Shown here one piece after another: positions 1-63,906 of a stretch of DNA of 63,906 bases. The notes under the pieces are model-generated. The model had not been told where the DNA came from and did not search any database. It saw nothing but the letters and a program-made list of their open reading frames with translations. Source of the stretch: a virus; IMG/VR virus record IMGVR_UViG_3300010371_000004, positions 1 to 63,906 of that record, one strand, 5' to 3'. How positions within the stretch are numbered: the stretch's first letter is position 1; each line of letters starts with the position of its first letter. The position numbers were made by a program, and so were the translations under genes.

Positions 1-123
1 GAGATTCTATCGACACTGAGGATATTTTACGCGATGTTGTCTAAACGTAAAAAGAGCCGGACCTTTTGAGGGGTTCAGCTTCCGAGATCTCATGCAAGCT
101 CGCATCCGTCCACAGGCTGATGA
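1..123. repeat. Terminal direct repeat, left copy
   Basis: The first 123 bases are identical to 63784-63906. The repeat spans the first codons of the large terminase gene on the minus strand and its upstream leader. This means the window is a closed or terminally redundant genome and that genes at the two ends are adjacent. A 123-base exact match is also what a fixed k-mer assembly leaves on a circular contig, so it need not be a biological terminal repeat. Confidence 0.95.
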
Positions 124-182
124 GGGAATCTCTTAATGCGGCGAGCACTGACGGATGTTTTACTCCCGTCGCATCTAAGATC

Positions 183-190
183 ATTTTACC
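183..190 (-). promoter_or_regulatory. GGTAAAAT promoter motif upstream of terminase
   Basis: Read on the minus strand, this is GGTAAAAT followed by GATCTTAG. The same GGTAAAAT occurs at 2284-2291 and 4200-4207, with close relatives at 4689-4697 and 63807-63812, each ahead of a minus-strand gene. It lies directly downstream of tRNA-Asp and upstream of the large terminase across the circle junction. I read it as a -10 element of a late promoter class; no good -35 is visible. Confidence 0.45.
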
Positions 191-197
191 TAAGATT

Positions 198-273
198 TGG
201 CGAGCGTGACAGGACTTGAACCTGCGACCTTCTCCGTGACAGGGAGATAATCTAACCGCTGAAATACACGCCC
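198..273 (-). tRNA. tRNA-Asp (GTC)
   Basis: A full cloverleaf reads on the minus strand. The 7-bp acceptor is GGGCGTG with CACGCTC, and the 5-bp anticodon stem TCTCC/GGAGA encloses the loop CTGTCAC with anticodon GTC at 238-240. The T arm carries GGTTCAAGTCC-type bases, the discriminator is G, and CCA is encoded at 198-200. The D and anticodon region closely resembles bacterial tRNA-Asp. Phage tRNAs usually supplement decoding or replace host tRNAs cut by defence nucleases. It sits between the late small-gene chain and the terminase. Confidence 0.93.
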
Positions 274-414
274 GTCTGTTGAGGCTGTACCCGGATTTCT
301 CCGGGCCTTGACCCTTGGCCGCGCGATCTCTAATCTCTCCCCCGATTTACACGGGGTTCGCGGATCTCTTGCGCCTTTCGGCAAACTTGGGTGCAAAACC
401 TGGCGATAATATAC

Positions 415-445
415 TTGACTCAGAGAAACATGCTATAATAGATGC
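415..445 (+). promoter_or_regulatory. Extended -10 leaderless promoter of the transposase gene
   Basis: TATAAT lies at 434-439, preceded by TGC (extended -10), with TTGACT at 415-420 at a short spacing. Only six bases separate the hexamer from the ATG at 446, so transcription should start at or next to the start codon. There is no Shine-Dalgarno sequence. The same arrangement recurs at other operon heads in this genome. Confidence 0.6.
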
Positions 446-1393
446 ATGAGCAGCGGAATCAAGTTCCCGAAAACACTTCTTGAAGCAGTCAGCATGTTCG
501 CTGACAAAGAAGTCGCTTGGCAGTTCGCCGTAAGCCTACGATGGCCGAACGGTGTGACCTGTCCGTTCTGCGGCGGCGTGGAGCATTCCTTCCTTTCGAC
601 TCGAAAGACTTGGCAGTGCAAGGCATGCAGCAAGCAGTTCAGCGTAAAGAAGGGCTCAATCTTCGAAGATTCTCCGCTCGGTTTCGACAAGTGGCTTACC
701 GCTATGTGGCTCATTGCCAACGCAAAGAACGGCATCAGTTCCTATGAACTACATCGCTCGCTTGGGATCACTCAGAAGAGCGCATGGTTCGTCCTTCACC
801 GGATTCGCCTTGCGATGCAGAACGGCACAATGGAGAAGTTGGTTGACGACGTAGAAGCAGACGAGACGGGTATCGGCGGTCTTTCGAAGAACATGCACAA
901 GCATGTTCGAGAGCGACGCGGCATCCGACAAGGCAACGCCAACAAAGCCATCGTTATGGGCATGTTGGAGCGCGGTGGAGAAATCCGAGCCGTCATCGTT
1001 CCGAGCGTGGATAAAACCAACCTTCAAGGTTTGGTGAAGACTCACGTCGCGAAGGGCTGTAACCTTTACACCGACGCTTGGAAAGGTTACAGCGGCCTTG
1101 ATGCGTGGTACGCCCATCGAATCGTTGACCATTCGATCACCTACGTTATCGACAACGTTCATACAAACGGTCTAGAGAACTTCTGGAGTCTGCTAAAGAG
1201 AACGATGCGCGGAACATACGTAAGCGTGGAACCGTTCCACCTATTCCGCTATCTTGACGAGTATTCATTCCGGTTTAACAATCGGAAGGAGAATGACGGA
1301 AGCCGATTTACAACCGTCGCTTCCCAAGCCGCTGGCAAGCGACTCACATACAAGGAGTTGATCGGCAAGGAGTCGGTTCCTGCCACGATCTAG
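446..1393 (+). CDS. IS1595-family (ISXO2-like) transposase
   Basis: This 315-aa protein has the usual size and order of IS1595 transposases. An N-terminal zinc ribbon (C39/C42 and C58/C61) is followed by a helix-turn-helix-like region. The DDE/DDN-type catalytic core then shows D139 in VEADET, D210 in LYTDAWKGY and N241/E244 in NGLENFWSLLKR. Family members move DNA by cut-and-paste. The ATG is chosen because a TATAAT sits six bases upstream. It is intact, on the opposite strand to its late-gene neighbours, and followed by a small ORF. I could not find convincing terminal inverted repeats, so it may be a resident or partly domesticated copy. Confidence 0.88.
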   Translation: MSSGIKFPKTLLEAVSMFADKEVAWQFAVSLRWPNGVTCPFCGGVEHSFLSTRKTWQCKACSKQFSVKKGSIFEDSPLGFDKWLTAMWLIANAKNGISSYELHRSLGITQKSAWFVLHRIRLAMQNGTMEKLVDDVEADETGIGGLSKNMHKHVRERRGIRQGNANKAIVMGMLERGGEIRAVIVPSVDKTNLQGLVKTHVAKGCNLYTDAWKGYSGLDAWYAHRIVDHSITYVIDNVHTNGLENFWSLLKRTMRGTYVSVEPFHLFRYLDEYSFRFNNRKENDGSRFTTVASQAAGKRLTYKELIGKESVPATI

Positions 1394-1413
1394 GCAGGAA
1401 CGAAGGAGAATAT

Positions 1414-1578
1414 ATGGCCCGGAAGAGAAAAGACAAGGACGAGGGAAGCGAAAAAAGTGAAGAGTTCAAGGCATTCGAGGACCTTGCAAAGAAGGTCCTC
1501 GGAGTGTCCAAGAGCGAGTTAGATAAACGGGAAGCAGTTAACCTGGTCGCCAGAACTCAGCGACGTAATAACGATTAG
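1414..1578 (+). CDS. Small lysine-rich protein downstream of IS1595 transposase
   Basis: This is a 54-aa charged protein beginning MARKRKDKDEG, with the core FEDLAKKVLGVSKSELDKRE. GAAGGAGAA lies just before the ATG, a good ribosome-binding site, unlike the leaderless gene before it. A short charged ORF after an IS1595-type transposase recalls partner ORFs that I believe occur elsewhere, but this is memory and inference. Its stop codon overlaps the convergent gene at 1575-2132 by four bases, leaving no room for a terminal repeat between them. Confidence 0.7.
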   Translation: MARKRKDKDEGSEKSEEFKAFEDLAKKVLGVSKSELDKREAVNLVARTQRRNND

Positions 1579-2132
1579 GCTCTTCTCGTCCAAAGAATAA
1601 ACATGTCATCAATGTGGTAACCATTGATGGTATTCGAAGTGGCACGTATTCCCGCTCCGGACGCAATAGGCGTTCCTGCTGGAGGTTTTGGCGTGGAAAT
1701 TAGCATTTGGATCAATTGAATTTCGGTTGCATTCGGTGCCAGTGCTCGAATATCGTCTAGGTCCACTATAGACCCGGCCAAATGCGCATCAATGGCTCTG
1801 TATACGAACGTAGAGCCCTTTAGGGATACCTTTCGAATACCTAGCGTCAGCCTCCAGCGGTCATGTTCCCGCTCATATAGCCAGATGGCGCAATCTACCG
1901 GAAAGTCATTTTCGTCCAACTGCATCGCTAGGTGCCATCCGAAGTCGATGACCTCCGTGTTCAAATTCTTCACCATTGAGTCACGACCCAGTGAAGAAAT
2001 GAGTCCACACCAAGACTCACTGCGGTAATCAATGCCGTAGCGTCTTGCTTGGAATTCTGCTTGTAACGTGTTAATTCTTTCCAATCTCGGATCGTGCTCC
2101 AATTCGCACGGAATGCTGGATTTCTTCGGCAT
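1575..2132 (-). CDS. Hypothetical protein (185 aa)
   Basis: The protein is soluble, mixed alpha/beta in composition, and has no motif I recognise. The start ATG has GAGG seven bases upstream, inside a small hairpin (2135-2151). A GGTAAAAT promoter lies about 150 bases upstream, giving a long leader. It is the last minus-strand gene before the IS1595 unit, so it could be phage-derived or cargo of that unit. Confidence 0.75.
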   Translation of the reverse strand: MPKKSSIPCELEHDPRLERINTLQAEFQARRYGIDYRSESWCGLISSLGRDSMVKNLNTEVIDFGWHLAMQLDENDFPVDCAIWLYEREHDRWRLTLGIRKVSLKGSTFVYRAIDAHLAGSIVDLDDIRALAPNATEIQLIQMLISTPKPPAGTPIASGAGIRATSNTINGYHIDDMFILWTRRA

Positions 2133-2134
2133 TC

Positions 2135-2151
2135 AGCCTCATGGGCAGGCT
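2135..2151 (-). promoter_or_regulatory. Hairpin covering the ribosome-binding site of the 1575-2132 gene
   Basis: On the minus strand AGCCT pairs with AGGCT around a seven-base loop, placing the GAGG Shine-Dalgarno in the stem directly before the ATG. It is small but of the same kind as the stronger hairpins at 4137-4172 and 31300-31331. Confidence 0.35.
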
Positions 2152-2283
2152 TCAGTCCGGAAAGTTTCAGTAAATTCTCTAGGTCATGGCTATAGATATC
2201 GAATACAAAACTTTTATCTGGAAGGGCATGCCTCTGGAATTGTTTGCAAATAGCCGCCTTTAGCGAGCACTCGGGCCGTCTTC

Positions 2284-2291
2284 ATTTTACC
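2284..2291 (-). promoter_or_regulatory. GGTAAAAT promoter motif
   Basis: Minus-strand GGTAAAAT followed by GAAGACGGCCCGA. The sequence after it matches that at 4200-4207 almost exactly (GGTAAAAT, one changed base, AAGACGGCCCGA), so motif and start of the leader are conserved. It drives the leader of the gene at 1575-2132. Confidence 0.5.
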
Positions 2292-2577
2292 CCCTGGCCC
2301 CACTGGGGGTTGTGTTTCCTTGCGCATCCCTCCGCAATTTTCTTTGAACCCTCTTGTGGACTCAAACAGCATCAAAAACGGCCATTTAGACTCAAAACTA
2401 GGGTGTAAACTAAAACCCTCGCGCGCGCTCTCTGGGTATTTCCCTTTAGAGCTACTTGGCTCTACAAGTTTAGTCTTGTGGTTACGGTCCTGTAGAGCGC
2501 CAACTCCAACGTACATTTGCTTTCGCCGGAACCGCTGCGCGTAGGACAGGTCGCGCGGTTACTTTCCGATCGCCGCA
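2292..2577. other. Gene-free, hairpin-rich stretch
   Basis: No convincing gene is found here; the open frames have poor composition. On the plus strand TAGAGC/GCTCTA (about 2448-2465) and ACAAG/CTTGT form consecutive hairpins, and TAGAGC recurs nearby. Together with the tRNA-like fold at 2578-2652 this may be a structured RNA or a decayed tRNA block. Confidence 0.3.
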
Positions 2578-2652
2578 AACAAAGTAGCCAGCCGCTAGGA
2601 CTGGCTTTGCAGTGTCAAGCACTGGGAGAGTTCAAGTCTACTCTTTTGGTTA
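2578..2652 (+). ncRNA. tRNA-like fold, possibly a degenerate tRNA
   Basis: Three hairpins lie in cloverleaf order. They are GCCAG/CTGGC (2587-2605), CAGTG/CACTG (2610-2624) and a T-arm-like GAGAG-TTCAAGT-CTaCTC (2626-2643) with one bulged base. AACAAAG and TTTGGTT flank them as a weak acceptor with one A-G mismatch. The five-base middle loop, lack of encoded CCA and odd D loop argue against a working tRNA. Confidence 0.3.
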
Positions 2653-2659
2653 CGCCGGA

Positions 2660-2884
2660 TCACATGAACGGAGCCACGCCGTAACAACCGTGATAGCCGA
2701 TCCCGCAAAGATGACAGAAGACCCGATGGCAGCGAACGCAACTCCACGAGTAGTCAAGTTCTTCGAGGTCATCGCCGCAGTACGAACAAACCTCTGGATT
2801 TGGGAAACCCTCCGCATGAGTTACGGCCAATTCCTCACCCTGATAAGTGAATGTCATTCCTGGCTTAATATCCGTTGGATTCAT
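2660..2884 (-). CDS. Small zinc-ribbon protein
   Basis: Starting at MNPTDIKPG this is 74 aa, with CSYC, CVRC and CHLC pairs in its second half, spaced as in zinc-binding treble-clef or ribbon domains. The start at 2884 overlaps the upstream stop as ATGA, the coupling seen along this whole operon. A start five codons earlier (2899) is possible. It is the last of five coupled genes from the leaderless promoter at 3670. Specific role unknown. Confidence 0.75.
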   Translation of the reverse strand: MNPTDIKPGMTFTYQGEELAVTHAEGFPNPEVCSYCGDDLEELDYSWSCVRCHRVFCHLCGIGYHGCYGVAPFM

Positions 2885-3066
2885 CAGTTTTCCGTCCATT
2901 CTGAGTTCTGCGGTTGCTTCCTGAGAGAGTCAAGGAAGGCATGAAGTTCTCGATGTTCGGCAGGGGTAGCTGAGTAAGTTTCTGACACTCTCTTGGCACC
3001 AGAAGGATCTTTCACCTTTGGCCCTGAACCTGGTCTAGGTCCTCCGTGTGGTTTGTGCTTACTCAT
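2884..3066 (-). CDS. Small basic protein with a GSGPKVKDPSGAKR motif
   Basis: This 60-aa protein has a basic, glycine-rich N-terminus (GGPRPGSGPKVKDPSGAKR) followed by a predicted helix ending in FLDSLRKQ. The same motif and helix form the C-terminal half of the HNH protein at 3681-4133, so this looks like a free-standing paralogue of that domain. Glycine/arginine/proline patches like this commonly contact DNA. It is joined to both neighbours by ATGA overlaps. Confidence 0.75.
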   Translation of the reverse strand: MSKHKPHGGPRPGSGPKVKDPSGAKRVSETYSATPAEHRELHAFLDSLRKQPQNSEWTEN

Positions 3067-3272
3067 ACTGGCGACACTTCGCCTTTTGGAAGGTTGATTT
3101 GAGTTGCGCCAGGATCTTCGACTTCGACCATCGCAGCAAGGCAGTAGTCAGCATGGGCACGGGAATCGCCCCATGCTTTGTATCGCTCGCGACCGTCAGG
3201 ACCGTAAACGATGTGGCAATGAAGATTCCCGTAAATGGGATGTGGCGAAAGTGTTTCGATGTAAATCGTCAC
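3063..3272 (-). CDS. Hypothetical protein (69 aa)
   Basis: A small soluble protein (MTIYIETLSPHPIYGN...) of mostly strand-forming composition. It overlaps the neighbouring genes by ATGA at both ends, so it is translated by coupling. No family recognised. Confidence 0.75.
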   Translation of the reverse strand: MTIYIETLSPHPIYGNLHCHIVYGPDGRERYKAWGDSRAHADYCLAAMVEVEDPGATQINLPKGEVSPV

Positions 3273-3484
3273 GGCTTAACCGCCTCCTGATACTGCTCAA
3301 AGGTAATTTCCTTTGTTCGAAGTCGCAGGACCGCAGAGAAGTAGCGGATGCCCATTGCGTAGTTCTTGGTGATCGCGTCGGCAACGTCGTCAACAGCTAC
3401 GCGGATGCTCCTGTCGTAGTCAGGGCCACACTCGCAAAACTTGCGGTATGGCTCCAATGCCTCAATGGAAGCGAACGGGATCAT
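3269..3484 (-). CDS. Hypothetical protein (71 aa)
   Basis: Mostly helical, starting MIPFASIEALEPYRK. The open frame extends upstream, but the ATG at 3484 makes an ATGA overlap with the previous gene, so I take it as the start. Function unknown; third position from the 3' end of a five-gene coupled unit. Confidence 0.75.
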   Translation of the reverse strand: MIPFASIEALEPYRKFCECGPDYDRSIRVAVDDVADAITKNYAMGIRYFSAVLRLRTKEITFEQYQEAVKP

Positions 3485-3663
3485 ATCGTGACCCCGTTCT
3501 TGGTGGAGGTAACGATTACTCGCTTTCTCCAAGAGCACCATTCCGCTCTACCGATCCAGCCATCGCCGGAATCGAACGTCTGCACTTTGCCAGTCTTCTT
3601 GGCAAGCGTCTTAGCTTCGGCATAACTCCCTGCCGAGAAGGTCGAGGTGGAAGAAGATTCCAT
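3481..3663 (-). CDS. Hypothetical protein, first gene of a leaderless operon
   Basis: A 60-aa protein starting MESSSTSTFSAGS. The ATG at 3663 is favoured over the longer frame because TATAAT lies exactly six bases upstream (3670-3675) with no ribosome-binding site. The downstream genes in the operon are reached by ATGA coupling. No family recognised. Confidence 0.75.
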   Translation of the reverse strand: MESSSTSTFSAGSYAEAKTLAKKTGKVQTFDSGDGWIGRAEWCSWRKRVIVTSTKNGVTI

Positions 3664-3669
3664 GTCTCG

Positions 3670-3675
3670 ATTATA
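3670..3675 (-). promoter_or_regulatory. Leaderless -10 element (TATAAT)
   Basis: TATAAT on the minus strand, six bases before the ATG at 3663. It is the head of the 3663-2660 operon and belongs to the shared leaderless promoter class. Confidence 0.6.
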
Positions 3676-3680
3676 CAATA

Positions 3681-4133
3681 CTATTCAAGCGAACCTAATA
3701 CTTTTATTCGCAAGTCGGATAAAAACTTGGTGAGTTGCTCAAATTCTTTCTCGGTAATCGAAAAGGTATGTGACTTTCTCTTTGCGCCGGAGGGATCTTT
3801 CACCTTGGGTCCAGATCCTGCGCGCGATCCACCGCGAGGTTTTGGCGAACCAAGTGGCGTGCGTCTTTTTTGCCTTGGGATACGCAAGCCCTCTGGTATC
3901 AGAACATCAGCTTTCCCGGCATTGCATTCGTGGCAGGATGTGATTAAATTATCTGACGCCGTAGTGCCTCCTGCGCTAAAAGGAACTACATGGTCAATGA
4001 CCAACTTAACCTCTGGTGGAACTCTGCCGCAGTATTGGCACGTGAATAAATCTCGCGTGAATAACTCAAACCTCATGCTTGGGGACAGTTTCCGAGAACG
4101 GCGAGCCTGTAAAGGTACACTTAGATCAGACAT
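3681..4133 (-). CDS. HNH endonuclease with C-terminal GSGPKV domain
   Basis: This 150-aa protein has a classic HNH core: CQYC and CHEC zinc pairs, the DHVVP motif with the catalytic histidine, then a GG turn and DNLITSCHECN. After about residue 95 comes a basic GSRAGSGPKVKDPSGAKR segment and helix, duplicated as a separate gene at 2884-3066. HNH proteins nick or cut DNA; in phages they act as homing enzymes or assist terminase at the packaging site. It lies next to the small-terminase candidate, which fits the second role. Its GGAGG ribosome site is buried in a strong hairpin. Confidence 0.85.
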   Translation of the reverse strand: MSDLSVPLQARRSRKLSPSMRFELFTRDLFTCQYCGRVPPEVKLVIDHVVPFSAGGTTASDNLITSCHECNAGKADVLIPEGLRIPRQKRRTPLGSPKPRGGSRAGSGPKVKDPSGAKRKSHTFSITEKEFEQLTKFLSDLRIKVLGSLE

Positions 4134-4136
4134 TTC

Positions 4137-4172
4137 GAACCTCCGAGTTCGTTATGGATAGGCTCGGAGTTC
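4137..4172 (-). promoter_or_regulatory. Hairpin sequestering the HNH gene ribosome-binding site
   Basis: In the minus-strand leader, GAACTCCGAG (4172-4163) pairs with CTCGGAGGTTC (4147-4137): ten base pairs with one bulged G, and the GGAGG site inside the stem. A palindrome CGAACGTTCG lies just upstream. Such hairpins are known to silence homing endonuclease translation from early transcripts in T4-like phages; here it is inferred. Confidence 0.55.
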
Positions 4173-4199
4173 GCTCAAACGAACGTTCGGGCCGTCTTT

Positions 4200-4207
4200 A
4201 TTTTACC
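4200..4207 (-). promoter_or_regulatory. GGTAAAAT promoter motif
   Basis: Minus-strand GGTAAAAT followed by AAAGACGGCCCGAACG, nearly identical to 2284-2291 and its flank. It precedes the HNH gene leader. A weak ATGACA lies about 15 bases upstream as a possible -35. Confidence 0.5.
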
Positions 4208-4267
4208 TCGTTAGACCTACTGTCATGAATTCTAATTATTTTCCATATAGGCCCAAACCTGGTAATT

Positions 4268-4645
4268 CTACTCCGCTTTCTCAGCCAGCTTTGCAGCTTT
4301 CACATCCGCTGCGATACGCTCCAGGACTGTAGTTAAGCCTGTCATGCACTGCTCATCTGTCCAGGTGGTGTCTTTGGTTTCGACTACCTGCGTTAATGGT
4401 CCATCGACTCTTGCCCAGGCTTCTTTGAGGTTCGCTGAGTTGCCTTCTTGGATAGATTTCTTGACGCCTTGAATGAGGATCTCGACCGTTGCGGGGTCAT
4501 TGAACTCCTGCTCCATTCGAGTCTGAAAGAGGGATTTCTTGGGCCTACCGTTGGGATTCCCAGACTGTCCAGGCATGAATCCCTTGCCGGTTATGCCGCC
4601 AAGCGTTGTTTCTTCGTTGTTACCAACGTGAATATCATCGCTCAT
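4268..4645 (-). CDS. terS: Probable terminase small subunit (DUF5681-like N-terminus)
   Basis: This 125-aa protein opens with a segment around GFMPGQSGNPNGRPKKS. That motif typifies DUF5681 proteins, which often sit beside terminases in phages and are small-subunit candidates. A helical remainder follows. Small terminases bind the packaging site and hand DNA to the large subunit. It lies about 4.7 kb upstream of the large terminase in the direction of transcription, with only accessory genes, the tRNA and the IS1595 unit between. A TAAAAT promoter-like motif sits about 45 bases upstream. The assignment rests on motif and context. Confidence 0.6.
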   Translation of the reverse strand: MSDDIHVGNNEETTLGGITGKGFMPGQSGNPNGRPKKSLFQTRMEQEFNDPATVEILIQGVKKSIQEGNSANLKEAWARVDGPLTQVVETKDTTWTDEQCMTGLTTVLERIAADVKAAKLAEKAE

Positions 4646-4688
4646 AACTCTTCAATCCTACACCATGTCAAGATCTTGGCACCCATCT

Positions 4689-4697
4689 ATTTTATCC
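4689..4697 (-). promoter_or_regulatory. GGATAAAAT promoter-like motif
   Basis: A minus-strand variant of the GGTAAAAT motif, upstream of the small-terminase candidate. It overlaps the end of the preceding gene. Confidence 0.4.
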
Positions 4698-4916
4698 TTC
4701 CGATTCAAAACACACGGCCATTTCCTGATAGGCCATGAAATCGAATCCAGCGGCATCGTCTTGAGCCCAGATTCGCTCCATAGATGACATAAACTCTTGA
4801 GGGTGCCAGATATACCAGGCAGCACGAAATGCCAGCCAAGCATTGTGAGTTTTTGCGAACGCTTCTTTTGGTTGCGATTTAAATGCTTTTCGACAATTGG
4901 CCTCGTTCTTATCCAT
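4692..4916 (-). CDS. Hypothetical protein (74 aa)
   Basis: A helical, aromatic-rich small protein (MDKNEANCRKAFKSQ...). The start at 4916 follows the stop of the upstream gene by five bases with AGG just before it. Last gene of the coupled chain 6293-4692. No family recognised. Confidence 0.7.
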   Translation of the reverse strand: MDKNEANCRKAFKSQPKEAFAKTHNAWLAFRAAWYIWHPQEFMSSMERIWAQDDAAGFDFMAYQEMAVCFESEG

Positions 4917-4921
4917 CCTGT

Positions 4922-5146
4922 TTAGCCTTCCTCTGTACTTGGTTTGGGGGATGCTTCCCGTTCGACTACCCATTTCTGGCTTATCTGCTCAAGTTGCTTG
5001 TTTCTTTGGCCGGATCTGATTTGAGCCAACACAATCGGGACATTGACAGCTTCCATCCACGCTTTAGCATCCTCACCGGAGAGCGACGTTATTAGTCCGC
5101 TCTCATATTCAAGCGTCACCTTCGCAAGCTTGTATTCTTCTCTCAT
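4922..5146 (-). CDS. Hypothetical protein (74 aa)
   Basis: Acidic helical protein starting MREEYKLAKVTLEYESG. A longer frame exists, but the ATG at 5146 overlaps the stop of the 5143-5277 gene as ATGA, in line with every other junction of this operon. Function unknown. Confidence 0.7.
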   Translation of the reverse strand: MREEYKLAKVTLEYESGLITSLSGEDAKAWMEAVNVPIVLAQIRSGQRNKQLEQISQKWVVEREASPKPSTEEG

Positions 5147-5277
5147 GTCTTCCTCAGGATGCAGCCAGTCTTGCTCAAAATCATTGTCTTGCCGCATAAA
5201 AGGCATGTTCCATGCGTCCAATTATCCCAAATCGGTTTCTCCACCACTTCCTTACTCTCTTGGTGTTCTGGGGTCAC
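5143..5277 (-). CDS. Tiny CxxC protein (44 aa)
   Basis: A GTG start at 5277 overlaps the upstream stop as GTGA, and its TGA overlaps the next ATG. The product (VTPEHQESKEVV...) contains CLLCGK, half of a zinc-binding pair, and KPIWDNWTHG. It is supported only by the unbroken coupling pattern and composition. Confidence 0.55.
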   Translation of the reverse strand: MTPEHQESKEVVEKPIWDNWTHGTCLLCGKTMILSKTGCILRKT

Positions 5278-5495
5278 CGCAATTCACCTTTGTCGCCAAA
5301 CAAAACGATGCTCATATTGTGCTCGATGATCGCTTTCATTTCATCCGACGATTGGCCGCAGTCGTAACAGATCCGTTTGCCGCCAGGGCCGTAGGGCCTT
5401 GTTTCTGCGATCTTGCCGCACATTTGACAGCCGTCTTTGATCTCATCGGCGATAACCGTAACCTTGCACGATCCGACCTCAATTAGCCTACTCAC
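5274..5495 (-). CDS. Small zinc-ribbon protein (73 aa)
   Basis: Contains CQMC and CYDC pairs about 20 residues apart, a compact zinc ribbon, followed by a helix. It is coupled by ATGA to the upstream gene and by GTGA to the downstream one. Role unknown; zinc ribbons recur in this operon family. Confidence 0.75.
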   Translation of the reverse strand: MSRLIEVGSCKVTVIADEIKDGCQMCGKIAETRPYGPGGKRICYDCGQSSDEMKAIIEHNMSIVLFGDKGELR

Positions 5496-5686
5496 CCTTC
5501 CCCCTTTACTATTTGGCCGTCGCGATCTTCAATCTTAATGCTTTTAAGCATCGAATGGGATTCGCCCACTTGGGATTCGATCATCGAAATATCCCACTGA
5601 ATTAATTCGTTCGAAATGGCGCAAAGAGCATCGTAGGGCACTTCACCTTTTTCTAGTTCGACTTCAAAAACTACGATGCAGGTCAT
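5492..5686 (-). CDS. Hypothetical protein (64 aa)
   Basis: A small alpha/beta protein (MTCIVVFEVELEKGE...), ATGA-coupled on both sides. No family recognised. Confidence 0.72.
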   Translation of the reverse strand: MTCIVVFEVELEKGEVPYDALCAISNELIQWDISMIESQVGESHSMLKSIKIEDRDGQIVKGEG

Positions 5687-5991
5687 TGGTCAGTACCTCC
5701 CGTGTGGATCGCATTAGCTTTTTCTCTGCGGCTTGCAGCTATGCCAAGACTGCAATTCAAGGCTCCGAATACCAGCGCGATCAACTGGAAAATCGTAAAT
5801 CCGAATGCTGCCGACGCTCTGCTTATGGCCGTGGTCGTTCCGAATATGGAATTACTTACCGCCATCGTTGCGGCGACGATCAGAACAATGAGCACGAAAA
5901 ACAGAAGACACGCGAGGTAGGCGAACGCGAAATAAAGCACGGCCCTGACTCCCAGGGATAGGTTTTCAATGCTCGATTGTGATTTGCTCAT
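5683..5991 (-). CDS. Two-span membrane protein (102 aa)
   Basis: Two hydrophobic segments (about residues 16-45 and 62-88) with a basic C-terminal tail ending in TGGTDQ. It acts in the host membrane; a holin-like or exclusion role is possible but unproven. ATGA-coupled to both neighbours. Confidence 0.72.
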   Translation of the reverse strand: MSKSQSSIENLSLGVRAVLYFAFAYLACLLFFVLIVLIVAATMAVSNSIFGTTTAISRASAAFGFTIFQLIALVFGALNCSLGIAASRREKANAIHTGGTDQ

Positions 5992-6293
5992 CCCTCTACC
6001 TCTTTAGAAGTGCCACCGTGCAATCTCAAAACGCCGTTCTCGATCATCTTGCCGATCCCTCGCAACAAGCATTCGCCGCACTCAAACCGTTCTGCCTCTG
6101 GCAACTCAAGGCTCTTGAAAGGATACGATGTGACGATCTTGCCGTCTTGCTTGGCATAGAATCCCCACTCTTCCGAATCGGGACGCGGCAAATCGCCCTC
6201 AGACGCCAAAGCATAGCCAAATTCGTACCCGTAGTAAAACTCTAGGGCGCTGGTGTCCAGATATGCGTAATCGCTCGAAACTCCTGTCTTCAT
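5988..6293 (-). CDS. Hypothetical protein (101 aa)
   Basis: First gene of the 6293-4692 chain, with GAGAGGAACC before the ATG. It includes a CGEC pair (about residue 75). Soluble alpha/beta composition; no family recognised. Confidence 0.72.
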   Translation of the reverse strand: MKTGVSSDYAYLDTSALEFYYGYEFGYALASEGDLPRPDSEEWGFYAKQDGKIVTSYPFKSLELPEAERFECGECLLRGIGKMIENGVLRLHGGTSKEVEG

Positions 6294-6357
6294 TTTTGGT
6301 TCCTCTCACGCTCTATAAGGGAGCGGATGTTAAAATCCCTATCCATCGTTGCGGTGC

Positions 6358-6582
6358 TCAATGCGTCACGAACCTATACTCCTGATCGTACAGCAAAGGC
6401 AACATTTCCGCGTAAGCATTCTGAATGGCCGAATCTCCGTCAGCATGTCCGCGATCCCATGCAAGATCGAACAGATAATGGCTGGCTGGCCCTGTTTGCA
6501 CTCCGTAAACAGATTCGAGACGGGCCTTCGTTGCCCGCTGATCGTCACTCAAGCGCGAAAGGTAAATTGCTTGGTCGTTCAT
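6358..6582 (-). CDS. Hypothetical protein (74 aa)
   Basis: Starts MNDQAIYLSRLSDDQRA at 6582, overlapping the upstream stop as ATGA. Helical, soluble. Second gene of a two-gene leaderless operon with 6579-6734. Function unknown. Confidence 0.72.
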   Translation of the reverse strand: MNDQAIYLSRLSDDQRATKARLESVYGVQTGPASHYLFDLAWDRGHADGDSAIQNAYAEMLPLLYDQEYRFVTH

Positions 6583-6734
6583 CGCTTCCGATCCTCTTCT
6601 ACCATCCGTCGAATGTAAGGACTCGCACCTTCTGGTTGGTTGTTGACGTGTGCCCATTGAGCCGCAGTCAGATGTACCGATCCGCGCTTGAGCTTCTTTT
6701 CATCGGCTAGTGCCGGTCTTCCCTTGCTTGCCAT
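6579..6734 (-). CDS. Small ribbon-helix-helix-like protein
   Basis: 51 aa: a basic start (MASKGRPALADEKK), a strand-like KRGSVHLTAAQW, then helices ending IRRMVEEDRKR. The layout resembles ribbon-helix-helix DNA-binding proteins and would suit an autoregulator of its own leaderless promoter (CATAAT, six bases upstream, 6741-6746). The family call is tentative. Confidence 0.65.
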   Translation of the reverse strand: MASKGRPALADEKKLKRGSVHLTAAQWAHVNNQPEGASPYIRRMVEEDRKR

Positions 6735-6740
6735 ATCCAT

Positions 6741-6746
6741 ATTATG
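6741..6746 (-). promoter_or_regulatory. Leaderless -10 element (CATAAT)
   Basis: Minus-strand CATAAT, six bases before the ATG at 6734. It faces a plus-strand start at 6859, so this is a divergent control region. Confidence 0.5.
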
Positions 6747-6858
6747 CACACTTTTCAGGATATTTAGCGATATTTTTCGTGGGCCAATAAAATGCTTGCA
6801 TTCCTGATATATGCGGTGTATCATATATCCAGCAAGCCCAAGAGGGCAAGGAAACGAA

Positions 6859-7035
6859 ATGGACAGATTCGACACACTCACCACCTACCAGCAAGAAGAT
6901 CGAGCACGACGATTCGAAGTCAAGACCATGCGAGGAACGCGGATGGGAGTTTATCGAACTCGGAAAGCAGCAGAAGCCAAGCAAACCAAGACGGTACACC
7001 AGACGTACATCGTTGAATTTTTGCAGTACGCCTAA
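6859..7035 (+). CDS. Small basic protein (58 aa)
   Basis: Starts MDRFDTLTTYQQED; rich in Arg and Lys (RARRFEVKTMRGTRMGVYRTRK). An AGGG/AAGGA purine stretch precedes the ATG. Divergent from the 6734 gene. No family recognised; nucleic-acid contact is plausible from charge only. Confidence 0.6.
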   Translation: MDRFDTLTTYQQEDRARRFEVKTMRGTRMGVYRTRKAAEAKQTKTVHQTYIVEFLQYA

Positions 7036-7173
7036 CCACCATCCCCGACCAACCACAAGGACAAAACGACGGAATTATCCCCTTCGCAAACCATAAACGG
7101 TTTGCTGAACTAACGGTTCAGGGGTTCGTTCCACTCCCACAGTGAAACAGAATGAACTTAAACGAAAACGAAA
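7036..7173. other. Intergenic region with hairpin
   Basis: No gene seen. GCAAACC (about 7088) pairs with GGTTTGC across six bases, and ACGGTT repeats occur beside it. It separates convergent genes and may end transcription, though no clear U-tract follows. Confidence 0.35.
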
Positions 7174-7344
7174 CTACTCTTGAGGCCGAACTTTCGGCTT
7201 CCGGCCCGCACCCGGCTTGTGCGGTTCTTTCTCAGGCACAGGAGCGGCAAGAGCCCGCTTTAGTGCCTGTTCTAGCGTCAGGGGATACAGAGTCAGGCGC
7301 GGTAGGCGCTCCGTGTATTCAGTGTCTTGATTCTGGTTCTTCAT
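7174..7344 (-). CDS. Small protein with PGAGRKPK tail
   Basis: 56 aa starting MKNQNQDTEYTERLPRL, with a helix LTLEQALKRAL and a basic tail PHKPGAGRKPKVRPQE. Tails of this kind occur on many phage DNA-associated proteins. It shows that the minus strand is the coding one here and that the plus-strand frame at 7152-7475 is a shadow. Confidence 0.65.
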   Translation of the reverse strand: MKNQNQDTEYTERLPRLTLYPLTLEQALKRALAAPVPEKEPHKPGAGRKPKVRPQE

Positions 7345-7365
7345 GTGAATTGCGCCTACGTGAAT

Positions 7366-7587
7366 CTATTCATGGGCTTCGGGCGTGCTTGAAGGATCTG
7401 GAGTTTTTACTGGATTCTCTGGAACGGCATGGGCTTGAGCCGCTAAGCGCTTGGCCGTTTTCTGACGCCCTTTGAACTCAGCTAGTCCGGAGTCACCTGC
7501 CTTGAAGCGATCACCGAACTTTGCCGCGCCAGCGAGTACCGAGCTTCGAAAATGTGGGGCGCATCCTTTGCCGATATCTGCAAGCAA
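7366..7587 (-). CDS. Hypothetical protein, start uncertain
   Basis: The minus frame ending AGAAKFGDRFKAGDSGLAEF... and closing at 7366 has coding-like composition and lies upstream of the 7174-7344 gene. The open frame runs to 7722, but that would overlap the solid divergent gene at 7654. A TTG at 7587 is the nearest usable canonical-type start. A GGAGGG site near 7625 points to a GTG in a different frame, so start or frame is unresolved. Confidence 0.45.
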   Translation of the reverse strand: MLADIGKGCAPHFRSSVLAGAAKFGDRFKAGDSGLAEFKGRQKTAKRLAAQAHAVPENPVKTPDPSSTPEAHE

Positions 7588-7653
7588 AACGCATCCGTCA
7601 CCGCTTGATTTAACACCACTCCCTCCGGTTAGAGGGGAAGGAAACTGAACGAA

Positions 7654-8070
7654 ATGGGAACTAATTACTACTTGAGACAGAACACTTGCCCGCATTGCGG
7701 ACGAGGTGACGAACAGATCCACATCGGTAAATCATCCGCTGGTTGGTGCTTCTCTTTGCAGGTCTTCGAGCCTTACGAAGATTGGACGCTTGACCGTTGG
7801 ATCGAGCGATTCAACGAACCAGGCGCGAAGATCTTTGACGAGTACGGCGACGAAACGCCCGTCGAAGACATGATCGAAAGAATAACCAAACGAGGTTCGG
7901 ATGATCGGTGCGATGATTGGTGGAGTGGTATCTATTCTAGCGCGGCTGACTTCTACGCCAAGAATCACGCGGAACCGGGACCGAACAACCTATACCGCCA
8001 TCAGATCGGGCCTTATTGCGTCGGCCATGGCGAAGGAACCTATGACTACATCCCAGGAGATTTTAGCTAA
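7654..8070 (+). CDS. Conserved phage protein of the MGTNYY...CPHCGR type
   Basis: This 138-aa protein begins MGTNYYLRQNTCPHCGRGDE and continues HIGKSSAGWCFSLQVF, a pattern I recognise as a widespread phage and actinobacterial hypothetical family with one CxxC pair. Its function is not known. AAGGAAACTGAACGAA precedes the ATG, so it is led by a ribosome site. It heads a plus-strand group that continues to 8707. Confidence 0.85.
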   Translation: MGTNYYLRQNTCPHCGRGDEQIHIGKSSAGWCFSLQVFEPYEDWTLDRWIERFNEPGAKIFDEYGDETPVEDMIERITKRGSDDRCDDWWSGIYSSAADFYAKNHAEPGPNNLYRHQIGPYCVGHGEGTYDYIPGDFS

Positions 8071-8104
8071 CATGCCTCCATTAACACCAGACTAGGCAAA
8101 GGAT

Positions 8105-8221
8105 TTGATAATCAACGAACTGAGAGCCTGTATCGCCAAGGAGGATCAGAAATTACACTTGAGCGTAAGTCGGTTTTTGATGGCACCGAATACGTTAGCC
8201 TTCGGTCGCTCGTTCTCATAG
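8105..8221 (+). CDS. Possible small protein (38 aa, TTG start)
   Basis: A TTG preceded by AAAGGA opens a frame LIINELRACIAKEDQ... ending at 8221. Composition is reasonable but there is no homology or coupling to support it. Confidence 0.3.
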   Translation: MIINELRACIAKEDQKLHLSVSRFLMAPNTLAFGRSFS

Positions 8222-8261
8222 CCCAACCAAGACCAACACGAGGAGAAGTCGTGGAACTGAA

Positions 8262-8501
8262 ATGAAACAATCCCTATTCAACCTAAGCATAACGTTTTGC
8301 GCCGTCTGTCTTGTTGTGATCGCCCTTTTTGCGATCTTCATTCCCAAGACAGCGCCAAAATGCCACGACTGGACAAAACTGCGCTCGATCCGAGAAGATG
8401 CAACCGGCCAACTGATCATCGACGCGCCTCTTATTGCATGTCCCTCAGATAATTGGGTCCACGGCAAAGAGGTTCCTGTTTCTAATCTGAGGCCGAAATG
8501 A
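8262..8501 (+). CDS. Small protein with N-terminal membrane segment
   Basis: 79 aa. Residues 5-28 are hydrophobic with a signal-anchor look (MKQSLFNLSITFCAVC...), followed by a soluble periplasmic or exported domain with two cysteines. It is ATGA-coupled to the next gene. Could be an exported inhibitor or lysis accessory; unproven. Confidence 0.7.
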   Translation: MKQSLFNLSITFCAVCLVVIALFAIFIPKTAPKCHDWTKLRSIREDATGQLIIDAPLIACPSDNWVHGKEVPVSNLRPK

Positions 8502-8707
8502 TCCACGAAGCATTCATGCGCCAAGGAACCGCGCACATTATCGGAAATCGTCCCGGCGTTTCCTGGTGCGGACTTCAAAACCCACAGCCAGATAAGACGA
8601 TGGTCGTGTCAGATCCTGTGTTCTCAAACGTGCCCGACCCGCGATGCAAGCAATGCCTTGCGGCCATGAATTCCGCGAAAATCCAAAGGCTCGAGCCGGT
8701 CAAATAA
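8498..8707 (+). CDS. Small Cys-containing protein (69 aa)
   Basis: Contains CGL and CKQC near the C-terminus, a possible half zinc site. ATGA-coupled to 8262-8501. A terminator-like hairpin overlaps its stop codon. No family recognised. Confidence 0.7.
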   Translation: MIHEAFMRQGTAHIIGNRPGVSWCGLQNPQPDKTMVVSDPVFSNVPDPRCKQCLAAMNSAKIQRLEPVK

Positions 8708-8724
8708 GGACCGGCTTTCCTTTT
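8694..8724 (+). terminator. Rho-independent-type terminator
   Basis: AGCCGGTC pairs with GACCGGCT (8 bp) around a seven-base loop, followed by TTCCTTTT. It ends the plus-strand group 7654-8707. Confidence 0.6.
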
Positions 8725-8843
8725 GGCTGAAATTTGCCTCTACAGCGCGATTTAAGCCGTGCAGGTCTCGGAAGTCGTCCGAATGCGACAGAACGCCGCA
8801 AATCAAGAATTTGATGGCAAGAATCATCAAAAGAGCTAGACAT
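8700..8843 (-). CDS. Possible small basic protein (47 aa)
   Basis: An ATG at 8843 overlaps the stop of the HTH gene by a few bases. The product is basic (RPARLKSRCRGKFQPKGKP). It overlaps the convergent terminator, so support is limited to coupling and composition. Confidence 0.35.
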   Translation of the reverse strand: MSSSFDDSCHQILDLRRSVAFGRLPRPARLKSRCRGKFQPKGKPVLI

Positions 8844-9207
8844 CCTGCGCCGTCAAAAGTAATTGGCCTTTGGGATTGGCTTTTATAAGCGTGTAGGATC
8901 GTCGAAACTCTGCCACCGAATGCCGGTAAATCTGTGTCGGTCCGCCATATCCCCGAAGTTCGAGGATTCCTTTCGAGAGGTCCCAAGCAAATGGACCCGC
9001 GTCTAATCCTCTGCGGCTGAATGTGTCGCCCGCTCGAACGATTCCCGCATGGAGAACTGGACTATTACCAGCATTCTCTTTTAGTTTTTCCTCACTAATC
9101 CAGCGAGCGATTGTAGGTTCAGGAATGCCGTGCTTTTCGGAAATCTCTCTGGCCGACATTCTAGATCGGTCTAGCATTGCCGCTTTTCGATCCTCAGGGC
9201 TGTGCAT
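8836..9207 (-). CDS. Helix-turn-helix protein
   Basis: 123 aa starting MHSPEDRKAAMLDRSRM. Residues 4-40 form a helix-turn-helix of the homeodomain/transposase type (SAREISEKHGIPEPTIARWI), followed by a beta-rich domain. It probably binds DNA, either as a regulator or a small-terminase-like protein. It overlaps the end of the upstream gene by 14 bases. Which of these it is cannot be decided from sequence. Confidence 0.7.
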   Translation of the reverse strand: MHSPEDRKAAMLDRSRMSAREISEKHGIPEPTIARWISEEKLKENAGNSPVLHAGIVRAGDTFSRRGLDAGPFAWDLSKGILELRGYGGPTQIYRHSVAEFRRSYTLIKANPKGQLLLTAQDV

Positions 9208-9493
9208 TCTCAACCTCCGACACGCTGAACCCGTTCGCAACAAATAGCGCCTTTAATTTTTCCGCTGGTTTTTGGTTTGAATTGGTGACCGATATTTCAA
9301 CCGTTGCCCCGTCGATCTGAAATGGGCTCTTGACGTGCCATGTCGTTTTTCCTGCGCGGATCTCTAACCCGTTGGGAAAGTCGATTCTGTGGTCAAAACC
9401 GAACGTCCATCCGCTTGGCACAATTACGTCTTGGCCTACGTGGACGATAACGCCTCCGCTGCACTGGATTCTGCCTGAGAGGGTTATTGTCAT
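9194..9493 (-). CDS. Hypothetical beta-rich protein (99 aa)
   Basis: Strand-rich, no cysteines until late, ending SVSEVENAQP. ATGA-coupled to the 9490-9744 gene. No family recognised. Confidence 0.7.
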   Translation of the reverse strand: MTITLSGRIQCSGGVIVHVGQDVIVPSGWTFGFDHRIDFPNGLEIRAGKTTWHVKSPFQIDGATVEISVTNSNQKPAEKLKALFVANGFSVSEVENAQP

Positions 9494-9744
9494 GGGGTCA
9501 CCGGCTCTTTTGCAGCGTGGATATAGTCTAGAGTTTCATCCCACATTAGATCGCCGTCGAGAAAGTCTATAGCCTCATCTAGCGACAGGAACAGCCGCTC
9601 CGTAGGCAGCAGCGAACCGACGCCATCGACATTCGCGCCACTGTCTGAATAGTTGAACGCGGTTATCTTCCCGACCTGGATCTGCCATTCCTGGATTCCT
9701 TTTGGCGCATACCAAACGGTGTCACCTACTCGTAAATCGGTCAC
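9490..9744 (-). CDS. Hypothetical acidic protein (84 aa)
   Basis: Begins MTDLRVGDTVWYAPKG, a short SH3-like or small-barrel opening, then an acidic helix. ATGA-coupled on both sides. Function unknown. Confidence 0.7.
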   Translation of the reverse strand: MTDLRVGDTVWYAPKGIQEWQIQVGKITAFNYSDSGANVDGVGSLLPTERLFLSLDEAIDFLDGDLMWDETLDYIHAAKEPVTP

Positions 9745-9953
9745 TTGCTCACCATCTCCTCTACCTGTTCCCGTGTCTCAAAAAGCCAGGGGATAGGTAC
9801 CGTTTCTTCACCTGGATTTGGCCCAATATCTCGGGTCATTACCGCGTGTGTTTTGTCAGTGTTCAATTCCTTGAACGTTCCGCTACGGATCTCGGGGTTG
9901 CTCCGAGTCCGAAAGAAATAAGAAATACCTTCCTGTAAATCCAGTTTTGTCAT
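9741..9953 (-). CDS. Hypothetical protein (70 aa)
   Basis: Starts MTKLDLQEGISYF with GGAGATAGG upstream; a TTG five codons earlier is an alternative. First gene of the 9953-8836 operon. No family recognised. Confidence 0.68.
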   Translation of the reverse strand: MTKLDLQEGISYFFRTRSNPEIRSGTFKELNTDKTHAVMTRDIGPNPGEETVPIPWLFETREQVEEMVSK

Positions 9954-10052
9954 GTCGCCTATCTCCAAATCCGGGAATCAAAACGGTTCCGGTTCGCCGG
10001 AACAATATCTCCCCCTACCCCCTCTTCCTCTAAGAAGCGGGGGCTATTTCCG

Positions 10053-10143
10053 AAGACTGCAAGACTGCAAGGATGCAAACGAGTCCTAAGACTGCAAGCA
10101 CACCCCGTAATCATGCAAAGCAATTTGCAGTCTTTGCAGTGTT
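10053..10143. repeat. Iteron-like AAGACTGCAA repeats
   Basis: AAGACTGCAA occurs as direct copies at 10053-10062, 10061-10070 (overlapping by two bases) and 10088-10097, with degenerate GGATGCAA between. Inverted TTGCAGTCTT lies at 10125-10134 and TTGCAGTGTT at 10134-10143. A further partial copy (CTAAGACTGCA) is at about 42742. The cluster lies between two divergent operons, 0.7 kb from the primase-helicase gene. It may be an origin or an operator array. Confidence 0.55.
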
Positions 10144-10170
10144 AGATTCATTCTACACTTAACCGTATGG

Positions 10171-10176
10171 TATATT
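10171..10176 (+). promoter_or_regulatory. Leaderless -10 element (TATATT)
   Basis: TGGTATATTG with TATATT five bases before the ATG at 10182. The same TGGTATATT precedes the gene at 34443 and TGGTATAAT lies at 42673 on the other strand. Confidence 0.6.
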
Positions 10177-10181
10177 GTCTT

Positions 10182-10844
10182 ATGCCGACAATTAAGCGAA
10201 GAAAACGACGCAAGATCGAACAGGTTCACCCATCGTCTAGGCGTCGAAAATGTTGGAAGGACCCAATTTACATCGAAAGTTCCGTGGCGCTTGTAGTCCT
10301 TACGAAAGGCGCTTTCGCCTTGGTGGACGCCGAGGATGCGGAGCGATTGAATCAGCATCCCTGGCATGTCGACAGCGGGCTCTATGCTCATAACGACAAC
10401 TTGGGAGGTATGCACCGTTTTGTCATGGGTCTTGCTAAAACCGATCCGCGCATCGTTGACCATTTGAACGGCTTGCGGTACGACAATCGAAAGAAAAACC
10501 TGTCTATTTGTAATCAGCAGCAAAACATGGCTTCGGCATCGTTGGCTAAAAAGCGGCCGGGCGATCTTCCGGTAGGAGTAGGATGTAACGGAAAACGCTT
10601 TTCGGCTCAAGGTCCGTGCGGATACCTCGGAACGTTCGATAGTCCACGAGAAGCCGTCATTGCTCGAATCATCGCGTATGAGGTCTACAAACGCGAGAAG
10701 AGAAGCGTAAGATGGTCCGCGTGTTTCAGTGGAAATATCGAAGGTCCGCTGCATCCTGCGTGGCTCGAATACCTGGGCGTTACTACTCATCAAATGGATC
10801 AACTTGCATCATCCATACTCCATCAGGCCGCTTCACCGTCATAA
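10182..10844 (+). CDS. HNH homing-endonuclease-like protein
   Basis: A 220-aa protein of the common phage free-standing HNH type. A strand block FALVDAEDAERLNQHPWHV comes first. The HNH-like core follows, with MHRFVMGL, then IVDHLNGLRYDNRKKNLSICN, where DH and the paired N residues match the family. An AP2-like segment (GKRFSAQG...YLGTFDSPREAV) comes last. Such genes spread by cutting gene-less relatives. The ATG at 10182 is chosen because of the leaderless -10 just before it. Its 3' end overlaps the primase gene by 62 bases in convergent orientation. Confidence 0.85.
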   Translation: MPTIKRRKRRKIEQVHPSSRRRKCWKDPIYIESSVALVVLTKGAFALVDAEDAERLNQHPWHVDSGLYAHNDNLGGMHRFVMGLAKTDPRIVDHLNGLRYDNRKKNLSICNQQQNMASASLAKKRPGDLPVGVGCNGKRFSAQGPCGYLGTFDSPREAVIARIIAYEVYKREKRSVRWSACFSGNIEGPLHPAWLEYLGVTTHQMDQLASSILHQAASPS

Positions 10845-12573
10845 CCTTTAGTTCGTCCCGTGCGGTTGACACCGTGCGGGAACTTATACCAGCCGCGCCG
10901 CACTTCTCATAAACGATCTTGCTTTCGACGTATACGCCAGTGCATATCTCCCGAATGAGGGCCTTCGCTGCCGTGACCTTCGATCTTCCCCCGGCGTCTC
11001 TTGTCGCTCCCGCCTCATCCGAGGGATCAAACGGGTTGCCAGCGTTCTTGATGTACTGGACTTCCAAATCCACACGGCGGTAAATAAAGTGATCGGCTTT
11101 CGGAACAAGCAAACTGCCTTTTTCGCAGGTCACTACTACGGCCCCGTGGTTCGTCGGGTGCTTGCGGCAAACCATTTGCCCACGGTGGGAATTTCTGAAC
11201 TGCACCGATCCGATGCCGACCTGTGAAGCATCTTCGATCTTGCCCTTTTTGAAATGGCGCAGGTCCCAAAACGTGCAGCCGGTTTTCGATGCTACGACGT
11301 TCAAGATCTCCATGACCCGCAATACGTCTAACGCTGTGTTGGCGTCCTTGACGATGTTCTGGCAGAAGTACATGAACGCATCGACAATGCAAAGCTTGAT
11401 ACCGTTGTCTTCGATAGTCTCTTCAACGAGTCGCAACCCATCACGATCAAACACAATATCGTCTCCCGCGAAAAGGATCATGCCAGGTACGCCACCGTTC
11501 GCCAGGTAGACCGTCATCAACTCTTCGTCGGTGTCTTCCCGCTTGTGCATGTACAGCGTCTTTACAGGGCCTTCCGGTAGTGGTTGGAAGTCCAGCGGAT
11601 GTAGCCCTCGTGACATTGCCGCTGCCCATGCCAGCGCCAAACTCGTTTTGCCTACGCCACCGTCGCCGTCAAGCAAAATGCACTTGCCTTTCGGTAGATA
11701 TGGCTCTGCTAGATATTCTGGGTTTGACCATCCTTGCGCCATGTCCGGCTGACGGACAGTAAGGCCCCGCTTGGGCATCAGGTCAAGACGTTTGACGAAC
11801 TGTGTCTCAGTGAATCCGGCCTCGAAGTGATCGAACCCATCATCGTGATCGCCGGTCGTTGCTGACTGGACAACCTCCACATAAGCAGCGACACCTTTAA
11901 GTTGAGAGGCGATGTAAGCCGCGTAAGCTTCCCCGGTTTCGTCTCGGTCGGCAATGATAACGACCTTCGCAGATTTGAAAAACTTGGTGTGCTCGGGAAG
12001 CCATTTCGAGCCGGGGTTATCCTTGTGCGCTCCCCCCGGTTGGCACGTTGCGGTTAGGCCCTTGGTTCGCAGTCGGTCTACCGCTTTTTCGCCTTCGCAG
12101 ATATAGACCGTCTTGCCGCTTCGCATGGCTTGCAGTAGGTCCGCGACACGGTACAGGATCTTTGATTTACCATTGAGACTCGAAAGGTCTTTGTCATATG
12201 CTCCGAGTCCAAGTTCTATGCGCTGAAAGAAGTTCTTTTTGCCATCCTTCCCTAGAAACCGTACCTTCTCAAAAACGTACTTGCCTTCAAGGTCGTAATA
12301 CTTGTAGACCGTTTGGGTGCCGTTGGTTAGCGTCCTTTCAATGGCTGAAATGCGCCGGTCGTCTTCTTCCATGTTCAGCGCGGACAGTATTGCGGACTCA
12401 CTGCAACCGGCTTGGCATTTGACGTGTAGCCATCCGTCCTTTTCCCAAACCGCAAACGATGGGGAATCATCTTCGTGCGCGGGGCATTTTGCCGAAACCA
12501 TCCGGCATCCGTCCTTTGTTCTGACCTTGCGCTTATCCGGGTCTAAGCGGCCCGCGAACTCGTCAAGCGTCAT
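10783..12573 (-). CDS. Primase-helicase (CHC2 zinc finger, TOPRIM, RecA-like ATPase)
   Basis: This 596-aa protein is a replicative fusion. A CHC2-like zinc motif (C30, H33, C53, C57) is followed by a TOPRIM domain with E160 in VYICEGEKAVD and D209/D211 in IIADRDETG. A RecA/RepA-like ATPase follows, with Walker A GDGGVGKT at 303-310 and IVDAF as Walker B. A winged-helix-like tail includes SSRTVSTARDELK. It should prime and unwind DNA at the phage fork. It shares a four-base overlap with the nuclease gene upstream. Confidence 0.92.
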   Translation of the reverse strand: MTLDEFAGRLDPDKRKVRTKDGCRMVSAKCPAHEDDSPSFAVWEKDGWLHVKCQAGCSESAILSALNMEEDDRRISAIERTLTNGTQTVYKYYDLEGKYVFEKVRFLGKDGKKNFFQRIELGLGAYDKDLSSLNGKSKILYRVADLLQAMRSGKTVYICEGEKAVDRLRTKGLTATCQPGGAHKDNPGSKWLPEHTKFFKSAKVVIIADRDETGEAYAAYIASQLKGVAAYVEVVQSATTGDHDDGFDHFEAGFTETQFVKRLDLMPKRGLTVRQPDMAQGWSNPEYLAEPYLPKGKCILLDGDGGVGKTSLALAWAAAMSRGLHPLDFQPLPEGPVKTLYMHKREDTDEELMTVYLANGGVPGMILFAGDDIVFDRDGLRLVEETIEDNGIKLCIVDAFMYFCQNIVKDANTALDVLRVMEILNVVASKTGCTFWDLRHFKKGKIEDASQVGIGSVQFRNSHRGQMVCRKHPTNHGAVVVTCEKGSLLVPKADHFIYRRVDLEVQYIKNAGNPFDPSDEAGATRDAGGRSKVTAAKALIREICTGVYVESKIVYEKCGAAGISSRTVSTARDELKVMTVKRPDGVWMMQVDPFDE

Positions 12574-13130
12574 GACCTAGGCTTCCATTGACCAGCGTTC
12601 TTGCAGTCATTCCAGATTGTTTGAAAGTTGACAACGCCCGGTATGGATCGTTCTCGAAAATGCGGGCTTGCACCCTTCACGATATCTACCGTCGTGCCGT
12701 CTCGATCTCTCCACCATGCGAGCGAGGATTCCCAGCCTTTGGTGCCGCTCACGAATTCCAGCAATACAGTCTCGCTGAATCCGGTGCTATTGAGATACAC
12801 GCCAAGAGTGTCTTGAGGATGCCAGGAGCCCCAAAGTCTAGGACCGAGCGCCAATATGCACTCTCCGGAACACCTGGCAGCACGGATAATCTCGGGATCT
12901 CTGAAAAGATACTCAAAGGCATCAACTGCTTTGACTTCCACATAAAGCGGCGGTAGCCCAATGGAGGTTAAGCGGAAATCTGGAATCCAACCGGACCACG
13001 CAACAAACGGCTCGTACTCCCATTTCCATCCCAACGCATCGAAGCAACGCGCCCAATGAGCCTCAAGCATAGACCGGAATTGTACGCCTTTATATTCCGT
13101 GGGCTTGGGTGGTATCGAACGGTCAGGCAT
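12570..13130 (-). CDS. PD-(D/E)XK nuclease-like protein
   Basis: In this 186-aa protein the N-terminal half matches the phage endonuclease pattern: FRSMLEAHWARCFDALGW (E23), WIPDF (D51) and YVEVKA (E65, K67). These are the catalytic residues of the PD-(D/E)XK fold. It probably processes recombination or replication intermediates, or degrades host DNA. It is ATGA-linked to the primase-helicase, which supports a replication role. No ribosome site is obvious before its ATG. Confidence 0.75.
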   Translation of the reverse strand: MPDRSIPPKPTEYKGVQFRSMLEAHWARCFDALGWKWEYEPFVAWSGWIPDFRLTSIGLPPLYVEVKAVDAFEYLFRDPEIIRAARCSGECILALGPRLWGSWHPQDTLGVYLNSTGFSETVLLEFVSGTKGWESSLAWWRDRDGTTVDIVKGASPHFRERSIPGVVNFQTIWNDCKNAGQWKPRS

Positions 13131-13141
13131 TAGCGCCGACC

Positions 13142-13246
13142 CCGAATATTAGAAAGCCCTGCGGGGGTCCGGTGGGTCGCGTGGCAGAAAGAGGCTTGCC
13201 GCCACCGAGACACACCCCGTAGAGCGTTGCAAAGACTAATATTCGG
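13142..13246. other. Nested inverted-repeat element (structured RNA, MITE or replication hairpin)
   Basis: CCGAATATTAG (13142-13152) is perfectly inverted at 13236-13246. Inside it, GCCCTGCGGGG (13156-13166) pairs with CCCCGTAGAGC (13215-13225) at ten of eleven positions. Inside that, GTGGCA (13181-13186) pairs with TGCCgCCAC (13197-13205) with one bulge. Three nested stems over 105 bases in a gap between two genes cannot be chance. Both ends carry TAATAT. Function unknown. Confidence 0.6.
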
Positions 13247-13366
13247 TTGTAATGGTTCCATTTTTCCTCAATCAACGGACGCGACTCCGTGGCGTACTCG
13301 CCTTTTTTAGTTTACCTTCTCTTCCAATTCAACACAAGTCTAGTTTTTCTTTGTCTCTACTGGGGG
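13247..13366. other. Gene-free stretch after the inverted-repeat element
   Basis: No gene or strong hairpin seen. It is T-rich on the plus strand (CTTTTTTAG, AGTTTTTCTTTG), which on the minus strand gives A-tracts downstream of the methyltransferase stop. Confidence 0.3.
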
Positions 13367-14089
13367 TTATTCGATTGGTGAGAGGGATTCAAAGTCTAGC
13401 GGTATGTCTTTTGGCTTTGGTGGATCTATTGGGCCGAAGTCCATGATTTCCTGACTCAACCTTAATGCCGATAGCTCGCAAAACTGCTCTTCCTTCTCAA
13501 TTCCGATAGCCTTTCGTCCGTGTCTTTTAGCCGCCATCAAAGTCGTACCGCTGCCCAAGAACGGATCAATGATTAGCTCCTGCTCTGTGAAGAACCGCAA
13601 CATTATCCGCTCCCATGATGGCAAATCCTTTGGGCATGGGTGAGGTATGGGACCCGCACCCGCACCCGCACCCGCACCCGTCCTTTGCGCCGTGCTTATG
13701 TAGTCCTGCCAAGCATCGTGTCCGACTCGCTGTTTTGGCTTTCCGTAGACCAGGATGGGCTCCCATACATTAAATCCGCCGATAGAAGACGGTGAGCACT
13801 GATTCGGCTTGAACCACGCACATACCCACGTAGGCAATTCGATTGCGAGCCACATTGAAAGATTGACGGTACCGGGTGAGAACACAATCGGCCGAGGACA
13901 AAGTTCAAACCACGTTCGACACCATTCGCTGTAATCTTTCCGCTTGTCGCCCTCGCAATAAGCCAGACCGACGTTGTAAGGAGGATCGGTCAAAACAGAG
14001 GCGTCACGCGGCAACTCTGGCAGGATCTCGCGACAATCGCCGTGGTAAATGACAATGCCATCTTTCTCGTAATAAGGCTTTATAGGCAC
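13367..14089 (-). CDS. DNA N4/N6 methyltransferase (beta-class order)
   Basis: In this 240-aa protein the catalytic DPPY motif (35-38) comes before the AdoMet-binding DPFLGSGTT motif (175-183), the order of beta-class adenine-N6 or cytosine-N4 methyltransferases. It modifies phage or host DNA, probably to evade restriction. The start is GTG with GGGAGGATGAGAC upstream. Residues 138-146 are a Gly-Ala run encoded by a six-base tandem repeat at about 13650-13680, in the target-recognition linker, which could vary in length without breaking the frame. No partner restriction gene is seen. Confidence 0.9.
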   Translation of the reverse strand: MPIKPYYEKDGIVIYHGDCREILPELPRDASVLTDPPYNVGLAYCEGDKRKDYSEWCRTWFELCPRPIVFSPGTVNLSMWLAIELPTWVCAWFKPNQCSPSSIGGFNVWEPILVYGKPKQRVGHDAWQDYISTAQRTGAGAGAGAGPIPHPCPKDLPSWERIMLRFFTEQELIIDPFLGSGTTLMAAKRHGRKAIGIEKEEQFCELSALRLSQEIMDFGPIDPPKPKDIPLDFESLSPIE

Positions 14090-14133
14090 GTCTCATCCTC
14101 CCAGATCCAAAACCCATCAACGTCTATAGTCAT
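14080..14133 (-). CDS. Possible 17-aa coupling peptide
   Basis: ATG at 14133 overlaps the upstream stop as ATGA and reads MTIDVDGFWIWEDETCL, ending inside the methyltransferase start region. It may only serve to carry ribosomes to the methyltransferase GTG. Confidence 0.35.
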   Translation of the reverse strand: MTIDVDGFWIWEDETCL

Positions 14134-14369
14134 GGCGTCTCATCCCGTCGTTGCATTAGCTTTACCGGCAACGGTCCAAACGACCACGAAGCCTCACGGA
14201 CGGAATGATAAACGGGTCCGACAGGCTCCCCGCTTGATAGCCGCCATTGCCAAGTGTGCTGCGTCCCGTTCCATTCGTCCATCAGGTGATATTCTCGATG
14301 ATTGAAGAACTGGCTATTGACGGCTTTCGGCTTTTTGGACGGATAGAAGATGCGATCTATCCAGGTCAT
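14130..14369 (-). CDS. Hypothetical protein (79 aa)
   Basis: MTWIDRIFYPSKKPKAV..., a soluble protein with a tryptophan-rich centre. ATGA-coupled to the membrane protein gene upstream. No family recognised. Confidence 0.7.
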   Translation of the reverse strand: MTWIDRIFYPSKKPKAVNSQFFNHREYHLMDEWNGTQHTWQWRLSSGEPVGPVYHSVREASWSFGPLPVKLMQRRDETP

Positions 14370-14497
14370 GATTTTTGCTCACCGTCTGTCGTAACCCTCC
14401 CAACCCATCGAACCGCAAGGCAGATAAACGCATAGAGCGCCCCGCAGAGCGAACCGGATATCAGAGCTATTGCCAGCAGTATGTAGATCGTTGTCAT
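14366..14497 (-). CDS. Single-span membrane protein (43 a.a.)
   Basis: MTTIYILLAIALISGSL... is one long hydrophobic segment with a short charged tail. ATG at 14497 overlaps the preceding stop as ATGA. Small inner-membrane protein; role unknown. Confidence 0.65.
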   Translation of the reverse strand: MTTIYILLAIALISGSLCGALYAFICLAVRWVGRVTTDGEQKS

Positions 14498-14676
14498 TGG
14501 TTCCTCTCTTTGATCGCGTCTCGGATCTCGTCTAGCACAGAGCAGATCGCGGCCAATGCAATAAACACCGAGGCCACGACGAGACATGACCCAAAATTGT
14601 GACCGTCAAGAACTAAACCAATCCCGATTGAACCGGCTAAGCATCCAATGTAGAGGTAAATGAGCCAGATCCTCAT
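14494..14676 (-). CDS. Two-span membrane protein (60 aa)
   Basis: Two hydrophobic stretches (residues 3-20 and 28-46) and a charged tail DEIRDAIKERNQ. Start at 14676 overlaps the upstream stop as ATGA. Holin-like size and topology, but it lies far from the lysin. Confidence 0.65.
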   Translation of the reverse strand: MRIWLIYLYIGCLAGSIGIGLVLDGHNFGSCLVVASVFIALAAICSVLDEIRDAIKERNQ

Positions 14677-14837
14677 TTCCGGTTCTCCTGCGCCAACACC
14701 CCAAGCAGTTTCGTTACCGATTCGGCCCACTTTTGGAGCGATACCGGTACCTGCAAATCATCGTGGAGATAGCCGTAGTTTGTTCGGATCTCGTCGAGTA
14801 AGTCGTAAATAGCTCCCTGTCCAGTTTGTACGTTCAT
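14673..14837 (-). CDS. Hypothetical protein (54 aa)
   Basis: MNVQTGQGAIYDLLDEIRT..., helical. ATGA-coupled at both ends. No family recognised. Confidence 0.65.
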   Translation of the reverse strand: MNVQTGQGAIYDLLDEIRTNYGYLHDDLQVPVSLQKWAESVTKLLGVLAQENRK

Positions 14838-15613
14838 CGGTTCCCCTCTCCACTTAGCCAAGCCTTTAACTTGCGCGAAACCTCGATCTCGGATTTGATG
14901 TACGGATGGACCAAGACGCCCACCGCACCAGGACCGTTAAGCAGTTTTTCTCCCTCGGCAATATGGTCGTCGCAAGCGTCGATTAAGATGCTCATGGAGT
15001 TCGGTTCTGTGGGTTGCTTCTCTTTGTCTGCTAGGGCTTGGAGTTCGGACCAATTATCGCCGCCGTTCGACGCGCAAGCGTGGTTAGTACAGAAAATCGC
15101 GTACAGATCCTCGTCCGGAACTTTGTCACGCTGCATGTCTGACTCACCGCAAATCGGACACTTAACCCAACCGTCTCGCACCATTCCGTTACTATTCTCT
15201 ACCTGAGACTCAGGGGTGAAGGGTTTGGCGAACCTCAATAGCGGTAAATTATTTGGTGTTTGCCCGATATGCTGCCGTGATACGCGATACCAGCGATTAG
15301 CCCGACTGCTGACTGACTTCTCAGCGCAATCCTCGTCAATAATTTGATCCGACTCAACCAATACAAACGGATCCCCGTCTATCTCGAATGGTTGCGGCTC
15401 TTGCTTGGTTGCGGGTTGGATCTTGCGGCAGAACCGAGCATCGACAAGGATCATGCCTTCAATCATCGAGTCAGACAAAGGGAATGTACTAAGCCATTCG
15501 CCATCGCGCGGGCTCCAGAAAAAAGAGTCGTCGGTTAGATCGGTCGATAGTTTGACGTCCGGTATCTCGTAGCCATCGAATGGAGTCGGGTTTGTTGGTG
15601 GTTGGTTGTTCAT
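14834..15613 (-). CDS. Hypothetical protein with zinc ribbon (259 aa)
   Basis: The middle carries CPICGESD and a later CTNHAC, a Cys4-type zinc ribbon, flanked by an acidic N-terminal part and a helical C-terminus (EVSRKLKAWLSGEGNR). Similar ribbons occur in phage early proteins that contact nucleic acid or RNA polymerase. Function unknown. Confidence 0.75.
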   Translation of the reverse strand: MNNQPPTNPTPFDGYEIPDVKLSTDLTDDSFFWSPRDGEWLSTFPLSDSMIEGMILVDARFCRKIQPATKQEPQPFEIDGDPFVLVESDQIIDEDCAEKSVSSRANRWYRVSRQHIGQTPNNLPLLRFAKPFTPESQVENSNGMVRDGWVKCPICGESDMQRDKVPDEDLYAIFCTNHACASNGGDNWSELQALADKEKQPTEPNSMSILIDACDDHIAEGEKLLNGPGAVGVLVHPYIKSEIEVSRKLKAWLSGEGNR

Positions 15614-15615
15614 GT

Positions 15616-15714
15616 TTATTTTCCAAAGCAGCCGTAAATCTCAACGGCAAAGAATATCAGGACGATAACGAATATCGGCCAACGGTCAAAGCGTGGTAGT
15701 GGAGGGAGGTTCAT
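15616..15714 (-). CDS. Tiny membrane protein (32 aa)
   Basis: MNLPPLPRFDRWPIFVIVLI... is one membrane span with a short tail. The ATG overlaps the stop of the HNH gene as ATGA, which supports it. Confidence 0.55.
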   Translation of the reverse strand: MNLPPLPRFDRWPIFVIVLIFFAVEIYGCFGK

Positions 15715-16013
15715 GATTTCCACTCTCCGATGTGCAGTTGCGAATGATGACGAAGGCACAAAATTTTGAGGTTGTCGTGCGAATGACGCAGTTCAGGATG
15801 CGCCGCTTTCGTGCGGGTGTGATGGACTTCGATAGGACCCGCGCATTCTCCCTGTCCGGCCATCTCGCAAACGTTTCCTCTCTCAGCGATCAGAGCGGCC
15901 TTCGTTACGGCATCTTCGCGCTTGTTCTTCTTGCCGCGTTTCCCGATCTTGGATAAACCCGCAAGGGTCTTCCATGAACCGTCTGGATTCTTGCGGATGT
16001 CGGTTCGCTTCAT
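15711..16013 (-). CDS. HNH-type nuclease (100 aa)
   Basis: Compact HNH: a CxxxxxxC pair (CEMAGQGEC), the VHHTRTKAAHPELR catalytic region, then NLKILCLRHHSQLH. It is small and has no extra DNA-binding domain. It lies between a DUF1064 nuclease and small membrane genes, so it may act with the replication or recombination genes rather than home. Confidence 0.78.
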   Translation of the reverse strand: MKRTDIRKNPDGSWKTLAGLSKIGKRGKKNKREDAVTKAALIAERGNVCEMAGQGECAGPIEVHHTRTKAAHPELRHSHDNLKILCLRHHSQLHIGEWKS

Positions 16014-16417
16014 CTCTTCACCGTTGAGTAGCGTGTCCCGAGATTCCGAATATCAGCCGCCAAAGCAAGATAACCGGCTCCAATGTCCTCGCGCTTGATG
16101 ATCGTGACCGGGTGTCCATTTGCTGCCATCATCTTTGCCTTGACCCTGAATACCGCCGTGACCATCCCCTTGACGTCCTCGCGAACCGTTTGAAGATCGG
16201 GACCCGGTAGCGTGTACTCAAAGTCCAGAACCAACTTGACCGCCCGCCGCTTAACTGACTTCTCCAAAAGCGTGTACGGCACTTGACATTGCAGCAACTT
16301 GATAAGGCCCTTGCGCTCCCGATCTTTCAATTCAAGATAGCGAGCGGCCTCGGCAGTAGAGTCGAACTTGCGCTGGTCGATAGTGACTTTTTGCGCCCTG
16401 TACTTATTGGGCTTCAT
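16010..16417 (-). CDS. DUF1064 family protein
   Basis: 135 aa starting MKPNKYRAQKVTID, followed by RKFDSTAEAARYLELK, the hallmark of DUF1064 phage proteins, predicted PD-(D/E)XK-type nucleases. The ATG at 16417 overlaps the upstream stop. It lies in the same operon as a DNA methyltransferase and another nuclease. Confidence 0.8.
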   Translation of the reverse strand: MKPNKYRAQKVTIDQRKFDSTAEAARYLELKDRERKGLIKLLQCQVPYTLLEKSVKRRAVKLVLDFEYTLPGPDLQTVREDVKGMVTAVFRVKAKMMAANGHPVTIIKREDIGAGYLALAADIRNLGTRYSTVKR

Positions 16418-16686
16418 GCCACCACCCATTTACGCGCCTCTGCAACCTCACCGGCTTCCCATCCGTCAACCGACTCTTTGAGAAACGCCTTACCCGCGTC
16501 AGTTTCTAGGAAGTCATGGCAAGCCGTACAAAGCGAGTAGAACCCTGCGTCACCCTCGTTGACGCAGAAGCAGGACCAATATAAGTCGCCTATCTGGATC
16601 GGATTCGTTTCCGTCTTGTACCAGCACCCCTCGCACCGCCGAACCTTTTGGGATTTGTGTCTCGACTCACTGTAAACGTCGCTCAC
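16414..16686 (-). CDS. Zinc-binding hypothetical protein (90 aa)
   Basis: Contains CEGC, CFC and CTAC cysteine groups consistent with one or two zinc sites. GTG start at 16686 overlaps the previous stop as GTGA. Function unknown. Confidence 0.7.
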   Translation of the reverse strand: MSDVYSESRHKSQKVRRCEGCWYKTETNPIQIGDLYWSCFCVNEGDAGFYSLCTACHDFLETDAGKAFLKESVDGWEAGEVAEARKWVVA

Positions 16687-16853
16687 GTCTTATCTCCCGT
16701 AGCCGCTGACTCTCTCAAAGCTGTTAAAGCGTTTTCTAAACATGATTCGCAAATTCCATAGGATCGGTCGTCATCGTCGCCGGACCAAATGGCCATGACA
16801 GGGCCGGGAGTTCTGCACTCGTCGCAATAGCCGCGAATGGTGATTGACGTCAC
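16683..16853 (-). CDS. Small zinc-ribbon protein (56 aa)
   Basis: GTG start at 16853 overlaps the upstream stop. The protein VTSITIRGYCDECRTPG... pairs CDEC with CESC about 25 residues later, a clear zinc ribbon. A GGAGG within the end of the upstream gene serves as ribosome site. Confidence 0.65.
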   Translation of the reverse strand: MTSITIRGYCDECRTPGPVMAIWSGDDDDRSYGICESCLENALTALRESAATGDKT

Positions 16854-17053
16854 GGCTTAGAACCTCCTGCGGCAACAATTTCAGCGTGACGAGCAAACTT
16901 GTTCATTTCCGAGGGTCCGATAACGCGGGTTCGCCACCCGTCCTTGACTACCAAAAATTGATTGATCTTGCCGCAAACGATAAGGGAGCGACGACGGTCA
17001 GCGTCGTAGATTCGCTCACCCATGTCAACGGACAACCAAGAAAGCAAAGTCAC
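16850..17053 (-). CDS. Hypothetical protein (67 aa)
   Basis: GTG start at 17053 in a GTGA overlap. It ends AAGGSKP, mirroring the AAGGSK end of the gene upstream. Both ends encode the same GGAGGTTCTAAG ribosome site for the next gene, a small duplication. No family recognised. Confidence 0.68.
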   Translation of the reverse strand: MTLLSWLSVDMGERIYDADRRRSLIVCGKINQFLVVKDGWRTRVIGPSEMNKFARHAEIVAAGGSKP

Positions 17054-17481
17054 TTAGAACCTCCTGCGGCTTTCGCTTCCAAATACGCTATGTACGAAGA
17101 TAGGATGATCGTTTTGCCCGCTTCTGAACCGAGTTCAGAACCATCGGCTTTCATGGCAGGTTTTAGCGCCTCATATTGTTCCCTGACTCCTGGCATTGGT
17201 GTACCGCCGTTAACGAATCCTGTCGTGAATTCGTCCCACGTTTCGGCCATCTGAGATAGCATCCAGTGGTACATAGCCAAAGGCAAAGGATGCCATGTTT
17301 CTGCTGGCGTACCGTCCACGTCATACCGCGCAACCGTATATCCATGTTGCTTGTCGGCTGTTCCTTCGTGAGATAGCAAAAGATTATTGCCGCCTGTTTG
17401 ATCTATCCAAAAATGCTTAGGATCTAGTTCAGCGAGCCGTTTTGCTTGCTCCAGTGTTAAAGCTACTTCACTAGGGTTCAT
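17050..17481 (-). CDS. Hypothetical protein (143 aa)
   Basis: Mixed alpha/beta protein starting MNPSEVALTLEQAKRL and ending KAAGGSK. ATGA-coupled to the gene upstream. No family recognised. Confidence 0.72.
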   Translation of the reverse strand: MNPSEVALTLEQAKRLAELDPKHFWIDQTGGNNLLLSHEGTADKQHGYTVARYDVDGTPAETWHPLPLAMYHWMLSQMAETWDEFTTGFVNGGTPMPGVREQYEALKPAMKADGSELGSEAGKTIILSSYIAYLEAKAAGGSK

Positions 17482-17735
17482 GGCTTTTCAATCTCCTGTT
17501 CTACAAGATGCTTTAGATAGTCAGCAACGAAGAAATCAGGCATATCCAGACGGTCCGGGTCGAAGTCGCGTCCCTCGCTGTTCCAGTCCTCCATTGCTTT
17601 GCAGAAGTTGAACTGATCCTCTTTTGACTCGAAGAATCCGGCGAACTCTTCAAAGTCGTTACAGCCAGCGTTGCCCATCCTGTCGCTTGCGTATTCGAGA
17701 AAATGAGCGATCAACTTAAGCGTGGTTTTGTTCAT
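17478..17735 (-). CDS. Hypothetical acidic protein (85 aa)
   Basis: Helical and acidic (DFEEFAGFFESKEDQFNF...), possibly a DNA mimic on charge alone. AAGGAAGGTGGGG precedes the ATG. First gene of the minus-strand operon that shares its promoter region with tnpB. Confidence 0.72.
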   Translation of the reverse strand: MNKTTLKLIAHFLEYASDRMGNAGCNDFEEFAGFFESKEDQFNFCKAMEDWNSEGRDFDPDRLDMPDFFVADYLKHLVEQEIEKP

Positions 17736-17778
17736 TCCCCACCTTCCTTACTGTAATCCATGAGGTATACTATACTGT
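17736..17778. promoter_or_regulatory. Divergent promoter region between tnpB and the 17735 operon
   Basis: TATACT (17766-17771) sits seven bases before the tnpB ATG, giving a leaderless start. On the opposite strand TATAGT overlaps it within a near-palindrome around GGTATACTATAC. Overlapping -10 elements mean the two directions probably compete. Confidence 0.5.
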
Positions 17779-18867
17779 ATGCCAGTAAGAATTGTGACGT
17801 GTAAATTACGTACAACAGAAGAAAATCGCGCAATTCTCGCGGATACGATGGCTACCTATGCCAGGGTGTCCAATTTAATATCTGGTATCGCTTGGCATTC
17901 GCGGGCATTCGGTCTATTTGGACTGCATCGCCTGTCGTATCATCAAGCGCGAAAGGCTGAACCGTCCCTACCTTCCACTAGCGTAGTCGCAGCGATGCGG
18001 GGAGTGGTTCATTCCTACAAAAAGGATCGGCAGCACTATCATAATTTCAAAGAATCAGGGGCCGTAACTCTCAATAAATGGGCATACAAATTGGTCGGAG
18101 TGTCGTCAGTCAAGATCACGACAACACAAGGACGATTGACGCTCTCTCTCGCTCATGGCGGTAAACAGCGGGAAATTCTCGCCGCCGGGAAGATCGGGGA
18201 AGCGGATCTCATTTATCGGGATGGTGAATTCTATCTGGCAATATCGGTGACTATTCCCGATGTTCCCACGAAACCCACGAATGGCGTCATTGGCATTGAT
18301 TTGGGTGTCTCGCAAGTTACGACTGACTCAGACGGGGAATCAGTCGCCGGGGAGCCAATAAAGGCCATGCGGCGAAAAATGAGGCGGGTTCGCGGACTGC
18401 TCCAAAAGAAGGGGACCAAGAGCGCCAAGCGTCACCTAAAGCGGGTCGGTAAAAAGGAAAGCCGGTACCGAAAGAACGCGAACCATGTGATTTCTAAACA
18501 GATCGTCGCCAAGGCGGTCAACACGGCGAAGGCACTCGCGCTAGAGGATTTGAAGAAAATCCGAGAGCGCAGTAACGGTTTCGGTCGTGAGATGAGATGG
18601 CTCTTAGGTGGTTGGTCTTTTGCGGACCTCCGCGCCAAGATCACGTACAAGGCACAAGATGCGGGCATTCCCTGCGTCTTCGTGGACCCACGCAATACGT
18701 CTCGGACCTGCTCAAAATGCGGGCACTGTGATAAAGCGAATCGTAAAAGCCAATCTCGATTTGAATGCAATTTGTGTGGCTTCGTTGCCAACGCTGATGT
18801 AAATGCAGCGGTCAACATCGGAGTACGGGGTCAACTGTCCAAGACCCTAATGATGTCCGCTGCCTAG
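17779..18867 (+). CDS. tnpB: TnpB-type RNA-guided nuclease (orphan)
   Basis: A 362-aa protein with a complete TnpB layout. The N-terminal OrfB/HTH-like part leads to RuvC-I D174 in GIDLGV and RuvC-II E256 in ALEDLKKI. A four-cysteine zinc finger (C311, C314, C330, C333) precedes RuvC-III D340 in NADVNAA. All three acidic residues are present, so it should be active. TnpB proteins cut DNA using an omega-RNA made from the end of their gene and the transposon right end. No TnpA lies nearby. Two hairpins follow the stop codon. Host-style or phage-domesticated use are both possible. Confidence 0.9.
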   Translation: MPVRIVTCKLRTTEENRAILADTMATYARVSNLISGIAWHSRAFGLFGLHRLSYHQARKAEPSLPSTSVVAAMRGVVHSYKKDRQHYHNFKESGAVTLNKWAYKLVGVSSVKITTTQGRLTLSLAHGGKQREILAAGKIGEADLIYRDGEFYLAISVTIPDVPTKPTNGVIGIDLGVSQVTTDSDGESVAGEPIKAMRRKMRRVRGLLQKKGTKSAKRHLKRVGKKESRYRKNANHVISKQIVAKAVNTAKALALEDLKKIRERSNGFGREMRWLLGGWSFADLRAKITYKAQDAGIPCVFVDPRNTSRTCSKCGHCDKANRKSQSRFECNLCGFVANADVNAAVNIGVRGQLSKTLMMSAA

Positions 18868-18909
18868 AACGGTCTAGGCAGAATTGGAACGTCAAGAGCC
18901 AATTGGCTC
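18861..18909 (+). ncRNA. Paired hairpins at the 3' end of tnpB (possible omega-RNA/right end)
   Basis: TGCCTAGA pairs with TCTAGGCA (18861-18880), including the tnpB stop codon. Sixteen bases later comes the palindrome GAGCCAATTGGCTC (18896-18909). Hairpins in this position are typical of the omega-RNA scaffold and transposon right end. The second one also overlaps the end of the convergent gene. Confidence 0.4.
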
Positions 18910-19242
18910 ATAGGATTTACTGTTCTCTTGGGATGCGGCAATCAAATCGTCTTTTGCGTATGATCCTAACCAGTCGCGATCCACGTTGCAAATTGACAGC
19001 GGATGCCCTGCGCTGACTCCATCCGAATGACCTTCACGGTATGCCGATTCAACCTTTTCGGCAAGTCGATATTCTGCTTGCTTGGCATGGGCGAGCCATC
19101 CCAAAGATGCGCCCTGAATGATGAGGCAGGAATAGTCGCCATTGGTTTTTGTATCGAAGTCGCCGCGCTCGAATCCTTGGCCCTCTAGTGCCATCATTGC
19201 CGTCTCAAACTCCGCTCTTTCCCGATCTTCGAAGGTGCTCAT
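18892..19242 (-). CDS. Hypothetical protein (116 aa)
   Basis: MSTFEDRERAEFETAMM..., with an Ea22-like stretch GWLAHAKQAEYRLAEK also seen in the protein at 33454-33849. ATGA-coupled to the HTH gene. Function unknown. Confidence 0.72.
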   Translation of the reverse strand: MSTFEDRERAEFETAMMALEGQGFERGDFDTKTNGDYSCLIIQGASLGWLAHAKQAEYRLAEKVESAYREGHSDGVSAGHPLSICNVDRDWLGSYAKDDLIAASQENSKSYEPIGS

Positions 19243-19442
19243 GCTCCCGCCTCGCTTGCGTCCTGGGTGGCTTTCCACTCAGGGTATCGCGGGTCGGCTT
19301 TGACTAGATACATGACCGTACCGGGCTTTACTCCGAGCGCGGTAGCTATCTCTCGGATCTTCAACACGCCGCCCGTGTAGTAGTCAAACGCTTTGCCGAT
19401 CTCATCGCCGAATCTTGGGACAGGCCCTCTTTTTCTTGGCAT
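19239..19442 (-). CDS. Small helix-turn-helix protein (67 aa)
   Basis: Basic start (MPRKRGPVPRFG) then KIREIATALGVKPGTVMYLVK, a helix-turn-helix. Probably a regulator. TAAAGT lies six bases upstream (19449-19454) and it faces the plus-strand early operon, so it could control both directions. Confidence 0.72.
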   Translation of the reverse strand: MPRKRGPVPRFGDEIGKAFDYYTGGVLKIREIATALGVKPGTVMYLVKADPRYPEWKATQDASEAGA

Positions 19443-19448
19443 GGATAG

Positions 19449-19524
19449 ACTTTACCATGATTCTCTACAATTTCCTAGATATTTTTACGAAACTCTACAC
19501 AATCGTACAAGAACGCGCTATAAT
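19449..19524. promoter_or_regulatory. Divergent leaderless promoters of the early region
   Basis: Minus strand: TAAAGT (19449-19454), six bases before the ATG at 19442. Plus strand: TATAAT (19519-19524), six bases before the ATG at 19531, with TACACA about 17 bases upstream as a weak -35. Both genes lack ribosome sites. Confidence 0.6.
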
Positions 19525-19530
19525 CAACCC

Positions 19531-19944
19531 ATGCCTACCAGCGCAACACTCGAAACGCCGACAACGGAACAGACCGCAAGACCTATTCACTGCGTCGAAT
19601 GCGGCGAACCGATCAGCTACAACTACGGATTCGACGTTCCCGAAAGACTCGCAACGTTCGGACTCTGTTACCACTGCGACTACTGGGTAGAAGTTCTGAG
19701 TTCAAAGCATCTTGGCGTTGTGTTCGAGAAGTTAGGCGGTAGACGATGCCACTGCCAGCCGATCCTAACGACACGAGGACAGGAAAGCATCTTCGATAAG
19801 TTCTACCGATTGACAGACGGGACCATTCTCCGATGCTCTAAGGTTTGGCATCAGGACGAGATCCCCATGAACTTTTTTGACCGGTTCCCCGTAAGCGGAA
19901 TCGAGATCAGCAAGGCAGATTTTGATAAGGAGTTGGAGGTTTAG
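19531..19944 (+). CDS. Zinc-ribbon protein, first gene of the early operon
   Basis: 137 aa starting MPTSATLETPTTEQ. CVEC and CYHC form a zinc ribbon in the first half and CHC occurs later. The ATG at 19531 is set by the leaderless TATAAT. It heads the plus-strand run through the recombination genes. Function unknown. Confidence 0.75.
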   Translation: MPTSATLETPTTEQTARPIHCVECGEPISYNYGFDVPERLATFGLCYHCDYWVEVLSSKHLGVVFEKLGGRRCHCQPILTTRGQESIFDKFYRLTDGTILRCSKVWHQDEIPMNFFDRFPVSGIEISKADFDKELEV

Positions 19945-19946
19945 AC

Positions 19947-20159
19947 ATGAAGATCAGAACACGCGAAGAAGCAGTAGCCGAAGTGATGGATTCGTTGAAG
20001 CCCATCGAGGACGGACAGTTCAATATCAGCCGGAGCATGTTGATCACATCGTTGGAATTGGCTTACTCGAAAGGCTGCACTGACGAGATTTGGAGAGGCA
20101 TGGATCGACAGTTTTCGCCCAAGGCCGAGGCTCAGGAGTCCAAGGAAGTGACCGTATGA
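19947..20159 (+). CDS. Hypothetical protein (70 aa)
   Basis: MKIRTREEAVAEVMDSL..., helical. Two bases after the previous stop, with GGAGG in the end of that gene as ribosome site. ATGA-coupled to the next gene. Confidence 0.72.
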   Translation: MKIRTREEAVAEVMDSLKPIEDGQFNISRSMLITSLELAYSKGCTDEIWRGMDRQFSPKAEAQESKEVTV

Positions 20160-20527
20160 GCAAAGAGAACATGAACAAGACGTATTGGTTCCATAACGGG
20201 AAGCATCAAGCCAAGGCGAATGTTCTCGACAAGCTTGTACCTACCGAAGGCCCGTGTTCGGATTCGACGCCGCAGCTTGAAAACTTTCGGGTCGCATCGA
20301 ACTACTACTACGACATCTACAACAATGGCGGCTGTAACTACGCCAAGCATATTCGAAACTTCTTTGGACTGCCGGTCCCTGACTTCGATCTTGAGGACTT
20401 GGACGAAGAAGATTGCTCGGATATTGCCGAGTTTTCTGAGTCGCAAACCAAGTTAGTCGAAGCGGCAATGGATCGAATCGTTTTGGCCGCTTTCAAGGAA
20501 TACGAACGATCAAAGGTGCTCGCATGA
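20156..20527 (+). CDS. Hypothetical acidic protein (123 aa)
   Basis: Starts MSKENMNKTYWFHNGKHQ at an ATGA overlap. The centre (DFDLEDLDEEDCSD) is strongly acidic. No family recognised. Confidence 0.72.
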   Translation: MSKENMNKTYWFHNGKHQAKANVLDKLVPTEGPCSDSTPQLENFRVASNYYYDIYNNGGCNYAKHIRNFFGLPVPDFDLEDLDEEDCSDIAEFSESQTKLVEAAMDRIVLAAFKEYERSKVLA

Positions 20528-20712
20528 ACCCAGACCACGACATCGACATGAACCCCGAAACGGCAACCAACGTTCCAATGTACGCGAGAAATACGCGACT
20601 ACTTCAAACGACTTCGAAGCCCGCGAGACTGTATCCGATCTGGGTTCTGGTTCTCGCTGTGACCTTACCGCCGACCGTGATTTACTTCGCGTTCGCTCTC
20701 TTCTCCCACTAA
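20524..20712 (+). CDS. Single-span membrane protein (62 aa)
   Basis: A soluble, Asn/Asp-rich N-terminus and a C-terminal membrane span (YPIWVLVLAVTLPPTVIYF). ATGA-coupled. Role unknown. Confidence 0.68.
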   Translation: MNPDHDIDMNPETATNVPMYARNTRLLQTTSKPARLYPIWVLVLAVTLPPTVIYFAFALFSH

Positions 20713-20725
20713 ACAGACAAACAAC

Positions 20726-20911
20726 ATGAACACCGAACTGACTAAAATAACCAAAGAACTTTCCGACGCCATGTTTGAGCGAGGACGTACAACCGGCTTA
20801 GTGCAAGCGTCGATCTACCTTTTGACCTGCGGCAAGATCGACCCGAAAACCGCCGTGGATCTGTCCAACATCATTCCGCGACTACCTGACGATTCGAAGG
20901 TGAACCCATGA
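20726..20911 (+). CDS. Hypothetical protein (61 aa)
   Basis: Helical protein MNTELTKITKELSDAMF.... No ribosome site is obvious. ATGA-coupled to the next gene. No family recognised. Confidence 0.68.
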   Translation: MNTELTKITKELSDAMFERGRTTGLVQASIYLLTCGKIDPKTAVDLSNIIPRLPDDSKVNP

Positions 20912-21111
20912 GAACCGCATGTGACGACTCAGCTTTCCCTGTTGCTGGAGTTTGCGGCGGACTTTCCACACGGGAGATTTTCGCAATGGCTGCAATGCAG
21001 GGTCTATGTGCCCGATCCGACACTTGCTGGACATCACAAGACATCGCGGCGAAGGCAGTAATTCACGCTGATGCTTTGATCGAAGCACTAAACAAAAAGG
21101 ATGCGGCATGA
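20908..21111 (+). CDS. Conserved small phage protein (67 aa)
   Basis: Contains GLSTREIFAMAAMQGLCA, a pattern common in short proteins that precede phage recombination genes. ATGA-coupled to the exonuclease gene. Function not known. Confidence 0.72.
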   Translation: MRTACDDSAFPVAGVCGGLSTREIFAMAAMQGLCARSDTCWTSQDIAAKAVIHADALIEALNKKDAA

Positions 21112-22016
21112 GTTCTATAGGAGTGAGAGAGGAAGATGTAAGAGCCGAATGGCTGAGAGTTCGCAATGATCCAATCGAGGGATATTTGGGAGCTTCTGAG
21201 ATCGCTGCCGTTTGCGGCATGTCGAAGTGGAGTACGCCAAGGCACGTATTCATGGTGAAAAAGGGACTCGTGACGGTCGAAGACAACCTGCCAATGAAGG
21301 TCGGTCGAATGCTTGAACCGTTGGTTGCTCAAGAGTTTGCCGACTATGTGGGCATCCCGTTCTCGGATCTTCGAAAGGGCGAATTGACCCGGCACCATAA
21401 GTACGGCTTCCTGGGCTGTAACCCGGACTACCTCTGGGATTCTCCCGAAGGATTGGCGAATATCCAATGTAAAACTTGCGGACAGTACGCAAGTGGTGAT
21501 TTTGGACAGTCAGGTACCGATGAAGTTAAAGAAGAGTACTTAATTCAATCTCTTTATGAAATGAGCCTCGTCGGCGCTAAGGTCGGATACCTTCCCGTAC
21601 TGATCGGCAACTCGGAATTCAAGGTTTTCAAATTCACTTGGACGGACACTGCTAGAGCGATTGCTACCCGTGCTTTTGAGGATGCGCGGTCATTCTGGTT
21701 CGATCACTTTTTGGCCGATGTTCCACCGCCATTGATGGGCGCGGACATTGACCGACAGATCGTTACCGACATGTACCGATCCCCTGACGACGTTCTCGTG
21801 AACTCCAACGCTGACATCGAAAAAGAGGTTGAAGGATTCGCGGAACTGCAAGCCCAAGCCGAACAGTTGGAAGCGGAAATCAACCGGCGAAAGAACGTTT
21901 TCCGCGAGTTCATCGGGAAAGCGTCAGGCGTTCATACCACGGCAGGAATCGTGACCTGGCGCGAAAACAAGAACGGTCAACGATCACTAAGACTGCCTTT
22001 TAAGAAAGGAATTTGA
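21108..22016 (+). CDS. YqaJ-like viral exonuclease
   Basis: This 302-aa protein shows the lambda-exo/YqaJ pattern: LGASEIAAVCGMSKW, E70, GCNPDYLW with D107, and an acid-x-K region. At the last site the sequence is IQCK, with Gln120 where Glu is usual, before K122. A coiled-coil helix follows (about 240-285). With RecT next door it forms a two-component recombinase: the exonuclease makes 3' single strands for annealing. The Gln may lower or alter catalysis, though some PD-(D/E)XK branches tolerate it. Confidence 0.88.
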   Translation: MSSIGVREEDVRAEWLRVRNDPIEGYLGASEIAAVCGMSKWSTPRHVFMVKKGLVTVEDNLPMKVGRMLEPLVAQEFADYVGIPFSDLRKGELTRHHKYGFLGCNPDYLWDSPEGLANIQCKTCGQYASGDFGQSGTDEVKEEYLIQSLYEMSLVGAKVGYLPVLIGNSEFKVFKFTWTDTARAIATRAFEDARSFWFDHFLADVPPPLMGADIDRQIVTDMYRSPDDVLVNSNADIEKEVEGFAELQAQAEQLEAEINRRKNVFREFIGKASGVHTTAGIVTWRENKNGQRSLRLPFKKGI

Positions 22017-22017
22017 C

Positions 22018-23028
22018 ATGGCAAACGAAGAACAAACAGAACAACCAACCGAAGACAAATCAAAGTGGCTACTAAACGGGCTCAAGCAGAACATGCCGAC
22101 CATCAGGGCTGTAGCTGGCAACCTCATTGATCCCGACCGACTTCAACGCATGGCTATGGTGTGCGTGGATCGCAACCCGCTGTTAAAGCAATGTGCTTGG
22201 CAGAGTTTCGCGCGGGCCGTCGTTATGTCGGCAGAGATCAACCTGGAAGTAGGCTCAAGCCTGAATCATGCCTACTTGGTCCCTCGCAACAATAAAGGCG
22301 TGTGGGAATGCGAGTTGCAGGTTTCGGCCTACGGATTCGCGGAACTTGCTTACCGTTCCTCTTTGGTCAAGTCTCTGAACTGGCACCCTGTTTACAAGGC
22401 TGATAAGTTCAAATACCGTTACGGCTTGCATCCAATTTTGGATCATGAGCCGCTTGACGAAACGGAACTTGACAAGGACGTGACCCATGTCTACGCGGTC
22501 GCTGAACTGGTAACCGGTGGAAAAATCTTTCTTGTTTTCACTCGGAACAAAATCGACCGACTCAAGAACATGAATCCAGCGGTCAAAGCCGGAAAGTTCT
22601 CGCCGTGGTCGGAAAACTACGCAGAGATGGGATGCGTCAAGGTCGTTAAGGCACTTTGCAAAAGGCTTCCCAAGTCGAAGGAACTCGCAAAGGGTATGAG
22701 TTACGACGACGCCAACGATACCGGCGATCAGAAGTTAGCCGATACTGAATCAATCCCGGCAGAGTGGACAGACCTAGACAAGCCCACAGAGACGCGAACC
22801 GAGCGTGTAGCTCGCAAGATGGGCGTAGAGACGCCAAAGAACGGCAAAGGGGACGAGATTCCGTTCCTGACTTTGTTGGGCATGACCGACGATGAACAGA
22901 AGGACTGGTTTATCTGGTGCGACTCGGAAGGCTACGACCGCGCCAAGATCGAAGCAGACGCCAAAGCAAGCGGCGCTAAATCGAAAGAGGACCTGTATGC
23001 TGTGGCTGAAAAGAGGTTGTCAGTATGA
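22018..23028 (+). CDS. recT: RecT-family single-strand annealing protein
   Basis: This 336-aa protein begins with a helical N-terminus and matches RecT in the core: INLEVGSSLNHAYLVPRNN, ELQVSAYGFAELAYRS, then WSENYAEMGCVKVVKALCKRLP. It coats single-stranded DNA and anneals homologous strands. Two bases separate it from the exonuclease stop, consistent with an exo-RecT pair. The C-terminal ~100 residues are acidic and variable, as in relatives. Confidence 0.92.
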   Translation: MANEEQTEQPTEDKSKWLLNGLKQNMPTIRAVAGNLIDPDRLQRMAMVCVDRNPLLKQCAWQSFARAVVMSAEINLEVGSSLNHAYLVPRNNKGVWECELQVSAYGFAELAYRSSLVKSLNWHPVYKADKFKYRYGLHPILDHEPLDETELDKDVTHVYAVAELVTGGKIFLVFTRNKIDRLKNMNPAVKAGKFSPWSENYAEMGCVKVVKALCKRLPKSKELAKGMSYDDANDTGDQKLADTESIPAEWTDLDKPTETRTERVARKMGVETPKNGKGDEIPFLTLLGMTDDEQKDWFIWCDSEGYDRAKIEADAKASGAKSKEDLYAVAEKRLSV

Positions 23029-23780
23029 GAATCGCCTACGTCTCACCATCAGATCTTGCCTACCTATCCGACGTTTGCGGTCGTTGTTGGTGGCGCAAGA
23101 TTAACAAGATACAGAGCCCAAAGCAAGCCTATCCGAAGATCTTTGGCGAGATCGACCGGGCCATGAAGCGCACGGTAAACGTCGATGTTTTGCGGTCATT
23201 CGACTTGCCGGTTTCGCGGGTGGTTCGTCCCGACATGCAGACGATAACGTTCATTGATGAAGTGAAAGACGACATCTGGCAAGAATTGAGGATCATGAGT
23301 GCCCCAATCGTTTATGACGATCTTGGCGCAACCCTCATTATCAGCGGCTACCTAGATCAAATGGCAGTCTTGGAAGATGACACGATCTTGGTTACCGACT
23401 TCAAGGCGTCCGAGCAGAACGAAGATAAGATGCGCAAGTTTGAGCGCCAGGTCCACGGCTATCAATACTGCTTGGAGAATCCGGCCAAAGGCGAACCGAA
23501 AGAAGTAACCATGCTCGGAATCTGCTGGTACACGCCAAAGAAGTTCGACATTCAAGGCCATCAAGCCTCTCTGACGGGCCAACTGACTTACACCCCTATC
23601 GAAGTCGATAGAGTGAAGTTTCAAGGCTATCTGAGGAAATTAGCGGCTATGGTTGGCATGACAGAAGCACCGCCAGCGGGAACGACTTGCGAGTATTGCG
23701 AATGCGTTCGACATGCGGCAAGTTTCGACCGTTCGCGTCAAGCGTTGGCAGACAAGCAAAGGGAGAACGTACCCGCATGA
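23025..23780 (+). CDS. Cas4/RecB-like nuclease with cysteine cluster
   Basis: This 251-aa protein has the PD-(D/E)XK core: GYLDQ with D111 and ILVTDFK with D125 and K127, followed by a QVHGYQYCL helix motif. Cysteines at 18 and 21 and at 222, 225 and 227 resemble the split iron-sulphur cluster of Cas4 and AddB-type nucleases. It is ATGA-coupled to recT, so it probably trims ends during phage recombination. No CRISPR array or cas1 is present, so a CRISPR role is not implied. Confidence 0.8.
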   Translation: MRIAYVSPSDLAYLSDVCGRCWWRKINKIQSPKQAYPKIFGEIDRAMKRTVNVDVLRSFDLPVSRVVRPDMQTITFIDEVKDDIWQELRIMSAPIVYDDLGATLIISGYLDQMAVLEDDTILVTDFKASEQNEDKMRKFERQVHGYQYCLENPAKGEPKEVTMLGICWYTPKKFDIQGHQASLTGQLTYTPIEVDRVKFQGYLRKLAAMVGMTEAPPAGTTCEYCECVRHAASFDRSRQALADKQRENVPA

Positions 23781-24223
23781 GCAAAGTTCCGCAACCCAAA
23801 ATCACCTACGTCAACCCCGAGGATATCAAAAAGATCAGCGGTTGGGAATGGCCTCTTGACGAGGTTGCTTGGTGTCGAGTTTGCCTGATTGATCGGTATA
23901 CGTGCGATGCAGCGCCCCGAGGTCCGCATATCGCCGGTTATTGCCCGCGTTGTGGTTCGTTCTTGCGGTTCCTGACTCGAAACGAGAAGCCTAAAGAGCA
24001 ACCCAAGCCCAAGGCAAAAGAGCAACCTGCGGCAAAGAAAACGACCGACTACGGGTACATCGTCAGCGCAACCGTTGGGAACGGCCTTGGCTTGGTCACA
24101 ACTGTCCTAGGCGTCGTTGAGGTTGCGCACGACATGAGATTGAGAGACGCGGCGATCAAAAAGGCACCAACCGCAAAGATCCGCTATGACTATTTGGAAG
24201 TTGTTCCGAAGGTCGAACGATGA
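23777..24223 (+). CDS. Zinc-ribbon hypothetical protein (148 aa)
   Basis: CRVC and CPRC form a zinc ribbon (residues about 33-60). A Lys/Pro-rich linker and a small C-terminal domain follow. ATGA-coupled on both sides. Function unknown. Confidence 0.72.
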   Translation: MSKVPQPKITYVNPEDIKKISGWEWPLDEVAWCRVCLIDRYTCDAAPRGPHIAGYCPRCGSFLRFLTRNEKPKEQPKPKAKEQPAAKKTTDYGYIVSATVGNGLGLVTTVLGVVEVAHDMRLRDAAIKKAPTAKIRYDYLEVVPKVER

Positions 24224-24597
24224 CGACGACGCGAATTCCAACGGAACCGGGCCAGTATTGGGTGAGAAATGCAATCGGGTCCTGGCTTATCGCTGACCTC
24301 GTTTCACCGTCACGGAGACTCGTTTTGTTGCAAGGGGCTTCCGGCTTTTGTTCGGCACCTGACGAGTGGATATGGAATCCCGAGCGCATCAAGTCACCCG
24401 ACGAGATTCAAGCGGTTAAGATCGAGGTTTTGGGGCTCAGAACACTCACAACGAACCGGCTCAAGTCGAAAGGGCTTGCTACTGTCGAAGCCGTTCGAAG
24501 TGCCGACCGGCTTACGTTGTCCTCAATCCCTGGCATCGGTCGAAAGGGAGTCAAGGACATTCAGGATGCAGTGAGGCTTTATGATGCTTTGTCCTAA
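24220..24597 (+). CDS. Protein with RNA polymerase alpha-CTD-like helix-hairpin-helix
   Basis: 125 aa. The N-terminal ~65 residues are a small beta domain (PGQYWVRNAIGSWLIADL...). Residues about 68-122 read IEVLGLRTLTTNRLKSKG, then TVEAVRSADRLTLSSIPGIG, then RKGVKDIQDAV, closely following the alpha subunit C-terminal domain. Such a domain could contact DNA or sigma, or compete with host alpha-CTD. It may be a transcription modulator; a simple DNA-binding helix-hairpin-helix role is the alternative. Confidence 0.7.
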   Translation: MTTTRIPTEPGQYWVRNAIGSWLIADLVSPSRRLVLLQGASGFCSAPDEWIWNPERIKSPDEIQAVKIEVLGLRTLTTNRLKSKGLATVEAVRSADRLTLSSIPGIGRKGVKDIQDAVRLYDALS

Positions 24598-24678
24598 TCG
24601 TCCAATCAATCGGCAAGATCGTCGAATGACACGCTCGTTTTTCCGTGGCCTTCGAATCTGAATTGTTTGGTGAATAAC

Positions 24679-24891
24679 ATGGCTAGAGTTGGATATTGTA
24701 GGCACGGTACCCACACGGGATACGGAGACACCTTTCGCCCATGTGACCAGTGCATAACCGAAGCTGCGGCAGCACAGCGCAAAGAAGAGGCACGTATCGA
24801 AGAGATTCGCCGTATCGTGAACGAAGAGTTGGACAAGCGTGCTCCCAAACTCTCTACCGTGCTGTTCGATCAGACCCGTGATACGACGTAA
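24679..24891 (+). CDS. Small Cys/His protein (70 aa)
   Basis: MARVGYCRHGTHTGYG..., with C, H and CDQC residues suited to a zinc site, then a helix. A GTG four codons earlier is an alternative start. Its end overlaps the convergent lysin gene by 22 bases. Confidence 0.6.
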   Translation: MARVGYCRHGTHTGYGDTFRPCDQCITEAAAAQRKEEARIEEIRRIVNEELDKRAPKLSTVLFDQTRDTT

Positions 24892-25376
24892 ATCTGCATT
24901 AGGCTCATCCACTTAGGCTCTGACATCCACCGACGCGATCCTGGCCCGTGATGGGCGTGGCTCTCGAACGTGAACCCTTTGAAAATCAATAGGACGTGAC
25001 CGATCCCGCCGCCGTCCTTTGGATCTAAAAAGGCAATCCGAAATATCCCGTCTTTGTTCAAAGCATCGGCGGGAGTGCTTCTTTTGAAGCCGTGCGATTC
25101 AAAGTATTCATGCTGCTGAACCGATCCGTCAGGTAGGTCAAAATCCGCAGGCCGTCCAAGCGTTCGATAGAGGCAGTCCCGAACGAAGCCCGAGCAGTCG
25201 ATTTTTTCTATATCCACCAAATCGCAGCCGAGGTGCGGAACCTTTGATCCGAGTCCATAAACTACACCGGCTTTTTCGAGTTCCTTCGTGTACGCCTCTG
25301 GTTTGGTCACATCGAACGGATGGAACAGAGGCCAAGGATATTCAGAGGTCGACGGGATGATGCACTTCACCCGCAA
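24870..25376 (-). CDS. NlpC/P60-type peptidase (probable endolysin)
   Basis: This 168-aa protein has the NlpC/P60 triad pattern: C61 in KIDCSGFVRDCLY, H127 in GIGHVLLIF, and a further polar residue near H140 in FESHAHHG. These enzymes cut the peptide stems of peptidoglycan. No signal peptide or binding domain is seen, so export would need a holin. It stands alone among plus-strand genes. Tail-associated use is less likely given its position. Confidence 0.78.
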   Translation of the reverse strand: MRVKCIIPSTSEYPWPLFHPFDVTKPEAYTKELEKAGVVYGLGSKVPHLGCDLVDIEKIDCSGFVRDCLYRTLGRPADFDLPDGSVQQHEYFESHGFKRSTPADALNKDGIFRIAFLDPKDGGGIGHVLLIFKGFTFESHAHHGPGSRRWMSEPKWMSLMQIYVVSRV

Positions 25377-25427
25377 AGATTACCAAAAGGTCTGCTTAAA
25401 TCGTCCCTCACGCGCGTTTCTCTCAAT

Positions 25428-25679
25428 GTGGAACGATCAACCGGACAATGCCCGTCTTGCCTCTACACGGTCCCCGTAGCCGTCATTATTGCCTTTGCCA
25501 GCGCCGTGGTAGATGTTCCATTCGGGAGAATGAGCCAAGCTAAAAAGAAGTTACTTGCTAGGATCGCCGCCGATAGGTTCGCCTGTGAACTCTACTTGGA
25601 AGAAACCGCCGCACTGAAAGGCAAGATCCTCTTCTATGTTTGCGACGGCATCCCGATTGAGCCTCCACCGGTTGAGTAA
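25428..25679 (+). CDS. Membrane-spanning hypothetical protein, start uncertain
   Basis: From a GTG at 25428 the product has a CPSC pair, one membrane span (TVPVAVIIAFASAVV), then MSQAKKKLLARIAADRF and a soluble tail. An ATG at 25530 with GGGAGA would give only the tail. It ends immediately before REP-like element copy A. No family recognised. Confidence 0.45.
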   Translation: MERSTGQCPSCLYTVPVAVIIAFASAVVDVPFGRMSQAKKKLLARIAADRFACELYLEETAALKGKILFYVCDGIPIEPPPVE

Positions 25680-25680
25680 T

Positions 25681-25749
25681 CTCGCTTCGCTCGGTCGCTG
25701 CTGTCCGTCGTTGGTTGCCGAAACCGGAGTTTCGGTACGGTGGGTGGTC
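25681..25749 (+). repeat. REP-like hairpin element, copy A
   Basis: CTCGCTTCGCTCG, then 24 variable bases, then a 7-bp hairpin with CGGA loop (CCGAAAC/GTTTCGG, 25718-25735), then GGGTGGTC (25742-25749). The same blocks at nearly the same spacing form copy B at 42400-42470. It lies directly after a stop codon in a gene-free stretch. Confidence 0.65.
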
Positions 25750-26033
25750 CTCGATTACGAAAACAGGCTATCATAATCGTGGTTATACAAAAGCACGACC
25801 ATCTTTCGCATAACCAGCTTTTTATGAAGCCCTTTCGCCTCAACCGGAGTTTCGTTGAATTCGGAACCGGAATAAATGCTCCTTCGAAGAAAGGTTCACA
25901 GCGCGGCGACTCGGGCAAGCCGAGCACGCCTTGCACGGGGAGCGGGTAGTTCCCTTCGGACCTGGGACAGGGTTGAGGTGAACAGGGAGAGGGCGGCGAC
26001 TACAAGGCCGCACTTCTATTCGGGCCCCGAAAG
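25750..26033. other. Gene-free stretch with a degenerate third element
   Basis: CAACCGGAGTTTCGTTG at about 25842 resembles the hairpin of copies A and B. Open frames here are low in quality, one being antisense to the Fic gene. GC-rich hairpin-forming sequence lies at 25905-25950. Confidence 0.35.
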
Positions 26034-26702
26034 TTACTTCGATTTAGTCGACGCTTCGTACATTGACGCAATTAATAGGGCAGCGAGCGCGGCTGGATTG
26101 CCTTTGCTCGCATCGCTCATAGCCTGACAGTACACGTCATTCGGTGTTGGTCGAGCGTAGCTTGGCATTCTCGTATGTATCCCGAATCGAGCACAGTAAG
26201 CCTTAAGTATTAGTCTTCCCATCCGTCCGTTTCCATTCAAAAAAGGATGGATGGTGTTAAATCTTCCGACAGTTTGGGCCGTTATTAGAGCGAGAGTCCT
26301 GACCTTCTGGTCCGGGTTCATTTTCGGATATGCCTTTTGGTAGTCAGAGATCTTCTTCGTACCTTCTTCAAGAACCGATCGAAGGTTCGACGGGACCTTT
26401 TGGAAATGAAGTCCTTGCATGAGAGTAATCGGGACGCTGCCGCTCCAAACCCGCACTGCAACGTTTTGCATTAGGCATGGCCGAGAAGCATCGTCCTGTC
26501 TTGTGTTGCCTGCGTAGTACGGCACCGGGACGCATGGTTTAAATGCTATTCCGTGCCACTCCGTCACTGCCGACGGAGTGACGGACTTTGAACTATCTAC
26601 TTCTATAACGCGCTTGTATAAGCGCATAAAGACCAATTTTTCCTCGCTTGTGCGAGTCTGATCATGCCACTCGGGGCAACTAACCGGGAGTGAACTCATC
26701 AT
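26034..26702 (-). CDS. fic: Fic-domain protein with N-terminal inhibitory motif
   Basis: This 222-aa protein carries the exact Fic motif HPFLNGNGRMGR (152-163), the active site that transfers AMP or another nucleotide phosphate to target proteins. VPVPYYAGNTRQ (58-69) matches the usual upstream Fic region. S109-x3-E113-G114 fits the (S/T)xxxE(G/N) self-inhibition motif of class II Fic enzymes. It overlaps the gene upstream by 23 bases and closes a three-gene operon. Targets could be host translation or defence proteins. Confidence 0.9.
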   Translation of the reverse strand: MMSSLPVSCPEWHDQTRTSEEKLVFMRLYKRVIEVDSSKSVTPSAVTEWHGIAFKPCVPVPYYAGNTRQDDASRPCLMQNVAVRVWSGSVPITLMQGLHFQKVPSNLRSVLEEGTKKISDYQKAYPKMNPDQKVRTLALITAQTVGRFNTIHPFLNGNGRMGRLILKAYCARFGIHTRMPSYARPTPNDVYCQAMSDASKGNPAALAALLIASMYEASTKSK

Positions 26703-27135
26703 CCTCTGCGACGGAAGCTTCTAATTCTGACTCATTCAGCACCAATCCCCCAAGACTGTCTGCATTCTTTGGGAATAATTCGGCAACGCTTGCAATCATG
26801 TCCCCGATATTCCAATCAGCATTCACAGCAAAAGCATCAACTTGCTGAAACATGCCTTCAAACTCGCTAAGAATCGATTGCAGAGCAATGTCCGCCAAAT
26901 CTTCGGACGAGACATCAGCTGCTCGCGGCTTTGAGATATAGGCGGTTGAGGCCTTCTTAACTATCCGCTGAACTTCTGGATTAACAAAGTTGCCTGGAAC
27001 GTACTGAACTTCAAGTAGCTTTGCCACCTTAGTGGGACGCCACGGGCCCTCGTAACTCGAGATGCACTTCCCTCCGAGTTTTCTCCTGTCGCTCCAATCC
27101 CTTGATACTGCATCAACCGGCAAACTTAAAATCAT
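26680..27135 (-). CDS. Hypothetical protein, middle gene of the Fic operon
   Basis: 151 aa. GAGGTGAG precedes the ATG. The middle reads PTKVAKLLEVQYVPGNFVNP, then EVQRIVKKASTAYIS; the C-terminus is acidic. It is soluble, with no catalytic motif I recognise. Tight packing with fic suggests a partner, target adaptor or antidote. Confidence 0.75.
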   Translation of the reverse strand: MILSLPVDAVSRDWSDRRKLGGKCISSYEGPWRPTKVAKLLEVQYVPGNFVNPEVQRIVKKASTAYISKPRAADVSSEDLADIALQSILSEFEGMFQQVDAFAVNADWNIGDMIASVAELFPKNADSLGGLVLNESELEASVAEDDEFTPG

Positions 27136-27141
27136 GCGGGG

Positions 27142-27849
27142 TCAACTCACCTCGAATTCGGTCAAGTTCTTTTCTTTCAACAGCTTCTTTAGAGTACTAC
27201 TTTTTGCCCTTGCTCGGTCAAGCACCTCACCAAGTCCCTCAATATCGGCGGAGTCCATGGCGAAGAAGCTTTCCTTTGTTGCTCCGTCTTGCTGAAACAC
27301 GATTTTCAGCATATGAATCAATACGAACTGAGATGGGTCTTCGTCGGGACTTCCTGTGAAAACAGGGCGAATGTCCGTGAGTATTCTTGAGTCTCGGTAT
27401 ATTCGATCATGGTCTGCGTAGACACTGTAGACCTTAGAGACCATTCCAACTCCACTTTTAAGCGACAACAGCGATGGCAGACGACTCCAAACTACCTTGA
27501 TCTCTTGGGCGGTTAGCTGGCCGTCTTCAGTATCGGCCATACCATTCAAGATACTTTCCACAAACTGCTCCGGGCCAAGGTTGCGCAGCTGCATAACGCT
27601 AGTCATCGAGACAGTCGCAGAAAGAAGAGAATAAATATCCTCCGGTTTAAAGTCCTGCATTAGGGCCAATAGCCGATTCACAGACGGACCAAAAGAAGAA
27701 GATGGAGGACTGTCTCGAACTTCAGTCAAGAAGGTAGCAAACTGCTTTTCACTCATCGTGGCAATGAGTCTGATCGCGCCACGATCCTCAGGAGGCGGCG
27801 TCAGAGACGACATGACAAGACTTCGGTCAACATCTGATGCAGACGACAC
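27142..27849 (-). CDS. Hypothetical helical protein, first gene of the Fic operon
   Basis: A 235-aa protein with GTG start; an internal ATG at residue 13 is possible. It is mostly helical, with a C-terminal part DIRPVFTGSPDEDPSQFVLI...SFFAMDSADIEGLGEVL that recalls a widespread uncharacterised bacterial C-terminal region. TAAGCT lies six bases upstream, a weak leaderless -10. Function unknown. Six bases separate its stop from the next ATG. Confidence 0.75.
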   Translation of the reverse strand: MSSASDVDRSLVMSSLTPPPEDRGAIRLIATMSEKQFATFLTEVRDSPPSSSFGPSVNRLLALMQDFKPEDIYSLLSATVSMTSVMQLRNLGPEQFVESILNGMADTEDGQLTAQEIKVVWSRLPSLLSLKSGVGMVSKVYSVYADHDRIYRDSRILTDIRPVFTGSPDEDPSQFVLIHMLKIVFQQDGATKESFFAMDSADIEGLGEVLDRARAKSSTLKKLLKEKNLTEFEVS

Positions 27850-27953
27850 GACGCAAGCTTACCCACCGCGTCTAGTGAAATCTGATGCGCCGATGCACTA
27901 ATCCATCGCTACTAGAGCGTGATCATAGGCGGAATACTAAGTAACTGACCGCG

Positions 27954-28169
27954 CTACGCCACGAACAACGCTACCTGTAGCTCTAAGGACTTCCCTCGCA
28001 CCTGCTCGTATTCATGCTTGAGCACGGTCACCAAAACGTCCTCAGATCGGGTCAGATCCTGCTCATCGCGCCAAGGACCGAGCTTTGCGTCCGCTTTCGC
28101 TAGACGTAGTCGCCATTCTGGGTATTGGCCCAGGAGATCGCAGAGTGCGCGGTAGGCATCGGTGTCCAC
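27954..28169 (-). CDS. Hypothetical protein (71 aa)
   Basis: GTG start (VDTDAYRALCDLLGQYP...), helical and charged. It lies upstream of the Fic operon in the same direction but about 100 bases away. No family recognised. Confidence 0.55.
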   Translation of the reverse strand: MDTDAYRALCDLLGQYPEWRLRLAKADAKLGPWRDEQDLTRSEDVLVTVLKHEYEQVRGKSLELQVALFVA

Positions 28170-28461
28170 CGAATAACGCTACCTCGCCAAAGCCACATGA
28201 AACGCTATACAAGATTTGGCGGATACGTAGACAGAAGGATTCCAGTAAACCGGTAAACCTGTCGTATACTGAGGATGCCTAAAAGCACGAAGACCCAGTG
28301 TATCTAGCACTGAGTCTCCACCAAGGCAAAAACTTGAACGGATCGCGAGCCCCTTCAAACATCAGGGGGGTTACCCCTTCGGCATGTTCATTATAGCCGA
28401 ACAAGGTTGGACTCGCAAGACCTTTCTCGTTATTGTCCCTGGCACTAGGCAGGACAAGCAA
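28170..28461. other. Intergenic region with hairpin
   Basis: GAC-c-CAGTG (28292-28300) pairs with CACTG-a-GTC (28308-28316) around a seven-base loop. TATACT at about 28265 lies four bases before an ATG that opens only a ten-codon frame. It is probably a promoter and leader for the 28462 gene. Confidence 0.4.
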
Positions 28462-28632
28462 ATGAAGAAAGACAAAATACCACCTCATCATTCGGAAGAA
28501 ATACGATCCCTTGCGTCCCATGTGCTCTCTAACGATAAGTCGAGTGCCATCTCAAAGAAACTCGCTGCTTCCATTCTTGGTGGATCTAGCCATGAAGAGC
28601 ATCCAACGCCAAAGCGCAAGGGGGACAAGTGA
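28462..28632 (+). CDS. Hypothetical protein (56 aa)
   Basis: MKKDKIPPHHSEEIRSL..., helical with a basic tail. AGGCAGGACAAGCAA precedes the ATG. GTGA-coupled to the next gene. Similar short proteins accompany phage small-gene operons, but no family name applies. Confidence 0.68.
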   Translation: MKKDKIPPHHSEEIRSLASHVLSNDKSSAISKKLAASILGGSSHEEHPTPKRKGDK

Positions 28633-29066
28633 ACGGCGGCTTACCTCCTTATCGTAGGGTGGAGCCCATTGGATTCAAGGCATTCGGACCCGGCGCTACG
28701 GCTGGTTCAATTATGCGAGCCCTTGGACTAGATCCAGGACCATCTATCGGTCCGTACCCATCAATCAACATGATTACGAAGCCTCCCGACTCGACTGATC
28801 TCAAGGACATGGACAAAGTTGGAGATCAGATGGCAAGTGCCGCCACACAATACATGCGCACTCTGATGAACAACAATCAGTGCGAAGCGCACAAGGATCA
28901 AACGATCCCGAAGGCGGGATCGGTAGTAATAGGCATCGGCAATGGCGTTCGCATGGTGGCATTCTTGTTTTGCTGCGAATCCTACCGACCGATGGCAGAA
29001 CGCCACTGGAACACAGTCAGTAGCCTAATGCTTCGCGAATACGGTCGGGGCCTACTTCACGAATAG
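28629..29066 (+). CDS. Hypothetical protein (145 aa)
   Basis: GTG start in a GTGA overlap. Glycine/proline-rich N-terminus, then a compact domain with CCES near the end. No family recognised. Confidence 0.68.
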   Translation: MNGGLPPYRRVEPIGFKAFGPGATAGSIMRALGLDPGPSIGPYPSINMITKPPDSTDLKDMDKVGDQMASAATQYMRTLMNNNQCEAHKDQTIPKAGSVVIGIGNGVRMVAFLFCCESYRPMAERHWNTVSSLMLREYGRGLLHE

Positions 29067-29162
29067 AGTAATGGACATCCCCTTTTGCGGCAAGTGACCG
29101 GGGATGCAAGTGGCTTCCCCGCCTAACGCCAATCAGAACGGGGAGAGCCGGAGGTTAGAAAA

Positions 29163-29471
29163 ATGAACAGAGACGCAGCACTTCAAAAAATGGCCGCAAT
29201 CGGAAGGAAAGATCCAGTCTTATTCAAGACACCATACAAGGCGTACTTTTACGACCTGAACGACATCGACAGCAGTTCCGTATCACTCGTTCCGCTTGCC
29301 GTTAAACAACTAGATACGCTGCCACCGGAGGGGATCATTTTTGAATTCTCGGGTCAGACCTACCAAGTACAGGAGTGGTACATAAGCGGAGATACCGGAG
29401 ATCTTGTAATCATTCTCAATGAGGTGTCCCAGAGAATTAAGGTAACGGCATTGTCTGGTAACCCTGATTGA
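29163..29471 (+). CDS. Hypothetical protein (102 aa)
   Basis: GCCGGAGG lies ten bases before the ATG. Alpha/beta protein MNRDAALQKMAAIGRKD.... Its end overlaps the convergent gene at 29437. Function unknown. Confidence 0.72.
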   Translation: MNRDAALQKMAAIGRKDPVLFKTPYKAYFYDLNDIDSSSVSLVPLAVKQLDTLPPEGIIFEFSGQTYQVQEWYISGDTGDLVIILNEVSQRIKVTALSGNPD

Positions 29472-29769
29472 GATCGCGTTTAATTTGTGCTTTCATTTCG
29501 GGGGTCATCCAAGAGAACGGGACATATGGACCCTCGATCTGCTCTACGATGTGGCGGGCCTTGTATAAGGCCACCGCCTCATCCAAAGACTCAGGCGCAG
29601 GAATCTGGGATAAACCGCTAACCGCCCCGGCACCTTCGGTCCCGTCTTGTAGGCTCAGGCAACTACGAGGCCGGTCTTCATAAATTGATCTTATCGGCCC
29701 GTCTTTCTCGCTTAGGCTCGGAAGGGTCCCGCACGAAACGTCATCCTGACTCCATCGGGACAAACTCAT
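29437..29769 (-). CDS. Hypothetical protein (110 aa)
   Basis: Starts MSLSRWSQDDVSCG with GGAG upstream. The frame opens further but that part overlaps the structured repeat. Contains VALYKARHIVEQIEGP and a C-terminal helix. No family recognised. Confidence 0.65.
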   Translation of the reverse strand: MSLSRWSQDDVSCGTLPSLSEKDGPIRSIYEDRPRSCLSLQDGTEGAGAVSGLSQIPAPESLDEAVALYKARHIVEQIEGPYVPFSWMTPEMKAQIKRDLNQGYQTMPLP

Positions 29770-29834
29770 CGTGAGTCTCCGATAAGACGAAATTATGAAA
29801 ACCTTGAGTAGCCCCATACTCCAATTATACGCCT

Positions 29835-29925
29835 CTTCGCAGAAAGCGGTAGGCAACTACCAGATGCGGGTCCGCTGACTCCCGTGATTACAAGATGTCG
29901 AAGGGTACACGCGGACCCTGGAAAC
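29835..29925. repeat. Structured ~90-base repeat, copy A
   Basis: The core GCGGGTCCGCTGACTCC is shared with copy B (44169-44259). GGTAG-GCAA-CTACC (29848-29861) forms a GNRA-loop hairpin. GGGTCCGC (29868-29875) pairs with GCGGACCC (29911-29918), exactly 43 bases apart in both copies. About 80% identity with conserved pairing suggests selection on structure. It lies between genes. Confidence 0.65.
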
Positions 29926-29966
29926 AAGACGCACCGGTTGAGTAGGGAACATACGAATAACGCCGC

Positions 29967-30146
29967 CTAATGATCCGGGATCTGGAGCTTCAACGCGGCG
30001 ATGTAGTCGGCCAATAGTTGAAGATCGCTCAGCCCATCAGGATCAACGCCATCGAAGTCGCTTTGAACTGATGTTTGCGAATGATTGTTGGTTCCTGATT
30101 GAGTGTTCAGGCACCCGGCGATGTAGGCAGCAAGCGTGTTCCCCAT
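29967..30146 (-). CDS. Hypothetical protein (59 aa)
   Basis: MGNTLAAYIAGCLNTQS..., Asn/Ser-rich then a helix LSDLQLLADYIAALKLQ. TAATG overlap with the upstream gene. Last member of the membrane-protein cassette. Confidence 0.6.
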   Translation of the reverse strand: MGNTLAAYIAGCLNTQSGTNNHSQTSVQSDFDGVDPDGLSDLQLLADYIAALKLQIPDH

Positions 30147-30469
30147 TATTTCCGCAGGGTACCCAACTTCACTAGCACGTCATGGTTAAACTTAACCTCA
30201 GTGTCGGTGAATTTAACAATCATAGCGTGATCGGCTTCAAACCGCGCATGATCCTGATTCGAACGCTCTTTAAGCACCTTAACCTCGTCGTCAACCTTCT
30301 GACGAAGAGCCGATTCGAGCGCCGCCATTTGTTGCGCACTCGCTGGAGGTGGCATATTTACAGCCACGTTGACACCATAGGCGCAGATAGCCGTGAACGA
30401 CAAAGCAACCACCAGAATGGCGATTAAGAGGCCCTTGATCGAGGGATCTTCTCTGTCTGTCCTAGACAT
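30146..30469 (-). CDS. Membrane-anchored coiled-coil protein (107 aa)
   Basis: MSRTDREDPSIKG, one membrane span (residues 12-33), then a long helical outer domain rich in charged heptads. This is the topology of an inner-membrane spanin (Rz-like) subunit. With two other small membrane proteins upstream it may form a lysis cassette, though the lysin is 5 kb away. Confidence 0.65.
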   Translation of the reverse strand: MSRTDREDPSIKGLLIAILVVALSFTAICAYGVNVAVNMPPPASAQQMAALESALRQKVDDEVKVLKERSNQDHARFEADHAMIVKFTDTEVKFNHDVLVKLGTLRK

Positions 30470-30710
30470 GCTTTGACTCCGATATACCGGCTTCTCGGCC
30501 TCTTTGGAAGTTCTTCTCATCAATCAGAGACATTACAAGCGCTTTCAAGTCGGCCACCTCTTTATCTCGAATCTTGTCGAGTTCCTGATCTGCGAACTGA
30601 TGCTTAATGACGGCTGAGATATCGTTCAGACCCTTGACGCCGATCCCGACCAACGCACCGACGACCAGAAGGATTGACCCTTGCAGAAGTTGTGAGAAGT
30701 TCAGGTTCAT
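30462..30710 (-). CDS. Small membrane protein, holin candidate (82 aa)
   Basis: N-terminal membrane span (LLQGSILLVVGALVGIGV) followed by a charged helix. Size and charge fit one-span holins. ATGA-coupled to the gene upstream and overlapping the one downstream. Confidence 0.65.
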   Translation of the reverse strand: MNLNFSQLLQGSILLVVGALVGIGVKGLNDISAVIKHQFADQELDKIRDKEVADLKALVMSLIDEKNFQRGREAGISESKHV

Positions 30711-30940
30711 TGATGTACCGGGCCATCCCTAGCGACGACTTTAAGCAACTGTTCGGTCATTAGTTTAGCCGCTTTAATCTCTTCAAGTCGCGAAGCTTTT
30801 GCTTCTGTAATGTGACGTTGCCGGTACTTGATCCTTTTCAGTCCAATGTGACAAAGGGCAGATAACGTAAAAGCAGCACCAATGAGCCCCGAAAGGAAGA
30901 TAAAGTAGAGGATCTGTGAAGGACTCATAGCTTCGTTCAT
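30707..30940 (-). CDS. Small membrane protein (77 aa)
   Basis: One span (ILYFIFLSGLIGAAFTLSAL) and a basic, helical C-terminus (RIKYRQRHITEAKASRLEE). First of the three-gene membrane cassette; second holin-like candidate. Confidence 0.65.
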   Translation of the reverse strand: MNEAMSPSQILYFIFLSGLIGAAFTLSALCHIGLKRIKYRQRHITEAKASRLEEIKAAKLMTEQLLKVVARDGPVHQ

Positions 30941-31049
30941 CTATCTTAGCGGATTGGCAAAGAAAGAACCAAGTTCACTCAGTCCCAAATTCTGCTGTAA
31001 TTGACATCGACGCGGTATTGGGTGTCAGTGGTTACTGTTCATAGCTTAG

Positions 31050-31157
31050 GGCCGTTCTGAGAAATCGGAGCGGTCTTTTGCTGTATGATGTAACCGCAAG
31101 TCAGTAAATCTTTTTCCAATCTTGGGCCGCGCTTCCCCCGGAGTTGCGGCCTCTTTT
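31050..31157 (+). terminator. Two tandem terminator-like hairpins with a -10 between
   Basis: GGCCGTTC pairs with GGAGCGGTC (31050-31075) followed by TTTT. Then TATGAT at 31084-31089 preceded by TG, then GGCCGC/GCGGCC (31125-31151) followed by TCTTTT. The arrangement could end one transcript and produce a ~60-nt RNA, or leave only the 31168 gene downstream. Confidence 0.45.
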
Positions 31158-31167
31158 GTAAATCACC

Positions 31168-31275
31168 ATGAGTCAGAACCTAAGTGATGATGCAGTAGAC
31201 CATTGGGAGGTGTTCACGATCTGGCTTTGTTGGTTTGCAGCGGTTGCGTTGATTGGGTTCTATCTGTTGCGGTAA
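31168..31275 (+). CDS. Tiny membrane protein (35 aa)
   Basis: MSQNLSDDAVDHWEVF... then one span (WLCWFAAVALIGFYLL). It starts 11 bases after the second terminator-like hairpin, with no ribosome site; TGTAAA lies five bases before the ATG. Confidence 0.55.
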   Translation: MSQNLSDDAVDHWEVFTIWLCWFAAVALIGFYLLR

Positions 31276-31299
31276 CCTGTACTTGCGGTTCAGTGTTGG

Positions 31300-31331
31300 G
31301 TCACTCCAGCATTGTTCCGCATAGGAGTGAC
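31300..31331 (+). promoter_or_regulatory. Hairpin burying the ribosome-binding site of the 31337 gene
   Basis: GTCACTCC (31300-31307) pairs perfectly with GGAGTGAC (31324-31331), which contains the Shine-Dalgarno GGAG. The ATG follows five bases later. Confidence 0.55.
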
Positions 31332-31336
31332 ATATC

Positions 31337-31807
31337 ATGCCCATCGTCATCAAGAAAAGCGAAACCGCCGATACTAGATCGTGCGACTTTGCGAACGTCT
31401 CAAAGAACACCCTTTTAGCGAGTTCTGTTCAACATATCGGGGACGTTCAGCAAGCCCTACAGTTCTTCTCCAACAAGATCGCAGAGGAACAGCGTGTCCA
31501 TGACTTCGATAAGATCACGGATATCGACGGCTTCCATCACGACTTTGTGACCGGGTTCAAAGAAACCACTTGGTGGGAAGCGCATCGCCAACTCAACCGA
31601 CACCACCTTGGAATGGCTGACGGTGTTCGTGACGACGTAAATCTGATCGACGTTCTAGCGTTCATTGCTGACTGCGTGATGGCGGGCATGGCGCGAACCG
31701 GCGAAGTCTATCAGTTGGAACTGTCGCCCGATCTGTTGAAGCGAGCATTCGAGAATACTGTAGCCATGCTCAAGTCAGAAGTCATTGTTACAGTTCGGGA
31801 AGCATAG
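31337..31807 (+). CDS. Conserved phage protein (DUF5662-like)
   Basis: This 156-aa protein contains FHHDFVTGFKETTWWEAHRQ, HHLGMADGVRDDVNLIDVL and DCVMAGMARTGEVYQLEL. These histidine and aspartate clusters are typical of DUF5662 proteins, common in phages and possibly metal-dependent. Function not established. Its ribosome site is in a hairpin. Confidence 0.72.
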   Translation: MPIVIKKSETADTRSCDFANVSKNTLLASSVQHIGDVQQALQFFSNKIAEEQRVHDFDKITDIDGFHHDFVTGFKETTWWEAHRQLNRHHLGMADGVRDDVNLIDVLAFIADCVMAGMARTGEVYQLELSPDLLKRAFENTVAMLKSEVIVTVREA

Positions 31808-31829
31808 CTTAAGCGACAGCCCATAATCA

Positions 31830-31868
31830 GAACGCCGCCAAACTCAACAGGAAGAGGAAGCGGCGTTC
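31830..31868 (+). terminator. Terminator-like hairpin
   Basis: GAACGCCGC pairs perfectly with GCGGCGTTC across a 21-base loop, just after the 31337-31807 stop. No U-tract follows, so it may act as a stability or processing hairpin. Confidence 0.4.
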
Positions 31869-31924
31869 CTATTCGGTAAACTCCCAATCACTTCGGGACG
31901 CCGAGGTAAGGAAGCAAACAATTC

Positions 31925-32200
31925 ATGAGTTGGGTTAGCGTAATCGTATCAGCACTTGGAGCAGACGCAATTCTGCCGGTCCTCGAAACCATCGAAATCA
32001 CGGAACTCGAAGGAAAGGGCCACGACTTCATTGCGAACCACGTCGTCATCTCCGAGGCGAATCTCGAAGCACTCGTAAAGCACACGGGCGCGGATCTTGC
32101 TCCGGCACAAGCGGCAAACAAAGCATTTGGACAGGCGTTCGCGGATCTGGTTCTTGCGGTGAGTCCAAAAGCGCCACATACCGGCGTTCCTGCCGTCTGA
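31925..32200 (+). CDS. Hypothetical protein (91 aa)
   Basis: MSWVSVIVSALGADAIL..., helical with Ala-rich ends. Purine-rich AAGGAAGC precedes it. No family recognised. A strong terminator follows. Confidence 0.7.
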   Translation: MSWVSVIVSALGADAILPVLETIEITELEGKGHDFIANHVVISEANLEALVKHTGADLAPAQAANKAFGQAFADLVLAVSPKAPHTGVPAV

Positions 32201-32228
32201 GGTTCGTTTCTAGCCTCTGAAATGGTTA

Positions 32229-32260
32229 AGCCCCTGATTGTTACGTCAGGGGCTTTTCTG
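32229..32260 (+). terminator. Rho-independent terminator
   Basis: AGCCCCTGA pairs with TCAGGGGCT (9 bp) around eight bases, then TTTCTG. It ends the plus-strand unit between two convergent operons. Confidence 0.75.
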
Positions 32261-32274
32261 TTGGTGAGAGAGAC

Positions 32275-32481
32275 TTATTTCTCGCTGAAGGTAATGACTT
32301 CAAGCGGAACCGACCGCTTTGCCTGATTGCAGATTTGCAACTGGACTTTGACGGTTCGAAGGATTTCGCGGGCTTGGCTTGCAATCGCGTCACCGCTCGC
32401 AGCCTGTACTGTCCCGTCTTTAATCCCGTTCAATGTCTCCCAAAGGGCGTTCTTCAATGTCGTAGCTGTTAATTCGTTCAT
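32275..32481 (-). CDS. Small conserved phage protein (68 aa)
   Basis: TTLKNALWETLNGIKDGTV then ASQAREILRTVKVQLQI, a helical pattern seen in many phage genomes next to zinc-ribbon genes. Function unknown. It overlaps the upstream gene by 62 bases. Confidence 0.72.
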   Translation of the reverse strand: MNELTATTLKNALWETLNGIKDGTVQAASGDAIASQAREILRTVKVQLQICNQAKRSVPLEVITFSEK

Positions 32482-32989
32482 AATCCCGTCGTCTTTCCTG
32501 TTTCTTGTTGAATGTCCCGTTGAGTAGCCGGATTTCGTGATTGGTCATTCGGCTATCAATCTCAGTTTCGAGGTTCAGCAGGGCTAGAAACGCTGGCGCG
32601 AATTCTGGCCCGTACATTCGTTCGGCTCGGTATTGTTGGTCGTAGGTCTTCTTTTTCTCCTTGTATTCAGGTTTTGCGCAGTATTCAATATGTAGGTGCA
32701 TTCGGGCCTTGCGCTTGGCCTTACCCGCGTCGGACTTCCAAAAGGCTTTGGTGGCTTCAAGGTGTTTCTTGGCTATCTCCGGTTGCTTTCGGTACACGCG
32801 GTCGTATTCGGCCTTTTCCGCTTTCCGTTGTTCGGCGGTCTTTCCGTTCTTGCGAGCATCAGCCGAGCATTGCAAAGAGCACATAACGCGCATAGTTACG
32901 CCGTTCTTGTCGCGGTAATCCTGCTCTGCCTTCCTTCTCTCAAAAGATTTCCCGCACTGCTCGCAAACGAGGGTAATCATAGTGCGCAT
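32420..32989 (-). CDS. Basic zinc-ribbon protein (189 aa)
   Basis: N-terminal zinc ribbon (CEQCGKSFERRK, then CSLQCSADARK), then a long Lys/Arg/Glu-rich helical region with many Tyr. A nucleic-acid-binding role is plausible; the HNH core is absent. It starts three bases after the upstream stop. Confidence 0.72.
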   Translation of the reverse strand: MRTMITLVCEQCGKSFERRKAEQDYRDKNGVTMRVMCSLQCSADARKNGKTAEQRKAEKAEYDRVYRKQPEIAKKHLEATKAFWKSDAGKAKRKARMHLHIEYCAKPEYKEKKKTYDQQYRAERMYGPEFAPAFLALLNLETEIDSRMTNHEIRLLNGTFNKKQERRRDYERINSYDIEERPLGDIERD

Positions 32990-32991
32990 AG

Positions 32992-33453
32992 TTAGTCCTC
33001 ATCGGGAAATTCGCAGAATTTCATCATCAGTCCGTCACTGATTTCGACTCTCTGCCACTCCCGATCCGAACGGTGCCAAAGTTCTTTGATGTCCACGATG
33101 TAGGTCGTCATGGTCGTACCCGCGCACTGATTGTCATCATCGTGCCAAGGCGCGTCACCCCAAGCCATGAACCGCTCCATCATGGCGTTGGCGTCGTCTC
33201 GTAAAGCAAATCCATCTTCGAGTTCTTCCTTAGAGGATCGAAGAATCCAGGAGATATCGCCGGTCAAGTCGTAGCCAGTTGCGCAATCGAACTGACGGCG
33301 GCAAGCCTGACATTGAACAACGAACAGACATGCCCAAGTGTCATAAATCCCTAGTAGATCCGGCTCAAATGGCGCGTAACGAGGCACGCCGTTCTGATCG
33401 TGCCAAAGCGGTTCGCCCAGCCTTTCGCGCAAGTCTTGGTAAAGTGGATACAT
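32992..33453 (-). CDS. Hypothetical protein (153 aa)
   Basis: LWHDQNGVPRYAPFEPDLLG and CQACRRQFD, a pattern I have met in phage hypothetical proteins; one CxxC pair. Acidic, soluble. Part of the operon 34393-32275. Confidence 0.72.
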   Translation of the reverse strand: MYPLYQDLRERLGEPLWHDQNGVPRYAPFEPDLLGIYDTWACLFVVQCQACRRQFDCATGYDLTGDISWILRSSKEELEDGFALRDDANAMMERFMAWGDAPWHDDDNQCAGTTMTTYIVDIKELWHRSDREWQRVEISDGLMMKFCEFPDED

Positions 33454-33849
33454 TTATTCCTTCCCAATCTCCTCAGTACGTGAAGCCCGTGCATCAAACG
33501 CATCTACCGCTTCCATGAGCCCCCTATAAGACGCTGTATGCCTGACAAATGCGGATTCAGTGCTACTCACCGTTTCGGATTCCGATATCTCTTTGGCCGA
33601 TGCCGCCCATTCTTTCGCCGCATCCTCAACCTTCTCTAACTTGTCTAACCTCGCTTGTATAGATTCAGCGTGAGCGAGCCAGCCCCGCCACATAACCCTG
33701 ACGCCATCATAGTAGTATTGGCCGTCTTTTCCGAAGCTGATCCAATGTGGCTCAGGTCCATAGGCAGGAAGCGAAGCTATGTAAGCGTGGAACTCCTTTC
33801 GAGTCGCTTCGATCTGGCTTTCAGTTAGTTGGCTGTTTTGGTCGCTCAC
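33454..33849 (-). CDS. Hypothetical protein, Ea22-like segment (131 aa)
   Basis: GTG start at 33849 in a GTGA overlap, giving VSDQNSQLTESQIEATRK.... The stretch MWRGWLAHAESIQARLDKLE resembles Ea22-like phage early proteins and the protein at 18892-19242. Coiled-coil C-terminus. Confidence 0.7.
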   Translation of the reverse strand: MSDQNSQLTESQIEATRKEFHAYIASLPAYGPEPHWISFGKDGQYYYDGVRVMWRGWLAHAESIQARLDKLEKVEDAAKEWAASAKEISESETVSSTESAFVRHTASYRGLMEAVDAFDARASRTEEIGKE

Positions 33850-34217
33850 TGGGTTACCTCTGATTGGGTTTCCTCGATCATCGCGTCTATTTCGGCAAGT
33901 TCGCGCATGACCTTCTCGGTTGCTTCCCATCGCATCGCTTTGAGCGCATCGAGTTTGGTTGCATACATTTGGCCTTTGCCCTGCGTAGCGCTGACGTAGC
34001 CGCGACCCATCGGAACCGACGCGCATTCGGGGTTATGACTCATACCGTCAGACCAACCAAGAGTAACGCGCCGTGAATAGGAGTTCTGGAACCATCCAGC
34101 GGTCTTTTCTCCGCGAGTCACGGTCCATTCGACCTGCTTTGGTTTCTCGAACGGCGGCAAGTTCAGAGCCGCGCGAAATCTGATTTGCTCGATTGCCCTT
34201 TCCTCTTTTTTAGTCAT
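33846..34217 (-). CDS. Hypothetical protein (123 aa)
   Basis: MTKKEERAIEQIRFRAALN..., with a central beta domain (VEWTVTRGEKTAGWF) and a C-terminal helix. ATGA-coupled to the RHH gene. No family recognised. Confidence 0.72.
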   Translation of the reverse strand: MTKKEERAIEQIRFRAALNLPPFEKPKQVEWTVTRGEKTAGWFQNSYSRRVTLGWSDGMSHNPECASVPMGRGYVSATQGKGQMYATKLDALKAMRWEATEKVMRELAEIDAMIEETQSEVTQ

Positions 34218-34393
34218 TCCATCGCTCCTGTCTTAGTAGATGAAGTGGAGGGAGAGGATTTTCCTTTGCGCTGAAGGTAGCACTGGAACATAAACGCCGA
34301 CATGGACACCCCAGCGCGTTCGGCTTCGTAAGCTATTTGGGTTTTTTGCTCGGGCGACACCCTGACCACGATTTCATTATCTCGTCTTGCCAT
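34214..34393 (-). CDS. Ribbon-helix-helix regulator (59 aa)
   Basis: MARRDNEIVVRVSPEQKTQI is the strand and first helix, and ERAGVSMSAFMFQCYLQ the second, a typical ribbon-helix-helix. TATTAT lies exactly six bases before the ATG (34400-34405). It faces the 34443 gene and probably regulates both. Confidence 0.78.
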   Translation of the reverse strand: MARRDNEIVVRVSPEQKTQIAYEAERAGVSMSAFMFQCYLQRKGKSSPSTSSTKTGAME

Positions 34394-34399
34394 GCCAAA

Positions 34400-34436
34400 A
34401 TAATACCACACATTGCGGCATACCATGTGGTATATT
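34400..34436. promoter_or_regulatory. Divergent leaderless promoters
   Basis: Minus strand TATTAT (34400-34405), six bases before the ATG at 34393. Plus strand TGGTATATT with TATATT at 34431-34436, six bases before the ATG at 34443. Inverted CCACA/TGTGG flanks between them could be an operator. Confidence 0.6.
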
Positions 34437-34442
34437 GATCGT

Positions 34443-35294
34443 ATGCCGAAAGATCAAGCATTCACCCCTTCTGCCGGGGAATTCGTTTTTGCTGCCAATG
34501 GTCGCAAGTGCCTATATGTCGCTCCGAGCGCATCGGGCCACTGCGTGAAGTTTGGTGTTTACACCGACGAAGAGGAGGAGCATTTTTACGAACTGTCAGA
34601 AGTAGACCAGGTTTTCGCTCATGCGCCAACGTCGATCTATGATGAAGCGGTTCAGAATAAATTGACTCTACTGAAAGAGCTAACCGACCAATGTCAGGAA
34701 CTCCGAAAGACGATCCGAGATGAGGAAAAGGCATTTGAAAAGCGCAGGACAACGTTTAACCGCTATTCGGCTCTTTCGCATTTAGAGGACTTCTTGGACG
34801 GGAAACTCACCCATGCGGTAAAGCGTAGTCACGGATCTATCACGGTCGAAACTTTTGACGAAGCGTTCAAATCGAAGGACTCATACGAGCGAGACATAAA
34901 ACTCTTGTCGCTATTTGGACGGTCAAAGGGGGATTTGTCTTGGAGGGTGAATCAGTATTACGACGGTTCGGGATCTTCTTGGACGGAGATCATCCCCTGC
35001 GTCTCATTGGAAGAGGCCCAAGAAAAGGCGATTGCTTTATTCAATCAAGACTGCGAGGATGTTCGATCCGGCAAAGAAAATGACTACTGGCTGTCCAACC
35101 TTGCATCATCGGCACCAAAGATCGGAACAACGTTGCCGCCCGACCTCTGTGAGCGATGGAAGGCCAAGATCCTTGAATCTTCCAAGAACTCTGTCGAAGC
35201 CGTCGAAAGGCAGTTAGCTGACGCGAAAGCCAAACGAGATAAGGTTTTGGAAGAAGTCGCGGCAATGCCAATGTTCCAACAGTCGGCTACCTGA
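34443..35294 (+). CDS. Coiled-coil hypothetical protein (283 aa)
   Basis: Starts MPKDQAFTPSAGEF at the leaderless ATG. A small N-terminal beta domain is followed by a coiled coil (NKLTLLKELTDQCQELRKTI), a middle domain, and a second C-terminal coiled coil (VEAVERQLADAKAKRDK). Function unknown; probably an early protein. Confidence 0.78.
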   Translation: MPKDQAFTPSAGEFVFAANGRKCLYVAPSASGHCVKFGVYTDEEEEHFYELSEVDQVFAHAPTSIYDEAVQNKLTLLKELTDQCQELRKTIRDEEKAFEKRRTTFNRYSALSHLEDFLDGKLTHAVKRSHGSITVETFDEAFKSKDSYERDIKLLSLFGRSKGDLSWRVNQYYDGSGSSWTEIIPCVSLEEAQEKAIALFNQDCEDVRSGKENDYWLSNLASSAPKIGTTLPPDLCERWKAKILESSKNSVEAVERQLADAKAKRDKVLEEVAAMPMFQQSAT

Positions 35295-35336
35295 AACCCG
35301 ATAACCCCATCCACTACAAACTAAGGAGAAGAGACC

Positions 35337-35654
35337 ATGAAGATTATCCAAAAGAACGGCGAAATCAAGACGCTTTACGTGGGTCGCAGGTCGGCCAATG
35401 TGCTCTTGATTAAGCATCGGAACACAAGCTATGGCGGCGATCCTGTCAACCTTGCCAAAAAGACAGGTCTTGAATCCATTCGGAAATATGAAGGTGCGCT
35501 AGAAGCCGAGATTGCGGCACAAACCGAGAAATACGAAAGACTCAAGGACCAAAGCAGGGACGCTTACCGCGAACTCGCGGACCTGTTGAATCAGGCTTAT
35601 CAGGATTCGCCTCCCCTGACATACGAAGAACTAGCCGCCGAATCCGAGGGCTAG
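35337..35654 (+). CDS. Hypothetical protein (105 aa)
   Basis: AAGGAGAAGAGACC precedes the ATG. Basic N-terminus, then a coiled coil (LEAEIAAQTEKYERLKDQ). No family recognised. Confidence 0.72.
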   Translation: MKIIQKNGEIKTLYVGRRSANVLLIKHRNTSYGGDPVNLAKKTGLESIRKYEGALEAEIAAQTEKYERLKDQSRDAYRELADLLNQAYQDSPPLTYEELAAESEG

Positions 35655-35686
35655 CCCCTCCCCCCCCCAACACAGTAGAGAGAACC

Positions 35687-35857
35687 ATGAGAATACGATT
35701 AACAGTTGAGATTGAATACGAGACAGATCCCAAGGATTACTTCCTCGGACCAAACCCTACCGCTGAGATCATCGGGCGATACGACATGGAAGGGGACACA
35801 GACTGCTTACTTGATGGCAAGTGGACATTCATCAAAGCCGAAGAGGTCCAAGCATGA
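35687..35857 (+). CDS. Small acidic protein (56 aa)
   Basis: MRIRLTVEIEYETDPKDYF..., strand-rich. AGAGAGAACC precedes the ATG and its stop overlaps the next ATG as ATGA. Confidence 0.68.
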   Translation: MRIRLTVEIEYETDPKDYFLGPNPTAEIIGRYDMEGDTDCLLDGKWTFIKAEEVQA

Positions 35858-36093
35858 ACCAGAGACCAGAGTGGGCAAAGGGGTCGGCTTGGGATGGCTG
35901 GGAAAAGAGCCACGGCATAGGCGTATCAATCCAAAGATCTACCGCGAATGGCGTTGAGTTCACGATCTACCCAAGCGGCAGGATGGGTGTACTCGCCAGT
36001 GCCTATATCGTGCTCGAATTCAAGACTCCCGCCGATGCTTTGGCCGTTGCCGAATTTATCGCCAGCAAGTTAGATGGAGGTTGGAGCAAGTGA
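35854..36093 (+). CDS. Hypothetical protein (79 aa)
   Basis: MNQRPEWAKGSAWDGWE... with a beta-rich core (VEFTIYPSGRMGVL) and a closing helix. ATGA and GTGA coupled. Function unknown. Confidence 0.7.
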   Translation: MNQRPEWAKGSAWDGWEKSHGIGVSIQRSTANGVEFTIYPSGRMGVLASAYIVLEFKTPADALAVAEFIASKLDGGWSK

Positions 36094-36596
36094 GCGAGAC
36101 AGACCAACCATTCAACGCCTCCGAGTTCCTAAAGTTTAGAAGGAGTCAAAACACGCCAATGGAAAAGGAATTGACACGAGAAGAGATACAGAAGTTGATA
36201 CGGGATGCGTTTATGGAAGGCTACAACGAAGGTTTGAGCGGTGGGCATCCTATGAGTCGTCCACGACCTGAAGCAGCTTGGGAAGAATCCTATTCCAAAG
36301 ACGCCTATGACGAGATCCGAGCTACAAGAGCATCGGAGCCAAATCCACTCGAAAGACTTGCCGAATTGCACGATCCCAACGTAAGCGACGAAGAATTTGC
36401 AAAGCAGGTAGAGGACTTCAGCAAAGGGCAAAAACCCTCGATCTTTGTCCCCACGCTTTCAGAAGATGGCAAGAGAATTGTGTCTTACACCGTGACGCCC
36501 GGCGAGGGAATTCCACCGGGAACCAAGTGCGGACTTGGTGTTACCTTTGGAGAAAACTCCGAGATGCCTACTGATACTGCAAAGGGGGAAGAGTGA
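36090..36596 (+). CDS. Hypothetical protein (168 aa)
   Basis: GTG start in a GTGA overlap. Acidic helical N-terminal half with GHPMSRPRPEAAWEESY, and a beta-rich C-terminal part. No family recognised. Confidence 0.7.
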   Translation: MSETDQPFNASEFLKFRRSQNTPMEKELTREEIQKLIRDAFMEGYNEGLSGGHPMSRPRPEAAWEESYSKDAYDEIRATRASEPNPLERLAELHDPNVSDEEFAKQVEDFSKGQKPSIFVPTLSEDGKRIVSYTVTPGEGIPPGTKCGLGVTFGENSEMPTDTAKGEE

Positions 36597-36748
36597 ACGA
36601 AAAAGATCCATTTGCCGCATCTAGAACCTGGGCTATCGTTTCTGCAATCTTTGTAGCGGCCACGTTGATTCTATTTGCGATGGCTAAAACCGAGTCAGAA
36701 GAAATGACCCACCTAAAGCGTATCGAGCAGAAGCTAGGGATACAGTAG
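36593..36748 (+). CDS. Small single-span membrane protein (51 aa)
   Basis: GTG start in a GTGA overlap; VNEKDPFAASRTWAIVS then a span (AIFVAATLILFAM) and a charged helix. Supported by coupling. Confidence 0.62.
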   Translation: MNEKDPFAASRTWAIVSAIFVAATLILFAMAKTESEEMTHLKRIEQKLGIQ

Positions 36749-36750
36749 CC

Positions 36751-37029
36751 ATGAATAAAGCATTTGTTTGGGATTACGGCATGGAAGGTGGCAGCGGGGG
36801 CGGCGGTAAGGTGATTATCGCCGAATCACTGGAACAGGCGGTGCAGATGGCCCGAGATAATTACCATAATCACTTAATAGAATCGTCACAAAGACCATCT
36901 AACGCTAAGTACATGGAACAGAATCCTACTTGGGTTGATGACCAATTATCTAAATGGGACCTCGGTCAACCGAGCAGAATTATTGAAGGCGCTGCGATCA
37001 TAGAAATTGAAGGCGGCTATTCTTGGTGA
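36751..37029 (+). CDS. Hypothetical protein (92 aa)
   Basis: MNKAFVWDYGMEGGSGGGG, a glycine loop, then a helix (SLEQAVQMARDNYHNHL). Two bases after the previous stop. No family recognised. Confidence 0.68.
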   Translation: MNKAFVWDYGMEGGSGGGGKVIIAESLEQAVQMARDNYHNHLIESSQRPSNAKYMEQNPTWVDDQLSKWDLGQPSRIIEGAAIIEIEGGYSW

Positions 37030-37035
37030 AGAAGC

Positions 37036-37233
37036 ATGAGAACCTTTAGCGCCATCACCAAGAACCAAATGCTCGTCGCTGTCGATCTAGTCCAAAGTTC
37101 AGGATCTTGTCAGACAGGCAGGCTTGTAATCCACGATACAAACAAGAAAGCACCCGACAGAGCGTTACTGTTTTCAACTCCTCAAGTAGCTGAAAAGATA
37201 GCCCGTCTGATTGTTGAGGATTGGGGAGACTAG
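37036..37233 (+). CDS. Hypothetical protein (65 aa)
   Basis: MRTFSAITKNQMLVAVDLV..., alpha/beta. Last gene of the plus-strand operon 34443-37233. Confidence 0.68.
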   Translation: MRTFSAITKNQMLVAVDLVQSSGSCQTGRLVIHDTNKKAPDRALLFSTPQVAEKIARLIVEDWGD

Positions 37234-37246
37234 CATCAGACTCCCC
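37223..37246. terminator. Hairpin between convergent operons
   Basis: GGGGAG pairs with CTCCCC around 12 bases, between the ends of the plus-strand operon and the tail-spike gene. No U-tract; possibly a two-way terminator. Confidence 0.4.
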
Positions 37247-37253
37247 GTGAAAG

Positions 37254-39836
37254 CTAAATGAGGTATCCGATAATTTCAGATGCCAGTGTTTGAGATGTCC
37301 CAGTTGCACCGACCGTAATGCTCAGGTACACCGTCGAAGCCGCTGCATAGGCTGTAATAGCTCCCGCAACCGTCTCGAATTCGTACCCTGCCGCCGCTGC
37401 CGTAACGCCCGTCAGGAGCGTAGCCGCATAGATTTCCGATCCTCCATTTGTTGTTCCTATACCTGCGGTTGGAGCCACCGTTATCGCGCTTGCAGCCGTA
37501 CACCTGACTATTGCACTTTGGATAATTAGAGATCGTCCGGTAGGAACCGTGTAGATCAAGGTGCCAGCTACCGTCTTACCGTTGACTCCGCTAGCCGTGG
37601 CGAGAACATCCAAACGGAACGGCTGAACCTGGGTATTTACGGTCGAGTTGAACGTGTATGCCTGGACGACCGTCGATCCTATGTTGTTGTTCGCAACAGT
37701 CACGCCCGTTAAGCCTGAATCGACTAGAACACCCACGGCGAACGGATTGACGATGGTGTTCCCGATTGCGCTTGTACCGTTCCCAGCGAGCCATATACCG
37801 TTCGTTGAGCCCGTCGTTCCCGTGATGTGGTTCCCGATCACAAGCGTATTCAAGTTGGCCTTGATGCCAGTGCCGCTTGAATTAGCGTTTGATACGGTGT
37901 TCCCGGAAATTACAGTGCCAGGATTGTTGCCGCCCTGCGCATTGATCGCAATTGACGCGGTGCATCCCAAACAACTATTGTTGCTAAATAGCGTCGTTGT
38001 AGAAGTCTGAATCGAGGCGCTGTTAGAAAACCCGTTGATCGAGTTACCCGAGATCGTGACGTTGGAAGAATTGAAGCAGCCGACGCCCGTTGCGTTTGTC
38101 GCCGCGCCAGTTCCGTGCATCACGTTACCGGTTACGCTGACATTTACAGCGTGGTTCATATAAACGCCGTAGGATTTTGAGTTCGGAGAAATGATGTCGT
38201 TTCCAGATACAACCACATCAGCGGGTCCAGTGCCGCCCGCTGTGTTCTGGATCATAATGCTGGCCTGGTTCTGACCCATGCCGCAGTCTATGAACCTATT
38301 GTTAGCAACCTCAATTTGCACCGGTTCATCGGAGTTATTCCCGGGCTTAATGTCAGCACCGTTAGTTAAACAAAGGTTAAGCGTATTCCCGGTGAGCCGA
38401 ACGTTAGAGTTTGCAGCCGAGTCAATCGAACCAAGTCCAGCAAACGACGTACCGCGCACGTAGCAACTTGACACAAGAGACATTGCGACATTGTTTGACC
38501 AGATGATGCCGCCGTTTGCATGGCCGACCATCGGGTCAAGATTACAATTTATGACCGTACAATCGGTGACCTTACAAGCGCCGTCGCCCTTCGTGCCCAG
38601 CGTCGGGTCGGAGTTCGTGAAGTGGATACCGTTGCCCCAGATGTTTTGAATCCGGGCACCTTTGACGAGGTTATACGAGTTGTAAATGACAACACCCTCG
38701 CCCGGGAAATTCTGGATAGTTATGTTTTGAACCGTACAGTTATTGGCATTGACGCGCACCGCCGAAGTGTTCTGCCACGATCCAATAGTGAAATTTGCAT
38801 AGTTCCCGTCGATAGTGCCGGGACCCTGAAGAAGGTTTCCCGTTCCTTGAAGGTCGAATACATCGGATGCCGAGTAGAAAGAAGATCCAACCGCGAACGT
38901 ACCGGTAAAGGCACCATCCATCGTCACTTGAGTCGATGAATCAACCGAGAGGATATTAGGAGCCGTGCCTGCCTCGTCCACAGTGGCCGCTGAGACACGG
39001 AAATCCGCGTCTTTACCTGTTCCGCCTGTAGCGGTATTCGTAGGCTGAGAGACGATTGTAGATCCATCTCCGCCGACAGTGTAGGAGGTAATGCGGCCAG
39101 AACCAGCCGCGTCGAGAACCGGGGTGATTGTTGCACCGGTTGCACCAGCCGCACACGTTGGAAGTCCGGCTCCTGCAGTGTAGCCCGAGCCATACCCAAG
39201 ACATGACCCGGCAAAAGCGGAGTACGTCATTGTGGCGTCGCCAGTGCCGGTAGCGAATGTTAAAAGCCCGCTTGCCTGTGGATTGCCTAGACCTTGCCCC
39301 GCGCACGTGACGGTTCCTGATTTGGTCGGTGCCGACCCAGTGAGGCTGACCGCCGTAACCGTCCACGTAAAGGTACTGTTAGTCCAAGTCGATCCCACGC
39401 TTGGGGTCGTTGAAACCCCAGACACCGTGAACACTACCGACGCATCGGCCTTGTACCGGGGGAATGCAAAGTTGATTAGACCGGCTTGTCGAAGACTGTA
39501 TGATTGCCCGGCTACCATTCCAGCGGTCGAAGTCAATTGAATGACCGTATCGCCTGGATTCACTTGAGACGTGATTGTGGTGATGATCTGGCTAGCAAGT
39601 TTGACTGTAGCTCCATTGAGATAGATGGATTGACCCGCAGTTGTTGATCGGAGATCTCCGCTTACAATGTACGTCTTGCCAGCCGTAAAATTGACATTTA
39701 GTCCTGTAGCCAAGGCGGTTCGAATCGCTACCGTATCGTCAGTCGTTCCATCGCCTTTCGCGCCCTTTGAATCGACGCTGATAGACAAAAGGAACTTGGT
39801 GTTAAATGGTGCGGTTGATCCTGCTGGTATTGGCAT
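37254..39836 (-). CDS. Tail spike with pectate-lyase-type beta-helix (860 aa)
   Basis: After a short N-terminal part comes VDSKGAKGDGTTDDTVAI, the entry to the Pectate_lyase_3 fold used by phage tail spikes. Long Asn/Gly/Ser-rich repeats consistent with a right-handed beta-helix (about 330-720) follow, then a small beta domain. Such proteins bind and often degrade surface polysaccharides and set host range. It is the last gene of the structural run, TAATG-linked to 39836-40549. Confidence 0.82.
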   Translation of the reverse strand: MPIPAGSTAPFNTKFLLSISVDSKGAKGDGTTDDTVAIRTALATGLNVNFTAGKTYIVSGDLRSTTAGQSIYLNGATVKLASQIITTITSQVNPGDTVIQLTSTAGMVAGQSYSLRQAGLINFAFPRYKADASVVFTVSGVSTTPSVGSTWTNSTFTWTVTAVSLTGSAPTKSGTVTCAGQGLGNPQASGLLTFATGTGDATMTYSAFAGSCLGYGSGYTAGAGLPTCAAGATGATITPVLDAAGSGRITSYTVGGDGSTIVSQPTNTATGGTGKDADFRVSAATVDEAGTAPNILSVDSSTQVTMDGAFTGTFAVGSSFYSASDVFDLQGTGNLLQGPGTIDGNYANFTIGSWQNTSAVRVNANNCTVQNITIQNFPGEGVVIYNSYNLVKGARIQNIWGNGIHFTNSDPTLGTKGDGACKVTDCTVINCNLDPMVGHANGGIIWSNNVAMSLVSSCYVRGTSFAGLGSIDSAANSNVRLTGNTLNLCLTNGADIKPGNNSDEPVQIEVANNRFIDCGMGQNQASIMIQNTAGGTGPADVVVSGNDIISPNSKSYGVYMNHAVNVSVTGNVMHGTGAATNATGVGCFNSSNVTISGNSINGFSNSASIQTSTTTLFSNNSCLGCTASIAINAQGGNNPGTVISGNTVSNANSSGTGIKANLNTLVIGNHITGTTGSTNGIWLAGNGTSAIGNTIVNPFAVGVLVDSGLTGVTVANNNIGSTVVQAYTFNSTVNTQVQPFRLDVLATASGVNGKTVAGTLIYTVPTGRSLIIQSAIVRCTAASAITVAPTAGIGTTNGGSEIYAATLLTGVTAAAAGYEFETVAGAITAYAAASTVYLSITVGATGTSQTLASEIIGYLI

Positions 39837-40549
39837 TACGACACGCTCACATAAAAGGCGTCACCGGCTACACCATTCGCATAAAGGACATTCGAGTTAG
39901 CGACGGCAAAACCTACGGATTGCCCCGGTTGGAGCGCATATCCATTCCCGGTGCCATCTGTCGCATCCGTGACCGTAGATCCCCCGATAGTTCCACCAAT
40001 GGACCCCGCTGTGCTGGTGAAATTAGAATTACTTGGCCCGGCTGAAACGAGAACACCGTTTACCGCCGCAAGGCTTGGTAATTGGACCCTTGTGCCTGTC
40101 ACTGCGATAACAACCTGGCCGGTTCTCTCTGTACCGAGGGCGTTCGCCACGACTGTCGCATTAACATTAGACCCGCCACCCTTTTCGCCAGGAATGCCGC
40201 TCCCGTTGCCCGTAGAGGCGGTGATCGTTGCGGAACCCGATGTCCACGAAACGAAGTAAACGAAGACTTGGAGAGCCCCGACCGGGCAGGTATAAATTCC
40301 CGTTGCGTTCGCCGCGATTCCCGTTGACCCGTCGTTGGTGTTTGTGATGCTCGAATCCAATACTCGCGTAAAGTTCGTGCCGTCCATCGAAACAGCTACG
40401 CCGATCTGTCCGACATAGCCTGCACTCGCGATACCGAATATAAGACCACCGATACCAGGACCGCCGCCAACCGGCAAATATGATCCAGCCGTCATCGGCA
40501 ATGTGGAATTAGCGTTGGCAAGCGTGATATTGCCTGAGTTCTGACTCAT
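39836..40549 (-). CDS. Tail-associated beta-rich protein (237 aa)
   Basis: Gly/Ala/Thr/Ser/Val-rich, starting MSQNSGNITLANANSTLP. It contains a domain (VAVSMDGTNFTRVLDSS) repeated in spirit in the protein at 59501-60565, which suggests a capsid or tail decoration fold. Placed between tail fibre and spike genes. Confidence 0.65.
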   Translation of the reverse strand: MSQNSGNITLANANSTLPMTAGSYLPVGGGPGIGGLIFGIASAGYVGQIGVAVSMDGTNFTRVLDSSITNTNDGSTGIAANATGIYTCPVGALQVFVYFVSWTSGSATITASTGNGSGIPGEKGGGSNVNATVVANALGTERTGQVVIAVTGTRVQLPSLAAVNGVLVSAGPSNSNFTSTAGSIGGTIGGSTVTDATDGTGNGYALQPGQSVGFAVANSNVLYANGVAGDAFYVSVS

Positions 40550-40690
40550 TTAAGCCATCTCGCAATAAGAAGGGATGAAATCATCGTGGGACCTCCATAG
40601 CTGTAAACTTATGTCGGCCTCGATACCCTTAATATCTTGGCTATCGGGTCATCTTCGGATGGCCCTTTCTGTTTTTCTATTCTACACCGT
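40550..40690. other. Gene-free spacer between tail genes
   Basis: The only 140-base break in the tail gene run. It contains the plus-strand terminator; on the minus strand a weak promoter could restart transcription into 40549. No gene seen. Confidence 0.35.
40646..40677 (+). terminator. Plus-strand terminator antisense to tail genes
   Basis: GGGTCATC-TTCG-GATGGCCC (one G-T pair, UUCG loop) followed by TTTCTGTTTTTC, a textbook terminator. It points against the surrounding minus-strand tail genes, so it may stop antisense transcription. Confidence 0.6.
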
Positions 40691-42472
40691 TTACGCAACC
40701 ATATTTACAGCCACCATTGCATAGGCCGATGCAGGAGCGATACCATAGCCCATCGTTACAGTCGCACCGTTCCCTAGAGCAACAGACATAGCGACGTTAT
40801 CCCCTGAAATTACCCCTGTGGCCTTCGAAGTCTGGGTAGACGTCAAAACACCCGGCGAGAGGATTGCATCGACTACAAGGTCACCCAGCGCAGAAGATAA
40901 GGGCACACTAGCTGACGCGGAACTCGCACTGTTTGCTGTTCCAACTGTTCCGAGTGCTACCGATGCCGGAGCATCCAAAGACACGCCCATCACATACACG
41001 TTCGGGCCTCCCGTGTAGGTGAAAACGACCGCATGAGTGCCTGGAGCGTTCGTTAGGAGATAATACAGAGTCACCGTTAAAGTGCCCTGAGTCACGGTGC
41101 CTAGTGGGACCGGGGTTACTCCGACTCCGTTGTAGTCTTGAACCACGACGGCACCGGGGAGTCCGACAACGCATTCGGCCAGGATGATAGGACCGCCTCC
41201 ACTCGTGAGATTGAATGTGACCGTACCGGCTGAAATCGCCGCGCCACCTGAGTCGATGACTGAGACCGAAGTCGTAGGATCAACTGGGAAAATAACCGGG
41301 GGATATCGAAGGCTTGGAGAACCGCCCCCAACGACCGGAATGGCATCCGCATAATAGCCAGGTTGGATCGCGGCGTAGGTATATGATCCCGTATAGTCCT
41401 TCAACGTGATCGTGTAGCCAGTTGACCCCGCTGCGCCGTTCCAAACCTGAAATGGCATAGGCGGATTTGAGAGCAAAACATCAATATTCGCGGTAGGAGT
41501 GATTCGAACTAATGATGGATCGGTCGGAGTAAGCGCAACCGTTGAGCCCGTGGTATCGGTCGTCGTGGCTGTCCCGATAGCCTGGTATGCGCCGTTCACC
41601 CAAAGAAAAGAGCCTGCTTGCGTGTGCGTGACAAATAGCGTGTCGGTTGACGGAGTATCAACAGGAGCCGCGACATCGTTCGTAAAGCGTTGCCAAAGGT
41701 TCCCGTTTGGTCCCATGACGCCCGAGTAGTCAATCGTGCCAGGTGTAATCACGCCTGCCGCCGTGGTGCAGTTGCCAATGAGAACCGAGTTCATCGCGGG
41801 CGGCGTAATCGTGGTTGAAAAGTCAAGCGTTCCCGCCGAGTTGCCTAGAGCGTTCCATGCGCCTAGCTTTAGCCAAACGTAAACGATAGACGTAGCGTCA
41901 GGAAGGGTTAGGGTATCGCCCGCGAATTCTAGCGAAGAAAAGGCCACGGCAACACCGTTGGTCACGCCAACATTTAGCGCCGTGACTGCCGCTAGAGCGG
42001 TGACTGTCCAGTAAGTCCCGTTGGGAGGCGCATGTCCAACCGTGGTTAGGATGCAAACATAAGTCACGCCACCACTTGAGGCGTATTCCCCCGGCTGATA
42101 GGTTGTTCCTGCATCGTAAGCCGTGTAAAGCTTCAATCCCGACGCAACACCAAACGTCCCCCCAGGATAAGATCCCATCACCGTCACGACCGCTAAAAGT
42201 TGGTTCAGCTTCTCAGTGATATTAGTTGCGAAATCACCTGTCGAAAAGGGAGCGTCTACCGGGTCCGTGGTGGTCGAATCGGTGCAAGTGCTCCGAAGAT
42301 AGGCCACAGTCGGACCTATCGGTATTGGAGTTTGATCGGAAGTTAGTCGGTAAGCCACTGAGTGTAAGGATACGACATTTGAAGCCCACTGAGAATTTAC
42401 TCGCTTCGCTCGATGCTTTTCCTCTCCCGCTGGGTCTGCCGAAACCGGAGTTTCGGTTAGGCGGGTGGTCAA
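40691..42472 (-). CDS. Tail fibre-like protein (593 aa, TTG start)
   Basis: Beta-rich, Ala/Thr/Val/Gly-heavy throughout. YDAGTTYQPGEYASSGGVTY resembles a carbohydrate-binding module of the chitin-binding (CBM5/12) type. Its first ~24 codons are the REP-like element copy B read on the minus strand, and the TTG start lies at the element edge, four bases after a ribbon-helix-helix gene. The native start may have been lost or may lie further in. Probable receptor-binding or baseplate-attached fibre. Confidence 0.7.
   Translation of the reverse strand: MTTRLTETPVSADPAGEEKHRAKRVNSQWASNVVSLHSVAYRLTSDQTPIPIGPTVAYLRSTCTDSTTTDPVDAPFSTGDFATNITEKLNQLLAVVTVMGSYPGGTFGVASGLKLYTAYDAGTTYQPGEYASSGGVTYVCILTTVGHAPPNGTYWTVTALAAVTALNVGVTNGVAVAFSSLEFAGDTLTLPDATSIVYVWLKLGAWNALGNSAGTLDFSTTITPPAMNSVLIGNCTTAAGVITPGTIDYSGVMGPNGNLWQRFTNDVAAPVDTPSTDTLFVTHTQAGSFLWVNGAYQAIGTATTTDTTGSTVALTPTDPSLVRITPTANIDVLLSNPPMPFQVWNGAAGSTGYTITLKDYTGSYTYAAIQPGYYADAIPVVGGGSPSLRYPPVIFPVDPTTSVSVIDSGGAAISAGTVTFNLTSGGGPIILAECVVGLPGAVVVQDYNGVGVTPVPLGTVTQGTLTVTLYYLLTNAPGTHAVVFTYTGGPNVYVMGVSLDAPASVALGTVGTANSASSASASVPLSSALGDLVVDAILSPGVLTSTQTSKATGVISGDNVAMSVALGNGATVTMGYGIAPASAYAMVAVNMVA
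42400..42470 (+). repeat. REP-like hairpin element, copy B
   Basis: CTCGCTTCGCTCG (42400-42412), hairpin CCGAAAC-CGGA-GTTTCGG (42439-42456) and GGGTGGTC (42463-42470). The hairpin-to-end spacing is identical to copy A at 25681-25749. It forms the 5' coding end of the tail gene on the other strand. Confidence 0.65.
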
Positions 42473-42475
42473 GAT

Positions 42476-42657
42476 TCAGCGAGCCATTTTAATATCAGAG
42501 ATTCCACTTGACGGCTCATGTTGATGTTCCTATCCTTGCAATGGGCACTAGCCGCGTCGTAGGATTCCTGAGTCATGCTGAAACTGAACTGTTTCCGCTT
42601 ACGCTGAGATCGTGGAATTGTTTTCTTGATTTGTTCTTTTTCTATTGCGTTTTGTAT
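42476..42657 (-). CDS. Ribbon-helix-helix protein without a canonical start
   Basis: The frame reads ...KRKQFSFSMTQESYDAASAH, then DRNINMSRQVESLILKWL, a clear ribbon-helix-helix. The first in-frame ATG falls inside the DNA-binding strand, and no ATG, GTG or TTG precedes it after an in-frame TAG. Candidates are ATA (42657) or later ATA/ATC/ATT codons. TGGTATAAT lies about 15 bases upstream. It is followed directly by the tail gene. Confidence 0.55.
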
Positions 42658-42672
42658 CTACACCGTGATACT

Positions 42673-42678
42673 ATTATA
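42673..42678 (-). promoter_or_regulatory. Extended -10 element (TGGTATAAT)
   Basis: Same TGGTATA core as at 10171 and 34431, here on the minus strand ahead of the ribbon-helix-helix gene. Hairpin CCGAGC/GCTCGG lies upstream. Confidence 0.45.
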
Positions 42679-42765
42679 CCAGCAGTCGGCTGGCCGATAG
42701 TCAGGCCGAGCCTTATTAGCTCGGAGAGAGAGGGTTAAACTCCTAAGACTGCACCCAAGGTTTAT

Positions 42766-43083
42766 ATGGAACAGACATTCTATGCTTGCGACGGGTTAGA
42801 TTCACCCCAGAAGTGGTGGCAGTTTGCGTGGCGCTTTACTGGCCGTCGCCGATCTTGGCGTTTAATCTACGATACGCCCGAGTCGGCAGAAGCGCATAGT
42901 CGGGATTCATCCGGGAAGAGTTGGATTTGGGACGGCAAACCAGCCGCGCCGATCACGCTTGCAGAGTCTCAGGAGAACGCTAAGAAACTCGGTGATAAAG
43001 GAACGGCACTCGTTACCTACCAAAGAAAGAAGTTTGGTGGGCTCATTATCGTTCTGGGACAGTGGCGCGTCGATGAGCAGTAA
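42766..43083 (+). CDS. Hypothetical protein (105 aa)
   Basis: AAGGTTTAT precedes the ATG. Soluble, Trp-rich start (MEQTFYACDGLDSPQKWWQF). It overlaps the HNH-like gene by 11 bases. No family recognised; with that gene it forms a plus-strand insertion in the minus-strand tail cluster. Confidence 0.68.
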   Translation: MEQTFYACDGLDSPQKWWQFAWRFTGRRRSWRLIYDTPESAEAHSRDSSGKSWIWDGKPAAPITLAESQENAKKLGDKGTALVTYQRKKFGGLIIVLGQWRVDEQ

Positions 43084-44164
43084 ACCGCCTGGACTTTGCG
43101 GCAAATGCAATCTTAGGCAGCGCGACGGCGGACGGTCTTACTGCGATGAGTGCTCTCGTCAGATTAACGCCGAGTACCGTGAGCGAAAGAAATCGGGATT
43201 GCGATTGCGCGGGGCAAAGGGTCCGTCTGGATCGGTATGTATTGGGTGCAATTCAGCGCCCAGATGCAAGCACGGTGGTTGCTATTGCCGCTCATGTTAT
43301 AACCAAAGGCAGCGTGACTTGCGCGCTGAGAAATCCGGGTACACGCAACCCGATCAAACCGCTACATGCATCCTTCGTGATTCGGACATTTCGAACGCAC
43401 CCGAAAAGCGAAGCAAAGGCGTTGTGACAGCTTTCGGTATTGTCCCGAACAGGCAATACCTCCCAGAGTACACCACATGGAAGAACATGCGGTACCGATG
43501 CTATTATGCTCGCTGCGCATCTTTCAAGCATTACGGAGGGCGCGGAATAACTGTTTGCGACCGATGGCGAGACTCTTTTGAGGCCTTTTATCAAGACATG
43601 GGTCCACGTCCCGGTGAGCACTATTCTATTGACAGGATCAACAAGGACGGCAACTATGAGCCGTTAAATTGCCGTTGGGCGACTCAAAGCGAACAGTTGA
43701 GAAACCGGCGATCATGGACATGGGCCGCTGATGATAGGTCGCGCATGAGTCCTGTTGAACGAGCTATGGCCATCCAAAAAGCACGTTCTTTTAAGGGAGA
43801 ACATCTTACCGGTGAAGGATCAAATGGTTCATCATTAGCGCCCGATGCGCTCAGAGAGGATGCCGCAAATCGCGCAATGTCTGTTCTTCGCAAGCGGTAT
43901 GGAAACTATGACCTAAAGGCACCCATCCGCGAATCTCTTCACGAAATGGACCGGTCCACAGAAACGCCTACGGCCAAGGTGTTCGATTGCTACGGGTCCA
44001 ATACCGTAGAAGATCAGGCGAACTTTGCTTGGCTACTGTCTCACCTAACAGAATCCGAAATGGAACTCGTCATGGACAGAATGGACGACGGGAAGATTGG
44101 ATCTTTTGATGATCCTGAGTTGGCAGATATTCGCGCCAAGTTAGCACCCGTCTTAGGTTTATAA
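43073..44164 (+). CDS. Homing-endonuclease-like zinc-finger protein (363 aa)
   Basis: Two N-terminal zinc modules (CGKC...CDEC and CIGC...CRSC) precede a domain reading YTTWKNMRYRCYYARC, HYGGRGITVCDRWRDSFEAF, YSIDRINKDGNYEPLNCRW and TQSEQLRNRR. This domain is common in phage HNH/AP2-type mobile genes. The ~150-residue C-terminus is helical. It probably cleaves DNA at its own insertion site. Structured repeat copy B starts five bases after its stop codon. Confidence 0.8.
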   Translation: MSSKPPGLCGKCNLRQRDGGRSYCDECSRQINAEYRERKKSGLRLRGAKGPSGSVCIGCNSAPRCKHGGCYCRSCYNQRQRDLRAEKSGYTQPDQTATCILRDSDISNAPEKRSKGVVTAFGIVPNRQYLPEYTTWKNMRYRCYYARCASFKHYGGRGITVCDRWRDSFEAFYQDMGPRPGEHYSIDRINKDGNYEPLNCRWATQSEQLRNRRSWTWAADDRSRMSPVERAMAIQKARSFKGEHLTGEGSNGSSLAPDALREDAANRAMSVLRKRYGNYDLKAPIRESLHEMDRSTETPTAKVFDCYGSNTVEDQANFAWLLSHLTESEMELVMDRMDDGKIGSFDDPELADIRAKLAPVLGL

Positions 44165-44168
44165 CGCA

Positions 44169-44259
44169 CTTCGCAGAAAACGGGAGGCGGCTACCAGATG
44201 CGGGTCCGCTGACTCCATCGAATACAAGAAGTCGGTAACTACACGCGGACCCGGAGACT
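44169..44259. repeat. Structured ~90-base repeat, copy B
   Basis: About 80% identical to 29835-29925. GGGTCCGC (44202-44209) and GCGGACCC (44245-44252) pair at exactly the spacing of copy A; the small hairpin keeps CTACC with a partly changed partner. It fills the gap between the HNH-like gene and the convergent tail gene. Confidence 0.65.
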
Positions 44260-47200
44260 AGAATCGACTCCACGTCTTGCGGTCAGCGTCTATCGAATAC
44301 CAAAGCGAAGGATCGGTTTCCCCGTTGATCGTTGGGGACCATGTTAGCGGGTTCTGGTTTGTATCGCCGGGCACTACGTTCGACCATCCACCATCGGCAA
44401 CTTGGATAGCCGTGTTAGTCGAATCGACCATCTGATAGGGAGCCGGGAGTGATGTTGGATTGAGCCCTTTCGTGATCCATTGTGTACCGGGTCCCGAAGT
44501 GCCCGCGTTGTATTTGAAGAACGTCACGACAAAATAGCCGTCGTGATCTATAACCGGGGTTGCTCCGAGTGCGTTCGCCATATAAAGTGCCGGGGTGCTC
44601 CAATCCTGACCGTGAGACTGAGAATAACAGACGTAGGTGCTATAAACTCCCGCCGTCAATCTCCCAATGAACAGATAAACGCGCCCATCTATAGGAGCGT
44701 AACACATTCGAGCCGTCTTAACGTCGCCGTAACTCGTCACCTGGTTGTAAAACAGCCACGCAGGGGCAGGGAACGGGAATGATGCGCGGCGATACCAAAC
44801 ATCCCCCGCCGTGACGACAGACTGATGAACTCTTGACCATTCGTCCTGAATATGCCAAGCCTGACCCGCTGCGAGAACAGGATTTGCAAGATAGGCAAGC
44901 CTCAAAGTGGATCTATTTTGCGGAGTAAACGCAATCGTTCCCGAAACGGACTCAACACCCGCTAATACGTCTTTTTGAAGCAAGTTCGTCTTTGCGAAAG
45001 GCGTACCGGTGATAAATCGGCCCTTGGCGTTCGTTGTTCCCGTTCCCGAACTGGTTCCGCTTACCGTTTCCTTTTCAGTCACGAGAGTCGAGGTAATTGG
45101 GTTCTGATTGATGTCGATAGCAACGCCGGTCGTTCTCTGTTTCAGAAACTCGAGCGTGTAATATCGAAACGGTGTACCGAAGCCTCCCGCGTTTACAATG
45201 TCACCGCTCTTTGGCTGGAAATAGACGACTGCCGCCCGTGCCTGGTATTGCAACTGCGTCGGATTCGTTGTCAATGCTCTGTCGATCCAATAAACAGATG
45301 GAGCAGACCCCGTATAAATCGCCCCTGCGCCACATAAGTTTGACAGAAGCCAAGAAGATCCATACCAGCTTGAAAGATCGGGCAGAGAGGCGTTAGGCGT
45401 AGCATGCCACCCGTTTATTTTGTTGATCCGATCCGAGAATGTGTTTACGCCTGCACTGAGTATGGTGGGGTTATTTGATGTCGTCACGTCCCATTGACCG
45501 AAGGACCGTTTCCCGTCCGTGTCCCCTAGCCCAAACTCGTAATAATTGAATCCTCCGTATCCCGGTTGACCCGGTGTTACATTGACTTGCGTCTCGTCGG
45601 ATTGAAGGAACGTAACCCTCGAATCTCCGTCTCGCACCATTCGTATCTGATGGATCTGGTATGTGCCCGAATTTGCCGGGAAATCAAGAAGCATAGACGT
45701 AAAACCGTCAATTCCCCATCCCGGGCCCTCGGAAGGTGTCCCGGTAGATAGCGCCTTGCAATCTCTAACCCCCGATTTGAACAGAGTCGGAATAAATCCC
45801 GTGTTTGTTGCGCTGTATGGGGCCATGAGGTCAAAGCGGATAGTAGTTAAGGCACCGGATGCTCCAAGCGCGTGTTTATACTGAATGAAACCTAGCGTTC
45901 CGCCTTCCCCCCTGATTTCGCAGATGATCTGCCAGATGGATTGATAGGACCACGTAACGGAACCATCCACGATCGCCCCGCCTGTGCCTGTAGGACCGCC
46001 TGACGCCGCCGATGTGCCCGCAACCGTGCATTTGTACAGGTTCCCGCCATTTACTACGAAATCGTTCACCAGATAGCCGGTTAATGCCGTCCAAGCCGTG
46101 CCCGCTGTGTTCGGCTGAATGTCGATTTCGAGGTATCGGTATCCTTCCGTGTTCTTGGGAACGCCTGCCACTGTCCATGTCTTTGTAGCCACTCCCGAGA
46201 GTGACCCTGAGTTCACTTGGAGAAACCCACCGACTAATGTGACATTGGCCGACCACTGAACGACCGAAGCACAAGGATCTAGGACGTAAGAAGCATCCTG
46301 CCATAACGTTAAAGCGTTGAACGGTCGAAGCCGGGCGTTTAGTGCCAAATCCCAAGGCAAAGCGGCCTTTTCGTTGAATGATGCGAGCGATTGCGGGTTA
46401 ATCCGCGCCATGAGCCCGTTTCCGTCTTGGCGCTCGAATGATGTACCGTCGATGTTCGGCGCTGGTGGCGTTGTACTACCACCGAAACCATTATTCCAAC
46501 TGTAACCGGTGATCGTAGCCCGCGCATTTTCTAGGCTAATCGTATCCCCGAAATTGAAAGGCGTCCAGATCGGTAGCCCGGTGGATGGATTTTTAGGACC
46601 GTCCGGCGCGGCCCACTCCGTTACCACCGCAGGAGCGTAAGCCGAATCAAAAGCGTTTATTTGCCCCGTGATAGTTCCTTGCTTCGTCGGTTGCATTTGG
46701 AATCTGACCCCTATTCCGCCGCCTAGTCTTGGCATCCCCGAAATGGAAATCCCTCCGGTAAGATCCACTGTCCCGACCGGTACCGTATAAATCTGAGTGA
46801 AGGGCCATTGAAGCGACTGACCAAGCGCATTGCATGTCAACGACCCTGCGAGAGTTGAGGGAGTCACAACCTGACCGCTTGCGGTGAATGCCAATTCCAT
46901 GAAGCAGGTATGACCGCCTCTTAGTGGTATAGGCGTCGTAAATGACGGGCCGATGATTCCTGAGAAAGAAAATGTATCGCCACCTACATCAAGTGTTCCG
47001 CTCACCGCGCCACCAAGTTTCGGAACGTCGTACAGGTCCCATTCTGCGGTTCTGGTAAGCCCGCTCGTATAGTCCGATGCCTCACCCATCTCTACCGAAA
47101 TCGAATAAGACCCGGTGAACCCCGCTAATGGTATCGGGATATTAGTTCCGTCACTGAGTCCACAGGATCCGACCGATGCAGATTGAAGCCATACCGTAGC

Positions 47201-47374
47201 ATTGCCAAATTGACCTCCAATGACTACGTTGAATCCACCAATGCCCGTTATATTGGCGCTGCAAATATAGCTAAATAGACCGTTAATTACCGGAACTTGC
47301 AACGTCACGTTCGGGATCGTGAAGTTTCCCGAAATTGTAAACACTCGTGACCGGGTTGTGTCTATCAGCGCCAT
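44258..47374 (-). CDS. Large tail protein with BNR/sialidase-like C-terminus (1038 aa)
   Basis: Beta-rich N-terminal domains, then a long middle part and a C-terminal region with VCYSQSHGQDWSTPALYM and VIDHDGYFVV, which resemble BNR/Asp-box blades of sialidase-type beta-propellers. It probably forms tail-tip or receptor-binding structure, possibly with glycan binding. TAATG junction with the small gene upstream is not seen; the genes abut. Confidence 0.68.
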   Translation of the reverse strand: MALIDTTRSRVFTISGNFTIPNVTLQVPVINGLFSYICSANITGIGGFNVVIGGQFGNATVWLQSASVGSCGLSDGTNIPIPLAGFTGSYSISVEMGEASDYTSGLTRTAEWDLYDVPKLGGAVSGTLDVGGDTFSFSGIIGPSFTTPIPLRGGHTCFMELAFTASGQVVTPSTLAGSLTCNALGQSLQWPFTQIYTVPVGTVDLTGGISISGMPRLGGGIGVRFQMQPTKQGTITGQINAFDSAYAPAVVTEWAAPDGPKNPSTGLPIWTPFNFGDTISLENARATITGYSWNNGFGGSTTPPAPNIDGTSFERQDGNGLMARINPQSLASFNEKAALPWDLALNARLRPFNALTLWQDASYVLDPCASVVQWSANVTLVGGFLQVNSGSLSGVATKTWTVAGVPKNTEGYRYLEIDIQPNTAGTAWTALTGYLVNDFVVNGGNLYKCTVAGTSAASGGPTGTGGAIVDGSVTWSYQSIWQIICEIRGEGGTLGFIQYKHALGASGALTTIRFDLMAPYSATNTGFIPTLFKSGVRDCKALSTGTPSEGPGWGIDGFTSMLLDFPANSGTYQIHQIRMVRDGDSRVTFLQSDETQVNVTPGQPGYGGFNYYEFGLGDTDGKRSFGQWDVTTSNNPTILSAGVNTFSDRINKINGWHATPNASLPDLSSWYGSSWLLSNLCGAGAIYTGSAPSVYWIDRALTTNPTQLQYQARAAVVYFQPKSGDIVNAGGFGTPFRYYTLEFLKQRTTGVAIDINQNPITSTLVTEKETVSGTSSGTGTTNAKGRFITGTPFAKTNLLQKDVLAGVESVSGTIAFTPQNRSTLRLAYLANPVLAAGQAWHIQDEWSRVHQSVVTAGDVWYRRASFPFPAPAWLFYNQVTSYGDVKTARMCYAPIDGRVYLFIGRLTAGVYSTYVCYSQSHGQDWSTPALYMANALGATPVIDHDGYFVVTFFKYNAGTSGPGTQWITKGLNPTSLPAPYQMVDSTNTAIQVADGGWSNVVPGDTNQNPLTWSPTINGETDPSLWYSIDADRKTWSRF

Positions 47375-47574
47375 TAGCGATCATATCCGGCCATAAACAG
47401 AAACGTTCCGCTCACGTTCTGGATCGGGTCCGCATCATCGACCGTCATTTGAGAAATCTCGTTATATGACACCTGTCGTTTTTGACTTGCATAAACGTCT
47501 CTCCTTGGGGGTCTCGCATCGGCTTCCGTCTGCCGCCTTAATCTTTGGTCCCGAACAATCCCTAGTCCTCTCAT
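47374..47574 (-). CDS. Small basic protein in the tail cluster (66 aa)
   Basis: MRGLGIVRDQRLRRQTEADARP..., basic then ending TFLFMAGYDR. Abuts both neighbours by one base. Possibly a tail assembly accessory. Confidence 0.65.
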   Translation of the reverse strand: MRGLGIVRDQRLRRQTEADARPPRRDVYASQKRQVSYNEISQMTVDDADPIQNVSGTFLFMAGYDR

Positions 47575-50355
47575 TTATGACACCTTCGATGCTATCGCCT
47601 TGTATTGCTCATCCAGTCCTGAATGCGTGTATTCGGCAGTCATGGCAGGGACAGAACGAAGCTCGTACATCGCCTGTTGCTGATTTCCCTTTCCTTCCCA
47701 CCATTTACCGGACGGTGCCGACCAAATAAAGTATGGCTTGCCGTTCAAAAGGACAGGATCGCCAAAAGCTAGAGGCCGTGGACGAATCCATTTCGTATCG
47801 CCCGGTTGCGGCGAAATAAGGACTAACGGAGCTTCTAAAATGACGAACTCTTGAGCATGACAGGAGAAATCAAAGATCCTTCGGCAAATGAAGTTCACCG
47901 CTTCTTGCTTTACTAAGGCAGGATCGGAATAGTAAATCAGTTCCGGTATGCCGTCAGTCCAGTCAGGGTGCGTAGGGTCAGGGTTGGGATGACCGTCTGT
48001 CGCGTGGTTCTGACCAAAGTTTCCAGCAGCCCAGTTATGCGCCTTAGCAACTAGCTGAATGCCGCCACTTGTTGATATAACCCCTCCACCTGCCTGACCA
48101 ACGCCTGAAACCATGACGCAATTCCCCGCAGGGGGAATAATTTGCGTCGAAAAACTGAACTTTCGGCATGGTGCCTGAACCATGTTCGATCCGTCGTGGT
48201 TATACGCAATGATCGGAGGGTAAACGACTCCCGCGCAACCCGTAGGCGGACTTGTTAGGAACTGACAGGCGTAATTGTAACCCGGCAATCCGTCTATGTT
48301 GAGTCCAACCGGCTTAGGCGGCAAAATGACACGCCAACAGCCGTTTTCATCATCTAGCGGCCCTCCGTTCGTATAGTTGGGGTCCCAACGAACGAACGCG
48401 CCGAGCCAATCCCGCGCATATTGGGCGATTATCGGACCAATTGGGCTATAGGACTCGATTTGAAGAGAATTACCGGAGTTTTGGCCCGTAAAAAAGCGAA
48501 TCGCCAGGTCTGGGACCTCAATTTGCGTGTCAAAGTAACCTGCGGCACGGAAAAGCGCCTTTATCGCCTCAGTAACTTTCCAAGGTGGAGATTTTTCCTC
48601 ATTCGAGGCGGCAAAATTGAGAACATAATAGGTCGTTCGCTTGGTTAAGGTGCTCCACTCTCCGACGCCTAACGCCTGATATGTGCCGTAATTGGGTTGA
48701 GGCAGGCTCGCATAGTTGCCCTTTTGGAGACGTTTCGCGCTCATTAAGCGACCGGTTTGTAGGTAGCTGAATTTCGAGGGGTTGTCAGGGTCGTAGAACG
48801 TCTTTAACCGGTATGGCTGGCCTCCTTGTACCGTCAAAATGGGGTCTAGGACGCCTTGAGGGTCCGGCATGATGAATGCCGCCGTCTCATGCGTGAAATC
48901 CCGATCTGAACCACTCATGCTGACCGATGAAAGGATCGGAACATCGATAGGAGTTGGCGTTCCGATCTTCCCGATTGGGTTCCGCGTGAATGTGCAGCGG
49001 TTGACTATCGGGCTATTCTGACCTGTCCCTGAAACCATCTTTAGTATGGCGTAGAACTTGGTTTCCGTTGTCGTCGCATTGAGCGGACAGATAAACGATG
49101 CCCATGTAACGCCGTTGAAATTGTTAGTTGGCCCTGATTGGGTAAGAGGCAAGCCGCTTGTTTGTTCATAGACCTTTATCTCGCATCCGATCTGAGGATA
49201 TGAGCCGTAAAAGGCCACATTTAAGAGCGTCGAAGCAGGAGAACCGAGCGGATCGCGTGGCTCGAATCCTGGCGTACTTTGGACCGCTGTAACGAGGTAT
49301 CCAACCGAGTAATACAGCGACGTTTGAAGATGGCCGTCAACAAAGATATCACGCCGAACGTCCAGTCTGGCCGGTACAAGTTTCGGCTGTGCGGGTGAGA
49401 ACTGCTTTACAACGTAAGTATCGTATTGAGGCTTTAGGATGTCGATAGCCGTAGCGACGATGGTTTGAAGAGCATTAAAGACCGTTGCAAACTGGACCTG
49501 TATAACCGAGCCGGACCAATTCCCATCTGAGTCTATGAACGCATCCTGGTGGACGTGAATCATGTGGGTCGAACCGGTCACATTTTGAGCAGATGACCAA
49601 ATGTAGGAATGACGGAAAACCCACGTAGCCGCGCCCGTGTTTTCCATGAGCCATGCGGTTCCATCAGCCCAAAAGATAAGCGAGTATTGGCCGTTTCCAG
49701 GGGATGCGCCGTCCGACTTCAAAACGGTCGGCATCCCTGAAAAATACAGGATACAAAGGGCTTGAGCCGTCTGGTAAGGAGAACCCTTCGGGACCTTGAA
49801 CCGAAACCAGATATCTTGATCTGGATGATGCGCCGATGACCCGGTGAACACCCTATCCATCGAAACTAACGGGTCATCCAGGCCAGGAGCGCTCACGGAG
49901 GGATAAGAAGATTGATCGCCCGTGTTTCGTTGAGCAATCGTAATACCCGCTAAAACGCTCTTCTTGTTGAACGTGTCATTAGGCCCCGGTGCTGATGTTG
50001 TCGCGCCGATGCCTGGAAGATAAAGCGGCGATATATGAGCTTCAACCCCTAGAAAACCTGATCCCGCACCATCGTTGGCCCAGGTTCCCGCCATGTCCTG
50101 CGCGTCCGTAACCGTCGTCTCATGCGTAAAACTTAGATTGGACTGGTAATCCGCGATCTTCCATCCAATCTGATTGAAGAACTGAACGCGGTAGTTTCCG
50201 TTTGGATGGCCCGAGCCGTCGCCATTCGTGCTTAGTTTCCCTGGCGAAATCTTGGACATAACCAGGTCATTCGACCAAAGTCCCTGCATCGGAATGGTTA
50301 CCGGTGTATTGAGCGTCAGAACCGTAGTTCTGCCCGGCGTTGTTCCTGAACTCAT
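47575..50355 (-). CDS. Large tail/baseplate protein (926 aa)
   Basis: Follows the tape measure gene, where siphovirus distal-tail or tail-lysin/hub proteins are encoded. Beta-rich, with lectin-like stretches (VFTGSSAHHPDQDIWFRFKV) and a C-terminal part rich in Pro/Trp. No protease or lysozyme motif seen. ATGA overlap with the tape measure gene. Confidence 0.68.
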   Translation of the reverse strand: MSSGTTPGRTTVLTLNTPVTIPMQGLWSNDLVMSKISPGKLSTNGDGSGHPNGNYRVQFFNQIGWKIADYQSNLSFTHETTVTDAQDMAGTWANDGAGSGFLGVEAHISPLYLPGIGATTSAPGPNDTFNKKSVLAGITIAQRNTGDQSSYPSVSAPGLDDPLVSMDRVFTGSSAHHPDQDIWFRFKVPKGSPYQTAQALCILYFSGMPTVLKSDGASPGNGQYSLIFWADGTAWLMENTGAATWVFRHSYIWSSAQNVTGSTHMIHVHQDAFIDSDGNWSGSVIQVQFATVFNALQTIVATAIDILKPQYDTYVVKQFSPAQPKLVPARLDVRRDIFVDGHLQTSLYYSVGYLVTAVQSTPGFEPRDPLGSPASTLLNVAFYGSYPQIGCEIKVYEQTSGLPLTQSGPTNNFNGVTWASFICPLNATTTETKFYAILKMVSGTGQNSPIVNRCTFTRNPIGKIGTPTPIDVPILSSVSMSGSDRDFTHETAAFIMPDPQGVLDPILTVQGGQPYRLKTFYDPDNPSKFSYLQTGRLMSAKRLQKGNYASLPQPNYGTYQALGVGEWSTLTKRTTYYVLNFAASNEEKSPPWKVTEAIKALFRAAGYFDTQIEVPDLAIRFFTGQNSGNSLQIESYSPIGPIIAQYARDWLGAFVRWDPNYTNGGPLDDENGCWRVILPPKPVGLNIDGLPGYNYACQFLTSPPTGCAGVVYPPIIAYNHDGSNMVQAPCRKFSFSTQIIPPAGNCVMVSGVGQAGGGVISTSGGIQLVAKAHNWAAGNFGQNHATDGHPNPDPTHPDWTDGIPELIYYSDPALVKQEAVNFICRRIFDFSCHAQEFVILEAPLVLISPQPGDTKWIRPRPLAFGDPVLLNGKPYFIWSAPSGKWWEGKGNQQQAMYELRSVPAMTAEYTHSGLDEQYKAIASKVS

Positions 50356-51860
50356 TGAGGAGCCGCCGATATACCGCCTAGATTCAGGTTGTCAAAGTTG
50401 AACTGATTGTCAAGCTGTTGAGCGACAATGCCAGGAGGTACCGCGCCCGTTGAACGTGCTGTACCGTTCACCCAGTCGGGGCCGTCTTTAATGACCCTGT
50501 TTCGAACTTGGGGCATGGATGCTCCGGGATTATTCGTGCTCGTTCCTGCCGGATCGGTGCCGCCTCCTCCGACCTTGTTCCCAATCCATGAGGCTATGCC
50601 TTGAATACCTCTAAAAACCAATCCAGGCCCCGACATCCTTGCAAGTTGCATCCCTATCTGACCCAATAGCGGCAAGGGATTGCCGCTTAAAGCCTCACCT
50701 GCCGCGTTCAATGGCGCTTGACTGTTATCTCTCCACCATTTGTCGAACTTATTGCCTGCGATTTGCTTTTCTGCGCGATATTTGATTTCCGCTTGATATC
50801 CGCCTTTGTCATAGTCTCCACGACTCGATTTAAGTCTTTCGTAAGTTTCGGGGTCAAGATCGCTTGTCCATGCATCCTCTTGAAGACCTAGACCCCTTGC
50901 AAGACGCATTTTTTCAATGGGGTCCTTCGTACCGTGGAGTAGGTCCAACGATTTCACATAGTTGGCGGTTTTGTCTGGCGTGAAATAGTCGCCCAAATCC
51001 GTGATCCCGTGAGCGCGAGCGACCGCCGCTGCATATCCTCCGCCCCGAAGTCTTGTGCCTAACGCTTCCGCTTTACTTCCCGCGTTATCACCACCAAGGC
51101 CCAACGCTTGACCGAGTTCAGTAGGACTTCCCCCGCTTTGCCAGTATGCCGCCGACCCGGTAGCGATTCGACCCGCGCCACCCTCAATGAAACCTATACC
51201 CGCCGTGATCGCTGCCGCACCCGCTGCACCCGCAATAATGAAAGGTATCGCCGCAGAAGCCGCCGCAGCCACAAGAAAAGCGGTTTCACCCGCCGCCGCA
51301 GAACCAGCGCCATAACCGAGAGCACTTGAAATACCTTTAGCGATTAGGCCCGTGCCTCCCTGTGCGATTGCCCCCCCTGCCGCTGATGCCAGAAGAGAAC
51401 CGCCAGCGCCGCCAAATCTTGAGACCGGGCCGAATCCCGCCGCCAATGCTTTCCCCATGATCGGAGACAGCGACCCATCTCCAAGAATTCGGGATGTCAT
51501 TATCATTTCCCGAACTCGCTCTTCCTGAGTCTTCGGGACTAACGTCTGCGATGCTCGCTTGTCCCAAAGCGTCATGAACTTTTCGCGCGTTCGCCGTTCC
51601 TCTTGCTCGTCCTGCTTGAGTTGTCTCGCAATCTGTGAAGCCGTGGCTGGTTTAGGTCCAATAAATCCTTTCCCTAGACCTGTATCAGAAACATTTCGAC
51701 CGCCAAGGGTTTTAGCGGAACCGCCCGTGTCCTTGACCGTCCGGTTCAGATCCTTAACGTCGGCATTTAGGCCGCCGACCTGTTCGCGTGTCGCCTTGAC
51801 CGCTGCTAGGAGTTCCTTGAAACCATCAGGACTGATCGGGGTTTGATAGCCTTGTGCCAT
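50352..51860 (-). CDS. Tape measure protein (502 aa)
   Basis: Identified by position after the G/GT chaperones and by composition. The N-terminal coiled coil (LLAAVKATREQVGGLNADV) precedes a central Ala/Gly-rich hydrophobic region (about 150-235) and a helical C-terminal half. The tape measure sets tail length; at roughly 0.15 nm per residue, 502 aa predicts a tail near 75 nm, short for a siphovirus. Confidence 0.8.
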   Translation of the reverse strand: MAQGYQTPISPDGFKELLAAVKATREQVGGLNADVKDLNRTVKDTGGSAKTLGGRNVSDTGLGKGFIGPKPATASQIARQLKQDEQEERRTREKFMTLWDKRASQTLVPKTQEERVREMIMTSRILGDGSLSPIMGKALAAGFGPVSRFGGAGGSLLASAAGGAIAQGGTGLIAKGISSALGYGAGSAAAGETAFLVAAAASAAIPFIIAGAAGAAAITAGIGFIEGGAGRIATGSAAYWQSGGSPTELGQALGLGGDNAGSKAEALGTRLRGGGYAAAVARAHGITDLGDYFTPDKTANYVKSLDLLHGTKDPIEKMRLARGLGLQEDAWTSDLDPETYERLKSSRGDYDKGGYQAEIKYRAEKQIAGNKFDKWWRDNSQAPLNAAGEALSGNPLPLLGQIGMQLARMSGPGLVFRGIQGIASWIGNKVGGGGTDPAGTSTNNPGASMPQVRNRVIKDGPDWVNGTARSTGAVPPGIVAQQLDNQFNFDNLNLGGISAAPQ

Positions 51861-52639
51861 TTACATACTCACTGGAATCTCAACGCTACTTGGATATTTT
51901 GTCGCACGGCTCACGAGTCCCGCCATAGGATCGGCGTATTCGTCGCTATCTGGTTCTTCACGCTCTATTGTAAGCGCATCATAGGATTCAAGCCACCATG
52001 AAGTATCGAGACGTCTTGGGGGATATCCGGCTTTTCCGCGCGTCATGTGACATAGGCAGGCGCAAATGTACGCCAAACTATCGGCAAAACTCTGAAATAC
52101 TTCGGGGTCAGGAAAGCCGTTCGAGATTAAGAAGTCTCTTGCTTCTCCGAGTTGCCCGTCAATGCGTTTCCCTGGTTTGGTTCACCGCCGCCGCTATGGA
52201 TGATGATTCCCTTACTAACCAGTTCGTCAAACCCATCGGGAGCAACGACCGACATAACTAAAAGTTGGTCCATGTTATATCGTCCCGTTGGCGGCTGCAT
52301 CTCCTGCAACCTTGCGCACCGCATTAGAAGGCCCCAACTAAGCTCCGGCACCTCTGGGGTGACGCCTGACTCGTCGGGCTTGCACAGGTCAACGAAGGGC
52401 ATATAGAGCAATGGTTCCTTAACCAGTTGCTCCAGCGCATCTCTGAATCCGCCCGTAACGTACCGCGCGTAATAGTCGTCAGCCAAAATCCGCGCCCGGT
52501 CTTCTTCGGGGTTGAGCAACCGGCGCAGCTGAAACGCGATAGGGGCCATCTTCCCATCATCGTCAACGATATTTGGATCGGTGACGGTGACAGGCAGGTA
52601 CTTACGGGGCTTTAGACGAACGGAGTTGAAATCGACCAT
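51861..52639 (-). CDS. Tail assembly chaperone GT (by -1 frameshift)
   Basis: Translation begins at 52639 and slips back one base at 52172-52166, then continues in the T frame (RIDGQLGEARDFLISNG...) to 51861, giving about 259 aa. G/GT chaperones coat the tape measure protein during tail assembly in lambda-like siphoviruses. The T part has no start codon of its own near the overlap, which supports the frameshift. Confidence 0.78.
52127..52639 (-). CDS. Tail assembly chaperone G
   Basis: 170 aa from MVDFNSVRLKPRKYLPV, the unshifted product. Size, acidic helical character and position between tail tube and tape measure match phage G proteins. The start at 52639 is preferred over an upstream ATG in the end of the tail tube gene. 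Confidence 0.75.
   Translation of the reverse strand: MVDFNSVRLKPRKYLPVTVTDPNIVDDDGKMAPIAFQLRRLLNPEEDRARILADDYYARYVTGGFRDALEQLVKEPLLYMPFVDLCKPDESGVTPEVPELSWGLLMRCARLQEMQPPTGRYNMDQLLVMSVVAPDGFDELVSKGIIIHSGGGEPNQGNALTGNSEKQETS
52166..52172 (-). other. Slippery heptamer GGGAAAC
   Basis: Zero-frame codons are CAG GGA AAC, so G-GGA-AAC is a perfect X-XXY-YYZ slippery site. It is near-identical to the lambda GGGAAAG. The -1 frame is open from here to 51861. Confidence 0.8.
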
Positions 52640-52643
52640 AGGC

Positions 52644-53213
52644 TTACTGGAACAGAGCAAGAGGCGCGTAATTCAGGTCACAGTTCTTGGGCGAAAGTGT
52701 CATTTCGCAAGCGTTCTTGATGTACGTCACGATTCCGTCTGACGAACTCCGAATCGTGCCAAGCATCACAAACATTTCCGTACCTGCCGGGTACACGAGA
52801 TTGATGGTGGACGTTCCGCTCGTGTAGGAAATCGAGCCACCCGCCGATGCTTGATTGATTCGAATCATTTGCACCATCACGAGGGGTTGAAGCGTGGCCG
52901 CAATGTACGGGATAAGGTTTGCATTGCCCGCGCCTCCTTTCTTGAGGATTTCTCCGACAGTACAATTGAAGTCGATCAAGCCTGCTTCGTAGTTGGCAAA
53001 TAGATCGTCAACCGATGCCACCATATCAAGCTGATGATCGTATCCGAACCGGCAATAGTCCAGTGAGCCCGTCGAGTTCGTGGCGTCGAGATAGCCGAGA
53101 GCCGACCACGTTACAGTAAATGGCGCTGCCGTTCTTTGAACGCCTGTGTAGATCCGAAGGCACTTTAGGTCCTTTCCGACCATGAAGTTTTTAGGAGCCG
53201 TTGAGTTTGCCAT
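52644..53213 (-). CDS. Major tail tube protein (189 aa)
   Basis: MANSTAPKNFMVGKDLKCLR..., beta-rich, located immediately before the G chaperone as in most siphoviruses. The FNCTVGEILKKGGAGN region resembles tail tube loops. Forms the hollow tail shaft. Confidence 0.72.
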   Translation of the reverse strand: MANSTAPKNFMVGKDLKCLRIYTGVQRTAAPFTVTWSALGYLDATNSTGSLDYCRFGYDHQLDMVASVDDLFANYEAGLIDFNCTVGEILKKGGAGNANLIPYIAATLQPLVMVQMIRINQASAGGSISYTSGTSTINLVYPAGTEMFVMLGTIRSSSDGIVTYIKNACEMTLSPKNCDLNYAPLALFQ

Positions 53214-53219
53214 TTTTGA

Positions 53220-53723
53220 TTATCCGAACTGTGTTTGCCAAGCCTTTGAAAACTCTTCCTGGAAGATGCCGGGGCCGATTTCGTTGATGTACTGCGCCAG
53301 TGCAACGTCTAAAGGTCGCTTCACCATTTTATAGGTTCCAGTCTCCAAAAACGACGCATACGGAGCCGTATTCACTACCATGATAGCAGGAGCGCCCTTT
53401 ATGTCCGCTGTCCGCTGAACTATCCACGAGTTATAGAAGCTTCCCGACTGCTTATTAATGACCGCAGGATTGCCGTAGGGAATAGGTCCGCGAGTTACGA
53501 CCGTCCCGAACCTTGAACCCGATGCGATAACCCTCGCAAACCCCTTGCCGTAGGGATGGCCCATCTTTGCTAGTTCCGCGCTCGAATACTGACCACTTGA
53601 AAGATGCTTGGCTAAGATGACCACTTTCATGGCGATTCGCTTGTTTGACTCGTTCGGGACCTTTGTTGCCAACGCTCTTTCAAACGCCTTGAAGTCCCTT
53701 TCTAGCTGTGCAAGGTCTTTCAT
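53220..53723 (-). CDS. HK97 gp10-like head-tail/tail completion protein
   Basis: 167 aa starting MKDLAQLERDFKAFERAL at an ATGA overlap. VNTAPYASFLETGTYKMVKRP near the end is the hallmark of HK97 gp10-like proteins, which complete the head-tail junction or tail end. The start at 53723 is chosen over 53759 because of the overlap. Confidence 0.82.
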   Translation of the reverse strand: MKDLAQLERDFKAFERALATKVPNESNKRIAMKVVILAKHLSSGQYSSAELAKMGHPYGKGFARVIASGSRFGTVVTRGPIPYGNPAVINKQSGSFYNSWIVQRTADIKGAPAIMVVNTAPYASFLETGTYKMVKRPLDVALAQYINEIGPGIFQEEFSKAWQTQFG

Positions 53724-54214
53724 GTGTGGATGATGTGGCAAGCAAAACCAGGGTCCCACCTAGCGCACGCACTATTGATGGGGTTCTTCGATGACGTTAA
53801 AAGCACGTTGATAGGTGAGTCGATATCGCTCATGGTCGTGCCCGCTTCCATGACTTGAAATGTCGTATATCCCGTCCCGTTGTCGAGCGTGTAGCAGAGA
53901 TTTAGGACGCAATCATTGGCGGTGTCTTGGTTCCAGGTTGCGCTTTGCTTGTCGATAACATGAGCCGTGACACTGAACCGCTTGTTATTTGGATCATCTA
54001 CGCCCCAGTCTGGATCAGCGGCAAACGTGCCAATTTCCAAGACGCCGCAAGGGAACACAATATCATCCGCGCGAACTTCTTGCGGGAAGTTTTGCACCGC
54101 ACCCTGAACCGCCGTAAAGAAGTTCATTTTATTAGGGTCAGTCAACACAGCCAAGCCAAAAGCCGTTCTGATGATCGGCTCTAGCTCGTCTATGATGTCT
54201 TGGAGAGCGCCCAT
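53720..54214 (-). CDS. Probable tail terminator protein (164 aa)
   Basis: Position between connectors and tail tube, length and alpha/beta pattern (LEPIIRTAFGLAVLTDP) fit tail terminators that cap the tube. TAATG-type junction upstream. Assigned by context. Confidence 0.6.
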   Translation of the reverse strand: MGALQDIIDELEPIIRTAFGLAVLTDPNKMNFFTAVQGAVQNFPQEVRADDIVFPCGVLEIGTFAADPDWGVDDPNNKRFSVTAHVIDKQSATWNQDTANDCVLNLCYTLDNGTGYTTFQVMEAGTTMSDIDSPINVLLTSSKNPINSACARWDPGFACHIIHT

Positions 54215-54385
54215 TTACTCCGGCCTAACAGGACTCCCGCCAGGGCTAGTGATTTCCTCAACGGATTTACCGCCTACCATGTTTGCCGCATTGCTGACTG
54301 ATAGCTTGTAAACCCCCACGAATACCGGCTTAGGATCTTCGGAAGGAGTCACAACTGTTTCTGGTTTTGGATCTTTGTCTGCCAT
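54215..54385 (-). CDS. Small structural-cluster protein (56 aa)
   Basis: MADKDPKPETVVTPSED..., with AAGGAAATC before the ATG. Disordered N-terminus and a short SVEEITSPGG segment. Role unknown. Confidence 0.65.
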   Translation of the reverse strand: MADKDPKPETVVTPSEDPKPVFVGVYKLSVSNAANMVGGKSVEEITSPGGSPVRPE

Positions 54386-54392
54386 GATTTCC

Positions 54393-54812
54393 TTAGACGA
54401 TGACCACCGCATTGCCGTTGACCGTCGATGCGTCGGTTGTCGTGATCTTGACTGACGTTACGTCCGACGCAAACCACTTAGGCGCTACCGTGTTGTTCGC
54501 GTTGAACAAATCAAGATCCCAGTGCATCGACATACCGTCCGCGAGAACTACCGTTAGCAGCAATGACACGCCATTGTAAAACTTGATGGTCGTTGTCGCA
54601 CCCGTGCCGGTAGCCGCCGAAATGTCGAATGATTCAAGCGTCGTCTTTGAGAACGCCCAAGCGTAAACCGTATCAGTTTGACTGGCCGGGACCAATTGAG
54701 AAAAGGGTACACCTTCATTCCCTGTCAGAGTCACCGAGCCGCTGATAGTCGGGCCGGTTGTTCCGGTCGAAGTCGTTGTGATTGTTCTTGTTAAAAGCTC
54801 GCCAGCGATAAT
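54393..54812 (-). CDS. Beta-rich head/decoration protein, probable ATT start
   Basis: The clearly coding frame (GELLTRTITTTSTGTTG...) extends upstream of the only GTG (54734), which has no ribosome site, back to the previous stop. Within that stretch GGGAG lies eight bases before ATT at 54812, the best-placed initiation codon. No ATG, GTG or TTG is available there. The product is Thr/Val-rich and likely structural. Confidence 0.6.
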   Translation of the reverse strand: MIAGELLTRTITTTSTGTTGPTISGSVTLTGNEGVPFSQLVPASQTDTVYAWAFSKTTLESFDISAATGTGATTTIKFYNGVSLLLTVVLADGMSMHWDLDLFNANNTVAPKWFASDVTSVKITTTDASTVNGNAVVIV

Positions 54813-54824
54813 TGCACGTACTCC

Positions 54825-55214
54825 CTATGGAATGATGTCGGGCAAGATGATCGGAACCACCTTGCATGTAGAATAGCCCAGAAGTTGACGGCGCTGCGGT
54901 TCTCCGTCTACGAAACCACTGAAAGTGATTCCTAGCCGAGTAGTCCCACTCAGATAATCGCCCGCCTTAAAGTCTGCGTCATACTGCAACCGCAAAACGT
55001 TCGCTTGGAAGATGTCTTCCATTTTCGTATCACCTGCCGGTGATGTATGCGTGTAGAAGTAAGACGACTCTTGCCAGTTGCACTGATATGGTCCGCTCCG
55101 ATAGGTGACGCCTATGGGGTTCTTATTGGCGTCTTTTACAGGACGGTAGAACGTGACTGTATTCCCGTACATCTGAGCCGCCAATCCAGAACCTTGCCAT
55201 CCTGAAAGTGCCAT
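54825..55214 (-). CDS. Head closure (stopper) protein candidate (129 aa)
   Basis: Located after the adaptor gene, with length and beta content of SPP1 gp16-like stoppers (VTFYRPVKDANKNPIGVTY). Context-based call. Confidence 0.62.
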   Translation of the reverse strand: MALSGWQGSGLAAQMYGNTVTFYRPVKDANKNPIGVTYRSGPYQCNWQESSYFYTHTSPAGDTKMEDIFQANVLRLQYDADFKAGDYLSGTTRLGITFSGFVDGEPQRRQLLGYSTCKVVPIILPDIIP

Positions 55215-55876
55215 CAGTTCATCAACCTATATCCCGCGAGTGTCTGGTAAGCCTCAGCCGCGAGCGCCGACCCTAGTTTGTTGTCGAAGTGCTGTGAAAC
55301 TGTTGTGTCGCCGTCCTTGATTGAGTCGGGCCCCGCAATAATGCCTTGCAGCATGGCTGTAAGCACGTAGGATGCGGCTAAAATGAGCACCGCATACCAA
55401 ACGTCATCGGGTACAGATCCCGAGCAGTAGCCCCATACTCCAGTAATGACCACGCTCTGAGGCGGGCCCCATTGAGGAGCAGAAAACTCTATCTTTGTCC
55501 AGGGTTCGCCTTTACTTGCGGCATCGCTTGGCCCTAGAAAATAATTGACGCCCAATGTCTGAAGCGATCCGACCGATCCGTTATAGACGCTCGTGTAGAC
55601 CGATGTAACCGAGATTAAGCCGTTTCTCAAAAGCAGCGTCTCGATACCTCCGCGATTCATCCCCTTCTTGTTTGGTCCTGGCGGGTCGTAAGGTTCCGCG
55701 ACTGGCGTGGCATCCGTCTGGAAAAATGGAAGATATCGAGACCTCCGACTCCAATCCCTAATGGCCGCATTAACCTGGCTCGTGATATCCGCCGATGCGT
55801 TGACAGCAATAGGAGGCGTCAGCGTCGTAAGAAACGCTTTCACCTCCGTAGCTGTGGGCATCGCGGCATGGCTCAT
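55214..55876 (-). CDS. Head-tail adaptor (gp6/gp15-like, 220 aa)
   Basis: Helical ends with a typical adaptor pattern: TEVKAFLTTLTPPIAVN, DITSQVNAAIRDWSRRSRY, then DVWYAVLILAASYVL. Adaptors bind under the portal. One-base abutting with neighbours. Confidence 0.72.
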   Translation of the reverse strand: MSHAAMPTATEVKAFLTTLTPPIAVNASADITSQVNAAIRDWSRRSRYLPFFQTDATPVAEPYDPPGPNKKGMNRGGIETLLLRNGLISVTSVYTSVYNGSVGSLQTLGVNYFLGPSDAASKGEPWTKIEFSAPQWGPPQSVVITGVWGYCSGSVPDDVWYAVLILAASYVLTAMLQGIIAGPDSIKDGDTTVSQHFDNKLGSALAAEAYQTLAGYRLMN

Positions 55877-56146
55877 TTACTTCTTCAAATCGGCTAGAAG
55901 TGCCTTGATATCAGTGATGGCATCTTCTGCCGGTACGTCCTTCGCGGCGAGTGTCAGAGCGTTTAGAGCCTGGTTAAACCGGTACCTTGCAGCACCGCCA
56001 GGGGCTTTAATCTCTTCCCACTCCGCATCCGTGCAGAGTTTCGATACACCCGGCGACATAATGACGACATTCTTACCATCCCGCCGACCATCCACGAATG
56101 GATATTCCTGTGCTACTGGGGGTGAAGCTTCCGCGAGTCCTTGCAT
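55877..56146 (-). CDS. Small structural-cluster protein (89 aa)
   Basis: MQGLAEASPPVAQEYPFVD..., ending in a helix ITDIKALLADLKK. TAATG overlap with the small gene upstream. Possibly a head assembly factor. Confidence 0.68.
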   Translation of the reverse strand: MQGLAEASPPVAQEYPFVDGRRDGKNVVIMSPGVSKLCTDAEWEEIKAPGGAARYRFNQALNALTLAAKDVPAEDAITDIKALLADLKK

Positions 56147-56289
56147 TACTTAGTGTCCTTTTCGGCTTTGGATGCTCTGGCTGGATTTTGAAGCTTATCA
56201 AGTTCATCGTCCGAGACCTTGCGGGTTTCGCCGTTCTCGAATTGGATGGCCGTTAAGCCGTTATCTTTTCCTATAACTTCGAATTTCAT
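56146..56289 (-). CDS. Small acidic protein (47 aa)
   Basis: MKFEVIGKDNGLTAIQFENG then ETRKVSDDELDKLQNP. Supported by the TAATG overlap with the next gene. Similar small proteins follow capsid genes in many siphophages. Confidence 0.65.
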   Translation of the reverse strand: MKFEVIGKDNGLTAIQFENGETRKVSDDELDKLQNPARASKAEKDTK

Positions 56290-56299
56290 GACATTGGTT

Positions 56300-56320
56300 G
56301 CGGGGGAATTTCACCCCCGC
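56300..56320. terminator. Hairpin after the capsid genes
   Basis: GCGGGGG pairs with CCCCCGC around seven bases, between the 56330 gene and the next minus gene. Without a U-tract on the minus strand it more likely stabilises the capsid mRNA or attenuates than fully terminates. Confidence 0.4.
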
Positions 56321-56329
56321 GAGTTTTCC

Positions 56330-56821
56330 TTAGACTAGGCTTCGCGTCGGGTTCGACGTTAGCTGATAGCCTGCCGCCGCATAACCTGGTGCCACTGCGA
56401 GTTGAGTTGCTGCGCCCGTTTGCGGGTTGTACTGAATGGCAATGACCAACGAAACTACGACGTTTGCCGTAGCTCGTGACCACTGCGCACGAACATACCG
56501 AGACGGAGGCCGATAGATGTCGATGCCTACGAGAGTATTCGAATCTCCCGTAGTGGCGACACCCTGAACCGTCAACCCCGTAATAGGGTGCAGAAGGTTG
56601 TCAATCGTGCCCGACCCGTAGGTGTTGGACACGTCCGAATTCTTCGCCACCAGCGTAAAGACGCCGGTATCGGTCAGAGTTCCGACTGCCGCGATGAACA
56701 TGACGCCCTCGAAGCCAAGCATGTCGATTTGGGTACCAGTGGTGGTATCCGAAGTGCCAGCCGCCTGAGCCGCGTGGTTGATCGTGGCTACCGCTCCTGG
56801 GGAAAGTTGGTGTAGAAACAT
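56330..56821 (-). CDS. Capsid-associated (decoration-like) protein (163 aa)
   Basis: Starts MFLHQLSPGAVATINHAAQ with AAAGGAG upstream, a strong ribosome site suited to high expression. Beta-rich, directly after the capsid gene; VRAQWSRATANVVVSLVIAI recalls head decoration proteins. The longer frame is a shadow over the capsid gene end. Confidence 0.7.
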   Translation of the reverse strand: MFLHQLSPGAVATINHAAQAAGTSDTTTGTQIDMLGFEGVMFIAAVGTLTDTGVFTLVAKNSDVSNTYGSGTIDNLLHPITGLTVQGVATTGDSNTLVGIDIYRPPSRYVRAQWSRATANVVVSLVIAIQYNPQTGAATQLAVAPGYAAAGYQLTSNPTRSLV

Positions 56822-56834
56822 ATCATTTACTCCT

Positions 56835-58262
56835 TTATGCCTGCTTCCCGATGTGAACGGCTCTGTTCTGGACAACCTGACCGCCTGCACGGAATCGGAA
56901 CATCCAGCCGACGCGGTTTTGAGCCAGCATCGACTTGTCCTGATCGCCGTAAGGCATGACTGCGAGTCCGAGCCGTCGAGCAAGAACGTAAGCCTCGAAG
57001 AAGTCACCGAACGCGATTGGATACGCATTCGTTGCAACGTTCGGCATGAACGCTGAGAACACGACCTTATAGCCCATAAGCAGCGGACGCCGCGCATTTG
57101 CCATACCCTCGGGTCCGTCGTTTCGAGCCAAACCGAAGATGTACTGTCCTGACGTGTCTTTGATCTGTGCGAACGTCGAGAACGCCGACATACGGTTCAT
57201 AACCGCAATCGTTCGCTCTTCGTTGTCCGAATACTGCGGAGGCAGTGCGTAGACGAAACCCGTCAACTTGTCAGCCGTGATCGGGTCGGAAAGGTTGGAC
57301 GATGGCGGATAGAGTCCACCGGAGCCGCCAGGGTTGATAAGGAAGCCTGTAGGCTGTCCTGCGCCCGTGCCGTTCACGACAACGTTATCCATTCCCAGAT
57401 TGTATGCACTCGCTGCAAGCTCTTGGATGATCGCGCTTACGTTTACAGCGGAGTCCTCGAGCAAGTTGCGGGACATTTCGATTGGGAACTGCCCCGTGTA
57501 GATCGGGATTTCAACATCACCGAATACCGGGTCGGTGATTGAAGGTGTCGGCCCATTCTCTCCGATCCACTGGATTCGGATTCCAGAGTTGTAGATGTCG
57601 CCGGTATCCGAGTCGTAGTTGACGCGCGGGAAAATGACCTTATCCCGCGAGCAGGTAATCGACTGGATGTAGTTGAGAAGGCTCGTCGGATGCGGCTTGC
57701 GCATGATGACCTTCGCGAACCACTCAGGCGGTACGAGGTAACCGCCGCCAGCATCGGAACCTTCCGAGAGCGACACATAGTCCGCTCGGTCGGCCTTGGC
57801 GCGAAGGAATCGGCCAAACGCTGCACCGTAGGACGGCTCGGAGATCTTCGCGAACTGCGATGACGAAATGGCCCATCCTTCCGCATCCTGAACCACGAAG
57901 CGGCCATCTTCGCCGCGTCGCATAAGGTCGGTACCGGCCCTTTCAACAAACGTCTGCTGAGATACGATTCCGCGAGCGCGGTCTACCTCTTGCTGCATCG
58001 TCTGAATTTGGTCAGCGCCTACCGTGATACCGGCGAGGTTCTGAACACGTCCGCTACCGTTGAGGAACGTGTTTGCCGATGCCGTCGAATCGGCCAGGGA
58101 ATTGGCACTATCGAGTGCCTGTTTAGCCGCTGTGATGTCCGTGGAGATTGAAGCCAGTCGAGCGGACTCTTCTGCTGTATGCTCAGACTTCGCTTGAAGT
58201 CCTTGCGCCTCGGATAGCAGCGCCTGTAGCTTATCCTGACATGCTTTGATGTGTGGATTCAT
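56835..58262 (-). CDS. Major capsid protein, HK97 fold, with scaffolding domain
   Basis: 475 aa. Residues 1-110 are a coiled-coil delta/scaffold domain (QALLSEAQGLQAKSEHTAEE) that the protease should remove. The HK97 gp5-like shell domain follows (GGGYLVPPEWFAKVIMRKPHP, then YTGQFPIEMSRNLLEDSAVNV, then VVNGTGAGQPTGFLINP). It assembles the icosahedral head. Its start overlaps the protease gene by 32 bases. Confidence 0.92.
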   Translation of the reverse strand: MNPHIKACQDKLQALLSEAQGLQAKSEHTAEESARLASISTDITAAKQALDSANSLADSTASANTFLNGSGRVQNLAGITVGADQIQTMQQEVDRARGIVSQQTFVERAGTDLMRRGEDGRFVVQDAEGWAISSSQFAKISEPSYGAAFGRFLRAKADRADYVSLSEGSDAGGGYLVPPEWFAKVIMRKPHPTSLLNYIQSITCSRDKVIFPRVNYDSDTGDIYNSGIRIQWIGENGPTPSITDPVFGDVEIPIYTGQFPIEMSRNLLEDSAVNVSAIIQELAASAYNLGMDNVVVNGTGAGQPTGFLINPGGSGGLYPPSSNLSDPITADKLTGFVYALPPQYSDNEERTIAVMNRMSAFSTFAQIKDTSGQYIFGLARNDGPEGMANARRPLLMGYKVVFSAFMPNVATNAYPIAFGDFFEAYVLARRLGLAVMPYGDQDKSMLAQNRVGWMFRFRAGGQVVQNRAVHIGKQA

Positions 58263-59496
58263 TGCTTGCTCCTGTCTGTCGTTGCGACAAAGCGAGCGTT
58301 ATTTGAGCATCGAAAATAGCCTTGTCAAGCTCCGTTCTAGTCACGCTAGATGGCTCCTGTAGCAAAGCAAGTTCGGCCTTCAACGCTTCGACTTGTGCGA
58401 GGTTGTCGGAGATATGAGAGAGCGCCTTCGTAGACAATTGGCGTCCCTCTGACGAGCGAGCGGCCCTTATGTCCGCAACCCGTTCTGTCAGTCCCCGAAC
58501 GGCAGCAAGCACCGTTTCGGACTCTTCAGCGAGAGTCATACCGTGCGGTAGATCCTCACTGGAAACCGTTGGCTCCTCTGTTACGAGGGTAAATGTGGCG
58601 ACCTCGGGCAAGTCATGTTCTGACCGCGCTTCGTTGGTCGTCATCATGCGGGTATTCGATACCGAACCGCTTAGGACCTCTTTAGCGGCCTCATCCATCG
58701 AACACACTCGGTCGATAAGCCCCTTTGATAAGGCATCCGAAGCAATCCAAACCTGACCCGTTGCAAGTTCTTTTACTGCGCCCCTAGTCATTGATCGGCC
58801 CTTGGCAACGGCTCCTAAAAAATGGCCGTTCAAATCGTTCACGACCCGCATGAAATCCGTTCGTTGGTCTTCGGTAATTGCAGCACCAGGAACGCCCGCG
58901 CCCTTGAAATCGCCAGTAGACAGTACCAAGACCTCGATACCGTCTGCTTCTGCGGCTTTGCTCATGTCATAGAGCACCATGTACGTGCCGATTGAACCGA
59001 TTAGCGCGGTATCGTTGCTGAAAATCTTCGTACACTGCGAAGCTACCCAATAGGCAGCGGAACATGCCGAATCCTCGATATAGGCATAAACCGGCTTCTT
59101 GATCGCACACTTGCGCACGTCTTGGGCAAGATCCGCAGTGCCGGAAACTGAACCGCCCGGCGAATCAATCCGAATCATCAGGGCTTTAACATCCTCGTCG
59201 TTCTGAGCAGCCCTTACCAATCTTCGAAGGTAGCTGGTAGACGTGCCCGAATCCATGCTTGTGGGTTTCTTGGTCATCGGACCAACGAGGGATAGATACG
59301 CGATACCGTCACGAATCGAGTAATCGCGGTCATCGTCGCTATCGTCTTCACCCGATCTTGCCCTAACATCTTCCGTATGCTGAACAACCGAAGTCGAGCG
59401 CATCATGAAGAGGAACTGACGCGCCGCCGTTTCCTCGATAGCCCAGTGAGGGCCATGAGGAGGGACAAGAGTCATCATGTTCGGGGTGTTTCTCAT
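58231..59496 (-). CDS. S49-family capsid maturation protease (421 aa)
   Basis: ClpP/SppA fold with IRIDSPGGSVSG, the catalytic Ser146 in DSACSAAYW and Lys198 in STGDFKGAG. The C-terminal ~100 residues form a coiled coil that may act as scaffold. It cleaves the capsid scaffold domain during head maturation. Lies between a decoration-like gene and the capsid gene. Confidence 0.9.
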   Translation of the reverse strand: MRNTPNMMTLVPPHGPHWAIEETAARQFLFMMRSTSVVQHTEDVRARSGEDDSDDDRDYSIRDGIAYLSLVGPMTKKPTSMDSGTSTSYLRRLVRAAQNDEDVKALMIRIDSPGGSVSGTADLAQDVRKCAIKKPVYAYIEDSACSAAYWVASQCTKIFSNDTALIGSIGTYMVLYDMSKAAEADGIEVLVLSTGDFKGAGVPGAAITEDQRTDFMRVVNDLNGHFLGAVAKGRSMTRGAVKELATGQVWIASDALSKGLIDRVCSMDEAAKEVLSGSVSNTRMMTTNEARSEHDLPEVATFTLVTEEPTVSSEDLPHGMTLAEESETVLAAVRGLTERVADIRAARSSEGRQLSTKALSHISDNLAQVEALKAELALLQEPSSVTRTELDKAIFDAQITLALSQRQTGASNESTHQSMSG

Positions 59497-59500
59497 GTGT

Positions 59501-60565
59501 TTATTGATAGACCGTCGTCAATCCTGAGTTCGCCGCATCACCCTTAATCGTGATCCCAGCAACGCCCGTATTATTGAACGTGTACGTGGTTCCGACCGTC
59601 GCCGCTGCTGGGATGATGCCCAAAATGATTCCCGATCCAGCAGAAGCATTATCATAAATCGCAGTTGCACCCGCTCCCGATACCGTCACCAGGCACTTAA
59701 CCAACGTACCAGGACTGGCCTTAATCACCTGGTCGCTCGCGCTAACTGGACAATCGACCGCCGTCCCTGTCAATGGCACGAGTTGAGCGGTCGGATTAAC
59801 CGTCGAAGTCGAAACGTACATTGCCACGTCCGCTTCACCTGTGACCGCTCCACCAGATGCTGAAAGCCTGATACCCAAAAGACCTACGACGTTGATTGTG
59901 TAGAAACCTGTTTCGGCAGACGGGATTGTAGAGCTCGGAGCGCCTGTCGTTTGGTTTACAATCGCATTTGCTCCAAGGGTAAACCACACAACGTTGTCAA
60001 CCGTTCCACGAGGCACGAGAGCCTGTGTGTAGGTTCCTGAAACTGAAACGCCGACTTGAGAAGCGCCCGCAGGTAGTTGCGTAATCTGGCAGTACGAACC
60101 TGCTGTCGGAGTCGGTCCCGTTGGGGCCAGGTCCCTTGTAGTGATCGCTCCCGTTGCACTCGCCGAAAGTGTTGGCGTACCTAATGCGGGGTTAACGCCA
60201 GCCGTACTCTCCCAAAGCGAAACCGTAGCCGAGCCGGTTACCGTTCCTTCCGCGTTCAGCCTAACACCACGAAGCCCCGCGACATTGATCGTGAAGAAGG
60301 ATTGAGCAGCCGAGGCGATAGTAGCGGTTACCGCGCCTGTCTGCTGGTTCACAATCGGAAGCGGACCAAGAATAAACCAGTCATTACCATTGACTGTGCC
60401 CCGAGCAGTCAACGCTCCGGTGTAAGTGCCGTAAACAGAGACACCCACCGAACCCGTTCCGGGGTCTAGATCCATCAGCGTAACGGATGACAGATTGGTA
60501 GGAGTACCGCCCGTCAAAACGAGATTCTTAGTCGAGATAGTTCCTGATGCGCCGTTTGGTGTCAT
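59501..60565 (-). CDS. Two-domain beta-rich repeat protein (354 aa)
   Basis: Residues about 10-130 and 145-265 repeat the same domain (VGVSVYGTYTGALTARGTVN and VGVSVSGTYTQALVPRGTVD). A third Ala/Gly-rich domain follows. The duplication and position between portal and protease suggest a head fibre or decoration protein. A related motif occurs at 39836-40549. Confidence 0.72.
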   Translation of the reverse strand: MTPNGASGTISTKNLVLTGGTPTNLSSVTLMDLDPGTGSVGVSVYGTYTGALTARGTVNGNDWFILGPLPIVNQQTGAVTATIASAAQSFFTINVAGLRGVRLNAEGTVTGSATVSLWESTAGVNPALGTPTLSASATGAITTRDLAPTGPTPTAGSYCQITQLPAGASQVGVSVSGTYTQALVPRGTVDNVVWFTLGANAIVNQTTGAPSSTIPSAETGFYTINVVGLLGIRLSASGGAVTGEADVAMYVSTSTVNPTAQLVPLTGTAVDCPVSASDQVIKASPGTLVKCLVTVSGAGATAIYDNASAGSGIILGIIPAAATVGTTYTFNNTGVAGITIKGDAANSGLTTVYQ

Positions 60566-60568
60566 TGC

Positions 60569-60865
60569 TTATTTTTCCATTATCGGTAGCGGGTCCAAAC
60601 CGTTTTCTTTGCGGTGCCTTTCGGCCATGTCCTGCGCGGAGTGGATCGCGTCCAAAATTGTCACCTCAGCGTTTATGGGGATCTCCACCTTAACCGCACC
60701 TCGGATTGTTTCCAGTGTATTCGATAGGACGCCTAACAGTTCACGGTCCGACCTTTCGCACCTGGCATTGTGAATGGTGCAAGGAACCGTGACCATGCCC
60801 TGCGTGTGTGGAATCTCGATTCTCACCATTGGCATATCCGATTCAATTAGCGGTGTTACGGTCAT
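60569..60865 (-). CDS. Hypothetical protein (98 aa)
   Basis: MTVTPLIESDMPMVRIEIP..., with CTIHNARC and a C-terminal helix. ATGA overlap with the portal gene. Possibly head-associated; no family recognised. Confidence 0.68.
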   Translation of the reverse strand: MTVTPLIESDMPMVRIEIPHTQGMVTVPCTIHNARCERSDRELLGVLSNTLETIRGAVKVEIPINAEVTILDAIHSAQDMAERHRKENGLDPLPIMEK

Positions 60866-62139
60866 TTGTCGCTTGAAACCTTGTTCGTTTCGGCTGTATC
60901 TGGCTTACTCGTTCTTAGTGTATCACCATCCGGCAATGGTTTCATGTTCAACTTAGCCCGTCCTTCGTTTGGAGTTTCGACAGGGCCACCTGTTGCGATC
61001 ATGATTTGCCTTACAAGTCGCTCTTTCAGCGCGGGCACTTTGGACAGATCGTAAAGGAAAACCTGACCCTCCTGACCCAGTTCAGGAATGATGCTCTCGG
61101 TCAGTTGCAACGCCCGGTGAGCAAGGTAGGGCAAGATGAACAGGTCAAAAACTACATCTACCGCAGCCTCAAAGCTCGCCCGATTGTTCGATTTGTCGAG
61201 CCCTGTTCCTAGTCCAAGAATAACCGGGGGAATGTGGAAGACCGAACAAACTCGCTCCTCTGAAAAGTCATGGACGCCGTTCAATGCAAGTTGCGAAGGA
61301 TCGAAGCCCAGTTGCTTAACCTCCAGCGGGACAGTGAACACGATGGCGTTACCGGCACCACCGCCTGAAACCTCCGTCTTGATCTTGTCCTGTATCTGGG
61401 TCGCCTGCGACTCGGTTAATTCCCCGTCAACATTCTCGGGCCACGTCTTGGGAAAGATGGCTTGCGGACTTACTCCCGAGTTAGTAACTAATGCGCCCTC
61501 GAGTTTCGTTGCGTTCTTGTCTGCCACCAATTCAGGCAACGCCGAATCAATCGGGCTCATACCGAGTTGCGGCCACAGAGGGTTAACTGTCATCCATCGC
61601 ATGTGAACAACATCTTTTGGTGGAACCGCGTAGTAACCGCTCGCTGTGGCAATCCTGTATTCTGAAATCCAGTCGCCCGAACCGGGGTAGGTGTACGGGT
61701 AGGTCGTGCCCTGGGGCAACAGTTCTAAAGCGATCAACTTGCCGCCCTTGGATCGGTGTTTGTAGGTGTACGAATTTCCTACCGACCCCTCCATGAAGAC
61801 CGAGCCGGTTGTAAGCAGCGTCCCGTCGTACCAGTCATTTGGCTTGACCAGTATTGCGAGCGCTGGCGAATCGTGAACCGGGGTTACTGTCCCGTTGTCG
61901 TCCACGGTTGCGACCATCAAAGGAACCGAGTTCACCATTTGGGCGGCGAAACTCAGAATCGAGTAGACGATGGAATTGTCCCAACGAAGACCCGCTTCCT
62001 TTTGGAAATCTAAGCCCGACTGGTTGACGATGCCCCACGGAGCGCCAGGACCCCATCCACCACCATAGGTAGCGCCGGTGATTGATTTGACTTGTGACTG
62101 ACGGCCCTTTCTTGCAGAATTTAGAACGCCGCTTATCAT
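60862..62139 (-). CDS. Phage portal protein (HK97 family, 425 aa)
   Basis: Portal pattern: VYSILSFAAQMVNSVPLMV, VHMRWMTVNPLWPQLGMSPID, then VCSVFHIPPVILGLGTGLDKSNN and a helical C-terminus. It forms the dodecameric ring for DNA entry. ATGA overlap with the small membrane gene upstream. Confidence 0.92.
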   Translation of the reverse strand: MISGVLNSARKGRQSQVKSITGATYGGGWGPGAPWGIVNQSGLDFQKEAGLRWDNSIVYSILSFAAQMVNSVPLMVATVDDNGTVTPVHDSPALAILVKPNDWYDGTLLTTGSVFMEGSVGNSYTYKHRSKGGKLIALELLPQGTTYPYTYPGSGDWISEYRIATASGYYAVPPKDVVHMRWMTVNPLWPQLGMSPIDSALPELVADKNATKLEGALVTNSGVSPQAIFPKTWPENVDGELTESQATQIQDKIKTEVSGGGAGNAIVFTVPLEVKQLGFDPSQLALNGVHDFSEERVCSVFHIPPVILGLGTGLDKSNNRASFEAAVDVVFDLFILPYLAHRALQLTESIIPELGQEGQVFLYDLSKVPALKERLVRQIMIATGGPVETPNEGRAKLNMKPLPDGDTLRTSKPDTAETNKVSSDK

Positions 62140-62282
62140 TTGTCGTCACTCTTCGGAGGCGTCTTGAGGTAACCGTCTAAGGCAAGGTACGCCACCCAAC
62201 AGATCAATCCTAGCACGAAAGCAACGAATAACCCACAAGCAAGACCCAGAACACAGAAGAAGACGGGCGCGAAAAGTGGCAT
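62136..62282 (-). CDS. Small membrane protein between terminase and portal (48 aa)
   Basis: MPLFAPVFFCVLGLACG... has one long or two short spans and a charged tail. Its ATG overlaps the terminase stop (TAATG) and its stop overlaps the portal ATG, so it is surely translated. Role unknown. Confidence 0.7.
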   Translation of the reverse strand: MPLFAPVFFCVLGLACGLFVAFVLGLICWVAYLALDGYLKTPPKSDDK

Positions 62283-63799
62283 TAGTAGGCTTTGGCTCCA
62301 GGCTTGAACTTCGCGGCTATGGGTGGTCTCAACTTAACCAGTATGTACCTTCCTGCCGCCAGCAAGTGAAATGGAGCATCGTCGAACTCATCCGTTACAG
62401 TTCCAGTCTTTGCGTCTATCTTACGCAAAAACGCATTCAACATGCTTATAAACTTCGGGCAAGTCTCCCAAACATCAAGCGTTCCCTCTCTAAAAAGATC
62501 ATTCATCACCTGATATTGAATCTTTGGATCGGCAAAAATAGGAGACGGCTCTGCCATCGGAATACCGTGAAGACGGAAAGCCTCGCGCCACCCCTGCTCA
62601 CCTGTTCGGTTACCACCCGCGCCGTCTTTGAACTTAGCGCCTAATGGCAGCAACGCCTTAGTATCGCTTGAAATCTGTGACCAGGGTCTAGAGTGACCCG
62701 GCCAATCTTCCCCGATGATGCTTAGACGGCCTGACTCAATATGTTCTGCGACGCAGATCTCGGCGGTATTGTGCCCTCCAAAATCCCCGCCCACGTAGAA
62801 CCAATACTCGTTAGGATCGAGAGCGCGAGCCGATACGACATTACGCGACTCATCAAAGGCATCAATCATCAAGTGCGCGGGCTTGGCTTCCCAGTCACCT
62901 AGTAACAACCGCTTCATTTCCACGTCGTCCTGAGCTTTCAGGTTGCCGATGTAGCCAGGGTTTGCTTTGAGTAGATCCCGGTTATCGTACACTGTCGCAC
63001 GAATGAAAGTTATCGACTTCTCAGGCCGGAAGCAGTTATCGCACCCATCCTTAAAACATCCCTCACCTTTTGGCCCGAGCGTGCATTTTTCTCGTTCTGG
63101 CTTACTGTCGAGCCATACAATCTGATCGTTCTCGCGGATGAACCAACGAAGTTCGCCAGACTTCGCAGGATTCGGGAAACTTCGGTCCACCCACGGAGCA
63201 AGCAGTCTCTTTACCCATCCTGGGGCCGGGTTCGTGCTGCCGCGTATTCGGACCTTGCGTCCACACGTCGAGCGGTTTCTAGACATCAGATACCAGAACT
63301 GCGACTCTAAGAACTCCGTAAGCTCATCGAACAAGATGTCGCATATCTGAGCACCCTTCCATGTGTATTTATCCGCGTCATTTTCTAATCCTGCAAACTG
63401 GATCGAAGCGCCAGACGGGAAAGACCAAAACCGCTCGGTAAGGTTCGGCTTGCCGCCTGATCTCGTGTAAAGATCCATCGACTGATCCCAAATGCCGCCT
63501 TCGTCCTTAACCTGTTTCATCGTGCGGCGAAAGATGACCGCGTTGAAGTCCTTGCAGTCCAGATCTTTGGACGGCTCAAGCAATTCGCCTATTGTCTTGC
63601 CGCCACCTGCTGACCCACCGATGATTGCGATGTCCGCTTCCGTTTCGATGAACATGCGCTGAGGGTCGGAGTTCGGAGGGAAGATCTGTAGAAGCGTCTT
63701 CTTGCCCCCCATTCTCTCCACCCACATAGCCAACTCCCTTTTATCGGCTTCACTACCGTACTTGGCTATATCTTCAGGGGTGAGAGATTCTATCGACAC
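62282..63799 (-). CDS. terL: Terminase large subunit
   Basis: 505 aa. Walker A GGSAGGGKT (61-69), Walker B ILFDELTEF, and nuclease acid in YVGGDFGGHNTAEICVAE with a further DAKTGTVTDEFDDAPFH near the end. It powers DNA packaging and cuts concatemers. GTG start at 63799; TAAAAT seven bases upstream gives a leaderless-type start. Confidence 0.92.
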   Translation of the reverse strand: MSIESLTPEDIAKYGSEADKRELAMWVERMGGKKTLLQIFPPNSDPQRMFIETEADIAIIGGSAGGGKTIGELLEPSKDLDCKDFNAVIFRRTMKQVKDEGGIWDQSMDLYTRSGGKPNLTERFWSFPSGASIQFAGLENDADKYTWKGAQICDILFDELTEFLESQFWYLMSRNRSTCGRKVRIRGSTNPAPGWVKRLLAPWVDRSFPNPAKSGELRWFIRENDQIVWLDSKPEREKCTLGPKGEGCFKDGCDNCFRPEKSITFIRATVYDNRDLLKANPGYIGNLKAQDDVEMKRLLLGDWEAKPAHLMIDAFDESRNVVSARALDPNEYWFYVGGDFGGHNTAEICVAEHIESGRLSIIGEDWPGHSRPWSQISSDTKALLPLGAKFKDGAGGNRTGEQGWREAFRLHGIPMAEPSPIFADPKIQYQVMNDLFREGTLDVWETCPKFISMLNAFLRKIDAKTGTVTDEFDDAPFHLLAAGRYILVKLRPPIAAKFKPGAKAY

Positions 63800-63906
63800 T
63801 GAGGATATTTTACGCGATGTTGTCTAAACGTAAAAAGAGCCGGACCTTTTGAGGGGTTCAGCTTCCGAGATCTCATGCAAGCTCGCATCCGTCCACAGGC
63901 TGATGA
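63784..63906. repeat. Terminal direct repeat, right copy
   Basis: Exact copy of 1-123. See left copy. Confidence 0.95.
63807..63812 (-). promoter_or_regulatory. Leaderless-type TAAAAT before terL
   Basis: Minus-strand TAAAAT seven bases before the GTG of terL, preceded by CG rather than GG. It combines the spacing of the leaderless class with the sequence of the late class. Confidence 0.45.

What the first reader, a model, noticed from the sequence alone, without database searches (positions are those of the whole stretch)
25681..27849. Three-gene operon ending in a self-inhibited-type Fic enzyme
Two uncharacterised genes (235 and 151 aa) are tightly packed ahead of a Fic protein with an intact HPFxxGNGRxxR motif and an (S/T)xxxE(G/N) inhibitory motif at 109-114. 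The operon runs against its plus-strand neighbours and lies next to a REP-like element, the look of an inserted moron. A regulated AMPylation system acting on host or competing phage is possible.
Basis: partly seen in the sequence, partly recalled or inferred. Interest (0 to 1): 0.7.

Follow-up and report, generated by a model that had tools for sequence, protein, structure and literature searches.

The report
Phage COMMD-like three-gene Fic module
A phage carries a compact three-gene unit in which a Fic enzyme (a protein-modifying enzyme, often a toxin) is preceded by a small acidic-tailed partner and by a bacterial relative of the COMMD proteins; bacteria carry the same kind of unit with the first and third genes swapped, which points to an undescribed plug-in conflict system.

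Summary
The three genes are real and tightly packed on the minus strand of a complete 63.9-kb phage. Gene 3 is a genuine Fic protein, but the proposed self-inhibitory motif (SVLEEG) is a coincidence: it lies in the helix after the flap, none of five full-length relatives has it, and 11% of shuffles contain such a motif. The trio is not three unrelated singletons. Full-length Fic relatives occur in 8 of 28 genomes of one Planctomycetota order. The seven with an intact operon carry TIGR04255 – ~130-aa acidic-tailed protein – Fic, and in the main subgroup gene 2 overlaps fic in the same nucleotide register as in the phage. Gene 1 of the phage is different: it is a bacterial COMMD-like protein (PDB 9q6a, E = 2.4e-10). 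COMMD-like genes head other three-gene operons in Planctomycetota (10 loci), and a papain-like third gene occurs behind both COMMD-like and TIGR04255. So two first-gene families are interchangeable ahead of swappable third genes. Most likely it is a modular toxin/defence-type conflict cassette with the Fic enzyme as effector, held or guided by its partners. That function is inferred. P0002's sequence homology is weak, and the COMMD-like + Fic pairing was seen only here.

The parts
27142..27849 (-). Gene 1 (P0003, 235 aa): bacterial COMMD-like protein
   Evidence: phmmer to PDB 9q6a/9q6c/9q6d 'COMMD-like protein MBK5214510' E=2.4e-10; profile of P0003 with nine bacterial relatives matches the same chain at 7.6e-29 over nearly full length; bacterial homologues down to 1.4e-19
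27358..27384 (-). ILTDIRPVF motif of the COMMD-like protein (residues 156-164)
   Evidence: R161, P162 and F164 invariant in the ten aligned sequences
26680..27135 (-). Gene 2 (P0002, 151 aa): middle protein with acidic tail EDDEFTPG, no Pfam/PHROG/NCBIfam/PADLOC match
   Evidence: positional counterpart of the Planctomycetota middle gene; profile similarity of the C-terminal 56 residues is weak (hhalign P=0.059)
26034..26702 (-). Gene 3 (P0001, 222 aa): Fic protein
   Evidence: Pfam PF02661 8.8e-8; 28-31% identical over its full length to five Planctomycetota Fic proteins
26214..26249 (-). Catalytic loop HPFLNGNGRMGR (residues 152-163)
   Evidence: HPFxNGNGR in all six aligned members
26490..26519 (-). 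Family signature YYAGNTRQDD (residues 62-71), upstream of the flap region
   Evidence: YYAGN and R-Q-x-D invariant; used as the search pattern
26361..26378 (-). SVLEEG (residues 109-114), the supposed inhibitory motif; judged a coincidence
26667..26704 (-). Overlap of the end of gene 2 and the start of gene 3: gene-2 stop codon 26680-26682 ends 1 nt before the Cys codon of CPEW
   Evidence: Same register in five Planctomycetota loci; second register in three more
25681..25749 (+). Repeat R1 (left bracket), second copy at 42400-42470
29835..29929 (+). Repeat R2 (right bracket), second copy at 44169-44262
   Evidence: 82% over 95 nt

Best explanation
The locus is a phage copy of a modular three-gene conflict cassette. 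Gene 3 is the effector, a Fic nucleotidyl-transferase that probably modifies a host or competitor protein and halts growth. Gene 2 is a partner made in translational coupling with the Fic enzyme (overlapping reading frames); it probably binds the enzyme and keeps it inactive or delivers it. Gene 1 is a COMMD-like protein, probably an oligomeric scaffold or sensor, occupying the slot that TIGR04255 fills in Planctomycetota. A trigger such as a competing phage would release or direct the Fic enzyme (superinfection exclusion or abortive infection), or the unit acts as an addiction module. Shown here: identities of genes 1 and 3, conserved gene order and overlap register, exchange of the first gene ahead of related third genes, and diversity of third genes. 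Inferred: toxicity, inhibition by gene 2, the sensor role of gene 1, the trigger.
For: Eight of 28 genomes of one Planctomycetota order have a full-length Fic relative. The seven intact loci are TIGR04255 - middle - Fic, with a 4-10-nt overlap of genes 1 and 2 and a 26-50-nt overlap of genes 2 and 3; the eighth is a pseudogene copy. The gene-2 stop lies 1 nt before the CPxW Cys codon in the window and in five of these loci. P0003 is COMMD-like. Ten bacterial COMMD-like loci all have a co-directional second gene and most a clear third. One papain-like third gene occurs behind COMMD-like (L040, L103-L105) and behind TIGR04255 (L079), E=3e-28 between L040 and L079, and their middle genes are related too (2e-9). 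TIGR04255 occurs in 16 of 150 Pseudomonadota genomes and in 0 of 14 control genomes, mostly heading three-gene operons with unrelated third genes, one a zeta toxin on a plasmid. Accessory-type behaviour: truncated copy in a 323-kb phage contig, pseudogene, phage- and plasmid-borne copies. One Fic trio lies between a SNF2-type helicase gene and a gene with an NPPW motif that also flanks a second trio. The Fic domain is closest in PADLOC to defence candidate PDC-S04 (4.4e-12).
Against: No function of any member is known. The link between P0002 and the Planctomycetota middle proteins is not significant by sequence alone. The COMMD-like + Fic combination was seen only in this phage. All Fic members have Asn instead of Asp/Glu in the catalytic loop, so AMPylation itself is uncertain. 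No known inhibitory motif was found in a conserved place in genes 2 or 3.
Confidence: 0.5

Rival explanations
1. Class II self-inhibited Fic enzyme: the Fic protein inhibits itself through SVLEEG, and genes 1-2 are accessory.
For: The string SVLEEG exists at 109-114.
Against: Absent in 5 of 5 relatives, 11% chance in shuffles; sits in the helix after the flap. In characterised class II and III Fic proteins the inhibitory helix is N- or C-terminal (PMC3667792).
Confidence: 0.05
2. Class I Fic toxin-antitoxin pair: P0002 is an ordinary Fic antitoxin that inserts a glutamate of an inhibitory helix into the active site; gene 1 is an unrelated neighbour.
For: Gene 2 overlaps fic in coupled frames in every close relative, as antitoxin genes often do.
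Against: No (S/T)xxxE(G/N) motif in P0002 or in eight related middle proteins. A first gene of the COMMD-like/TIGR04255 type is present in every intact operon, and gene 2 itself varies with the effector.
Confidence: 0.2
3. Dedicated modification pathway: Fic modifies gene 2 or gene 1 (or a partner loaded on them) as part of a benign regulatory or assembly task, with no toxicity.
For: Gene 2 is co-translated with Fic and has a conserved acidic tail. Third genes of sister operons include peptidase-like and metallo-beta-lactamase-like proteins (the latter recognised by eye only).
Against: Sporadic distribution, pseudogenes, carriage on plasmids and phages, and a zeta-toxin third gene suit conflict modules better.
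Confidence: 0.2
4. Chance neighbours: three unrelated genes that happen to be packed together in a phage.
For: No other COMMD-like + Fic contig was found; P0002 sequence similarity is weak.
Against: Shared gene order and exact overlap register with Planctomycetota trios; both first-gene families head the same kind of operon.
Confidence: 0.05

Closest known systems
Fic/DOC family (Pfam PF02661), nearest curated hits SoFic (NF046030) and mobile mystery protein B (TIGR02613)
   Same: Fic core helices and HPFxxGNGRxxR loop.
   Different: Far below the curated cut-offs of both (17 bits against 550 and 124). Own N-terminal signature CPxW...YYAGNxRQ, Asn in the catalytic loop, no inhibitory helix motif, conserved partners.
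VbhA/VbhT (FicA/FicT) class I Fic toxin-antitoxin modules
   Same: A small gene upstream of, and overlapping or next to, fic.
   Different: No inhibitory-helix motif in gene 2; a third conserved first gene.
SoFic anti-phage system (PMC12249575) and PADLOC PDC-S04
   Same: Fic-type enzyme considered as anti-phage effector.
   Different: Single gene (or with the small downstream AS1); no COMMD-like or TIGR04255 partner. PADLOC has no model for genes 1 or 2.
TIGR04255 (sporadTIGR04255) family operons
   Same: Same three-gene layout; TIGR04255 is the first gene of the closest Fic relatives.
   Different: The phage has a COMMD-like first gene with no detectable similarity to TIGR04255. No paper in the library mentions TIGR04255.
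COMMD proteins of the Commander/CCC complex; bacterial COMMD-like protein MBK5214510 (PDB 9q6a)
   Same: P0003 is homologous to the bacterial COMMD-like protein of 9q6a.
   Different: No eukaryotic COMMD chain is reached by the profile. A 2023 study reported no COMMD homologues in Bacteria or Archaea (PMC10187114); here one is phage-borne and in a Fic operon.

Membership tests
Fic/DOC (PF02661) | Match to the family model above the curated cut-off | tested here: met
   33.3 bits against cut-off 24
Fic/DOC (PF02661) | HxFx(D/E)GNGRxxR active site (consensus in PMC3667792) | tested here: inconclusive
   HPFLNGNGRMGR: all motif positions except D/E, which is Asn in all six members
Fic/DOC (PF02661) | AMP transfer activity | not testable with these tools
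   -
Class II self-inhibited Fic | Conserved (S/T)xxxE(G/N) in an N-terminal inhibitory helix | tested here: not met
   Not conserved and in the wrong position
Class I Fic toxin-antitoxin | Partner with the (S/T)xxxE(G/N) inhibitory helix | tested here: not met
   None in P0002 or eight middle proteins
Bacterial COMMD-like proteins (PDB 9q6a) | Significant sequence homology over the C-terminal domain | tested here: met
   2.4e-10 alone; 7.6e-29 with relatives
Eukaryotic COMMD family | Homology to eukaryotic COMM domains / COMM fold | tested here: inconclusive
   No eukaryotic COMMD chain at E<=10; the single-sequence model is too poor (pLDDT 54)
Planctomycetota TIGR04255-middle-Fic operon family | Fic of the CPxW/YYAGNxRQ type, full length | tested here: met
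Planctomycetota TIGR04255-middle-Fic operon family | Middle gene overlapping fic in the same register with acidic tail | tested here: met
Planctomycetota TIGR04255-middle-Fic operon family | TIGR04255 first gene | tested here: not met
   P0003 has no TIGR04255 similarity; COMMD-like instead

The most novel reading that the evidence does not exclude
COMMD-like and TIGR04255 proteins are interchangeable sensors or scaffolds of a previously undescribed, widespread three-gene immune or toxin system with swappable effectors (Fic, papain-like, zeta and many unknown), and this phage carries a Fic-armed version; the eukaryotic COMMD proteins would then have relatives in prokaryotic conflict systems.
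Probability: 0.35. Interest if true: 0.88.

Novelty: new variant of a known kind. Interest (0 to 1): 0.68.

Why it matters
It ties an orphan Fic module to two uncharacterised first-gene families, one of them widespread, and gives a testable architecture: fixed slots, exchangeable parts. It places a relative of bacterial COMMD-like proteins, a family reported in 2023 to have no bacterial homologues, in a phage operon with a likely toxin, so its prokaryotic role can be tested directly. The third-gene slot also offers a way to find many unknown effectors by position.

Tried and rejected
Scans of IMG/VR with P0001, P0003, the TIGR04255 alignment and the first COMMD alignment gave no homologues. 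The hit L003 is a 19-residue chance match in a tail-gene contig. locus L038 is a chance match. Plasmid Fic hits H1-H30 share only the Fic core; the Photobacterium two-ORF hit (L007) is an interrupted ordinary Fic and was dropped. Pattern hits L013, L017, L019, L020 and L021 are chance matches. P0003 against 249 Pseudomonadota genomes: none. Homology of P0003 with TIGR04255: none. Group I intron or omega-RNA nature of the R1/R2 repeats: no Rfam match. Promoter and terminator scans were no better than chance. The AlphaFold model of P0001 (pLDDT 65) gives Fic structures (FICD, Bep8) as its top Foldseek hits, but none significant; the P0003 model was unusable. A complex could not be predicted with the tools. 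The profile A6 contains part of the 9q6a sequence, so its 3.4e-60 match to 9q6a is circular and was not used. The literature library has no paper on bacterial COMMD-like proteins or TIGR04255, and bioRxiv preprints are not held.

Full report
OBSERVATION. The window is a complete phage record with a 123-bp terminal repeat, listed as a virus record, with primase/helicase, head protease, portal and terminase genes. At the stated place there are three minus-strand ORFs of 235, 151 and 222 aa. The last is a Fic protein (PF02661, 8.8e-8) with HPFLNGNGRMGR at 152-163. Genes 1 and 2 had no hit above cut-off in Pfam and none of note in PHROGs, NCBIfam or PADLOC.

THE INHIBITORY MOTIF. SVLEEG at 109-114 is literally present, but none of five full-length relatives has it, and 11% of shuffled sequences contain such a motif. 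In the model it lies in the helix 103-124 that follows the flap region and precedes the helix leading to the catalytic loop. In characterised Fic proteins the inhibitory helix is N-terminal (class II), C-terminal (class III) or in an antitoxin (class I) (PMC3667792). No motif occurs in P0002 or in eight related middle proteins. The known inhibition schemes therefore find no support here. The catalytic loop has Asn where the textbook consensus has Asp/Glu, in all family members seen.

RELATIVES OF THE FIC PROTEIN. A pattern for YYAGNxRQxD found five Planctomycetota contigs with full-length relatives, 28-31% identical to P0001 with 46 invariant columns, and a truncated copy in a 323-kb phage contig, preceded by an 86-aa acidic-tailed gene. 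In the order that holds these, 8 of 28 genomes have a relative. Across the phylum only 4 of 392 do (E <= 1e-15), three of them distant; across Pseudomonadota, 0 of 398. The seven intact loci read TIGR04255 – ~130-aa protein – Fic (TIGR04255 was confirmed with the NCBIfam model for four of them and by alignment for all seven). The eighth is a pseudogene copy with the remains of the same layout.

THE JUNCTION. In the window and in L014, L015, L016, L018 and L049 the stop codon of gene 2 ends exactly 1 nt before the Cys codon of the CPxW motif of Fic; in L027, L050 and L051 the register is -8. The C-terminal 25 residues of gene 2 carry 6-11 acidic residues in every case. Sequence similarity of P0002 to these middle proteins is weak (hhalign P = 0.059, ungapped to the same end). 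The shared register and position make common descent of the gene 2/gene 3 pair likely, but this is inference.

GENE 1 IS COMMD-LIKE. P0003 matches PDB 9q6a/9q6c/9q6d, 'COMMD-like protein MBK5214510', at 2.4e-10. A first relative was found in one Planctomycetota genome, and nine further loci in 6 of the 28 genomes of the order that also holds the Fic trios. P0003 matches these at up to 1.4e-19. A profile of P0003 and nine relatives, without any PDB sequence, matches 9q6a at 7.6e-29 over nearly its full length. No eukaryotic COMMD chain is matched, so the tie to eukaryotic COMMD rests on the depositors' name. A 2023 study of the Commander complex reported no COMMD homologues in Bacteria or Archaea (PMC10187114).

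MODULARITY. Ten bacterial COMMD-like loci all have a co-directional second gene and most a third. TIGR04255 genes, found in 16 of 150 Pseudomonadota genomes and in none of 14 control genomes, mostly head three-gene operons too; in the 29 operons tabulated the median gaps are -4 and -1 nt. One papain-like third gene stands behind COMMD-like genes (L040, L103, L104, L105) and behind a TIGR04255 gene (L079): 3e-28 for L040 against L079, with related middle genes, 2e-9. 'Papain-like' is a reading by eye of the Cys and His motifs; the family has no Pfam match. Fic stands behind TIGR04255 in Planctomycetota and behind COMMD-like in this phage. Other third genes include a zeta toxin on a Vibrio plasmid and several families without any Pfam match; HEPN-like (L092) and metallo-beta-lactamase-like (L109) third genes were recognised by eye only. 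COMMD-like and TIGR04255 proteins show no sequence similarity. The first slot thus takes either of two unrelated families, and the third slot takes many enzymes.

CONTEXT. Two dispersed repeats with exactly two copies each bracket the trio segment (R1 25681, R2 29835) and the HNH endonuclease gene at 42959-44164 (R1 42400, R2 44169) in the same order and orientation. This suggests cassette boundaries, though single-strand folding is only mildly stable and no Rfam family fits. One Planctomycetota trio (L054) lies near a SNF2-type helicase (8.2e-9) and a 1183-aa gene with an NPPW motif; a second trio (L055) is followed by a 73%-identical copy of that gene. Two ORFs beside the L054 trio look by eye like an HTH/ImmA-IrrE and a PIN-type toxin pair; this was not tested with family models.

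MECHANISM. The best reading is a conflict cassette with a Fic effector, a coupled partner and an exchangeable COMMD-like scaffold or sensor. Shown: identities of genes 1 and 3, order, overlap register, exchange of parts. Inferred: toxicity, inhibition by gene 2, sensing by gene 1, trigger. Confidence in the functional part is about one half.

LIMITS. The COMMD-like + Fic pairing rests on this one phage. No complex could be predicted. The P0003 model is unusable. Preprints and most subscription papers could not be searched, and PDB 9q6a shows that others are working on bacterial COMMD-like proteins, so parts of the wider system may already be described.

Noticed in passing
25681-25749, 29835-29929, 42400-42470, 44169-44262: Two two-copy dispersed repeats bracket the Fic trio segment and the HNH endonuclease gene in the same order and orientation; possible cassette or mobile-element ends.
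   Followed up: partly
17779-18867 (+): TnpB-family RNA-guided endonuclease gene (NF040570, 1.4e-51) in the phage genome.
   Followed up: no
18094-18125 and 54436-54468: 33-nt inverted match (91%) between the TnpB gene and a structural-gene region; could be a shared fragment or a guide-like match.
   Followed up: no
24870-25376 (-): NlpC/P60-like protein (0.013, below cut-off) downstream of the trio on the same strand; probably a separate lysis or tail gene.
   Followed up: partly
24220-24597 (+): Small protein with helix-hairpin-helix / RNA polymerase alpha-CTD-like domain (1.8e-7 and 1.1e-5).
   Followed up: no
L036 1492-2148, L037 1498-2145: Distant Fic relatives with altered HPYxNGNGH motif, also third in three-gene operons with other first genes.
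   Followed up: partly
L078-L093, L057, L059: TIGR04255-headed three-gene operons with many third genes lacking any Pfam match: a ready source of unknown effectors.
   Followed up: partly
L056 1-3800: ORFs upstream of the Fic trio of genome G005 look like phage head-tail genes, suggesting a prophage-borne trio (by eye).
   Followed up: no
201-273 (-): tRNA gene in the phage (Rfam RF00005).
   Followed up: no
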